Assembly (NCBI GenBank): GCA_020847435.1 | Contig: JADLBX010000017.1 | Span: forward strand, 1-34,598 | Length of the DNA: 34,598 nt | Source of the DNA: Anaerolineales bacterium | GTDB taxonomy: Bacteria > Chloroflexota > Anaerolineae > Anaerolineales > Villigracilaceae | Direction of reading: 5' to 3' | Shown: positions 1 to 34,598 of the stretch, piece by piece | Numbering within the stretch: the first letter of the stretch is position 1 | Layout of the letters: the number at the start of each line of letters is the position of its first letter | Notes under the pieces: generated by a model | What the model saw: the letters and a program-made list of their open reading frames with translations, nothing else | The model's database searches: none | Told to the model about the DNA's origin: nothing | Made by a program: the position numbers and the translations under genes

Positions 1-25
1 GGGAGTGACTAAACATGAAATGATA
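1..25 (+). repeat. Left terminal inverted repeat of the IS1-family element
   Basis: The sequence GGGAGTGACTAAAC and the following bases match the reverse complement of 764-788 at 20 of 25 positions. The mismatches fall at positions 7, 8, 15, 16 and 17. Confidence 0.75.
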
Positions 26-521
26 CAAAGTCGACCAGATGAAAGGAGTATTTCGGATAAAGACGTTTCATCAGTTGACGCTGGTTGTAACAATAGACAA
101 AGAGTTGTAGGTTTCTGATCAAGGCATTCAGTCGTCTTGAAAAGCATCTTGATTTTCGAGCTAAGCGTTTCAGATAATGCCGCAGGTCTGCATTGACCGC
201 TTCGACCGAGTAAGTTTCCTGTTTGTCCGTTCTCATTTCATAGGGAGCGCCGTAATACAACGTATCGTAGACTGGAAAGGCATCGCTATAGTACTGTTTG
301 GCTTGCGGAGCCCGCTCCAGACAGGCTTGCAAAGCGGCGCTGGTTCGTTCGCCGACCACATCCCAACTCAGGATACAGCGCGTGTCTCGGTCAACTATGG
401 TCAGAACGTAGATTTCGTTTTTTTCTGCCCGACAAAGGTATACAACTCGTCCAACTCCGCCTTTCTTACTTTGGCCGGCACGGGAGCGGACGGCAGATTG
501 GCGGTATGCTGACGAACCCAA
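9..521 (-). CDS. IS1-type transposase, InsB-like catalytic frame (DDE)
   Basis: This frame encodes the catalytic half of the IS1 transposase and is probably not translated alone from 521. It should be made as a -1 frameshift fusion with the frame at 401-751, entering near position 417. A DDE triad is visible: D in IVDRDTR, D in YYSDAFPVYD and E in YSVEAVNADL. It is followed by the family signature KRLARKSRCFSRR, nearly the same as KRLARKTICFSR in IS1. The C-terminus ends at position 9, inside the element, so the coding part is complete. The frame offset is exactly -1 relative to InsA. Confidence 0.8.
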   Translation of the reverse strand: MGSSAYRQSAVRSRAGQSKKGGVGRVVYLCRAEKNEIYVLTIVDRDTRCILSWDVVGERTSAALQACLERAPQAKQYYSDAFPVYDTLYYGAPYEMRTDKQETYSVEAVNADLRHYLKRLARKSRCFSRRLNALIRNLQLFVYCYNQRQLMKRLYPKYSFHLVDFVSFHV

Positions 522-751
522 TTCGCAACGCTTTGCGTGTTGACCTTCAAGATCCGGGCAATGGCGCCATAACTGTTGCCTTCCACATACATGCGAATTG
601 CCAGGAGTTTAGTTTCCTTGGGATACCCGTTCGGGTTCGGTTCAGGCGTGTAGACGGTTCGACAGTTTTGGCAACGATATTTTTGGCTACCTGATGGATT
701 TAAGCCATTTTTCACTTGCCGTTTGTTCGCTTTACAGTTTGGACATCTCAT
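401..751 (-). CDS. IS1-type transposase, InsA-like frame (zinc finger and HTH)
   Basis: This 116-residue frame supplies the DNA-binding half of the IS1 transposase. It opens with a zinc-ribbon pair, CPNC at residues 3-6 and CQNC at 27-30, followed by a helix-turn-helix region around residues 50-85 (SYGAIARILKVNTQSVANWV). A run of seven A residues on the coding strand (plus positions 418-424) lies near its end. A -1 slip there after two lysine AAA codons joins it to the InsB-like frame in a product of about 247 residues, close to the 232 residues of the E. coli IS1 fusion. The unshifted product would act as a repressor in known IS1 elements, which is an inference here. Confidence 0.8.
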   Translation of the reverse strand: MRCPNCKANKRQVKNGLNPSGSQKYRCQNCRTVYTPEPNPNGYPKETKLLAIRMYVEGNSYGAIARILKVNTQSVANWVRQHTANLPSAPVPAKVRKAELDELYTFVGQKKTKSTF

Positions 752-763
752 CCTGCCATTCTA

Positions 764-788
764 TATCATTTTTGGTTTAGATACTCCC
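764..788 (-). repeat. Right terminal inverted repeat of the IS1-family element
   Basis: Read on the minus strand this starts GGGAGTATCTAAAC and pairs with positions 1-25. It lies just upstream of the InsA-like start codon, where the element's own promoter would be expected. Confidence 0.75.
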
Positions 789-825
789 CACATCACGCGC
801 CGCAGGATAATTGAAACATATGTGC

Positions 826-831
826 TATAAT
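826..831 (+). promoter_or_regulatory. Extended -10 box of uvrA
   Basis: TGCTATAAT gives a consensus TATAAT preceded by TGn, 18 nt before the uvrA ATG. No convincing -35 box is present at 17 bp, as is usual for extended -10 promoters. The predicted 5' leader is about 12 nt and contains the Shine-Dalgarno AGGAG at 841-845. Confidence 0.6.
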
Positions 832-849
832 TGAGTTTTGAGGAGTTCC

Positions 850-3729
850 ATGTCATCCAATGTCATCCGTGTGGTGGGGGCGCGCGTCCACAACTTGAAA
901 AACATCACCGTTGAGATTCCCCGCGACAAGTTTGTCGTCATCACCGGCTTGTCCGGGTCGGGCAAGTCGTCGCTGGCATTCGATACGATCTTTGCCGAGG
1001 GACAGCGGCGCTACGTCGAATCGCTTTCCGCGTATGCGCGCCAGTTCATCGGTCAGATGGACAAACCCGACGTGGATCACATCGAGGGACTCTCCCCCGC
1101 CGTTTCGATTGACCAAAAGTCCACCAGCCACAATCCGCGCTCGACCGTCGGCACGGTGACGGAAATCTACGATTACATGCGTTTGCTCTTCGCGCGCGCC
1201 GGCATCCCACATTGTCCCGTGTGTGGGCGCGAAGTAACGAAGCAATCGGCGCAAGAGATTGTGGACAAGGTACAAGCCCTGCCCGATGGCGCTCGTATCC
1301 TCGTGCTTTCTCCATTGGTGCGCGGACGCAAGGGTACATACCAAGCCGTCTTTGAAGAGATTCGTAAGGCAGGCTTTACGCGCGCCCGCGTGGACGGAAC
1401 GGTGCATTCCCTCGACGATGAGATCGAACTCGACCGCTACAAACAACACACCATCGAAGCGGTGGTGGACCGTCTCGTCATTTCTCAGGAAAGTTCAAAA
1501 GAGGATAAAAAATCCGCGCTCACGCGGCTGACCGACTCGATCGAAACCGCGTTGAAATTCGGCGAGGGCTATCTGACGATCCATCTCGTGGATAAAAAAG
1601 AAGATATCCATTTTTCCGAACATCTCGCCTGTCCCGAACACGGGACCACCGTCCCTGAGGTGGAGCCGCGCACATTCTCGTTCAACACACCGCAAGGCGC
1701 CTGCCCGGATTGCCAGGGACTCGGCTCAAAATTGGAAATTGACCCGGAGCGCATCATCCCGGACCGCGACCTGTCTCTCAACGAGGGGGCGATCGCCAGC
1801 ATGGAATGGAGCGGACCCAAAGTCGAAGGCGGCTTCTATTGGCAAAGCTTGACCAATGCCTGCCGCGCGTTCAAAATAGACATGGACAAGCCGGTCAGGG
1901 AGTTGACGAAAGACCAGTTGAAGATCGTCTTATACGGCACAGGCGATAAACGGATCCAAATGACGTATCAGAGCGCCAACGGCAACGAGTTTAAGTTCTC
2001 GCGCGCGTTCGAAGGCGTGATCACGAACCTAGAACGAAGGTATCGTGAGACCAATTCGGAATACATCCGCGAGAAAATATCCGAGTTTATGTCCGATCGC
2101 CCATGTCCGACATGTAAAGGCAAACGCTTGAACCCCGCCGCGTTGGCGGTAACTGTGGACAACGTCAACATCGTGGAAGCCAACTCGTGGCCCGTGTTGC
2201 AGACGTTGGACTGGGTGAAGAAACTCACGCACAAGAATTCGCCTCTGACTTCAAAACAAAAAACGATCGCCGAACGCGTGATCAAGGAGATTCACGAACG
2301 CCTGACGTTTCTCGTCAACGTCGGTTTGGATTACCTGACTTTGAACCGTTCCGCCGTGACGCTTTCCGGCGGCGAGGCGCAACGCATCCGCTTGGCGACG
2401 CAGGTCGGCTCGCGGCTGGTCGGCGTGTTGTATGTATTGGATGAACCTTCGATCGGTCTGCACCCACGCGACAATTCACGCTTGCTCGAAACGCTCAAAG
2501 GCTTGCGCGACTTGGGGAATACGGTGTTGGTCGTCGAACATGACTCGGAAACGATTCTGGATTCGGACTGGGTAATCGACCTCGGTCCCGCGGCGGGCGA
2601 ACACGGCGGCGAAGTCATCGCCAAGGGAACGCCGAAACAAATTTTGGCGCACCCTAAATCGCTGACGGGACAATATCTCTCAGGGCGCAAACAGGTCGAG
2701 GTCCCGAAAAAGAGGCGTGAGGGGAACGGGAAAAATCTCAAGATCGTGGGCGCGTCCGCGAATAATTTGAAGAATATTGACGTGACGATCCCGCTTGGGA
2801 AACTGGTCTGCATCACCGGCGTTTCAGGCTCGGGCAAATCCACATTGATGAGCGATATTTTGTATAACGCGCTCGCCGCGCAATTAATGGGCGCGCGGAC
2901 GCAAGCCGGCGAACACAAGAAAATTCAGGGCGTCGAGCATCTCGATAAGATCATCAACATTGACCAGTCACCCATCGGGCGGACGCCGCGCTCAAACCCC
3001 GGCACCTACACCGGCTTGTTCGACGAAATCCGCAAGTTGTTTGCCGAATTGCCGGAGAGCAAAGTGCGCGGTTACAAACCCGGTCGCTTCTCGTTCAACG
3101 TCCACGGCGGGCGTTGTGAAGCCTGCCAGGGGCAGGGCGTGTTGCGGATCGAGATGCAATTTTTGCCGGATGTGTATGTGCCGTGCGATGTGTGCCATGG
3201 AAAACGCTTCAACCGCGAGACATTACAGGTGATGTTCCGCGATCAATATTCAATCGCCGATGTGCTGGATATGACCGTTGAACACGCGCTGGAAGAATTC
3301 AAGAATTATCCGCCGATGCTGAGTAAGTTAAAACTGTTGCAAGAAGTCGGCTTGGGCTATGTGCGTGTGGGACAACCCGCAACGACGCTTTCGGGTGGCG
3401 AGGCGCAACGCGTGAAGTTATCGAAGGAACTCTCGCGCCGCGCAACCGGCAGGACGCTGTACGTGTTGGACGAACCGTCTGTGGGACTCCACGCGGCAGA
3501 TGTGCATAAATTGATCGAGGTTCTGCAAAGACTCGTGGATACGGGGAATTCCGTGCTGATCATCGAACACAACCTCGACATCATCAAAGTGGCGGATTGG
3601 ATCATTGACCTGGGACCGGAAGGCGGCGGGCGCGGCGGGCGCCTGATTGCGGCGGGCACGCCTGAGCAATTGACCAAGGTCAAAGGCTCGTACACGGGGA
3701 AGTATTTAAGCGAACATGTGGGCAAGTAG
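850..3729 (+). CDS. uvrA: Excinuclease ABC subunit A
   Basis: UvrA is the damage-sensing ATPase of nucleotide excision repair; it dimerises, loads UvrB on DNA and works in the cytoplasm. The 959-residue protein has both ABC ATPase modules: Walker [10 protein letters not shown] at about 33-41 and GVSGSGKST at about 657-665, two LSGGEAQR signatures, and two DEPS(I/V)GLH Walker B segments. Zinc-binding CxxC pairs are seen at about 123 (CPVC), 285 (CPDC), 418 (CPTC), 755 (CEAC) and 778 (CDVC). I chose ATG 850 because an in-frame TTG at 838 overlaps the ribosome binding site, and because the protein then starts like other UvrA proteins. No uvrB or uvrC is nearby. The stop codon TAG lies inside a copy of the 8-bp repeat. 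Confidence 0.97.
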
Positions 3730-3757
3730 ACACGCGCATACCTGTTTACGTGTCTAC
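3726..3757. repeat. 8-bp-period repeat, inverted arrangement, at the uvrA stop codon
   Basis: Four 8-bp units in phase: GTAGACAC, GCGCATAC, then CTGTTTAC and GTGTCTAC, which are the same unit type inverted. The outer GTAGACACG and CGTGTCTAC can form a 9-bp stem with a 14-nt loop. There is no T-run, so it is not a classical terminator. Bases 2-4 of the first unit are the uvrA stop TAG. Related arrays occur at 7223, 14338, 15116, 18180, 18223 and 30789. Confidence 0.6.
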
Positions 3758-3948
3758 CTAATTCCGCGCATACGCTTTTCCCTTTTTCAGGTAGAATTAT
3801 TTCAATGCTCTAAACAACCCGGCGTCTTCAACAAGCAAAAGTTGTAGGGCGAAGCGCCAATTTGCCGAAGGCAATTTAGCAAATTACGGTACACGCTCGC
3901 CAAGTTTCAACACTCGCGCGCTGGGTTGTGATTTTAAAAGGAACATAC
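3758..3948. other. Non-coding leader with nested hairpins upstream of the LysM-CAP gene
   Basis: About 190 nt without a gene. It holds a possible -10 box TAGAAT near 3792. Between about 3846 and 3880 there are nested short hairpins: GGCGAAGCGCC, and AATTTGC with GCAAATT enclosing TTGCCGAAGGCAA. The ribosome binding site AAAAGGAA at 3936-3943 serves the next gene. I recognise no known riboswitch. Confidence 0.3.
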
Positions 3949-5178
3949 ATGCTAAATAGAAACCCATCGGGTAATTCATCCAACGCGCTGAACTCCTTCC
4001 GCAAGCGCAAGCAACAACAAGGCGCGCTGTTGCGTTACGGAGCCATCGGGCTTGTAGTACTGGGCATCCTCTTCGTGATTGTCTGGTTTACCGTCGGATC
4101 GGACGCGCCCCTGGCACAAATGCTGGCAACCGACACGCCGACCGCGACCGCCACCTTCACTCCAACAAATACACGCGTGCCGACTGAAACTTCGACAGTT
4201 ACTTTTACGCCGACCATTACTTCCACGCCCACCCCCTCCGCGCCGTTCCCTTATACGGTAGTGGAAGGCGATTCGCTCGCAGTGATCGTGGATAAATATT
4301 CCTTGGGCGAAAGTGGGATCAAGTTAATCCTTTCACTGAACCCGTTCAACCCGGAAACTGGCGGAGGGGTGGATCCAGCCACACAAATTGTTTATCCCGG
4401 GCTTGTCCTGCTCCTGCCCTATCCGGGTATGCCTTTACCTACAGTCACGCCACTCCCTGCGAACTTGCGCCCCGGAACCGAGATCGAATATTTCGTGGAG
4501 TTGGGCGATACGCTGGCTGGGATTGCCGCAAAATTCAACAGCACTGAAGACGCCATCATAAAAGCGAACGAGATCGAGAACGCCAATGCACTGCTCGCCG
4601 GGCAACTTTTGCGCGTTCCGATCAACCTGATTACCGCCACCCCCACCCTGCCGCCGACCAGCACGCCAATCACACCGACGCCGCTCGTCCAACCGACAAG
4701 CACGGCATTGCCGACCTCCGGCGCTTCCGTCACGGGAACCCCCGTCGCCAGCGGCAACTGCTCCTTTACCGAAAATTCATCCTTTGGCGCTCAACTCCGG
4801 GACCTGATCAACACCGAACGGAAGGCAAATAATTTGCCGACGCTCACGGCAAACCCACGGCTTGCCGCCGCCGCCAGAGCGCACGCAATTGACTTGCTCT
4901 GTCACAACCAATTCAGCCATGAAGGATCGGACGGCTCAACGCCGGCGGAACGCGTCAAGGCGCAGGGTTACCTTTCAACCACACTCTTCGAGCAACTCTT
5001 TGCCCGCTATCCCGCTTCCGCCAGCGACCCGGCGACTGCCTTCAACTGGTGGATGAACAACCCACAGATCCGCGCCGAAATCCTCAACGCCACCGTCACC
5101 GAACTCGGTATCGCCTACGTTTCATCGGATGAGAGTCTGCTTGGCGGTTACTTCGTATTGGTCATAGCCGACCAGTAA
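3949..5178 (+). CDS. Membrane-anchored LysM (x2) and CAP/SCP domain protein
   Basis: The 409-residue protein is predicted to be fixed in the membrane by a single N-terminal helix (about residues 29-50, GLVVLGILFVIVWFTV) and to face outwards. A Thr/Pro-rich linker (about 63-98) leads to a LysM domain starting PYTVVEGDSLAVIVDKYS. A second LysM begins EYFVELGDTLAGIAAKFN, another Thr/Pro linker follows, and a C-terminal CAP domain starts LRDLINTERKANNLPTL and contains AHAIDLLCHNQFSHEG. LysM domains bind peptidoglycan or chitin-like glycans; bacterial CAP domains are extracellular and of mostly unknown activity. The start ATG 3949 has AAAAGGAA six bases upstream; an earlier GTG at 3928 would lie before the ribosome site. 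The partner and substrate are unknown. Confidence 0.85.
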   Translation: MLNRNPSGNSSNALNSFRKRKQQQGALLRYGAIGLVVLGILFVIVWFTVGSDAPLAQMLATDTPTATATFTPTNTRVPTETSTVTFTPTITSTPTPSAPFPYTVVEGDSLAVIVDKYSLGESGIKLILSLNPFNPETGGGVDPATQIVYPGLVLLLPYPGMPLPTVTPLPANLRPGTEIEYFVELGDTLAGIAAKFNSTEDAIIKANEIENANALLAGQLLRVPINLITATPTLPPTSTPITPTPLVQPTSTALPTSGASVTGTPVASGNCSFTENSSFGAQLRDLINTERKANNLPTLTANPRLAAAARAHAIDLLCHNQFSHEGSDGSTPAERVKAQGYLSTTLFEQLFARYPASASDPATAFNWWMNNPQIRAEILNATVTELGIAYVSSDESLLGGYFVLVIADQ

Positions 5179-5184
5179 AATTTC

Positions 5185-5213
5185 TGGACAATTCCAGCGG
5201 CATCATGTAAAAT
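5185..5213 (+). promoter_or_regulatory. Promoter of rpsT
   Basis: A -35 box TGGACA (5185-5190) and a -10 box TAAAAT (5208-5213) are separated by exactly 17 bp. Transcription would start near 5220, giving a leader of about 50 nt before the TTG start of rpsT. Confidence 0.6.
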
Positions 5214-5270
5214 ACCGCTCCTGTGTCGAGAAAACGACTCAAATCAACAAAGTAATGAAAGAGGAAGACC

Positions 5271-5552
5271 TTGGCTAACATTCAATCCCAGATCAAACGG
5301 AACCGCCAGAACGAGAAGCGCCGTTTGCGTAACCGTAACGTCCGCGGCTCCGCCCGCACCGCCGTCAATCAGGCTCGCGCCACAATTGCAAAGAACGCGC
5401 CCGAAACCAAAGAGACGGTGATGCAAGCCATCCGCGAGTTGGATAAATCCGCTGGCAAGGGTGTCATCCACGCGAACAAAGCCGCCCGCATCAAGAGCCG
5501 CTTGATGAAACGCCTCAACGCCCTGAGTAGCGCGGCTCCCAAAGCTGAATAA
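5271..5552 (+). CDS. rpsT: 30S ribosomal protein S20
   Basis: S20 binds 16S rRNA early in assembly of the small ribosomal subunit. The 93-residue product starts MANIQSQIKRNRQNEKRR, the usual S20 N-terminus, and is rich in Lys, Arg and Ala along its length (a helical bundle in known structures). The start codon is TTG at 5271 with GAGGAAG at 5261-5267; a TTG start is also known for E. coli rpsT. A single-gene unit is likely, because a promoter lies at 5185-5213 and a terminator at 5605-5630. Confidence 0.96.
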   Translation: MANIQSQIKRNRQNEKRRLRNRNVRGSARTAVNQARATIAKNAPETKETVMQAIRELDKSAGKGVIHANKAARIKSRLMKRLNALSSAAPKAE

Positions 5553-5604
5553 CCAACGCTCTGCACGCCAAGCCTGAAGCGCAGGCTCACAAAAATACTT
5601 CGTT

Positions 5605-5634
5605 AACGGGAGCCTGCGCTCCCGTTATTATTTT
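5605..5634 (+). terminator. Rho-independent terminator after rpsT
   Basis: A 9-bp stem AACGGGAGC (5605-5613) and GCTCCCGTT (5618-5626) with a CTGC loop is followed by ATTATTTT. A weaker hairpin, GCCTGAAGCGCAGGC, lies just upstream (about 5571-5585). Confidence 0.8.
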
Positions 5635-5640
5635 CCAGGC

Positions 5641-5700
5641 TGATATAATCTCGACCTATTCACAGGATTCGCTTCGCTTATCCACAGGATCGCTACGCTG
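5641..5700 (+). promoter_or_regulatory. argS promoter region with a tandem DnaA-box-like repeat
   Basis: TGATATAAT (5641-5649) is an extended -10 box. Between it and the argS ATG there are two tandem copies of a sequence of about 20 bp containing CACAGGAT and a CGCT(T/A)CGC motif. They include CTATTCACA (5656-5664) and TTATCCACA (5678-5686). The second is a perfect match to the DnaA-box consensus TTATNCACA and the first differs by one base. No Shine-Dalgarno sequence is visible before argS. Confidence 0.45.
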
Positions 5701-7548
5701 ATGTTTGAACAAGAACAACAACTCATCGAAGAAAAAATAAAAACCTATTGCGCGGCGAACGGCATTGCGCTTGCGCCGTTGAAGTGGATGGCGATTCCCT
5801 TCGCGGGCGAGTGGGGAACTTCCACCTCGTTTTTTCAGACGGCGGCCGATGAAGCGCGCGTTCGTCCAGCAGTTCAACTGCTGGACGAACAGAAAAAACT
5901 CCCCGTACCGCAACGCGCTCAAGAAATCGCGGAGCAGGTCAAAGGTCAGATTGGAAGCGTGGCAGGCGTCAGCCGCGTGGACGCGGTGAAGGGCTATCTC
6001 AACGTCTACTTCAAGACATCCGATTACGCCCGTCGAGTGGTGGATGAAGTTCTCGCTTCGCGCGCGGACTTTGGGCGGGGCGTGCCAAAGGGCGAGCGAG
6101 TCATGGTGGAATATGCCCAGCCGAATACACTCCATTCATTTCACATTGGGCACGCGCGCAACACGATCCTTGGCGAAGCGTTGGCAAGGCTGACGGAATT
6201 TGCAGGGTTTGAAACCATCCGCGCCTCGTACCCCGGCGACTTGGGGCTCAGCGTGATCACCGTGTTGTGGATGTACAACAAGTTTTACAAGGGGCAGGAG
6301 CCGCAGGGTGTGCATGAGCGCGGGCAATGGTTGTTGAAGTTGTATGTGGAAGCGAACGTTTTGTTGGAAAAGAAAGAAAACGAAACACCCGAACAGACCG
6401 CCCAGCGCGAAGCGTACGATGCCGAGCGCCGCGAGATGTATCGCAAGTACGACGCGGGCGACCCAGAAGTGCGCGAGTTGTGGCGCGTGACGCGCGAGTG
6501 GGCGTTGGATGAATTGCGCGAAGTCCTGCGGATGCTAGATGTGAAAATTGACGTTTGGTTTTTCGAAAGCGAAGTGGACGAACCGTCGAAAGCCATCGTG
6601 GAAGAGTTGATCGCCAAAGGCGTTGCCGACGACGAACGCCCGCAAGGCGGCGCGGTGATCGTGAAGATTGACGAGAAACTCGGGCTCACAAAAGAAAAAT
6701 ATCGCACGAACGTGATCCTGCGCTCCGACGGCACGACGTTGTATCTCACCAAAGACCTCGCTCTCGCGAAAGAGAAGTTCGAGAAATATCACGTTGACCG
6801 TTCGATCTATGTCGTGGACGTGCGGCAGTCGCTTCACATGCAACAGGCGTTTGCGATTCTCAAACTGTGGGGCTTCCCGCAAGCGGAGAAGTGTTATCAC
6901 CTCGGCTATGGCTTCGTGACTTTGCCTGAAGGCGCGATGTCTTCGCGGCGCGGACGCGTGGTGCTATTCAAAGATGTGTACGATGAAGCGATCAAACGCG
7001 CGCTTTCGGTTGAATCGGAACGAAGCGGGAACGTTCCCGAAGCCGAGCGCGTCAAAATCGCCGAACAGATCGGCTTGGGCGCGCTGGTCTATTCCATGCT
7101 CGCGGTGGACAACAACAAGGATATCGTCTTCGACGTCAACGAGGCGCTCTCGTTCGACGGGCGGACGGCTCCGTATATTCAGAACGCGCATGTGAGGGCG
7201 AATAGTATTTTGAAAAAAGCAGGGATACAGGTAGACACGTACACAAGTAAACAGGGAAACAATTTATTCGATTATGAGTTGGAGAAACACGAGATCGAGT
7301 TGATCGAACAGGTTTCGCAGTTCCCTGCAAAGGTTCAACAAGCCGCGAATGAGTATCGTCCGCTGGTGATGGCGCAGTACGCGTATGACCTAGCGAACGC
7401 GTTCCATTCGTTCTATCACGCGGTTCCCGTGCTGCAAAGCGAAGACGAAAATATCAAGTCCGCGCGACTGCAATTGGTGATGGCGGCAAAGCAAGTTATC
7501 GCCAACGCGCTGAGATTGCTCGACATTCAAGCGCCAGATGTGATGTAA
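5701..7548 (+). CDS. argS: Arginyl-tRNA synthetase
   Basis: ArgRS charges tRNA-Arg with arginine using ATP in the cytoplasm. The 615-residue protein has an ArgRS N-terminal domain, a class I HIGH motif (HIGHARN, about residue 148), a GDLG stretch, an MSSRRG segment in place of KMSKS, and a C-terminal DALR anticodon domain ending ALRLLDIQAPDVM. Two dispersed repeats are read through in frame. A 31-bp palindrome at 5860-5890 encodes residues about 54-64 (VRPAVQLLDEQ). An 8-bp-period array at 7223-7262 encodes about residues 508-521 (core QVDTYTSKQGN) in the linker before the anticodon domain. Both lie between conserved blocks, so the enzyme is probably functional. The start has no obvious ribosome site. 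Confidence 0.95.
   Translation: MFEQEQQLIEEKIKTYCAANGIALAPLKWMAIPFAGEWGTSTSFFQTAADEARVRPAVQLLDEQKKLPVPQRAQEIAEQVKGQIGSVAGVSRVDAVKGYLNVYFKTSDYARRVVDEVLASRADFGRGVPKGERVMVEYAQPNTLHSFHIGHARNTILGEALARLTEFAGFETIRASYPGDLGLSVITVLWMYNKFYKGQEPQGVHERGQWLLKLYVEANVLLEKKENETPEQTAQREAYDAERREMYRKYDAGDPEVRELWRVTREWALDELREVLRMLDVKIDVWFFESEVDEPSKAIVEELIAKGVADDERPQGGAVIVKIDEKLGLTKEKYRTNVILRSDGTTLYLTKDLALAKEKFEKYHVDRSIYVVDVRQSLHMQQAFAILKLWGFPQAEKCYHLGYGFVTLPEGAMSSRRGRVVLFKDVYDEAIKRALSVESERSGNVPEAERVKIAEQIGLGALVYSMLAVDNNKDIVFDVNEALSFDGRTAPYIQNAHVRANSILKKAGIQVDTYTSKQGNNLFDYELEKHEIELIEQVSQFPAKVQQAANEYRPLVMAQYAYDLANAFHSFYHAVPVLQSEDENIKSARLQLVMAAKQVIANALRLLDIQAPDVM
5860..5890. repeat. 31-bp perfect palindrome inside argS
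   Basis: A 15-bp arm (5860-5874, starting GTTCGTCCAGCAGTT) and its exact reverse complement (5876-5890) are separated by one C. It starts on a codon boundary and is translated as VRPAVQLLDE. A near-identical copy with one mismatch lies at 28184-28214 between clpS and the acyltransferase gene. Confidence 0.85.
7223..7262 (+). repeat. 8-bp-period repeat array inside argS (5 units)
   Basis: Five consecutive 8-bp units: GGATACAG, GTAGACAC, GTACACAA, GTAAACAG, GGAAACAA. The array is translated in frame within argS. Because 8 is not a multiple of 3, the encoded peptide is not itself periodic. Confidence 0.7.
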
Positions 7549-7599
7549 CGCAACACACACATTTCGTCGCACCTTCTTGAAAAACAATCCGCCAATCCT

Positions 7600-7632
7600 C
7601 GCTAATCTGATTCAAATTCGTGAAGATTAGCG
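7600..7632 (+). promoter_or_regulatory. Inverted repeat in the bioY leader
   Basis: CGCTAATCT (7600-7608) and AGATTAGCG (7624-7632) form a 9-bp perfect inverted repeat directly before the bioY ribosome site AAAGGAG. It does not look like the BirA, BioR or BioQ operators I know. It shares ATTCGTGAA with the dispersed repeat at 12214-12287, so it may be a repeat relic rather than an operator. Confidence 0.35.
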
Positions 7633-7649
7633 GACAAAAGGAGTCATCC

Positions 7650-8225
7650 ATGACCACCCTCGCCCCCACACTTTCCAATCGCTACTTCCCAACAATCTCT
7701 GCGCGCGTGCGCGACATATTTCTCATCGTCGCGGGCAGTCTGCTGGTTGCCGCGCTGGCACAGATCGAAATTCCGCTGCCGTTTACGCCTGTGCCGATCA
7801 CCGGGCAGACGTTTGGCGTTCTGCTCATCGGCGCGGCGCTGGGGTCGAAGCGCGGCGCGGCGGCGTTGATTCTCTATCTCATAGAAGGCGGAGTCGGACT
7901 TCCGTTTTTTGCGGGTGGCGCGCGCGGACTGGGCATCCTCACCGGCGCGACCGCTGGTTATCTGGCTGGCTTCGTCGTTGCCGCGTATGTTGTGGGTTTG
8001 CTGGCAGAACGAGGCTTGGAGCGAAGCGTCCGCACGTCCATCATCCCCTTCGTCGTCGGCACGGTCATCATTTATCTTTTCGGCGTTGCGTGGCTGGGAA
8101 TCTCCCTGAAAAGTTTTGAGCAAGCCATCCAACTGGGACTGTTCCCCTTCTTGATCGGTGACGCGGTCAAGTTAATCCTTGCTTCGCTGGCATTACCCGC
8201 GGCATGGAAAGGCGCCCAAGGATGA
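7650..8225 (+). CDS. bioY: Biotin transporter BioY (ECF S-component)
   Basis: BioY is the membrane substrate-binding component of the energy-coupling-factor biotin importer. The 191-residue protein has about six membrane helices and the BioY pattern: an N-terminal IEIPLPFTPVPITGQTFGVLL segment (given in part), LGSKRGAAALILYL, and GLPFFAGG with a later TGATAGYLAGF. No ECF ATPase or T-component gene is in the window, so BioY would work alone or with a shared energising module encoded elsewhere. ATG 7650 is chosen for its AAAGGAG ribosome site; an ATG at 7620 lies upstream of that site. bioY converges on the radical SAM gene. Confidence 0.92.
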   Translation: MTTLAPTLSNRYFPTISARVRDIFLIVAGSLLVAALAQIEIPLPFTPVPITGQTFGVLLIGAALGSKRGAAALILYLIEGGVGLPFFAGGARGLGILTGATAGYLAGFVVAAYVVGLLAERGLERSVRTSIIPFVVGTVIIYLFGVAWLGISLKSFEQAIQLGLFPFLIGDAVKLILASLALPAAWKGAQG

Positions 8226-8278
8226 CGCGCCACAAAGCCAACCTTTTTTAGCCACGGATTTCACGGATTATCACGAAA

Positions 8279-8309
8279 AAAGCCGACCATGTAATGACTG
8301 GTCGGCTTT
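8279..8309. terminator. Bidirectional rho-independent terminator between bioY and the radical SAM gene
   Basis: An 11-bp perfect stem AAAGCCGACCA (8279-8289) and TGGTCGGCTTT (8299-8309) has a 9-nt loop. On the minus strand it runs into a T-tract (bases 8281-8275), making a strong terminator for the lgt operon. On the plus strand it is followed by AGTTTT and can serve bioY. A CCACGGATTTCACGG repeat fragment lies at about 8254-8268. Confidence 0.85.
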
Positions 8310-8340
8310 AGTTTTGAATAATTTGGGCTATAAACAAAAG

Positions 8341-9849
8341 TTAATCGGCCGCGACGGCGGGTTTCAAACTTGCCGCCACTTGTTCGCGATAGCCCACCGT
8401 GTTGTACGTGCAGAAGGGGATCATCCGCCCATCAGGGATGAGAAATTCCACACAGCATTTCATCGCGTTCTTCACATTGAACGTGTACGGGTCCATGAAG
8501 TCGCGGGTGTTGATCATGAACACATGCCGACCGAGGTCGCGCGGCGCGTGCTCGCTGAGCGGCAGATGCGCGTGACAGGACGAACAACGCTGACCGGCGC
8601 GCGTCTCCTCCACGGTGGAATGACCGTTATTTCCGTTCGACTTCCCTTTGAGCATGTCCGTGATGTCCTGCGCGGCTTCGTCCGAACCGACCTTCGCCGA
8701 ACTGCTCCACAGTCGTTCGAGCGTTTTGAGCAAGTCGTCGTTTAGCGCGGGCATCGTGCGGTTCTTGATGTAATTCAGGTAATGCGAAATGTCGAGGATG
8801 CGCGTGATCGGCGTGACCGTGTCGCCTTCGATCATGGCGTAGGTGACGAAGTTGCACGTCGGCATACAACACGGCACGGGGACAAAGTCGTCGAGTTTGA
8901 TCAAGCCTTTCGTCTGCTCTTCCAAATTCTTCAACACATCGGGGATGGTCATGCGCGTCAACGGGTCGGCGGGGATGTGACGCTGGGCGCGGAACGCGGG
9001 CTGGAAGTTGACGCCGAACACGGCGGGATGACTCAACCCGAATTCGACGATCCGCCCGATCTCGTGCTCGTTGATGCCGCGCTCGACCGCCGCGACCAAC
9101 ACGACGCGCATGTCGTGTTTCGCCAACCGTTCCAGCGCTTTGAGTTTGATGTCAATCAGATCCGCTTTGCCGCGGATGAGTTCGTTCGTACGCGCCTCGA
9201 AACCGTCGAACTGCAAATAGACGTGCGCTTTCGTTTTCGCCAGCGCTTCGAGGAATTTATCGTCGCGGGCGATGCGGATGCCGTTCGTGTTCAGCATCAC
9301 GTATTTGATTCCCTTGCGGTTCGCCAGCTCGATGAACTCGATGATCTGCGGATGCAGACTCGGCTCGCCGCCTGAAAATTGCAAGACTTCGGGGTTGCCC
9401 TCCGCCGCGATAAAGCGGTCAATCATGAACTCGACCTGCTCGTAGGTCAACTCAAACCCGTCCTGCGCGAGATGCGTCCCTGAATTGGCAAAGCACAGCG
9501 GACAATCGAGGTTGCATGCCTGATTGACTTCGATCAAACCCAGACAGGCGTGTTGTTGGTGATCTGGACACAATCCGCAATCGAGCGGACACCCGTCGTG
9601 GACTTCGGTCGCAAACTCCAGCGGAATCGTCCCGGGCTTGTTGTACGGCGCGATCTTCACGTATAAATCGGCGTCGCCGAAGAACAACGCTTCGAATTGT
9701 CCGTGCTCCGGGCAGCGCTTGCGGATGAAGACCTTCCCGTCCCGCAGAAGAATGCGCGCGTCAACGACCTTGCGGCACTCCGGACAAATGGACTTGGTTA
9801 ACTCCCAGAAAATTTCCTTGCGGTCTTCCTTGACGGTGGTCGGGTTCAA
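8341..9849 (-). CDS. Radical SAM protein of the Tes/MJ0619 (tetraether synthase-like) family
   Basis: A 502-residue radical SAM enzyme. The SAM-cluster motif CNLDCPLC (C112, C116, C119) is followed by GGEP (160-163). An N-terminal zinc-ribbon/FeS-like module, CPEC (22-25) with KRCPEHGQF (44-52), and further clusters CPLDCGLC (87-94), CCMPTC (327-332), CSSC (422-425), CC (465-466) and PFC (478-480) suggest extra Fe-S or metal sites. This layout matches archaeal MJ0619/Tes proteins, which join lipid chains into membrane-spanning tetraethers; that match is by eye. The bacterial product is unknown. TTG 9849 is used, with GGAG upstream. It is the last gene of an operon with lgt and a small membrane protein (30-nt gap), which hints at a membrane-lipid role. 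Confidence 0.8.
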   Translation of the reverse strand: MNPTTVKEDRKEIFWELTKSICPECRKVVDARILLRDGKVFIRKRCPEHGQFEALFFGDADLYVKIAPYNKPGTIPLEFATEVHDGCPLDCGLCPDHQQHACLGLIEVNQACNLDCPLCFANSGTHLAQDGFELTYEQVEFMIDRFIAAEGNPEVLQFSGGEPSLHPQIIEFIELANRKGIKYVMLNTNGIRIARDDKFLEALAKTKAHVYLQFDGFEARTNELIRGKADLIDIKLKALERLAKHDMRVVLVAAVERGINEHEIGRIVEFGLSHPAVFGVNFQPAFRAQRHIPADPLTRMTIPDVLKNLEEQTKGLIKLDDFVPVPCCMPTCNFVTYAMIEGDTVTPITRILDISHYLNYIKNRTMPALNDDLLKTLERLWSSSAKVGSDEAAQDITDMLKGKSNGNNGHSTVEETRAGQRCSSCHAHLPLSEHAPRDLGRHVFMINTRDFMDPYTFNVKNAMKCCVEFLIPDGRMIPFCTYNTVGYREQVAASLKPAVAAD

Positions 9850-9879
9850 TGCAGGCTCCGGGCAGGCTGGGATGAGCGA

Positions 9880-10326
9880 TCAATTTGTCGAACTGAGCGC
9901 AACAAAACACCAGATCGTAAACGCGATGCCAAGGCAAATGACGATAAAGAGCGCGATGCCAAAGCCCGCCACCATGCCCAGCGCGATCTGGCTACGCGTG
10001 AAGGCAAAGAAGACGATCAAGCCAATGTTGACGATCCATGGGAGGAGCAGCAAAATCCAATAAAAGATTGTCGTCAGCGTTGTAAAGATCGTTTCGGGAG
10101 GCGCCACCTCAGGCACGACTGTCGCCGCTCCAAAGCCAAAGCCCCATTGACATAAGGTTAACGCGATGTTCAAGACAAAGAAAAGCACAACGCCGATCCA
10201 GAAATCCTTTCTCTTCTCGGCGGCATCGGTATATTCCTTGCGCGTGAGCCAACGCGGTTTTGATCCGCCGTTATCGGACGAGGGAGGCTCGCTGGATTGG
10301 ATCGGCTCGTTGGATAGGTCGTTCAT
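9880..10326 (-). CDS. Small integral membrane protein, function unknown
   Basis: I do not recognise the family. The 148-residue product has a soluble N-terminus of about 40 residues (acidic, Ser/Pro-rich, then a KPRWLTRKEYTDAAEKRKDF basic stretch). About three or four membrane helices follow, centred near residues 45-62, 85-100, 100-115 and 118-142. A strong AGGAGGA ribosome site lies 6-7 nt before ATG 10326. It sits 22 nt after lgt and 30 nt before the radical SAM gene on the same strand, so the three are probably co-transcribed. Confidence 0.7.
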   Translation of the reverse strand: MNDLSNEPIQSSEPPSSDNGGSKPRWLTRKEYTDAAEKRKDFWIGVVLFFVLNIALTLCQWGFGFGAATVVPEVAPPETIFTTLTTIFYWILLLLPWIVNIGLIVFFAFTRSQIALGMVAGFGIALFIVICLGIAFTIWCFVALSSTN

Positions 10327-10348
10327 GGTTTTCCTCCTCGCGTCGTTT

Positions 10349-11122
10349 TCATTGCGCCGCTTGCGCGGATCGGAACAACTTTTCGCGGTTCATCACAAAA
10401 TAGACGACCACCGCCACAAACAGCGCCGCGCTCGCAAATTGTTGACCGGTCAGCCCGAATGCCAACTCGCGGTTGTTGCGGACGAATTCCACGAAGAAGC
10501 GGAAGAAGGCATAGCCCGCGACGCCAAACTTCAATAAATTTCCGTTCTGCATCCACTTGTGATCGCGCAAGGAAAGCAGGATGCCAAACCAGAGCAGGTT
10601 GAACGCCATGTCGTACAACGGCGCGGGATGGACGAGATACTCCCCACCGGAAACAGGCACGCCCCACGGCAGAGTCGTCGGTTTGCCCAACCCATCTTCG
10701 AACGAGAGGAAACATCCCACGCGCCCGACCGCCGTCGCCAAAGCCATCGCGGGTGCGAACGCGTCGCACGCACAAGTCTCCTTGCCGATCGCCTTACTGG
10801 CGATGTAGCCGCCGATGTACGCGCCAGCCACCCCGCCGAGAATCGAACCGGGTCCGACGCGCGGGTCGAACAGCGCGTACATGTTCAACACGAGCGGGGC
10901 ATATTCGAATCCGTTGAAGAACAGGATGGAAAGCCGCGCCCCGACCATCCCGCCGACAAACGCCGCCAGCGTGATCGGAATCACTTCCTCCCGCGTCCAC
11001 TTCCTGCGTCGGGCTTCGATGGTCAGCCAGCCCAAGCCCGCCAGCAAAGCAAGCAACAGAAAAAACCCATGCGAATAGATGGGGACGCCGCCAACTGTGA
11101 ACAAAATGGGAACCGGGGACAT
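10349..11122 (-). CDS. lgt: Prolipoprotein diacylglyceryl transferase
   Basis: Lgt moves the diacylglyceryl group of phosphatidylglycerol to the lipobox cysteine of prolipoproteins in the cytoplasmic membrane. The 257-residue protein has about seven hydrophobic segments and the Lgt signature GRVGCFLSFEDG (133-144), whose Arg134 should match the essential E. coli Arg143, then PWGV and HPAPLYD. The loop carrying His103 in E. coli is GPGSILGG here, a substitution also known in other phyla. ATG 11122 has GGAGGT five bases upstream; a longer frame reaching 11206 starts without a ribosome site. Lipobox proteins encoded nearby (20390, 21544) are plausible substrates. It is the first gene of the lgt, membrane protein, radical SAM operon. 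Confidence 0.92.
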   Translation of the reverse strand: MSPVPILFTVGGVPIYSHGFFLLLALLAGLGWLTIEARRRKWTREEVIPITLAAFVGGMVGARLSILFFNGFEYAPLVLNMYALFDPRVGPGSILGGVAGAYIGGYIASKAIGKETCACDAFAPAMALATAVGRVGCFLSFEDGLGKPTTLPWGVPVSGGEYLVHPAPLYDMAFNLLWFGILLSLRDHKWMQNGNLLKFGVAGYAFFRFFVEFVRNNRELAFGLTGQQFASAALFVAVVVYFVMNREKLFRSAQAAQ

Positions 11123-11155
11123 GTTTACCTCCACAACGAACCGGGGATTTGCGAA

Positions 11156-11184
11156 ATGGTACATGGAAATAATATAAAAGTCAA
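11156..11184 (-). promoter_or_regulatory. Promoter of the lgt operon
   Basis: On the minus strand, TTGACT (11184-11179) and TACCAT (11161-11156) are separated by 17 bp. The predicted start lies about 27 nt before the lgt ATG and leaves room for the GGAGGT ribosome site. Confidence 0.45.
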
Positions 11185-11212
11185 CAAGCAGTTTAAAAAA
11201 TCCCATTGCGTC

Positions 11213-11218
11213 TATAAT
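11213..11218 (+). promoter_or_regulatory. -10 box of the membrane protein gene at 11225 (leaderless type)
   Basis: TATAAT ends 6 nt before ATG 11225, so transcription would start at or next to the start codon. No Shine-Dalgarno sequence is present. It is divergent from the lgt promoter. Confidence 0.6.
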
Positions 11219-11224
11219 AGGCGC

Positions 11225-12094
11225 ATGTCAACTCGCAATCGCATCGCATCATCTACGTTTGCAATTCTCCTCTTCGGCGCGCTTCCCATTCTCGTTTACT
11301 TTGCGGCGCGCGGCAACCTCGGCGTTTCAACGCTGACCAGTCTCCAAGCGCCGAACGCCTCGGATCAAGCCGCGTTGATCGCGTCGCTGATCGTCGTCAA
11401 ACCCCTTTACATGTTACTTTCGGTCGCGATCATCCTGATCCTCTTCGACCGCGCCGCGTTCCCGGCGCGCGCCCTCGTTTGGGGCTTCACCGCCCTGCTC
11501 AGCGGCGAGTTGATCTGCGGCGCGGTCTTCTCCGCGTTCGGGCGTGAACTGATCGTCTCCGAACACATCCACAGTTACGGCATGGCGCTGGAATATTTCT
11601 TCAGCGCCTGCGCGTTCTTCGCCTTTGTAGACGGACGCTTCGCACCGGATCCAAAGCGGGTTCGCCCCTTGTACGCCTTCGCGTCCGGGCTGGGCATCCT
11701 CGCCGCGTTCCTGCCGCTGTCCGTCAACCCAACTCCGGGCGGCTATCAAACCGACCTCTACGGATTCCCCTATCTCTACGCCCGCTTCGAATTCAACCAA
11801 TGGGTCGAGAGTCGTTTTCTGCCGATTGCCGCGCTCATATTTTTTGGATTGGCATTTTTCAGCGCGCTCAATTCAACACGGATGAGTCTTTCGCGCGTCT
11901 TCCTTTCGGCGGGAACAAGCCTGCTGGCGTTTTCAATCATCCGCCTTTCACTGGGCGCGCTCTTCGCCGAACGCCTCGTCTGGTTCGAATTTTGGGAGGA
12001 GATGATTCAACTCCTCGTAATTTCCACCGTTGCGTTCCTGCTCTGGCGCGTCAAACCCGAATGGATCACAGACCGCGTCGCCTTGTTTCGGTAA
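11225..12094 (+). CDS. Polytopic membrane protein, function unknown
   Basis: I do not recognise the family. The 289-residue product has about eight hydrophobic segments, for example AILLFGALPILVYFAA near residue 13, PLYMLLSVAIILILF near 60, ALEYFFSACAFFAFV near 120, and a last one near 265-280 (LLVISTVAFLLWRV). Short charged loops and a soluble stretch with FNQWVESRF follow the fifth helix. The start ATG 11225 sits 6 nt after a TATAAT box, consistent with a leaderless transcript; a much longer upstream frame is only the antisense of lgt. It is divergent from lgt and followed by a 279-nt gap before obgE. Confidence 0.75.
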   Translation: MSTRNRIASSTFAILLFGALPILVYFAARGNLGVSTLTSLQAPNASDQAALIASLIVVKPLYMLLSVAIILILFDRAAFPARALVWGFTALLSGELICGAVFSAFGRELIVSEHIHSYGMALEYFFSACAFFAFVDGRFAPDPKRVRPLYAFASGLGILAAFLPLSVNPTPGGYQTDLYGFPYLYARFEFNQWVESRFLPIAALIFFGLAFFSALNSTRMSLSRVFLSAGTSLLAFSIIRLSLGALFAERLVWFEFWEEMIQLLVISTVAFLLWRVKPEWITDRVALFR

Positions 12095-12373
12095 AGAGCT
12101 AATTTACCGCAAAGAGCGCAAAGACCGCTAAATAAAGATTTTCTTTGCGTTCGTCGCGGGCTTCGTGGTTTAATCTTCGGTTTTTAGCCGGATGAGTGAA
12201 ACCTCACACATTTTTTGCCACGGATTTCACTGATTTTCACCGATTTTTTAAAAATAATCCGTGCGAATTCGTGAAATCCGTGGCAAAGGTCTTAGGGCTT
12301 TCCGTTAAAACCGGTAGAGCCAAAAAATCTATATAAACATTCCCCCAAATGACACACACGATATAATCGAACC
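12095..12373. repeat. Intergenic region with a long inverted repeat of the CCACGGATTTCAC family
   Basis: There is no gene here. Two 17-bp perfect inverted arms lie at 12214-12230 (TTTGCCACGGATTTCAC) and 12271-12287, with a 40-nt AT-rich loop. Fragments of the same family occur at about 8254-8268 and 27838-27856. Upstream, 12108-12178 contains AAAGAGCGCAAAG and TTTGCGTTCGTCGCGG, which form another imperfect inverted pair. The last 15 nt hold the obgE -10 box. Confidence 0.7.
12362..12367 (+). promoter_or_regulatory. -10 box of obgE (leaderless type)
   Basis: TATAAT ends 6 nt before ATG 12374, the same spacing as at 11213 and 14372. No Shine-Dalgarno sequence or clear -35 box is seen. Confidence 0.6.
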
Positions 12374-13639
12374 ATGTTTACCGACCAAGTTGAAATCCAC
12401 GTGCGCTCGGGCAAGGGCGGCGATGGGATGGTGCATTTCCATCGCGAAAAATTCATCCCGCGCGGCGGACCCGACGGCGGCGACGGCGGCAAGGGCGGCG
12501 ATGTCGTCTTTGAAGTGAAACACACGCTCAACACGCTTTCGGCATTCCGCCAGAATCAAAAATTTAGAGCGGAGGACGGCGTAAAGGGCGGACCGTCGCA
12601 AATGTCCGGACGCGCGGGCAAAGACCTTGTGATCCACGTGCCGCCCGGCACGATTCTGTTCGACGCGGAGACGAACGCGATCATCGGCGATCTGACGCAA
12701 CCAAGCCAGCGACTCGTCGTCTGCAAAGGCGGGCGCGGCGGACGCGGGAATCAACACTTCGCCACATCGCGCAACCAGGCGCCGCGCACCGCCGAGAAGG
12801 GCGCGCCCCACGAAGAAAAACGCCTCCGCCTCGAATTGAAATTGATCGCCGACATCGGCTTGATCGGCGTGCCCAACGCGGGCAAGTCCACGTTGCTTTC
12901 GGTGTTGACGAACGCCAAGCCGAAGATCGCCGCGTATCCGTTCACCACCCTCGAGCCGAATCTCGGAGTCGCTGAAATTGACGTGAACGCGTCCGTTGTG
13001 CTGGCAGACATCCCCGGTCTGATCGAGGGGGCGAGTCACGGCGCGGGGCTGGGACATGATTTCCTGCGCCATGTCCAACGGACGCGCGTCCTCATCCATC
13101 TGCTGGATGGTTTATCCGAAGACCCTGTCGCAGATTACAGCCAGATCAATTCTGAGTTATCGCTGTTCGACCCAAACCTTGCGAAGAAGCCGCAGATCGT
13201 GGCGCTCAACAAGATTGACCAGCCCGATGTGCAGGAAAAATTGACTGAGATTCAAAAGCAATTCAAGAAGCGCAAAGTGGAGTTGATGACCATATCGGCT
13301 TTGGCGCGCACAAACACGCGCGACCTGCTCGTCAAGGCGCATCAAAAATTACAGGACGCGCCTCCGCCGGAATCGTTCGACGCGCCAACGCCGGTCTACA
13401 AACCGAAGGAAGACCCGCGCGAGTTTGCCGTCAAGCGCGAAGGCGCGCACGAGTGGAGGGTCACTGGCGCCGCCATCGAACGCGCCGCAAAAATGACCTA
13501 TTGGGAACACGACGGCTCGCTGCGGCGCTTCCAAAAGATCATGGAAACCCTCGGCGTGGAAGAGGCGTTACGTCAAGCCGGTGCGCAGGAGGGCGATACG
13601 GTCGCGATCGGAGATTTCGAGTTGGAGTGGCAGGATTAG
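12374..13639 (+). CDS. obgE: GTPase ObgE/CgtA
   Basis: Obg is an essential GTPase that acts on 50S ribosome assembly and stress control. The 421-residue protein has all three Obg parts. The Gly-rich OBG domain starts MFTDQVEIHVRSGKGGDG and includes RGGPDGGDGGKGGD. The G domain follows (G1 GVPNAGKST about 165-173, G3 DIPG, G4 NKID, G5 SAL). A C-terminal OCT domain begins near residue 340 (VKREGAHEWRVTGAAIERAA) and ends DTVAIGDFELEW. It stands alone here, without rpmA or nadD. A leaderless transcript is likely (TATAAT 6 nt upstream). Confidence 0.96.
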   Translation: MFTDQVEIHVRSGKGGDGMVHFHREKFIPRGGPDGGDGGKGGDVVFEVKHTLNTLSAFRQNQKFRAEDGVKGGPSQMSGRAGKDLVIHVPPGTILFDAETNAIIGDLTQPSQRLVVCKGGRGGRGNQHFATSRNQAPRTAEKGAPHEEKRLRLELKLIADIGLIGVPNAGKSTLLSVLTNAKPKIAAYPFTTLEPNLGVAEIDVNASVVLADIPGLIEGASHGAGLGHDFLRHVQRTRVLIHLLDGLSEDPVADYSQINSELSLFDPNLAKKPQIVALNKIDQPDVQEKLTEIQKQFKKRKVELMTISALARTNTRDLLVKAHQKLQDAPPPESFDAPTPVYKPKEDPREFAVKREGAHEWRVTGAAIERAAKMTYWEHDGSLRRFQKIMETLGVEEALRQAGAQEGDTVAIGDFELEWQD

Positions 13640-13661
13640 GAGCAATTGGTAATTCGCGCTG

Positions 13662-13754
13662 AGCGGAGGGACGTGTAGTTCGTCCCGAAGACGAAGCGGA
13701 TGGGAATTGGAGAATTTCCATTTCCAAACAGTGGTCGAGTAGCCCCGCGACCAC
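13662..13754. other. Convergent intergenic region with two weak hairpins
   Basis: GGGACG with CGTCCC (about 13668-13686) and GTGGTCG (13732-13738) with CGACCAC (13748-13754) can form short stems between the convergent obgE and isochorismatase genes. Neither is followed by a clear T-run, so terminator function is only possible. Confidence 0.3.
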
Positions 13755-13762
13755 ACCAAGTG

Positions 13763-14329
13763 TTACATCTTTTCTTGTTCTGAAGCCAGCAACGCGATGA
13801 CCTCATCCGTCTTCATCACTTTGCCATACCATGTGAGCGCGGCGAGAAAGGATTTGTGGACCAAGTCGGCGGGGATGGTTGTGCCGCCGTATTCCAAATC
13901 ACGGCTCGCGCAGGCGTCCTCCGCGACAATGACGTCGAAGCCGAAATCCACAGCCGCGCGGGCGGTCGCGTCCACGCACATGTGAGTCATCATACCGGTG
14001 ACCACCACGCGTTGAACATCCCACTCTTTCAACATCTCAAGTAAATTCGTCTCGAGGAACGAGTTGGGGAAATGTTTGTACACGATCGGCTCGCCCTCAA
14101 AATGCGCGACCGAATCGTGGATGTCCGAACCGCTGTCGCCTTTGATGAAAAAGTCAGCGTCGGGTTCGGTTGAGATGTGCTGGATGTGCACATGCCGCCC
14201 GCCATGCTCGCGGAAACACTGAAGCAATTCGTAGGCTTTCTTCGCCGCCTCGAGCGGCTTCACCAGCGGATATTTGCCGCCGGGGAAATAATCGTTTTGT
14301 ATGTCAATGATGAGTAAGGCTGTTTTCAT
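13763..14329 (-). CDS. Isochorismatase-like cysteine hydrolase
   Basis: A 188-residue member of the isochorismatase/nicotinamidase-like hydrolase family, which cleaves amides or enol ethers through an Asp-Lys-Cys triad. ALLIIDIQNDYF (Asp9) opens the domain, a Lys lies in the middle (near YKHFPNSF), and the nucleophile is in MMTHMCVDATARAA, the usual GMMTHMC(V/I)xAT signature. The substrate cannot be told from sequence. ATG 14329 is preferred over an in-frame start at 14353, because a TATACT box ends 7 nt before 14329 and no ribosome site exists. It is divergent from the MNT/HEPN pair across an 8-bp-repeat promoter region. Confidence 0.88.
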   Translation of the reverse strand: MKTALLIIDIQNDYFPGGKYPLVKPLEAAKKAYELLQCFREHGGRHVHIQHISTEPDADFFIKGDSGSDIHDSVAHFEGEPIVYKHFPNSFLETNLLEMLKEWDVQRVVVTGMMTHMCVDATARAAVDFGFDVIVAEDACASRDLEYGGTTIPADLVHKSFLAALTWYGKVMKTDEVIALLASEQEKM

Positions 14330-14337
14330 GGTTGAAA

Positions 14338-14377
14338 GTATACACGGAAACACGCGAACAGGCAGTCAAGTTATAAT
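14338..14377. promoter_or_regulatory. Divergent promoter region made partly of 8-bp repeats
   Basis: Four 8-bp units (GTATACAC, GGAAACAC, GCGAACAG, GCAGTCAA) fill 14338-14369. On the minus strand the first unit supplies most of TATACT (14342-14337), 7 nt before the isochorismatase ATG. On the plus strand TATAAT (14372-14377) lies 6 nt before the MNT ATG 14384. Both transcripts would be leaderless, and the repeat occupies the shared upstream DNA. Confidence 0.55.
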
Positions 14378-14383
14378 CAAAGT

Positions 14384-14710
14384 ATGAAACTTCGACCGCG
14401 AGTCCGCGCTATGAAATTAGCCGCCAAGGTCCGTCAGCGTCTAACCGATGCTCTGGGTCAGCCTGTAAGGGTGATCCTTTTTGGTTCGCAGGCGCGCGGC
14501 GATGCGACAAAAGACTCCGATATTGATCTTTTCGTTATCCTGCCTGCATTGGACGATAAGACACGTTTCCTTGTTTCAGATATAACCTGGCAGGTGGGCT
14601 TTGAGGCGGGAAAGGTTATTTCCGCAATCCCAACAACCAGCGAGAAGGTGAAGCGCGATGGTTTCCTGCCGTTATATCAAAACGTAAAAAAAGAGGGGAT
14701 TCCCGTATGA
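14384..14710 (+). CDS. MNT-type nucleotidyltransferase (antitoxin-like)
   Basis: A 108-residue minimal nucleotidyltransferase. The pol-beta superfamily core is clear: VILFGSQARGDATKDSDIDL, with GS, the helix turn, and the DSDID metal-binding aspartates near residues 46-50, and a third acidic position possible later. In MNT/HEPN (type VII) modules the MNT partner adds AMP to the HEPN toxin and silences it. The stop codon overlaps the HEPN start by 4 nt (ATGA), typical of translational coupling. A TATAAT box 6 nt upstream suggests leaderless expression. Confidence 0.85.
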   Translation: MKLRPRVRAMKLAAKVRQRLTDALGQPVRVILFGSQARGDATKDSDIDLFVILPALDDKTRFLVSDITWQVGFEAGKVISAIPTTSEKVKRDGFLPLYQNVKKEGIPV

Positions 14711-15108
14711 CAAAAAGGGATTCGCACACACGGGCATTAATTCAATATCGCATGGAGCGCGCACGCCAAACTTTGAATGCGGCAAAACTTTTACGCGAAG
14801 AAAAAGCCGATACAGCCAGCATTGTCAACCGCGCTTATTACGCCATGTTCTATGCCGCCTTAGCTTTGTTAGCGACCATCGGCGAGAAAACCTCCAAGCA
14901 CGGCGGCGTGATGGCATTATTTGACAAACACTTTATCAAGACCGGCGTCCTGCCCACCGAGATGGGGAAATTCTTGCACACTGCTTTCGACGCGCGCCAG
15001 ATCGGGGACTACGAAGATAGGTCTGAGATTTCAGAAGCCATGGCAGAACAAATTTCGGAATTCGCCGCGAAGTTTGTCAACTCGATTGAAGAAAAGCTTC
15101 AACATTAA
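14707..15108 (+). CDS. HEPN domain protein (UPF0332-type), partner of the MNT protein
   Basis: A 133-residue HEPN protein with the family stretch SIVNRAYYAMFYAALALLA (about residues 38-56) followed by KHGGVMALFDKHFI and a final amphipathic helix. HEPN proteins in such pairs are RNases or inactive relatives. The usual toxin motif (R, 4-6 residues, H) is not obvious here, so nuclease activity is uncertain. It is co-translated with the MNT gene and closed by a repeat array and a terminator at 15174-15215. A defence or addiction role is inference from the pairing. Confidence 0.82.
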   Translation: MTKRDSHTRALIQYRMERARQTLNAAKLLREEKADTASIVNRAYYAMFYAALALLATIGEKTSKHGGVMALFDKHFIKTGVLPTEMGKFLHTAFDARQIGDYEDRSEISEAMAEQISEFAAKFVNSIEEKLQH

Positions 15109-15115
15109 TCCCAAT

Positions 15116-15163
15116 GGATACAGGTAAACACGGAAACACGTAAATAGGTAGACACGGAGACAA
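15116..15163 (+). repeat. 8-bp-period repeat array after the HEPN gene (6 units)
   Basis: Six consecutive 8-bp units in phase: GGATACAG, GTAAACAC, GGAAACAC, GTAAATAG, GTAGACAC, GGAGACAA. It is the longest array in the window and starts 7 nt after the HEPN stop codon. Confidence 0.75.
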
Positions 15164-15173
15164 GACAGCAAAC

Positions 15174-15215
15174 GCCCCGCGGCGGGGAGACTGGCTCCCA
15201 AGCCGCGGGGCTTTT
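15174..15215 (+). terminator. Rho-independent terminator of the MNT/HEPN operon
   Basis: A 10-bp stem GCCCCGCGGC (15174-15183) and GCCGCGGGGC (15202-15211) encloses a second small stem, GGGAG with CTCCC, and is followed by TTTTCT. Confidence 0.8.
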
Positions 15216-15454
15216 CTATATTTGACTAATGCCGCAAAATCTCCGAGTTCTGGCAGAACTCGGAGATTTTGACACCAGCCAGGACTTGACCGCGCTGTCT
15301 CTCCTGTTTTGCCTCGGCTTCCGTCCGTAAACGGAGAGCATTTCTGGCTCGCAGACCTCCGAGTTCTTAAAGAACTCGGAGGTCTCGCTTACGAAATTTT
15401 CAAAATCGACTCGCCTTCGGCGAGAAACGAATCAGAGATTCAGAGTGCAGAGAT
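15216..15454. repeat. Intergenic region with two related palindromes between HEPN and NACHT genes
   Basis: There is no gene in this stretch. A 16-bp stem at 15236-15251 and 15255-15270 (AAAATCTCCGAGTTCT, 3-nt loop) and a 16-bp stem at 15353-15368 and 15370-15385 (AGACCTCCGAGTTCTT, 1-nt loop) share the core CTCCGAGTTCT, 117 bp apart. A short TCGCCTTCGGCGA hairpin follows at about 15411. Either large palindrome could end transcription from both sides. Just before the NACHT stop, CAGAGATTCAG and GCAGAGATTCAG are repeated. Confidence 0.7.
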
Positions 15455-18160
15455 TCAGATTTCAGATGTAATGATGGGAGAAGCACAAACCCGAAAACCG
15501 ATGAAGTAGTTGAAGTGGTCCGGGCTGTACCAGTCGCGGAACGCACAGCGGGTGCTCCTCTGATTACTGAGGAACGAGCCGCCGCGCAACACGCGAAACC
15601 CAGAAGCCTTTTCATCCTCGCGTCCGTCGCTGGCGTTGTAAGGATATTCTTTGTAAACACTGCGCGTCCATTCCCAGACATTGCCCGACATGTCGGCACA
15701 GCCATACGGCGAATCGCCGCGCGGAGAGAAGGTTCCAACTGGCGTAGTGGCTCGTTTGCCATTTTTACGCCGAATACGATCCCAAAAAGATTGAGGTTTC
15801 TGCCAATATTCGTCGGTGTTTGCGTATCCGTCTTTCCAGTCGTTTCCCCATGGATAAATGCGCCCATCCGTGCCGCGCGCGGCTTTTTCCCATTCGGCTT
15901 CGCTCGGCAAGGACACGCCTTTCCATTTGGCGAAGGCGAGCGCGTCGTTCCACGTCACATACACAACGGGATGGTTCTCCACACCGCCGAGCGAACGCTC
16001 GTCACTGGTTTTATATCCGCTCTCCTGCACGAAGGCGCGGTACTCATCCACCGTGACGGGATATTTGGCGATGTAGTAATTGGGCAGGTATAAAGTGTGC
16101 TGCGGCTGTTCTTCATCGTATTTTCGTTTATCTGCATCGGAACTGCCCATCAAAAATTCGCCAGCGGGGATCGAGAGCAAACCCAGTTCCTCGCCGCGTC
16201 CCAATTCGCAATATGCCCAGACTGCGGCGGCTTTAAGTCTTTCGTCAGCCTGTTTGCGCGCCGAAGTCAACGCGTTCCATAAGTCCGCGTCGGGCGAGGG
16301 TTTGAGTTTTGCAAGGACGAGCGCGCACTGCGCGCGTAAGTTCGCGTCGGCGTGCGGGTCGGCGAGGGCGCTCGTCAGGTTGGGCAGAAACGGTTTGCTT
16401 TGCTCCAGCCCGAGGTCGGGGATGAGCGAGGCAAGCACGCGTTTTTGGAGGTCGGGGTTATTCCCCGACAACACCGAGCCAACCCAACTTTGCATGGCTT
16501 GCGGGTCGGCGTCCGACAAAGCCGAACTCAATACGGCAAAGTCGCTGGTTGTTTGAGCGCGGTCCAGGTGCGCGGTCAATGTGTTTGTCACTTGCAGGCG
16601 CAGGGCAGGCTCCACCTGAATGCCTTCGGCAAGGCTCCAACCTGCCATCGCCAAACTCGCCGCGCTGGTATCGGCGTGGGCGAGCAGAGCCTTCAACAAA
16701 TTTTCACGCAGGTCTTTCGTCACCAACCTCACGGCGATCAGAATGACTTCGCGCCACTCAGCGCTATCGGCGTGTTCGAGCAAGAGGTCGGTGAATTTCT
16801 CGTCCACAATCTGGTCGGCGGCGAGGCGGTCTTGCAGGGCACGGTGAGCAAAGCCGTATTGGTACACGCCGAAATCCACAAGGATTCCCGAACGGCTCGA
16901 AATCTGTCGGACGAATTCTTCGGCGCTCATCGGCAGGTTACGCTTCGACAACAGCGGCGCGATCAACCCGCACAAGTCGGCTATGTTCATTTGCAACAAG
17001 TTCCGTTTGAGAAACTCAAACGCGATCGCCATCAGAATGGATTTCTTATCTTCATACGCCAGGGCGTTGAGCGGCGAATCGATATCCCTGCGCTTGTCCC
17101 AAATGCTCAGCAGGATCTTCAAGCACTCCTCGTACAACTCCGCCCGCCCGCGCGGCAGGCTGTGCTGATATTTATAAACCAGCGCGATCAATACGAGGAT
17201 TAACGGTCGGCGCGCGACCTTGAGCAAGCCCTGATTTTTAGACAGCGCCGTCCACAGTTTCTCCGCTTCATTCGAAGCCGATCGCAGCGCGGCTTCGCGG
17301 GTCAGGCGCAGTTGGTCGAGGCTTGGCTTTTCGGGCAGGTTCTTGTTCGCTTCCGCCGCTTTTACCACGCGATACCAATCGCCGATGAATTTCCGCACGG
17401 CGTCGTCGCTCAAATCCTGAATATCATACTCGTCAAAATCGGGGAAGAACTGTTTGCTCCAACCCATCGGGCGCGAGGTGACGATCATCCAATTGTCGGC
17501 GTATTTCCTGGCGAACATTTGAATTTGCCTGACGGCGTGTTCCTTGTCCTTTTCATCCAACACTTCGTCCAAGCCGTCGAACAAAACAATGCACTTTCCC
17601 CGCTCCAGGCGTTTTTCGAAATAGCCGTAGTGGATTTCCTCCTCGCAATGCTCGCGCGTGCCGATGAATTCCTTGAGTTGTTTTTGCTTCAACGTCCGCA
17701 AGCGCACGTAGATCGGCAGGGGATTCCCCAGTTCTTTTGGCAGGGCGTGTTTGATGGAACCCGTGAAGATCAGGATGAGATAATCGAGCAGGGTGGTCTT
17801 CCCCGCGCCGGGCATGCCTTTGATGGCAATCTGCCTTTTTGGCGTTCTGAAAACCTTCGTCCAATCGTCCGCATGTGAGTCGGTCTCCGAATCCAATTTC
17901 AGCGAAATGTACACATTCTCCAACTTGGGCGGCTTCTCGCGGTCTTCATACGCGCCGATCAATTTGAGGTTCTCGCGGTTCACGGTCAGCGCGGCGAAAT
18001 AACGCTTCGTCACGCCAAAGCCCACAGCCTGAAAAAAACCATCCAACCACTCGCCGATCTTCCTAAACCCCGCCTTGATCGGCTCCGAGAGAATCAGAAT
18101 CACGATCGCGGTGACGACCCCGACTACGATTTTTTCGATGCTTTCCTGCGACAGGTCCAT
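15455..18160 (-). CDS. Membrane-anchored NACHT ATPase fused to an FGE/C-type-lectin-like domain
   Basis: A 901-residue fusion. An N-terminal membrane helix (about 11-28, IVVGVVTAIVILILSEP) precedes a NACHT STAND ATPase: Walker A GMPGAGKTT (115-123), Walker B IVLFDGLDEV (191-200), TSRP soon after, and a winged-helix end FAHRALQDRLAADQ. An alpha-helical repeat region (about 480-660) leads to an FGE-sulfatase/SUMF1 domain (664-901: IPAGEFLMGSS, NPVY-like VVYVTWNDALAFAKW, LPSEAEWEKAARG, MSGNVWEWT, VLRGGSF, IGFRVC). Bacterial NACHT proteins often act in anti-phage defence, and FGE-fold domains often bind ligands. The last 40 residues look like a DGR variable region. ATG 18160 has AAGGA seven bases upstream. 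The gene faces the MNT/HEPN pair. Confidence 0.88.
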   Translation of the reverse strand: MDLSQESIEKIVVGVVTAIVILILSEPIKAGFRKIGEWLDGFFQAVGFGVTKRYFAALTVNRENLKLIGAYEDREKPPKLENVYISLKLDSETDSHADDWTKVFRTPKRQIAIKGMPGAGKTTLLDYLILIFTGSIKHALPKELGNPLPIYVRLRTLKQKQLKEFIGTREHCEEEIHYGYFEKRLERGKCIVLFDGLDEVLDEKDKEHAVRQIQMFARKYADNWMIVTSRPMGWSKQFFPDFDEYDIQDLSDDAVRKFIGDWYRVVKAAEANKNLPEKPSLDQLRLTREAALRSASNEAEKLWTALSKNQGLLKVARRPLILVLIALVYKYQHSLPRGRAELYEECLKILLSIWDKRRDIDSPLNALAYEDKKSILMAIAFEFLKRNLLQMNIADLCGLIAPLLSKRNLPMSAEEFVRQISSRSGILVDFGVYQYGFAHRALQDRLAADQIVDEKFTDLLLEHADSAEWREVILIAVRLVTKDLRENLLKALLAHADTSAASLAMAGWSLAEGIQVEPALRLQVTNTLTAHLDRAQTTSDFAVLSSALSDADPQAMQSWVGSVLSGNNPDLQKRVLASLIPDLGLEQSKPFLPNLTSALADPHADANLRAQCALVLAKLKPSPDADLWNALTSARKQADERLKAAAVWAYCELGRGEELGLLSIPAGEFLMGSSDADKRKYDEEQPQHTLYLPNYYIAKYPVTVDEYRAFVQESGYKTSDERSLGGVENHPVVYVTWNDALAFAKWKGVSLPSEAEWEKAARGTDGRIYPWGNDWKDGYANTDEYWQKPQSFWDRIRRKNGKRATTPVGTFSPRGDSPYGCADMSGNVWEWTRSVYKEYPYNASDGREDEKASGFRVLRGGSFLSNQRSTRCAFRDWYSPDHFNYFIGFRVCASPIITSEI
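15500..15574 (-). other. Candidate DGR variable region at the NACHT-FGE C-terminus
   Basis: Residues about 863-887 lie between the conserved blocks VLRGGS and IGFR. Of 25 codons, 20 end in C or T, and the surface-exposed positions read TTC, CTC, AGT, AAT, AGC, ACC, GAC, TAC, AGC, CAC, TTC, AAC, TAC, TTC. This is what adenine mutagenesis of AAY (Asn) template codons gives. Homologous FGE proteins commonly have Asn runs at these positions (recalled from the family, not searched). No template repeat or reverse transcriptase is in the window. Confidence 0.4.
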
Positions 18161-18179
18161 GTGATTTCCTTGTATGCAA

Positions 18180-18262
18180 GTATACACGTAGACAGGTACG
18201 CCCGGAATCAATTCTTCAAATCGTGTTTACCTGTTTTCTTGTTTACCTGTTTACCTATCTAC
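18180..18262. repeat. 8-bp-period repeats in opposed orientation between the NACHT and RNase H genes
   Basis: Units GTATACAC and GTAGACAG (18180-18195) run forward. Five units run in reverse at 18223-18262; read on the minus strand they are GTAGATAG, GTAAACAG, GTAAACAA, GAAAACAG, GTAAACAC. The two parts can pair into a hairpin. The last reverse unit supplies the TAG stop of the RNase H gene (18259-18261). A TATACT in the forward part could serve as -10 box for the NACHT gene. Confidence 0.7.
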
Positions 18263-18882
18263 TTCCTCCCAAAATCCGCCGGGTTCTCGCCCCACTCGCC
18301 CGTGTTCCATTTCAGCGCCGCCTCGTCGTCCAACTCATTTTCCGCCAGCCAATTCTCCGCGCTGCGGATCATCGCAAAGACGATCGCGTTCTTGCCGGTG
18401 TGCTTCAACCGCGTTTTGCACACGCCCATCTCGACCCATGCAATTGCATTTTCCGAATCCGAATAGATCGGCAACTTCCTTTTGTGTTTCACCAACCACG
18501 TCAGCGCGCGCACGATCGCTAAAAATTCGCCGACGTTGTTCGTCCCATCCGGGTATGGACCCGCGCGAAAAATTTCCCTGCCCGATTCCGTTTCGACGCC
18601 GCGATATTCCATTTTGCCGGGCGAGCCTTTACACGCCGCGTCCACGCAGATGGATGGAATGATCGGCGGCTCTTCGGACTTCCTCCACTTCCCCGACGTG
18701 GACGCCCTCCCCTTAAACGCTTCATACTTCGACTGGAAGGCTGACTCGGCTTCCCGGCGCGTTTCAAACGCCTTGAACTCCGCGCCGACGAATCCCTTCA
18801 CCAGCGTCTCACACTCCGCCCACGAAGTGAAGATACCGGTCTCGCGTCCCTTCCAAACGACGTAGAACTTTTGCTTTGGCAT
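18259..18882 (-). CDS. Ribonuclease H with N-terminal viroplasmin (hybrid-binding) domain
   Basis: A 207-residue protein. Residues 1-50 (KFYVVWKGRETGIFTSWAEC and a following FKAFETRREAESAF) form a Cauli_VI/viroplasmin domain like the hybrid-binding domain of eukaryotic RNase H1. The rest is an RNase HI fold that degrades RNA in RNA-DNA hybrids: ICVDAACKG (first Asp), GVETESGREIF, NNVGEFLAIVRALTWL (Glu), IYSDSENAIAWV (second Asp). ATG 18882 replaces a longer start at 18918, since MPKQKFYVVW is the natural beginning. The stop TAG lies inside an 8-bp repeat unit. No reverse transcriptase lies next to it. Confidence 0.88.
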   Translation of the reverse strand: MPKQKFYVVWKGRETGIFTSWAECETLVKGFVGAEFKAFETRREAESAFQSKYEAFKGRASTSGKWRKSEEPPIIPSICVDAACKGSPGKMEYRGVETESGREIFRAGPYPDGTNNVGEFLAIVRALTWLVKHKRKLPIYSDSENAIAWVEMGVCKTRLKHTGKNAIVFAMIRSAENWLAENELDDEAALKWNTGEWGENPADFGRK

Positions 18883-18890
18883 AATTCTCG

Positions 18891-18941
18891 TAGGGGCGGG
18901 GTTTCCCCGCCTGCGCATCGAACGAGATGACCGCGCCCCTA
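18891..18941. repeat. Nested inverted repeat between the CBS and RNase H genes
   Basis: Outer arms TAGGGGCG (18891-18898) and CGCCCCTA (18934-18941) enclose an inner stem GGCGGGG (18895-18901) and CCCCGCC (18905-18911) with a TTT loop. The right outer arm contains the CBS gene stop codon. It is probably a dispersed repeat; there is no T-run. Confidence 0.55.
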
Positions 18942-19352
18942 GCCTCCGTATTCGTCCACCCAGCCGGTTTCCTCGACCGCCATGAAAATATCGGTCGCGG
19001 AGATCATGCCGACCAGCGTGCCGTGTTCGTCGGCGATCGGCAAGTGATGGAATTTATGCGCGTGCATCACCTGCGAACATTCGGCGAGCGTCCATTCCGC
19101 TTTGCCGGTGATGATGGGACCCGACATGATCTCGCCGACTTGCGTCTCGGCGGGGTTGCGGTTCGCCGCCGCGATCTTGTCGCGGATGTCGGTGGTCGTC
19201 AGGATGCCATAGGTTTTATTCTTCGCGCTGACATCCACAATCACGCTGTGAATATTGCGGCGGCGCATGAGGGTCATGGCATACGACACGGTCGTGTCCG
19301 GGTCAACGACGACAACGGGACTGCTCATCCAATCTCGAACAAGGTGGGGCAT
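18939..19352 (-). CDS. Tandem CBS-domain protein
   Basis: A 137-residue protein made of two CBS motifs (about 5-62 and 70-130). Typical pieces are VRDWMSSPVVVVDPDTTVSYAM (given in part) with GILTTTDIRDKI, and VGEIMSGPIIT with LVGMISATDIF. CBS pairs bind adenine nucleotides and regulate partner proteins; no effector domain is attached, so the partner is unknown. A strong GGAGGA ribosome site precedes ATG 19352. Confidence 0.9.
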   Translation of the reverse strand: MPHLVRDWMSSPVVVVDPDTTVSYAMTLMRRRNIHSVIVDVSAKNKTYGILTTTDIRDKIAAANRNPAETQVGEIMSGPIITGKAEWTLAECSQVMHAHKFHHLPIADEHGTLVGMISATDIFMAVEETGWVDEYGG

Positions 19353-19379
19353 GGTTTCCTCCGAATAATTTGCTCTCGC

Positions 19380-19421
19380 CGCCGTCTTCGGCGTTGAGGC
19401 TTCCGCCGTGGACGGCGGAAC
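19380..19421. other. Two short hairpins between the CBS and lipoprotein genes
   Basis: CGCCG-TCTT-CGGCG (about 19380-19393) and TTCCGCCGT-GG-ACGGCGGAA (about 19400-19419) lie downstream of the lipoprotein stop on the minus strand. No T-run follows, so a terminator function is weakly supported. Confidence 0.35.
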
Positions 19422-19430
19422 AGCGTACGG

Positions 19431-20390
19431 TTATTTTACAACCAATTCAACCGAATCCATCGCCAGCAGTGAACCGTCCTTCGCGCTGATATCTTGAATC
19501 TCGATGCGGATCGTCGCGCCGGAGAGGATGCCGCCCAACAGGATCGTTTCATTAAATGTGCCGGGCGCGCCGAGGTCGGTTGTGGTCACCGTCAAGGCGC
19601 CAGCGGAAAGTTCGACCGCGCCGATGTCGTAGATGCGATAGGCAAGCGTATTCTCGAACGGCGAGATGGCGACGCTGCCCTTGATCTGCACAGAGCTGAA
19701 GGCTTCCGCCCCGTTGGCAGGCGCTTCGATGGTGATCGTGCGCGGCTTGCCGTCGGGTGTGAAGGTGACGTAATCGCTCATGACCAGTTGGCTGTTTTCC
19801 CAACGATAATGCCGCGCGTTCCGCAAGGTGGGACAGCAAAACGGGTCATCGGAAGCGTGCGTGATCGCGTCGAGGAAGATTTCGCCGCCTGCGATTGAAA
19901 GCGCGTTGATGGCGGGTCTATCGTCCACCAGCGTGGAAGTTTGAAACACGGGTTGTCCGTTGATTTCCGCGTAGACGGCGATGAAAACGAACACGCCTGT
20001 CCCGCCGTAATTTTCCGCGACCGCCACTGCAATTTCATCCACGCCGTCGCCGTTGAGGTCGCCGTGCGCGATGTGATCCATCACGGTGACGGAGGTTTTA
20101 TCGGCAGGCGTGGGACCAATCTCCTCGTATTTTCCGTCCACGAGTTGGACGAGGCGCGGCGAATCGGGCAAGCCGAGTTGATATTGCGCGTTGCGGATCT
20201 GCGCGACGTAATCGGGCGCGGGCGTGGGTGCGGGCGCGTCGGTGGGAGGAAAGGTTGAAGTGGGCGGGGCAGATGTCCCTGTGGGCGAAGCGGGGGTACA
20301 TCCAATTAAAAAGAGGAGGAGCAGGAATATCGCGAGGAGATTGCTTCGCTTACGCTCGCAATGACATGTTAGGGAATTACGGGAAACCAT
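19431..20390 (-). CDS. Lipoprotein with a C-terminal Gmad2-like Ig domain
   Basis: A 319-residue predicted lipoprotein. A basic n-region (MVSRNSLTCHCERKRSN), a hydrophobic core (LLAIFLLLLFL) and a lipobox LIGC lead to a Thr/Pro linker, then an FG-GAP/VCBS-like middle (DLNGDGVDEIAVAV, calcium-loop type). A C-terminal immunoglobulin-like segment begins ITIEAPANGAEAFSSVQIKG and resembles Gmad2 domains. The n-region is encoded by a copy of a dispersed repeat (20336-20366). ATG 20390 overlaps the end of the upstream YCF48-like gene by 22 nt. A cell-surface role is inferred; the ligand is unknown. Confidence 0.75.
   Translation of the reverse strand: MVSRNSLTCHCERKRSNLLAIFLLLLFLIGCTPASPTGTSAPPTSTFPPTDAPAPTPAPDYVAQIRNAQYQLGLPDSPRLVQLVDGKYEEIGPTPADKTSVTVMDHIAHGDLNGDGVDEIAVAVAENYGGTGVFVFIAVYAEINGQPVFQTSTLVDDRPAINALSIAGGEIFLDAITHASDDPFCCPTLRNARHYRWENSQLVMSDYVTFTPDGKPRTITIEAPANGAEAFSSVQIKGSVAISPFENTLAYRIYDIGAVELSAGALTVTTTDLGAPGTFNETILLGGILSGATIRIEIQDISAKDGSLLAMDSVELVVK
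20336..20366. repeat. Dispersed repeat (ATTGCTTCG...CGCAATGACA type) forming a signal peptide n-region
   Basis: ATTGCTTCGCTTACGCTCGCAA-type sequence with self-complementary ends ATTGC and GCAAT. The minus strand encodes TCHCERKRSNLL of the lipoprotein. Related copies lie at 32877-32924, inside a glycosyltransferase gene, and at 34394-34433, intergenic. Confidence 0.65.
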
Positions 20391-21544
20391 GTGGCGCCTC
20401 CATCGTCGGTGCGGTATAACGAACGCTGATTGGTGGTTGGGTCTTGCGCGATGAGGTAGCCAGTGGATGCGTTCACGAAATCCATGCTGGAATACGCATC
20501 GCCGAATTTGATGTCGGGTGAGATGACGCTCCACGTCGCCGCCGCGTCGCGCGTGACGTAAAACTGGTCGCGGTTATACACGAGCATTTCACTCGCCGAC
20601 AGGAAGTCGGCGTCGCCGCCGCCGGGAATCAATGTGGGCGTGAGCGACCACGTGTTGCCCGCGTCGTTTGACGTGTAGACGATGAGATTACTCGCATCGG
20701 CAAAGGCGCGCATCTTCAGATAGGCGCGGCTCAGCGAAACGAACGCCATTTGCTCGATGCCCACGTCGGCATTTTCGAAGCCAGTCGGAAACGGCAAAGC
20801 GATGTGCGACCAGGTTGCGCCGCCATCGTCTGTCCGATAAAGATACGACGTGCCCGGCGCATAGACCACGCCGTAGACCCATGCGGTTTGCATGTTTAAC
20901 GGCGCAATCCCAGATTTGAGTCCGCCGAGCGGAAGTGAATCGGACGAACCCTCACGGTTCGGGTCGTTGGTGTATTTTTGCGCCCACGTCGCGCCGCCAT
21001 CGCTGGTTTGATAGATGGCGACCGCGTTCGAGCCCGCGCCGACTCCGAGATCGGCTAATGCCCAGCCGTTGTTCGCGTCGAGGAACGAGATGTCCGCGCC
21101 GCTGTATTGAACGTCGATCTTGCTCCAGTTGAGTCCGCCGTCGGTCGTGCGGAATTGGAATCCGCTGAACGGGTAATTTGCATTGTCGGGTTTTTGAATC
21201 CAAACGTGGTCGTTGTCCAGCACAAACCACTCCACGCTGTAGCCGACTTCGGTCAATTCAGGCGGGGTGACGTTGTACCACGTGATGCCGCCATCATTCG
21301 TGCGGACGATGTGAGACTCGGTGATGCCCCAACCGTCGAGCGCGCTGATGAATTGAATTTTGATCAGTTCAGGCGCTTCGACCAACGGCGCGTCGATTTC
21401 AACAGGCGCGGGCGTTTCGGGGATTGATGTGGATGGAATCGCCAACGCTTCGGGAGCATCGGGAGTAGGCGAGGCAGGCAGGTTGCAGGCAACAAGGGAG
21501 GAAAGAAGGAAGAGGATTGAAAGAGCCAAGAGGAATCGTTTCAT
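20369..21544 (-). CDS. YCF48/BNR-repeat beta-propeller lipoprotein
   Basis: A 391-residue predicted lipoprotein with signal peptide MKRFLLALSILFLLSSLVAC (Cys20 in the lipobox). The mature part holds about seven Asp-box repeats of the type (T/S)xDGGxTW: TNDGGITW, TTDGGLNW, TSDGGATW, TDDGGATW, SNDAGNTW, TRDAAATW, TDDGGATW. This predicts a YCF48 or sialidase-like beta-propeller. YCF48 itself assists photosystem II assembly, but in non-phototrophs such proteins are surface proteins of unknown role. ATG 21544 is chosen for the signal peptide; no ribosome site is visible. It overlaps the following lipoprotein gene, so the two are likely co-expressed. Confidence 0.85.
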   Translation of the reverse strand: MKRFLLALSILFLLSSLVACNLPASPTPDAPEALAIPSTSIPETPAPVEIDAPLVEAPELIKIQFISALDGWGITESHIVRTNDGGITWYNVTPPELTEVGYSVEWFVLDNDHVWIQKPDNANYPFSGFQFRTTDGGLNWSKIDVQYSGADISFLDANNGWALADLGVGAGSNAVAIYQTSDGGATWAQKYTNDPNREGSSDSLPLGGLKSGIAPLNMQTAWVYGVVYAPGTSYLYRTDDGGATWSHIALPFPTGFENADVGIEQMAFVSLSRAYLKMRAFADASNLIVYTSNDAGNTWSLTPTLIPGGGDADFLSASEMLVYNRDQFYVTRDAAATWSVISPDIKFGDAYSSMDFVNASTGYLIAQDPTTNQRSLYRTDDGGATWFPVIP

Positions 21545-21578
21545 TTTTATTAACCAAATCGCCTTACGAGGTTTTGTT

Positions 21579-21652
21579 CGTAACGCGAGACTGCGAAGCG
21601 TCTCGCTTTTCAAGCGTCACTTGCGCAAGAGCGACATGAATGTCGCGTTACG
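21579..21652. repeat. Structured palindromic repeat upstream of the YCF48-like gene
   Basis: Arms CGTAACGCGA (21579-21588) and TCGCGTTACG (21643-21652) close a 74-bp unit. Inside it two smaller inverted pairs occur, GCGAGAC with GTCTCGC, and GCGACAT with ATGTCGC. It ends 5 bp from the thiolase stop codon, so it may also act as the thiolase transcript end. Confidence 0.6.
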
Positions 21653-21656
21653 ATAA

Positions 21657-22868
21657 TTAACCGAGATATTCGATGACGGTCGCTTCACCTTGACCGACGC
21701 CGACGCAGAGGGTGGCAAGTCCGTATCGCACATTGCCGCGTAATTTCATTTCATGCACAAGCGTTGTTACCAGCCGCGCGCCCGAACAACCAAGCGGATG
21801 CCCGATTGCAATTGCGCCGCCGTTGACGTTGACGATCTCGGGGTCGAGTTCCAGATCTTCCATCACCGCAAGCGATTGCACGGCGAAGGCTTCGTTGAGT
21901 TCAACCAAGCCGATGTCTTTCATTTGCAAGCCCGCGCGCTGCAAAACTTTCCTTGTCGCTGGCACGGGTCCGTAACCCATCACGCGCGGCGGGACTCCAG
22001 CAGACGCAGATGAAACGACGCGCGCCAACGGTTTGAGATTCAACGCCTTTGCTTTTTCTTCACTCATCATCAACACTGCCGCCGCGCCATCGTTGAGTCC
22101 AGACGAATTTCCCGCCGTCACGGTTCCGCCCTCTTTGGCGAACGCAGGCTTGAGTTTCGCAAGCGATTCCATCGTCGTGTCGCGGCGCGGGCGTTCGTCG
22201 GTATCAACAAGTTTCGGCTCGCCTTTTTTCTGCGGGATGGAAACTGGGAGAATTTCTTTCGCCATTCTTCCCGAATCGATTGCGGCTAGCGCGCGTTGAT
22301 GCGAACGCAACGAAAACTTATCCTGCATCTCGCGCGTGATGTGCGGACGTTCCTTCGCGATATTTTCGGCTGTCTCGCCCATGGACTCCGTTCCATACTT
22401 TTCTTTCATTTTCGGATTCGGATAACGCCAGCCCAACGCGGTATCCCACGCGGTGAGGTTGCCGAACGAAAACCCCGCTTCGGCTTTCGGAATGGAGTAC
22501 GGGGCGCGGCTCATCGACTCGACACCACCCGCGATGTAGACCTCTCCCTCCCCGGCTTTGATGGCGCGCGCCGCTTGGTTGATCGCGCTCAAGCCCGAAG
22601 CGCACAAGCGGTTCACGGTCACGCCCGCGACTTCAACGGGCAATCCCGCGAGCAACGCGGACATGCGTGCGATGTTGCGGTTATCTTCGCCCGCTTGATT
22701 AGCACAGCCGAGGAAGACTTCTTCCACGAGCGCGGGGTCAAGGCTGGAGCGTTGAATCATTTCACGGATGACTGTAGCCGCCATATCGTCGGGGCGAAGC
22801 GGGGAGAGAATCCCGCCGAGAGCGCCGATGGGCGTGCGGATGGCGTCTATGATGACTGCGGATGTCAT
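21657..22868 (-). CDS. Acetyl-CoA acetyltransferase (thiolase)
   Basis: A 403-residue thiolase that condenses or cleaves acyl-CoA thioesters in the cytoplasm. The nucleophile Cys89 is in [11 protein letters not shown], and the later catalytic motifs [17 protein letters not shown] (His and second Cys) and the GGVESMS segment are all present. Degradative (FadA-like) and biosynthetic enzymes cannot be separated by eye. ATG 22868 is chosen because of GGAG six bases upstream. The 5' region contains three copies of this ribosome site and start region interleaved with palindromes. Confidence 0.92.
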
Positions 22869-23103
22869 AAATTTCTCCAAATGCAATTACTCAAAAAATG
22901 TTCGTTCGGGCGGTAGTTGTACTGCCGCCCGCCTTGACGCAGTGCAACTGCGTCAAGAACGATTTCCATGTATTTCTCCTACTCAAAAAAAAGACGAGAC
23001 TGAATGTTCGGGCGGTAGTTGCACTGCTGTCTGCCTTGACGCAGTACAACTGCGTCAAGAACGTGAAAGTCATTTATTTCTCCTACTCAAAGAAAGACGA
23101 GAC
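22866..23103 (-). repeat. Triplicated junction repeat with two twin-palindrome inserts upstream of the thiolase gene
   Basis: Flank copies lie at 23071-23103, 22967-23000 and 22866-22899. On the minus strand each carries a TTTGAGTA segment, a GGAGAAAT ribosome site and an ATG. Between them are two inserts (22901-22966 and 23001-23070), each with two hairpins. In the first insert these are 22907-22916/22922-22931 and 22933-22943/22947-22957 (11-bp perfect stem), closed by TCGTTC and GAACGA. The first flank copy contains the true end of the upstream membrane-protein gene; the last carries the true thiolase start. Confidence 0.75.
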
Positions 23104-23322
23104 GGGAATCCTCAGCCCGTCTGCCCAGGCGTAAACCATCACGCCCAGAACCAAAATATGAAAGAGCATGAAAAGCCAGTAGAAGATCGGTCGGTCGCTG
23201 CGTTTGATCGAACCAAACCAGCGGATTGGGATGTTGCCCGAAATGAATTCATACGCAATAAACGCGCCGAAGATGAGAATTGCGATCACGAAAGTGTCCA
23301 ACGATAACAACCAATCATTCAT
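23083..23322 (-). CDS. Small two- to three-helix membrane protein, function unknown
   Basis: I do not recognise the family. The 79-residue product starts MNDWLLSLDTFVIAILIFGA and has two clear hydrophobic helices, residues about 8-26 and 46-66. A basic loop (RWFGSIKRSDRP) lies between them, and the protein ends RIPVSSFFE. ATG 23322 has a strong GGAGGT ribosome site. The gene is divergent from the transhydrogenase gene and precedes the thiolase gene; its last codons are duplicated in the intergenic repeat. Confidence 0.65.
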   Translation of the reverse strand: MNDWLLSLDTFVIAILIFGAFIAYEFISGNIPIRWFGSIKRSDRPIFYWLFMLFHILVLGVMVYAWADGLRIPVSSFFE

Positions 23323-23340
23323 GTCAACCTCCACGCATGA

Positions 23341-23402
23341 ATTATACTCGTACACTGAAACACGACTCGATTCCTTGAATCCATGTTCAACGCGGCTATA
23401 AT
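23341..23402. promoter_or_regulatory. Divergent promoters between the small membrane protein and sthA-like genes
   Basis: On the minus strand TATAAT (23346-23341) lies about 18 nt before the GGAGGT-equipped start at 23322. On the plus strand TTGAAT (23375-23380) and TATAAT (23397-23402) are 16 bp apart, with the sthA ATG at 23435. A degenerate 8-bp repeat fragment (GTACACTG, then AAACACG) lies at 23350-23364. Confidence 0.55.
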
Positions 23403-23434
23403 TTACAAAACTCGGATGCAACACAGAGGTCGCC

Positions 23435-24841
23435 ATGTCAGACTATGATTATGACTTGCTCGTCATCGGTTCGGGACCTGCGGGGCAACGCGCGGCGATT
23501 CAAGCGGCGAAACTCAACAAGCGCGTGGTGGTCGTGGAGCGCAAAACGATTCTCGGCGGGGTGTGCATCAACACGGGAACAATTCCCAGCAAAACTTTGC
23601 GCGAAGCAGTGTTGCATCTTTCGGGTTATCGCGAACACAGTTTATACGGCGCGTCGTACGCGGTGAAGCAAAACATCACGATGAGCGACCTGCTCTATCG
23701 CACCGACCATGTGATTCAACACGAACTCGACATCGTGCGCCATCAACTCCAACGCAACCGCGTGGAGTTGCTCTCCGCCGAAGCCTCGTTCCTGGACGCG
23801 CACACGATCCGACTCAAATCGGTTGACCAACACGGCTGGCGCGACGTGACCGCCGCCAACACGGTCATCGCCACAGGGACGTCTGCCACAAGAAGCGCGC
23901 ATATCCCCTTCGACGGAAAACGCATCCTCGTCAGCGACGACCTGCTTCAGTTGGATCATCTGCCGCGTACGCTGGCGGTCGTCGGCGCGGGCGTGATCGG
24001 ACTCGAATACGCGTCCATCTTCGCCGCGCTCGGTGTACGCGTCACCGTGATTGACAAACGCCGCCGCCTGCTCTCCTTCGTGGACGCCGAAATCATCGAC
24101 TCGTTGACGTATCACCTCAACCAGCAACGCGCCATTTTCAGGCTGGGCGAGGAAGTGAAAGACCTCGAGCCGATCAACGACGAACAGGGCGAACGCGTCA
24201 AGATTACGCTCGCCAGCGGAAAGCAGATCGTCACCGAGATGGCGCTGTACAGCATCGGCAGGACGGGCGCGACAAAAATGTTAAATTGCGAAGGGGTGGG
24301 GCTTGAAAGCAATGAACGCGGGTTAGTGAAGGTCAATGAAAATTACCAGACGAACGTCCCGAACATTTACGCGGTCGGCGATGTGATCGGATTCCCGTCG
24401 CTCGCTTCCACTTCGATGGAACAAGGCCGCCTCGCCGCGTGTCACGCGTTCGGCGTGAAGACAAATTCGGCGCCCGAGTTATTTCCGTATGGCATTTACA
24501 CCATCCCTGAGATTTCGACCGTCGGCAAAAATGAAGAGGAACTCACCGAAGCGGGCATCCCCTACGAGGTGGGCAAGGCGCAATACCGCGAGATCGCCCG
24601 CGGACAGATCATCGGCGACAAAACAGGTTTGCTCAAATTGATCTTCCATCTCGAAACGCACGAACTACTCGGCGTGCACATCATCGGCGAGGGCGCCAGC
24701 GAACTGGTCCACATCGGGCAGGCGGTGATGGCGCTCAAAGGCAAAGTGGAATATTTCATCAACACTGTGTTCAACTATCCCACACTGGCAGAGTGTTACA
24801 AAACCGCCGCGTTCGATGGGATTAATCGGTTGGGGGTTTGA
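23435..24841 (+). CDS. sthA: Soluble pyridine nucleotide transhydrogenase-like flavoprotein
   Basis: A 468-residue FAD protein of the dihydrolipoamide dehydrogenase family that most resembles SthA, which moves hydride between NADPH and NAD+. FAD-binding VIGSGPAGQRA (10-20) is followed by GGVCINTGTIPSKTLREAV. Only the first Cys (Cys44) of the usual disulfide pair is present and Thr49 replaces the second, as in SthA, so disulfide reduction is unlikely. NAD-binding VVGAGVIGLEYASI, the YAVGDVIG FAD motif and a C-terminal dimerisation domain follow. An AGAGGT ribosome site precedes ATG 23435. It ends with two hairpins. Confidence 0.85.
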   Translation: MSDYDYDLLVIGSGPAGQRAAIQAAKLNKRVVVVERKTILGGVCINTGTIPSKTLREAVLHLSGYREHSLYGASYAVKQNITMSDLLYRTDHVIQHELDIVRHQLQRNRVELLSAEASFLDAHTIRLKSVDQHGWRDVTAANTVIATGTSATRSAHIPFDGKRILVSDDLLQLDHLPRTLAVVGAGVIGLEYASIFAALGVRVTVIDKRRRLLSFVDAEIIDSLTYHLNQQRAIFRLGEEVKDLEPINDEQGERVKITLASGKQIVTEMALYSIGRTGATKMLNCEGVGLESNERGLVKVNENYQTNVPNIYAVGDVIGFPSLASTSMEQGRLAACHAFGVKTNSAPELFPYGIYTIPEISTVGKNEEELTEAGIPYEVGKAQYREIARGQIIGDKTGLLKLIFHLETHELLGVHIIGEGASELVHIGQAVMALKGKVEYFINTVFNYPTLAECYKTAAFDGINRLGV

Positions 24842-24852
24842 GGGTGCAATGT

Positions 24853-24885
24853 AGGTGACTGTCACTTTGCAAGTGACAGTCACCT
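24853..24885. repeat. 15-bp perfect stem palindrome after the sthA-like gene
   Basis: AGGTGACTGTCACTT (24853-24867) and AAGTGACAGTCACCT (24871-24885) pair perfectly around TGC. Each arm is itself nearly palindromic (GTGAC-T-GTCAC), so a cruciform with sub-hairpins is possible. Confidence 0.7.
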
Positions 24886-24898
24886 TAATCCAAAAATC

Positions 24899-24926
24899 AT
24901 CCCGCCTCGTTTGGCGGGATTTTTCT
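24899..24926 (+). terminator. Rho-independent terminator of the sthA-like gene
   Basis: ATCCCGCC (24899-24906) and GGCGGGAT (24913-24920) form an 8-bp stem with a 6-nt loop followed by TTTTCTT. An A-run on the left side makes it usable from both strands. Confidence 0.85.
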
Positions 24927-24930
24927 TGTG

Positions 24931-24936
24931 TACAAT
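24931..24936 (+). promoter_or_regulatory. -10 box before the kefB leader frame
   Basis: TACAAT lies 7 nt before ATG 24944 and immediately after the upstream terminator, so it is the likely promoter for the antiporter gene. Confidence 0.45.
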
Positions 24937-24943
24937 TGGAGTC

Positions 24944-24997
24944 ATGACTAAACGAGAGACAAACGCAGCCACATCGGAGAATCCATGCACGAGATAA
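24944..24997 (+). CDS. Possible 17-codon leader peptide overlapping the antiporter start
   Basis: The frame MTKRETNAATSENPCTR starts at an ATG 7 nt after a TACAAT box (a leaderless geometry) and ends in TAA 13 nt inside the antiporter gene. The Shine-Dalgarno GGAG for the antiporter lies within it, so its translation could couple to or interfere with initiation at 24985. There is no homology argument; it could be chance. Confidence 0.3.
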   Translation: MTKRETNAATSENPCTR

Positions 24998-27009
24998 CGC
25001 TGTTGATCAACATCGTCGTTGCGCTGGTTGTGGCGTTCATCGGCGGGGTGATCGCACGGCGCATCGGCTTGCCCACCATTGTGGGATATTTGCTGGCGGG
25101 AATCATCATCGGTCCGTTCACGCCCGGGTTCGTGGGCGACACGGAAACTATCGGTCAACTGGCAGAGTTAGGCGTTATCTTTTTGATGTTCGGCGTGGGT
25201 CTGCATTTCTCGCTCGACGATCTGTGGAAGGTCCGCTCGGTGGCGATTCCGGGCGCGGTGGGACGGATGATCCTGACCATCTTGTTGGGGCTTGGATTCA
25301 GCCGACTATGGGGCTGGGCAGTGACCTCCGGGGTGATGATCGGTCTGGCGATTTCGATTGCCAGCACGGTCGTGCTTCTCCGCAATTTGACGGATAACGG
25401 CTTGCTAAACACGCCGCCCGGCAAAGCCGCCATCGGCTGGGTGATCGTGGAAGATTTGGCTACCGTTTTGATTCTGGTGCTATTGCCGACCCTCGCCAAC
25501 ACATCCGAGAGATTCGATTGGACAGGCTTGGGCGTCACATTGCTCAAAGCCGCAGGGTTCGTGCTGGTGGCTTATTTCGTCGGAAAAAGACTGATCCCCT
25601 GGATTCTGCTTCGCATCGCTCACACACGCTCGCGCGAGTTATTCATTTTGGCAGTGCTGGCGATCGCGCTCGGCATCGCGCTCGGCGCGGCGGAACTCTT
25701 TGGCGTTTCGCTGGCGTTGGGCGCGTTCATCGCTGGGGTGGTCGTCAACGAATCGCCGCTGAGTCATCAAGTCGGCGCAGACATTTTGCCGTTTCAGGAA
25801 GCGTTCGCCGTCCTGTTCTTCGTTTCGATCGGGATGCTCGTCAACCCGGGTTATATTTTCAACAACATCACGACCATCCTGGCTTTCACCGCCTTGATCG
25901 TCTTCGGCAAAGCGTTCGTGACGATCTTCATGGGCTTTTTATTGCCGTGGCCCGCGCGCACGACTTTGGTCTTAGCCGCCGTTTTGAGTCAGATCGGCGA
26001 GTTCTCGTTCATTTTAGGACAGGAAGGCTTGGCGCTCGGATTACTCGACCGTGATCAATATTCGCTGATCTTGGCTGGCTCCCTGCTTTCCATAACGATC
26101 AACCCGCTCATCATGCGGCTCACAACTCCGACCGAACGCTGGCTGCAAAAAACGCCGTCGGTGTGGAAAATGCTGGATCGGCACAGACCAGCTTCCACGT
26201 CCGCGAATGAAGCGGTTGAAGGTCACGTGGTTATCGTCGGCTATGGCAGAGTCGGGCGTCACATCATAAATCTGTTGGGGCAAATGTCCATTCCACATCT
26301 CGTCATTGATCTGGACGCGGAACGCATCGAGGAACTCAACCGCAGAGGCGTGCCAAGTTTGTATGGGGACGCGTCCAACTCGGAGGTGTTAACTCACGCT
26401 GGCTTGGAACGCGCCCGCGCGCTCGTTGTGGCGGGACCCAACGAAGCCGCGAGCGAATTGGTCGTCGCCGCGGCGCGCGATCTTTCGCCCGAACTGCCGA
26501 TCGTTGCCCGCGCCACCACCGAGGAGGGCATTCAACATCTCGCGCAACTCGGCGCGCAAGATGTCATTCACCCCGAACTCGAAGGCGGACTCGAGATCGT
26601 GCGGCACACGTTGCTCAAACTCGGGTTTCCTCCGCAGGAAATTTTTCGCTACACCGACGCCGTTCGGCACGACCATTACGACGCGCAGATCAACACCGAG
26701 GATGAACATCGCCTCTTGCACGATCTGATTCACGCGAGCGAACGCATCGAAATCACCTGGCTGAGACTCGAGGAAGACAATCCGCTCATCGGCAAGACGA
26801 TTGCCCAAGCGGATCTCCGCGCTCGCACGGGCGCGTCGGTGGTGGCGATCATGCGGACGGGACAGCTGGTCGCTAACCCTAAATCGTTGACGCGCTTTGA
26901 AGCGGGCGACCGCGTCGGCTTCATCGGCGACGCGGAACAGATCGAAGCGGTTGAGAATCTTCTGAAAGAAACGGACTCCGCCAACGCAGGCGTCGAATGG
27001 GAAACATGA
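24985..27009 (+). CDS. CPA2-family cation/proton antiporter with TrkA domains (KefB-like)
   Basis: A 674-residue membrane transporter. An N-terminal CPA2 Na+/H+ exchanger domain of about 12 helices (residues 1-390) contains IGLPTIVGYLLAGIIIGPF, the helix 5 region VEDLATVLILVLLP and FFVSIGMLVNP. A cytosolic TrkA-N/RCK domain follows (VVIVGYGRVGRH, GDASNSEVL), then a TrkA-C domain (NPLIGKTIAQADLR). Such proteins exchange K+ or Na+ for H+, gated by nucleotides at the RCK domain; the ion is not certain. GGAG precedes ATG 24985. The last codons overlap the aldo-keto reductase start (ATGA), suggesting one operon. Confidence 0.92.
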   Translation: MHEITLLINIVVALVVAFIGGVIARRIGLPTIVGYLLAGIIIGPFTPGFVGDTETIGQLAELGVIFLMFGVGLHFSLDDLWKVRSVAIPGAVGRMILTILLGLGFSRLWGWAVTSGVMIGLAISIASTVVLLRNLTDNGLLNTPPGKAAIGWVIVEDLATVLILVLLPTLANTSERFDWTGLGVTLLKAAGFVLVAYFVGKRLIPWILLRIAHTRSRELFILAVLAIALGIALGAAELFGVSLALGAFIAGVVVNESPLSHQVGADILPFQEAFAVLFFVSIGMLVNPGYIFNNITTILAFTALIVFGKAFVTIFMGFLLPWPARTTLVLAAVLSQIGEFSFILGQEGLALGLLDRDQYSLILAGSLLSITINPLIMRLTTPTERWLQKTPSVWKMLDRHRPASTSANEAVEGHVVIVGYGRVGRHIINLLGQMSIPHLVIDLDAERIEELNRRGVPSLYGDASNSEVLTHAGLERARALVVAGPNEAASELVVAAARDLSPELPIVARATTEEGIQHLAQLGAQDVIHPELEGGLEIVRHTLLKLGFPPQEIFRYTDAVRHDHYDAQINTEDEHRLLHDLIHASERIEITWLRLEEDNPLIGKTIAQADLRARTGASVVAIMRTGQLVANPKSLTRFEAGDRVGFIGDAEQIEAVENLLKETDSANAGVEWET

Positions 27010-27824
27010 AACACGAAACTGTACACAACATAACCCTCCCCAAGATCGGATTCGGCGCGTGGCGCATCGGCGGGAATTCATCGTCCAACCCCGCGCTGGA
27101 CTCCAAATCGTTGACTGCGCTTCGCTCCGCCCTTGCGGCTGGCTACACCCACTTCGACACCGCCGAATCGTACGCGGGCGGGCACAGCGAAGAATTGATC
27201 GGACAGGCAATCCGCGAGTCGGGGATGAAACGCGAGAATGTTTTCATCACATCCAAAGTTACAGAAAGTCACTTGAAATACGACCATGTGCTGACAGCGT
27301 GCGCAGGCTCCCTGCGCCGACTCAAGATGGATTATCTCGACCTGTACCTCATCCACTGGCCCGGGACTGGCACAAATTACGAGGAAACCTTTCGCGCGCT
27401 GAACAAACTCGTGCGCGACGGCAAAGTCAAACATCTCGGCGTCAGTAATTTCGATTTGAAACTTTTGAAACAAGTGCAGAAACTTTCCGAAACGCCGCTA
27501 CTGACGAACCAAGTCCCGTTCAGCGTGTCGGATCGTTCGTACGTGGAAAACGGCGTACTCGATTATTGCCAGCAAAACGAGATTCTCCTCACCGCCTACT
27601 CCCCCGTGGACCAAGGCAAACTCCGCTCGAACAAAGCGCTCGAAGCGATTGCTAAAGCGCACAATGCGACAATCTTTCAGATCGCCCTCGCGTGGGTCAT
27701 CTCGCATCCGCGCGTGATCACAATTCCCATGTCGTTCAATCCGCAACATATCCAAGAAAATTTCGACGCGGCGGAGATCGAGTTGACATCACAAGAAATA
27801 AATTCCCTTGCCAATCTCAAATGA
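27006..27824 (+). CDS. Aldo-keto reductase
   Basis: A 272-residue NADPH-dependent reductase with the AKR TIM-barrel pattern. FGAWRIGG lies near the start; the catalytic set is Asp in HFDTAESY, Tyr in ESYAGGHSEELIG, Lys in FITSKV and His in YLIHWPG. LGVSNFDLKLL and IPMSFNPQHIQEN (cofactor end) follow. It resembles the 2,5-diketo-gluconate reductase/methylglyoxal reductase group; the substrate is unknown. ATG 27006 gives a 4-nt overlap with the antiporter stop; an in-frame ATG at 26997 is the alternative. Coupling to a KefB-like antiporter may reflect a response to electrophiles, which is inference. Confidence 0.9.
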   Translation: MKHETVHNITLPKIGFGAWRIGGNSSSNPALDSKSLTALRSALAAGYTHFDTAESYAGGHSEELIGQAIRESGMKRENVFITSKVTESHLKYDHVLTACAGSLRRLKMDYLDLYLIHWPGTGTNYEETFRALNKLVRDGKVKHLGVSNFDLKLLKQVQKLSETPLLTNQVPFSVSDRSYVENGVLDYCQQNEILLTAYSPVDQGKLRSNKALEAIAKAHNATIFQIALAWVISHPRVITIPMSFNPQHIQENFDAAEIELTSQEINSLANLK

Positions 27825-27858
27825 AAATCGGTGACAATCCGTGTAATCCGTGGCAAAA
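27825..27858. repeat. CCGTGTAATCCGTGGC-type repeat fragment before clpS
   Basis: AATCCGTGTAATCCGTGGCA matches one arm of the inverted repeat at 12214-12287. It fills the gap between the aldo-keto reductase stop and the clpS ATG and leaves no room for a normal ribosome site. Confidence 0.5.
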
Positions 27859-28164
27859 ATGAATTTGCAGCCCCTCCCCGAAATCGAAATCATCGAAGAC
27901 TCCGAGACCGAACTCGAGCCGCTCTACAAGGTCGTCATCCACAATGACAACGTCACGCCGATGGATTTCGTCGTGCATATCCTCAAAACCATCTTCTTCC
28001 TCGGCAACGACCGCGCCTCCGAGATCATGCTCGCCGCGCACGTCAACGGCAGCGCTTACGTGCAAACGCTGGCAAAGTCCGAAGCGGAAAAACGAATCGC
28101 CAAATCGCATTTCGAATCGAACAACGCGGGCTACCCATTGCAATTCACCATGGAACCCGAATGA
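27859..28164 (+). CDS. clpS: ATP-dependent Clp protease adaptor ClpS
   Basis: ClpS brings N-end-rule substrates to the ClpA or ClpC unfoldase. The 101-residue protein has a variable acidic N-terminus and the core VVIHNDNVTPMDFVVHIL (N-degron pocket), FFLGNDRASEIMLAAHVNG, and EAEKRIAKSHFESNNAGYPL. ATG 27859 is chosen; a GTG at 27850 lies in the repeat. The stop codon shows an ATGA where the next gene would once have started; that junction is now duplicated and split by a palindrome (28144-28238). No clpA or clpC is in the window. Confidence 0.93.
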   Translation: MNLQPLPEIEIIEDSETELEPLYKVVIHNDNVTPMDFVVHILKTIFFLGNDRASEIMLAAHVNGSAYVQTLAKSEAEKRIAKSHFESNNAGYPLQFTMEPE

Positions 28165-28238
28165 CCGACTCCTATTTCTAAGCGTTCGTCCAACAGTTCA
28201 ACTGCTGGACGAACTTCACCATAGAATCTGAATGACGG
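28144..28238. repeat. Palindrome insert flanked by a 24-bp duplication of the clpS/acyltransferase junction
   Basis: Left copy 28144-28167 and right copy 28215-28238 match at 20 of 24 positions. The left copy holds the clpS stop (TGA within ATGA) and the right copy the acyltransferase ATG. Between them is a palindrome, 28184-28198 and 28200-28214, a near-identical copy (one mismatch) of the one inside argS. Confidence 0.8.
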
Positions 28239-29119
28239 TTTCCCAACTCGACCAACTCACACAGATCAACCTCGACGATCTGGTCTCGTCCTTCGGCGCG
28301 AAGGAAGGCTCGCTTCCCGCGCGCCTCCTCCAAAAAGTTTTTTTCAACCACGCGCGAAAATTCGCACGCGACATGACGGACTTCGACATCGAAGTCGGCA
28401 AGAACGGATTGGCAGAAGCCGCGCGCCGCACACTGCGGAAATACTTGATCGACATCCGCGTCCACAATGCGGACCGTGTGCCTGCCTCGGGCTTTTTGGC
28501 GCTATCCAACCACCCAGGCTTAAGCGACTCGCTCGCCGCCTTTGCCGCGCTAAATCGCCCCGACTTGAGAATCATCGCCTTGCAACGTCCCTTCCTCGAA
28601 GCGCTGACAAACGTTTCCAAACAACTTTTTTATGTGACCGACGATTCATCCTCACGGGTGCGGCTGGTTCGCCAAGTCAGCGCTTTTCTGCGGGACGGCG
28701 GAGCGATCCTAACCTACCCTGCGGGTCACATCGAACCCGACCCCGACGCGCACACGGACGCGGTTGAATCGCTGACCTCGTGGACCGACAGCGTCGGCGT
28801 GTTCATTCGCATGTCGCCTGAAACGCCAATTTTGCCGATACTCGTGCGCGGCGTGGTATCGAAGAAAGCCCTGCACCATCCGCTGACCCGCTTGCGGAAA
28901 ACTCGGATCAAACGCGAAGCGCTCGCCGCGGCATACCAAGCCTTTCTGCATATACGCGGAAACACCTGCGGTTTGCGCATCCGCGTGCAAATTGGGAATC
29001 CGATCTACGCGAAAGATGTGGGGTCAACCGAAACGGTAGACCTGCACCGCGCGGTTCTCGCCGAGATGACCCGCCTGATCGAAAATCCGCCGCGCGAAGA
29101 AGGAATGTCTCTTCTTTGA
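28232..29119 (+). CDS. PlsC-like 1-acyl-glycerophosphate acyltransferase family protein
   Basis: A 295-residue protein with an LPLAT/PlsC acyltransferase core. The catalytic HX4D motif is NHPGLSD (His94, Asp99), followed by a substrate-binding block near ALQRPFLE. A YPAGHIEP segment stands in place of the usual EGTRS. The N-terminal 75 residues are an extension of unknown use. It would transfer acyl chains to a lysophospholipid or related acceptor at the membrane. It has no ribosome site, and its ATG lies in the right copy of the junction duplication. Its stop overlaps the next gene's TTG start, so the two are likely coupled. Confidence 0.85.
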   Translation: MTVSQLDQLTQINLDDLVSSFGAKEGSLPARLLQKVFFNHARKFARDMTDFDIEVGKNGLAEAARRTLRKYLIDIRVHNADRVPASGFLALSNHPGLSDSLAAFAALNRPDLRIIALQRPFLEALTNVSKQLFYVTDDSSSRVRLVRQVSAFLRDGGAILTYPAGHIEPDPDAHTDAVESLTSWTDSVGVFIRMSPETPILPILVRGVVSKKALHHPLTRLRKTRIKREALAAAYQAFLHIRGNTCGLRIRVQIGNPIYAKDVGSTETVDLHRAVLAEMTRLIENPPREEGMSLL

Positions 29120-30129
29120 AAGCCCCCACCCGCCAACCCCTCCCGACGAATCAGAAAAAAGCCCGCGCGTTCCGACTCGTTGCGGTTTATATCGTACTGT
29201 TCGCGCTCCTCTATTTTGCTCTCCGCAACGCGCCATTTGTCGAAATTTGGCAAACGCTCACCTCTCTCAAACTCTGGCAGATCGGCTCGATCCTGCTCAT
29301 CAACGCGTTCGTCATCGTCTGCATCACCGCCCGCTGGTGGATCATCGTCCACGCGGACAATCCGTCCATGCCGTTCTTGCCGATGATTCGCTATCGCTTG
29401 GCGGTATTTGGGCTGAGTTACTTCACGCCTGGTCCGCAAGTGGGAGGCGAGCCGCTGCAAATCATTTATCTGCAGCGCAATCATGGCGTTTCATTTGCGC
29501 GCGCCGCCTCCGCAGTCATCATGGATAAATTGCTCGAGTTCCTCGTCAACTTTGTGTTGATCGGCGTCGGCGCGTGGGCGATCGTCCGCGTGGGATTAAT
29601 TTCAGGTAGCGGAATCAGGTTGACCCTGAGTCTGATCGGGCTGGGGGTGGCGCTCACGCTTCCGCTGGCGTACAACGTCCTGCTGTATCGCGGAATCCAT
29701 CCGCTTGCAATAATTCTCAAGCGCCTGCCTTTCATCCAGAAAAAAAATAAAGCGACGCGCCTGATCGTCGCCGCCGAACAAATGGCTTCGACCTTTTGCA
29801 GAAAACACGCGCGCGCCATGTTCGCCGCGCTGACGATTTCCTTCGCGTCGGTGGCGGGCATCGCGCTGGAATATTATTTGATGGTGTCGTTTCTCGGAAT
29901 GAAAATCAACGTGATACAAATTTTCGCCGCGTTGACCGCCATGCAGATCGCCTTCCTCATGCCATTGCCAGGCGGCTTGGGCGCGCTGGAGGCGAGTCAG
30001 GTGTTCGCGCTCGGCGCGTTTGGTCAGCCCGCATCCGCCGCGCTTAGCCTGACATTGCTCATGCGCGCCCGCGACATTTTGAACGGCGGCATCGGGTTGC
30101 TTCTGGCAGGACGCGGCATGAGCAAGTAA
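29116..30129 (+). CDS. LPTS/UPF0104 flippase-like membrane protein
   Basis: A 337-residue polytopic membrane protein of the lysylphosphatidylglycerol synthase transmembrane (flippase-like) family. About eight helices are seen. Family traits include FGLSYFTPGPQVGGEPLQ with a following YLQRNHGVSFARAASAVIMD (given in part), and near the end MPLPGGLGALEASQVFAL. Such proteins often move lipids or lipid-linked molecules across the membrane. It starts with TTG 29116 overlapping the acyltransferase stop, which suggests a joint lipid role. The substrate is unknown. Confidence 0.85.
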   Translation: MKAPTRQPLPTNQKKARAFRLVAVYIVLFALLYFALRNAPFVEIWQTLTSLKLWQIGSILLINAFVIVCITARWWIIVHADNPSMPFLPMIRYRLAVFGLSYFTPGPQVGGEPLQIIYLQRNHGVSFARAASAVIMDKLLEFLVNFVLIGVGAWAIVRVGLISGSGIRLTLSLIGLGVALTLPLAYNVLLYRGIHPLAIILKRLPFIQKKNKATRLIVAAEQMASTFCRKHARAMFAALTISFASVAGIALEYYLMVSFLGMKINVIQIFAALTAMQIAFLMPLPGGLGALEASQVFALGAFGQPASAALSLTLLMRARDILNGGIGLLLAGRGMSK

Positions 30130-30176
30130 AATAAAGTTTATCTGTCGCGTCTACTCAACATACAAAGGAGACGATT

Positions 30177-30518
30177 ATGAACCTCGATTGGAAAAAACTC
30201 GGCATCATTCTCACGAATCTTGCTACCGCGTTCCTGCATTTATCGCTCTATCCGCAAATGGGAATGGACCCCATCGTGATGAACGGCGCGGGCTACCTCG
30301 GTTTGCTCGCCGCGTATTTCATGCCGATGGAGCCGCTTCAAAAGAATCACAAAATGGTGTGGTGGGGCATGTTTGGATACGCCGCGCTCACCATCGTGTT
30401 ATGGATCGTCATGGGCGATAAAAACTTTGTGGCAGGCACGTCGAGCGCCACAGGTTATTACGCCAAAGCCGCCGAGATTCTTTTGATGGCGTTCCTCTGG
30501 GCAGATAAAAAATCGTAA
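30177..30518 (+). CDS. Small membrane protein, function unknown
   Basis: I do not recognise the family. The 113-residue product has about three or four hydrophobic segments: LGIILTNLATAFLHLSLY (about 7-24), GAGYLGLLAAYFMPM (38-52), MFGYAALTIVLWIVMG (66-81) and AAEILLMAFLWA (98-109). A perfect AAAGGAG ribosome site precedes ATG 30177. It follows the flippase-like gene by 47 nt on the same strand. Confidence 0.7.
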   Translation: MNLDWKKLGIILTNLATAFLHLSLYPQMGMDPIVMNGAGYLGLLAAYFMPMEPLQKNHKMVWWGMFGYAALTIVLWIVMGDKNFVAGTSSATGYYAKAAEILLMAFLWADKKS

Positions 30519-30531
30519 GCCATGATGTACA

Positions 30532-31575
30532 ATGGGGGACGTGAAACGAAGGACAGTCTACTTCACCGCGCCGCGACAGGTGGAACTCCGCGAAGAGCCC
30601 ATGCCTGCCCTCGGCGCGGATGACGTTCTGGTGGAGACGACCTGCTCCGCGATCAGCGCGGGGACGGAGATGCTCGTCTACCAAAACCGCTTCCCGCGCG
30701 ACGTGGAAACTGATTCAGTCATCTCAAGTTTACGCGGCGCCTTCGAGTATCCGCTGGCGTATGGGTATGCTTGTGTGGGAGTAATTCGGGAAACAGGGAA
30801 ACACGTAGACAAGTCTTGGCGAGACAAAGTCGTTTTTTCTTTTCAGCCGCATACTTCGCACTTCGTTGCGAAAACTGATTCTCTTTTTCCAATTCCAGAA
30901 TCAATCTCACAAGAAGCCGCATGCTTTCTTCCGAATATGGAAACTGCCGTCAATCTCGTGCAAGACGCCGCGCCGATCCTCGGTGAGCGCGTTTTGGTTT
31001 TAGGGCAAGGCATCGTTGGCTTGCTCGTTTCCGCGTTGCTCAAAGAGTTTCCTCTTGAGGCGTTGATCGCCTCCGATCGTTTTGAATTGCGCCGCAAAGC
31101 CTCGCTTGCAATCGGCGTGGATGATTCGTTTGATCCTGTCCAATTGAATGAAGAGGATTCAAGTGAACCTTCACAAAAACACCAATCTGGCTACACGCAG
31201 AAATTTGATCTCACTTTTGAACTCACTGGCTCCCCCTCCGCGCTCAACGATGCAATCGCCATGACCGCGTTCAGCGGACGAATCGTCATCGGCTCATGGT
31301 ATGGAGACAAGCGCGCGTCGATTGACTTGGGCGGCGCGTTTCATCGCTCGCGAATCAAAATCATTTCATCGCAAGTCAGCACGATCGCTCCAGAGTTGCG
31401 CGGGCGCTGGGACAAGGCGCGCAGGTTCACCGTCGCGTGGGAAGCGTTGGGGCGTATCCAGCCGCAGAGGTGGATCACGCATCGCTTTCCCATTGACGAC
31501 GCGGCAGATGCGTATCGTCTGCTGGACGAAAATCCACAAGAAACAATTCAAGTTGTTTTCCATTACCCGCAATGA
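30532..31575 (+). CDS. Medium-chain dehydrogenase/reductase (zinc-dehydrogenase-like)
   Basis: A 347-residue MDR-superfamily oxidoreductase. The N-terminal catalytic domain has SAISAGTEMLVYQNRF, a GTE pattern also seen in BchC-like members. The Rossmann domain begins near VLVLGQGIVGLLVSALL. The four structural-zinc cysteines of classical alcohol dehydrogenases are absent, so zinc use is doubtful. An 8-bp repeat array (30789-30812) encodes IRETGKHVDKS. ATG 30532 lies inside a TACAAT box; GTG 30541, 7 nt after that box, is an equally good leaderless start. The stop overlaps the ComB-like gene (ATGA). It is probably a biosynthetic reductase in the four-gene cluster. Confidence 0.82.
   Translation: MGDVKRRTVYFTAPRQVELREEPMPALGADDVLVETTCSAISAGTEMLVYQNRFPRDVETDSVISSLRGAFEYPLAYGYACVGVIRETGKHVDKSWRDKVVFSFQPHTSHFVAKTDSLFPIPESISQEAACFLPNMETAVNLVQDAAPILGERVLVLGQGIVGLLVSALLKEFPLEALIASDRFELRRKASLAIGVDDSFDPVQLNEEDSSEPSQKHQSGYTQKFDLTFELTGSPSALNDAIAMTAFSGRIVIGSWYGDKRASIDLGGAFHRSRIKIISSQVSTIAPELRGRWDKARRFTVAWEALGRIQPQRWITHRFPIDDAADAYRLLDENPQETIQVVFHYPQ
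30789..30812 (+). repeat. 8-bp-period repeat inside the MDR dehydrogenase gene (3 units)
   Basis: Three units in phase: GGAAACAG, GGAAACAC, GTAGACAA. They are translated in frame between the conserved blocks GYACVGV and DKVVFSF, a surface-loop region in this family. Confidence 0.65.
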
Positions 31576-32258
31576 AATTTCATTACACCAACCTTGAAAC
31601 CTGCCATGAAGCGACGGGGATGGTCGTGGTCGTTGACGTGTTACGCGCGTTCTCGAATGCGGCATATGCTTTTGCGCGCGGCGCAAAAGAAATTTATCCT
31701 ATTGCCAACGTGGATGAGGCGTTGAAGTTCAAATCTGAAACGCCATATTCGTTGGCGGCTGGCGAAGTGGGAGGGCTCCAACCCGAGGGCTTTGATCTCG
31801 GCAACTCCCCCACCCAAACAAAGGACATGGATCTGAGTGGCAAGGTCATTGTGCAAAGTACAGGCGCGGGCACGAAAGGAATCGTCCGCAGTGTGAAGGC
31901 GGAGACAATGTTAGCGGCTAGTTTCGTTGTAGCAAGCGCAACGACGCAATTCATCCGCAAACTTGAACCAGAGGTTGTGACGTTCGTGATCACTGGACAA
32001 TACCGACCTGGTCACGGCGATGAAGACCTCGCTTGCGCGGAATATCTTGAAGCGTTGTTCAATGGGCAAAAGCCCGACCCACAACCGTTCATCAACCGTG
32101 TGTTCGATTCACGCGATGCCATCCAACACCTTGACCCGAACCAGACGGCATTTCCACTTTCCGACCTTGACCTTTGCACTCATATTGACGCATTCGATTT
32201 TGCCATGCTTGTTTCCAAAGAAAATGGGCGGCATGTGATGCGCGCCATCAAACCCTAA
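31572..32258 (+). CDS. 2-phosphosulfolactate phosphatase (ComB)-like protein
   Basis: A 228-residue protein with the ComB fold pattern: VVVVDVLRAFSNAAYAFARG, then a GEVGGLQPEGFDLGNSP stretch and a later VQSTGAGTKGI. In methanogens ComB removes phosphate from 2-phosphosulfolactate in coenzyme M synthesis; bacterial homologues are widespread and mostly act on unknown phosphate esters. No comA or comC is here, so coenzyme M synthesis is unlikely. It overlaps the dehydrogenase gene by 4 nt and precedes the pterin-synthase-like gene by 11 nt, so a shared pathway is likely. Confidence 0.85.
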   Translation: MKFHYTNLETCHEATGMVVVVDVLRAFSNAAYAFARGAKEIYPIANVDEALKFKSETPYSLAAGEVGGLQPEGFDLGNSPTQTKDMDLSGKVIVQSTGAGTKGIVRSVKAETMLAASFVVASATTQFIRKLEPEVVTFVITGQYRPGHGDEDLACAEYLEALFNGQKPDPQPFINRVFDSRDAIQHLDPNQTAFPLSDLDLCTHIDAFDFAMLVSKENGRHVMRAIKP

Positions 32259-32269
32259 GCGGAGAGTTT

Positions 32270-32647
32270 ATGTATACACTTGGCGTTCGGCGTGATTTCA
32301 TTGCAAGGCATTTTCTCATCGGCGGGGATTGGGGACCTGAAAACTTTCCGAACTCGCATCACTATGTGCTTGAGTTGCAACTGGAAGGAAACGAATTGAA
32401 TCAGCATGGTTATCTTGTGGACATTGTGGATGTGAACGAGTGTCTCGACGAGATCATCGGCATTTACAAAGAACAGATGCTGAACGATTGCCCCACGTTT
32501 GCTGGGTTGAATCCATCCATTGAACATTTCGCACGAATTTTGGCGACCTCGATCAGCGAGAAAATCAAAGCGGGGAATATTTCTGCAGTGAAGGTTGTGT
32601 TGTGGGAAAACGATTCGGCGTGGGCGGCGTTTCGAGTGGAACGGTGA
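32270..32647 (+). CDS. Divergent 6-pyruvoyl-tetrahydropterin synthase/QueD-family protein
   Basis: A 125-residue T-fold protein of the PTPS/QueD family: FIARHFL (His14), NSHHYVLELQLEG, HGYLVDIVDVNECLDEI, and NPSIEHFARILA, matching the NPT(A/S)E block. By eye alignment, the catalytic Cys of QueD (before HGH), the Asp-His of the LDHxxLN block and one zinc His (Asn28 here) appear replaced. Another reaction or only partial activity is therefore likely. GGAGAG precedes ATG 32270. It sits in a tight operon with an MDR reductase and a ComB-like phosphatase and lies upstream of a glycosyltransferase. Confidence 0.8.
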   Translation: MYTLGVRRDFIARHFLIGGDWGPENFPNSHHYVLELQLEGNELNQHGYLVDIVDVNECLDEIIGIYKEQMLNDCPTFAGLNPSIEHFARILATSISEKIKAGNISAVKVVLWENDSAWAAFRVER

Positions 32648-32680
32648 GATATGAGTTACAAGATACAGGATACGCAAGAC

Positions 32681-32708
32681 GTACTACGTAGTGCGTAGTG
32701 CGTAAACG
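32681..32708 (+). repeat. 7-bp tandem repeat before the glycosyltransferase gene
   Basis: Units GTACTAC, GTAGTGC, GTAGTGC, GTAAACG fill most of the gap between the pterin-synthase-like gene and the glycosyltransferase ATG. The region can also fold, since GTACTAC and GTAGTGC are partly complementary. No ribosome site is present before ATG 32712. Confidence 0.5.
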
Positions 32709-32711
32709 CTT

Positions 32712-33797
32712 ATGAAGGTTGGATTTGTGATTTACGGCTCGCTGGATACGGTCAGCGGCGGGTATTTGTATGATCGGAAACTGGTGGAATATCTTCGAGC
32801 GCAAGGAGATACGGTCGAGATTATTTCACTGCCCTGGAGAAACTACGCGGCGCATTTGACGGATAATCTTTTTGATGTCGTTGCGAGGAGGAGCGAAGCG
32901 ACGACGAAGCAATCTCCACGCAATCAAGGATTTGATATTTTGATTCAAGACGAATTGAATCATCCATCATTGATAGCGGCGAACGCGGGGAAACATCCCT
33001 ACCCCATCGTAAGTCTTGTCCATCACTTGCGAAGTTCGGAATTGAGACCATATTGGCAAAATTGGTTTTACCGAATCGTTGAGAAGAAATATCTTCAAAG
33101 CGTTGACGGCTTCATCTTCAACTCACAAACGACAAAGGGCGTTGTCAATAACTTAATAGGAGATAACAAGCCGAATGTTATAGCCTATCCGCCAACGGAC
33201 AGGTTTGGAGAGGCGATTTCGGAGAAAGAAGTTATTGAACGAGCGAAAGACGAGGAATTCCGAATTCTGTTTCTTGGAAATGTGATCTACCGAAAAGGAC
33301 TGCACACGCTTCTCAAAGCGGTCACGGGTCTCAAGTCGAAAGTCAGGGTGGACGTGGTTGGAGGGCTGAACGCTGAGCCAAAATATGCGGGGGAAATCCA
33401 GCGTCAGATCATTGTAAATCATCTTTCCTCTTTCGTCTTTCTTCACGACGCCCTCGACCAAGCCCCCCTAGCCGAAAAGTTTCGGAACGCCCATGTGCTC
33501 GTCGTGCCATCCAGCTATGAGGGATTCGGCATCGCCTATCTCGAAGGGATGGGATTCGGTCTGCCCGCCATCGGGACAACGGCAGGCGCGGCTGGAGAAA
33601 TAATTGAAGATGGCAAGACAGGCTACTTGATTCAGCCGAATAATTCAAAGTCTCTCGCAGATCAGTTGAGAGAATTGGCAAGGAATAGAGAATTATTGAC
33701 GAGGTTATCGTTGAACGCCTTGAAACGATATACGTCCCAGCCGAGGTGGGAGGAGACGGCGAAGTCTATTCGGGAGTTTCTGCGCTTCCTCCGCTAG
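32712..33797 (+). CDS. GT4-family glycosyltransferase
   Basis: A 361-residue GT-B glycosyltransferase. The N-terminal acceptor domain begins MKVGFVIYGSLDTVSGGYLY; the C-terminal donor domain has ILFLGNVIYRKGLHTLLKAV, VVPSSYEGFGIAYLEGMGFG (the E-x7-E block) and a GTTAGAAGEII stretch. It transfers a sugar from a nucleotide sugar to an unknown acceptor. Residues about 56-71 (VVARRSEATTKQSPRN) are encoded by a dispersed repeat (32877-32924) inserted in frame. Next to PTPS-like, ComB-like and MDR genes, the acceptor might be a pterin-like or polyol compound; this is inference. Confidence 0.88.
   Translation: MKVGFVIYGSLDTVSGGYLYDRKLVEYLRAQGDTVEIISLPWRNYAAHLTDNLFDVVARRSEATTKQSPRNQGFDILIQDELNHPSLIAANAGKHPYPIVSLVHHLRSSELRPYWQNWFYRIVEKKYLQSVDGFIFNSQTTKGVVNNLIGDNKPNVIAYPPTDRFGEAISEKEVIERAKDEEFRILFLGNVIYRKGLHTLLKAVTGLKSKVRVDVVGGLNAEPKYAGEIQRQIIVNHLSSFVFLHDALDQAPLAEKFRNAHVLVVPSSYEGFGIAYLEGMGFGLPAIGTTAGAAGEIIEDGKTGYLIQPNNSKSLADQLRELARNRELLTRLSLNALKRYTSQPRWEETAKSIREFLRFLR
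32877..32924 (+). repeat. Dispersed repeat inside the glycosyltransferase gene
   Basis: GTTGCGAGGAGGAGCGAAGC continues with ACGACGAAGCAATCTCC, the reverse orientation of the repeat at 20336-20366 and 34394-34433. It is read as VVARRSEATTKQSPRN without breaking the frame. Confidence 0.65.
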
Positions 33798-33800
33798 GTG

Positions 33801-33806
33801 TATAAT
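33801..33806 (+). promoter_or_regulatory. -10 box of the DUF4870-type gene
   Basis: TATAAT starts 3 nt after the glycosyltransferase stop and 21 nt before ATG 33822, giving a leader of only about 8 nt. Confidence 0.5.
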
Positions 33807-33821
33807 TTCGACGAGAAAAAA

Positions 33822-34295
33822 ATGACAATAGATCAATCTCCTTCTCCAAACCAAAACGACAAAATAATGGCTGCGTTGGCGCACGTATCGGCAATCTTAC
33901 CGTTCATGGGGGTAATTGCGCCGATAATCATATGGGCGACTCAAAAAGATAAATCTGAGTATGTGGCGTTTCAAGCTCTGCAGGCAGTTGTATATCAGTT
34001 ATTAATGATTCTTGCGTGGTTTATTGGCATGGGCTGTTATATGGCGTCATTTTTTGTCACATTCTTCACTATACCGTTCGCAGGCGGTAACAATGGAGAA
34101 ATCAATCCAGCGGTAGCGCCGTTCTTTATGCTGAGTTTTTTTATTCCATTCATTGTTTTTGGAGCTATATTTATCGGTGGAGCAATCTTTGTGGTCTACG
34201 GATTAATCGGAACAATACAAGTTTTTCAAGGCAAAGATTTCCGATACGTTGTTATTGGCAACAGGCTTGATAACTATTTGAAAAAGAATAAGTAG
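33822..34295 (+). CDS. DUF4870 (Tic20-like) membrane protein
   Basis: A 157-residue membrane protein with the DUF4870 pattern: KIMAALAHVSAILPFMGVIAPIIIWATQKDKS (given in part), then YVAFQALQAVVYQLLM, two more hydrophobic segments, and GTIQVFQGKDFRYVVIG before a basic tail. Four helices are predicted. Function is unknown in bacteria. ATG 33822 is preferred over the GTG at 33798, which overlaps the glycosyltransferase stop codon and the -10 box. A terminator follows at 34303. Confidence 0.88.
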   Translation: MTIDQSPSPNQNDKIMAALAHVSAILPFMGVIAPIIIWATQKDKSEYVAFQALQAVVYQLLMILAWFIGMGCYMASFFVTFFTIPFAGGNNGEINPAVAPFFMLSFFIPFIVFGAIFIGGAIFVVYGLIGTIQVFQGKDFRYVVIGNRLDNYLKKNK

Positions 34296-34302
34296 GGCAT
34301 GG

Positions 34303-34334
34303 AACTCGTCTTGATGAGCGACGAGTTTTTATTT
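34303..34334 (+). terminator. Rho-independent terminator of the DUF4870 gene
   Basis: AACTCGTC (34303-34310) and GACGAGTT (34320-34327) form an 8-bp stem with a 9-nt loop, followed by TTTATTTT. Confidence 0.85.
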
Positions 34335-34393
34335 TCATCAATATTTCGACAGGAGGAGCGAAACGACCGCAAAGTAATTTTCAACACAGTGAC

Positions 34394-34433
34394 GGGGATT
34401 GCTTCGTCGGACTTCGTCCTCCTCGCAATGACG
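34394..34433. repeat. Intergenic copy of the ATTGCTTCG...CGCAATGACG repeat
   Basis: Ends ATTGC and GCAAT are complementary, and the inner GGACTTCGTCC is a hairpin. A weaker related fragment, GGAGGAGCGAAACGAC, lies at about 34352-34367, so the 34352-34433 segment may be a degenerated inverted pair. Confidence 0.6.
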
Positions 34434-34448
34434 TAAAGCCATATAGTG

Positions 34449-34553
34449 TATAATCCTTCCATCAACATTTCTACATCAGCAGTCCACCGCTGTTTTTGAC
34501 TGAGGGATACTCACTCGTTACACGTGCAAGACTTCTGAAGAACAGGAACAATT
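34449..34553 (+). promoter_or_regulatory. Promoter and roughly 95-nt leader of the gene at 34554
   Basis: TATAAT (34449-34454) precedes a leader of about 95 nt. It contains a weak stem CAGC/GCTG followed by TTTTTG (about 34479-34500), which could be an attenuator. AGGA (34544-34547) is the ribosome site of the following TTG. A long leader is unusual among the short or absent leaders elsewhere here, but would suit a cold-regulated helicase. Confidence 0.4.
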
Positions 34554-34598
34554 TTGAACTTCGAACAATTTAATTTGGATTCCCGCCTCATGCAGGGA
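34554..34598 (+). CDS. Start of a probable DEAD-box RNA helicase gene (partial)
   Basis: Only 15 codons are inside the window: MNFEQFNLDSRLMQG, from TTG 34554 with AGGA six bases upstream. The pattern F-x2-(F/L)-x-L-(D/S)-x-x-L is the usual start of DEAD-box helicases, just before the Q motif. Such helicases unwind RNA in ribosome assembly or decay. An in-frame TGA at 34536 limits the start from the left. The call rests on a very short sequence. Confidence 0.5.
   Translation, partial: MNFEQFNLDSRLMQG

Follow-up and report, generated by a model that had tools for sequence, protein, structure and literature searches.

A NACHT receptor with a probably retroelement-diversified lectin-like sensor, and an RNA scaffold apparently left without its template, in an Anaerolineales genome

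NACHT-lectin targets of diversity-generating retroelements (DGRs) and degenerate DGR loci have already been published (PMC10907252). The closest described systems are the NACHT/nSTAND1-CLec targets of clade 5D DGRs in Thiohalocapsa PB-PSB1 (Dore et al. 2024, PMC10907252), which join a STAND NTPase to a C-terminal FGE/CLec domain bearing the variable repeat (VR), include degenerate loci that lack the reverse transcriptase (RT) or template repeat (TR) and are supplied in trans, and are proposed to sense antigens. The locus studied here lies in a window of 34,598 nucleotides, contig C17 of an Anaerolineales genome (G000; other G numbers denote relatives' genomes and L numbers loci), and encodes a protein of the same design. 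Unlike those systems, it has Anaerolineae-type relatives and an N-terminal helix, belongs to a family organized as gene, optional avd, TR and scaffold with the RT elsewhere, and appears to have retained the scaffold while losing the TR.

The BPP-1 DGR of Bordetella phage shares adenine-specific VR/TR differences, RT and Avd, and a hairpin behind the VR (PMC3240598, PMC12875486); its spacer RNA behind the TR folds, and reportedly recruits RT-Avd and primes the cDNA (PMC12875486), and the scaffold described below corresponds to that spacer by position. The hairpins here have stems of 6-7 bp, loops of 3-4 nt and lie 52-105 nt behind the VR core, compared with 7-10 bp, a GRNA loop and 4-34 bp in BPP-1 (PMC3240598, PMC12875486). 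In DGR-linked ternary systems with a proposed role in conflict (Kaur et al. 2020, PMC7159879), FGS/FGE proteins also carry an FGE domain that a DGR varies, but the present receptor has its NACHT domain in the same chain. Cyanobacterial remote variable proteins such as all3226 likewise combine an RT-distant target with a remnant, and removal of the machinery after selection has been suggested for them (PMC7517822); their remnant is TR-VR homology, whereas that at our locus is an RNA scaffold and a hairpin, not a TR. In a search of the open-licence literature we recognized no paper describing this NACHT-FGE family.

The receptor gene occupies 15455-18160 on the reverse strand (ATG at 18160, 901 residues; a TTG at 18211 is a possible alternative start). 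An earlier note, made from the sequence, had read its product as a helix, a NACHT ATPase, helical repeats and an FGE domain, and both Pfam and the predicted structure bear this out. Residues 5-24 (18089-18148) form a hydrophobic helix, predicted at low-to-medium confidence, that is probably a membrane anchor, a call made by eye. The NACHT domain spans residues 109-263 (17372-17836; Pfam PF05729, E 7.9e-9, over the cut-off), and the protein contains the stretches GMPGAGKTT and VLFDGLDE, which we take to be NACHT motifs. A helical-repeat region follows in the predicted structure at about residues 281-660 (16181-17320), and an FGE-sulfatase, C-type-lectin-like domain at residues 661-891 (15488-16180; Pfam E 5.3e-60), all on the reverse strand. 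The whole-chain AlphaFold model is of modest confidence (mean pLDDT 65.5), and its FGE part is poor (blocks <50), so that we base no claim on the structure of the FGE tip. Foldseek with this model returned NOD2, NLRC4, NLRP3, NLRP7 and formylglycine-generating enzymes at the top, all with low TM-scores. When the receptor is aligned to the formylglycine-generating enzyme 6s07, the first cysteine of FLCHESYC is replaced by serine and the second falls in an alignment gap; these are presumably the two active-site cysteines. Since both are absent, FGE activity is unlikely on the basis of the alignment, and the domain may bind rather than catalyse. PADLOC assigned no family to the protein, and it scores far below the NCBIfam cut-offs for EruA and DS8, giving no match to a described antiphage family. 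An immune role is an inference; a sensor role would accord with what Dore et al. propose for NACHT-CLec DGR targets, a proposal that in their view still awaits testing (PMC10907252).

The VR core lies at 15482-15586 on the reverse strand, at the 3' end of the FGE gene, with its variable codons at 15500-15574. Our recount agrees with the earlier note that 20 of the 25 codons between RGGS and IGFR are NNY, compared with 51% of codons elsewhere in the gene (P 0.003, binomial), and the NNY-richest 25-codon windows of the gene (21 of 25) overlap 15500-15574; on its own this count is weak evidence for a DGR. The best fit among nine TRs, that on contig C136 of G007 (G007b), differs from the window VR at 15 of 30 adenines and 11 of 75 other positions without a gap, and all 13 of its AAY codons are NNY in the VR (P 1.7e-4 at the gene background). 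The VR core holds 16 adenines and the nearest TR core 30. Among the residues that the note listed as replacing asparagine, the threonine is out of place, as it aligns with alanine or valine in the TRs seen. At the 13 template-Asn sites, 11 orthologues share only 12 of 134 residues with the receptor, compared with 68 of 126 across the remaining VR sites; in the FGE domain outside the VR, 54-76% are shared. Ordinary drift, which the note had proposed testing in homologues, is therefore rejected. Template-A sites thus vary while other sites are conserved, as expected of a gene that a DGR diversified in the past.

Relatives show how such genes are arranged. Among 61 genomes (G000 and 60 relatives), full-length orthologues were found in G013 (73% identity) and G007 (56-57%), and a partial one turned up in G032. 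When named genomes were scanned with the N-terminal 640 residues, 58 loci emerged. Of the 11 closest (L095-L105, 39-75% identity in the best segment), eight are Anaerolineae-type or Chloroflexi records and the other three belong to Thermoanaerobaculum and Holophagales MAGs; L096, L099 and L105 correspond to the loci already found in G013, G007 and G032. The NACHT-FGE gene of G013 and G007 is followed by avd and then the TR, and in SJ708 (L097, 72%) by a transposase, the TR and the scaffold. The SJ708 transposase gene is of the DDE type (L097:3876-5234) and lies between the VR hairpin of the orthologue and its TR. At L103:335-5200 a complete set of Avd, TR and RT stands between two FGE targets, one of which is a NACHT-FGE homologue (45% identity); both VRs are nearly adenine-specific against the TR.

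Three orthologues (56-73% identical) are thus followed by a TR from which the VR differs wholly or mainly at adenines. We counted ten VR/TR pairs, placing one codon gap to minimize non-A differences in the two pairs of unequal length. Four belong to NACHT-FGE genes: G007a and SJ708 each differ at 16 of 27 adenines and 0 of 75 other positions, G013a at 8 of 27 and 3 of 75, and L103 at 18 of 28 and 2 of 77. The rest belong to other FGE genes, namely C27 of this genome (18 of 31 adenines, 0 of 74 others), G007b (19 of 30, 0 of 75), G024 (19 of 25, 0 of 80), G006 (9 of 28, 2 of 77), the KAP-FGE gene G011a (14 of 27, 8 of 75) and the second L103 target (19 of 28, with 1 non-A difference). Non-A differences are therefore 0 in five pairs and 1, 2, 2, 3 and 8 in the others, against 8-19 differences at 25-31 adenines; adenine specificity is imperfect in G011a and G013a. 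A TR-like match in G008 proved to be a piece of an FGE frame and not a TR.

An avd between VR and TR is absent in G011, SJ708, G024 and G006, and no RT lies beside the module in G013 (whole 14-kb contig) or G007 (11 kb of a 23-kb contig); DGR-type RTs occur at C314 of G013 and C136 of G007, with a short RT piece at C4 of G007. Although its genome is listed as 99% complete and holds a VR/TR pair, G006 yielded no DGR RT at 1e-30 and no Avd, and in G024 only a 79-residue RT piece was found despite its adenine-specific pair. Both pairs, at L193:14384-14832 (G006 contig C27) and L055:9843-10216 (G024 contig C75), carry the conserved scaffold, with no intact DGR RT found. Loss of single DGR parts seems to be common in this group. 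Among the 11 closest loci, two orthologue contigs (L095 and L098) end inside the VR at their 3' ends, as expected if reads disagree there, which is suggestive only.

The earlier note reported neither RT nor TR in the window, which holds, and Avd is also absent; the window does, however, carry the RNA scaffold of a TR and a hairpin like those behind VRs. Behind the VR, all on the reverse strand, lies a GC hairpin (CTCGCC-GAA-GGCGAG, 15410-15424) that is a possible DGR target-site hairpin and also has a terminator-like score. Hairpins of this GC type stand behind seven of nine VRs tested (all except G006 and C44) and are absent in that form behind the seven TRs tested. Within 101,893 bases of this genome the exact 15-mer has two occurrences, one behind the window VR and the other behind the C27 VR. 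Comparison with L097, L052 and L053 places a putative deletion junction at 15396-15409, where the expected TR, and avd if once present, are missing. Next come a hairpin on the 5' side of the scaffold (15353-15385), similar in place and sequence to that of L097, the structured RNA scaffold itself (15276-15348), which follows the TR in relatives, a second hairpin on its 3' side (15236-15270), and a GC hairpin after AAATATA (15173-15213) that is terminator-like on both strands and whose layout, by eye, is that of the relatives.

The scaffold was identified with a covariance model built from six relatives' scaffolds and leaving the window out. It scores 91.3 bits (E 5.8e-22), compared with 11.3 bits for the second-best match, and covers 73 of 73 model positions with one non-standard pair, which indicates little decay. 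Over seven sequences 97% of cells are paired, compared with 35-48% when the structure is slid, and both sides change in 5 of 19 pairs; these counts include the window and are biased towards the structure, which came from the six others. Sequence behind the VR is 84-90% identical over 73-80 nt to post-TR sequence of five relatives (best E 8.5e-25), and 87.6% identical over 121 nt to SJ708, starting 18 nt behind the SJ708 TR core. The scaffold is about 90% identical to those of G013, G007 and G011, but adjoining coding DNA of G013, G007 and SJ708 only about 70%, and the scaffold was therefore under selection until recently. All 11 scaffolds found at E <= 0.01 in 10 other genomes have a TR 22-66 nt upstream, although six of these built the model; G005 gave none. 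At the window, in contrast, the VR ends 133 nt upstream of the scaffold with no TR between, and the GC hairpin and scaffold are 61 nt apart. The scaffold is the sole match in this genome among 150 of 592 candidates scored (150 likewise per other genome). A G012 match (E 0.49) and window model matches with E values of at least 0.6 were discounted as noise. At gathering scores neither L052 nor L001 matched an Rfam family, and none fits the scaffold. A viral origin was considered and set aside: the exact scaffold pattern matched no viral contig, and the 228 pattern stretches returned with the N-terminal profile included no relative by tblastn.

The note had suggested searching the genome for a template beside an RT gene. 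A DGR-type RT was indeed found; a cognate TR is not in the assembled genome (3.05 Mb in 74 contigs, 88.6% complete, of metagenome type). That RT, the only one, is part of a complete DGR on contig C27 (L003:11174-13018, 13101-14180, 14180-14515 and 14541-14645) comprising a target, an RT with an LPIGNLTSQ motif, Avd and TR. The target is a TIR-FGE protein (TIR_2 E 1.9e-27) with a membrane helix between its domains, judged by eye. Avd exceeds the cut-off only at C27, with a weaker match below it at C10. A TR profile run over the genome, with all 27 candidates scored, recovered one TR (C27) and three VRs (C17, which is the window, C27 and C44). The C44 protein (L058:7864-10167) is a KAP NTPase-FGE whose tail is NNY-rich and VR-like; the 19 kb examined there yielded no TR, RT or Avd. 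A KAP-FGE gene in G011 does come with a TR and a scaffold. The C27 template is rejected as the source of the window VR, since the two differ at 30 of 74 non-A positions.

We link the window gene to a DGR, as the earlier note had proposed, because part of the cassette lies in cis, because orthologues and other FGE genes have adenine-biased VR/TR pairs, and because a complete DGR exists in the same genome. The account we consider probable is that of a NACHT sensor diversified by a DGR whose own template has been deleted, so that the sensor would now be frozen unless a template exists elsewhere or was lost in assembly. The receptor would be a STAND-type NACHT protein whose C-terminal FGE/lectin domain was diversified by the DGR, with a ligand at the FGE tip presumably switching the ATPase to a protective or suicidal response. 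The ancestral module would resemble that of sister species, with gene, hairpin, sometimes avd, TR, RNA scaffold and terminator, and an RT encoded at another locus. A deletion in this genome would have taken the TR, and avd if it was once there, and spared the hairpin and the whole scaffold. The present sensor tip may thus be a snapshot of earlier adenine mutagenesis that is now inherited as an ordinary gene. We infer that diversification at the window locus has stopped, and the lack of a cognate TR in the assembly counts against present-day diversification by a local template.

Other accounts are less likely. The VR could still be rewritten by the C27 RT-Avd with a cognate TR outside the assembly, which could be missing, since the 74 contigs are only 88.6% complete. 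The genome has an RT and Avd, and the target they serve seems to have been rewritten recently (18 of 31 adenines, 0 of 74 others); the window and C27 VRs are followed by an identical 15-mer hairpin, the G013 and G007 modules work without an RT on the stretch holding them, and remote and trans-acting targets are described in two papers (PMC7517822, PMC10907252). However, no second TR was detected by Pfam profile, DNA or TR profile, the C27 TR misfits, and a scaffold in cis without a TR points to local loss of the template; we regard a remote template as unlikely, with a real minority chance. The missing TR, perhaps with avd, might instead have been dropped by the assembler between hairpin and scaffold, or be present in only part of the population. 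This would suit a metagenome-type assembly in 74 contigs, a nearly undecayed scaffold and the two orthologue contigs that break within the VR, and work on Thiohalocapsa describes a DGR locus without TR in the reference beside rarer complete-TR variants (PMC10907252). The junction does not lie at the VR/TR repeat, however, the VR has kept the 3' flank and hairpin that belong to it, and the 34.6-kb contig continues across the junction, so we give an artefact only a slim chance. The nearly undecayed scaffold itself fits equally well if the deletion is recent, if the RNA remains in use or if the assembly is wrong. Recombination between VR and TR is ruled out as the cause of the deletion, since the VR retains its own 3' flank and hairpin.

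Two further accounts find little credence with us. The RGGS...GFR frame is general in the FGE family and the NNY count by itself reaches only P 0.003, such that ordinary divergence, with the codon pattern a product of chance or amino-acid choice, could be entertained; it is contradicted by the scaffold in cis, the TRs behind orthologues and the variability at template sites, and is most improbable. Equally hard to credit is a VR that templates itself, in which the receptor mRNA would carry the VR upstream of the intact scaffold and serve as template for an RT supplied in trans. Strand and order are the same and the layout of scaffold and terminator is intact, but the VR lies 133 nt from the scaffold instead of 22-66 nt with an extra hairpin between, adenines would be consumed (the VR core has 16, the nearest TR 30), and we found no precedent in the DGR literature consulted. 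If true, it would be a one-repeat DGR rewriting itself and using up adenines each round.

If loss of the local template is the right reading, the receptor has been caught after a switch from targeted hypermutation to a fixed sensor, with its RNA scaffold still attached. One genome would then display both the working state, in TIR-FGE with its complete DGR, and two states that lack local machinery, in NACHT-FGE and KAP-FGE. The scaffold model offers a route to template-less DGR loci that VR/TR comparison cannot see, and thus a means of counting how often diversified sensors become fixed.

The last template of the window VR may have been of another type than the one lost, because the VR and its 3' flank resemble the DGR at C136 of G007 at least as well as the orthologous TRs. 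The 3' flank is 90% identical over 53 nt to the VR flank of that contig, and non-A differences number 11 of 75 against the C136 TR, compared with 12 of 75 and 17 of 75 against orthologous TRs; the scaffold behind the window VR scores as the orthologous cassette type. A second type of template may have rewritten the VR before loss of the local one.

The neighbouring genes of the window include an RNase H protein with a Cauli_VI N-terminal domain (18259-18918, reverse strand) immediately upstream of the receptor gene, and an MNT nucleotidyltransferase and HEPN gene pair (14384-15108, forward strand), toxin-antitoxin-like and convergent with the scaffold.
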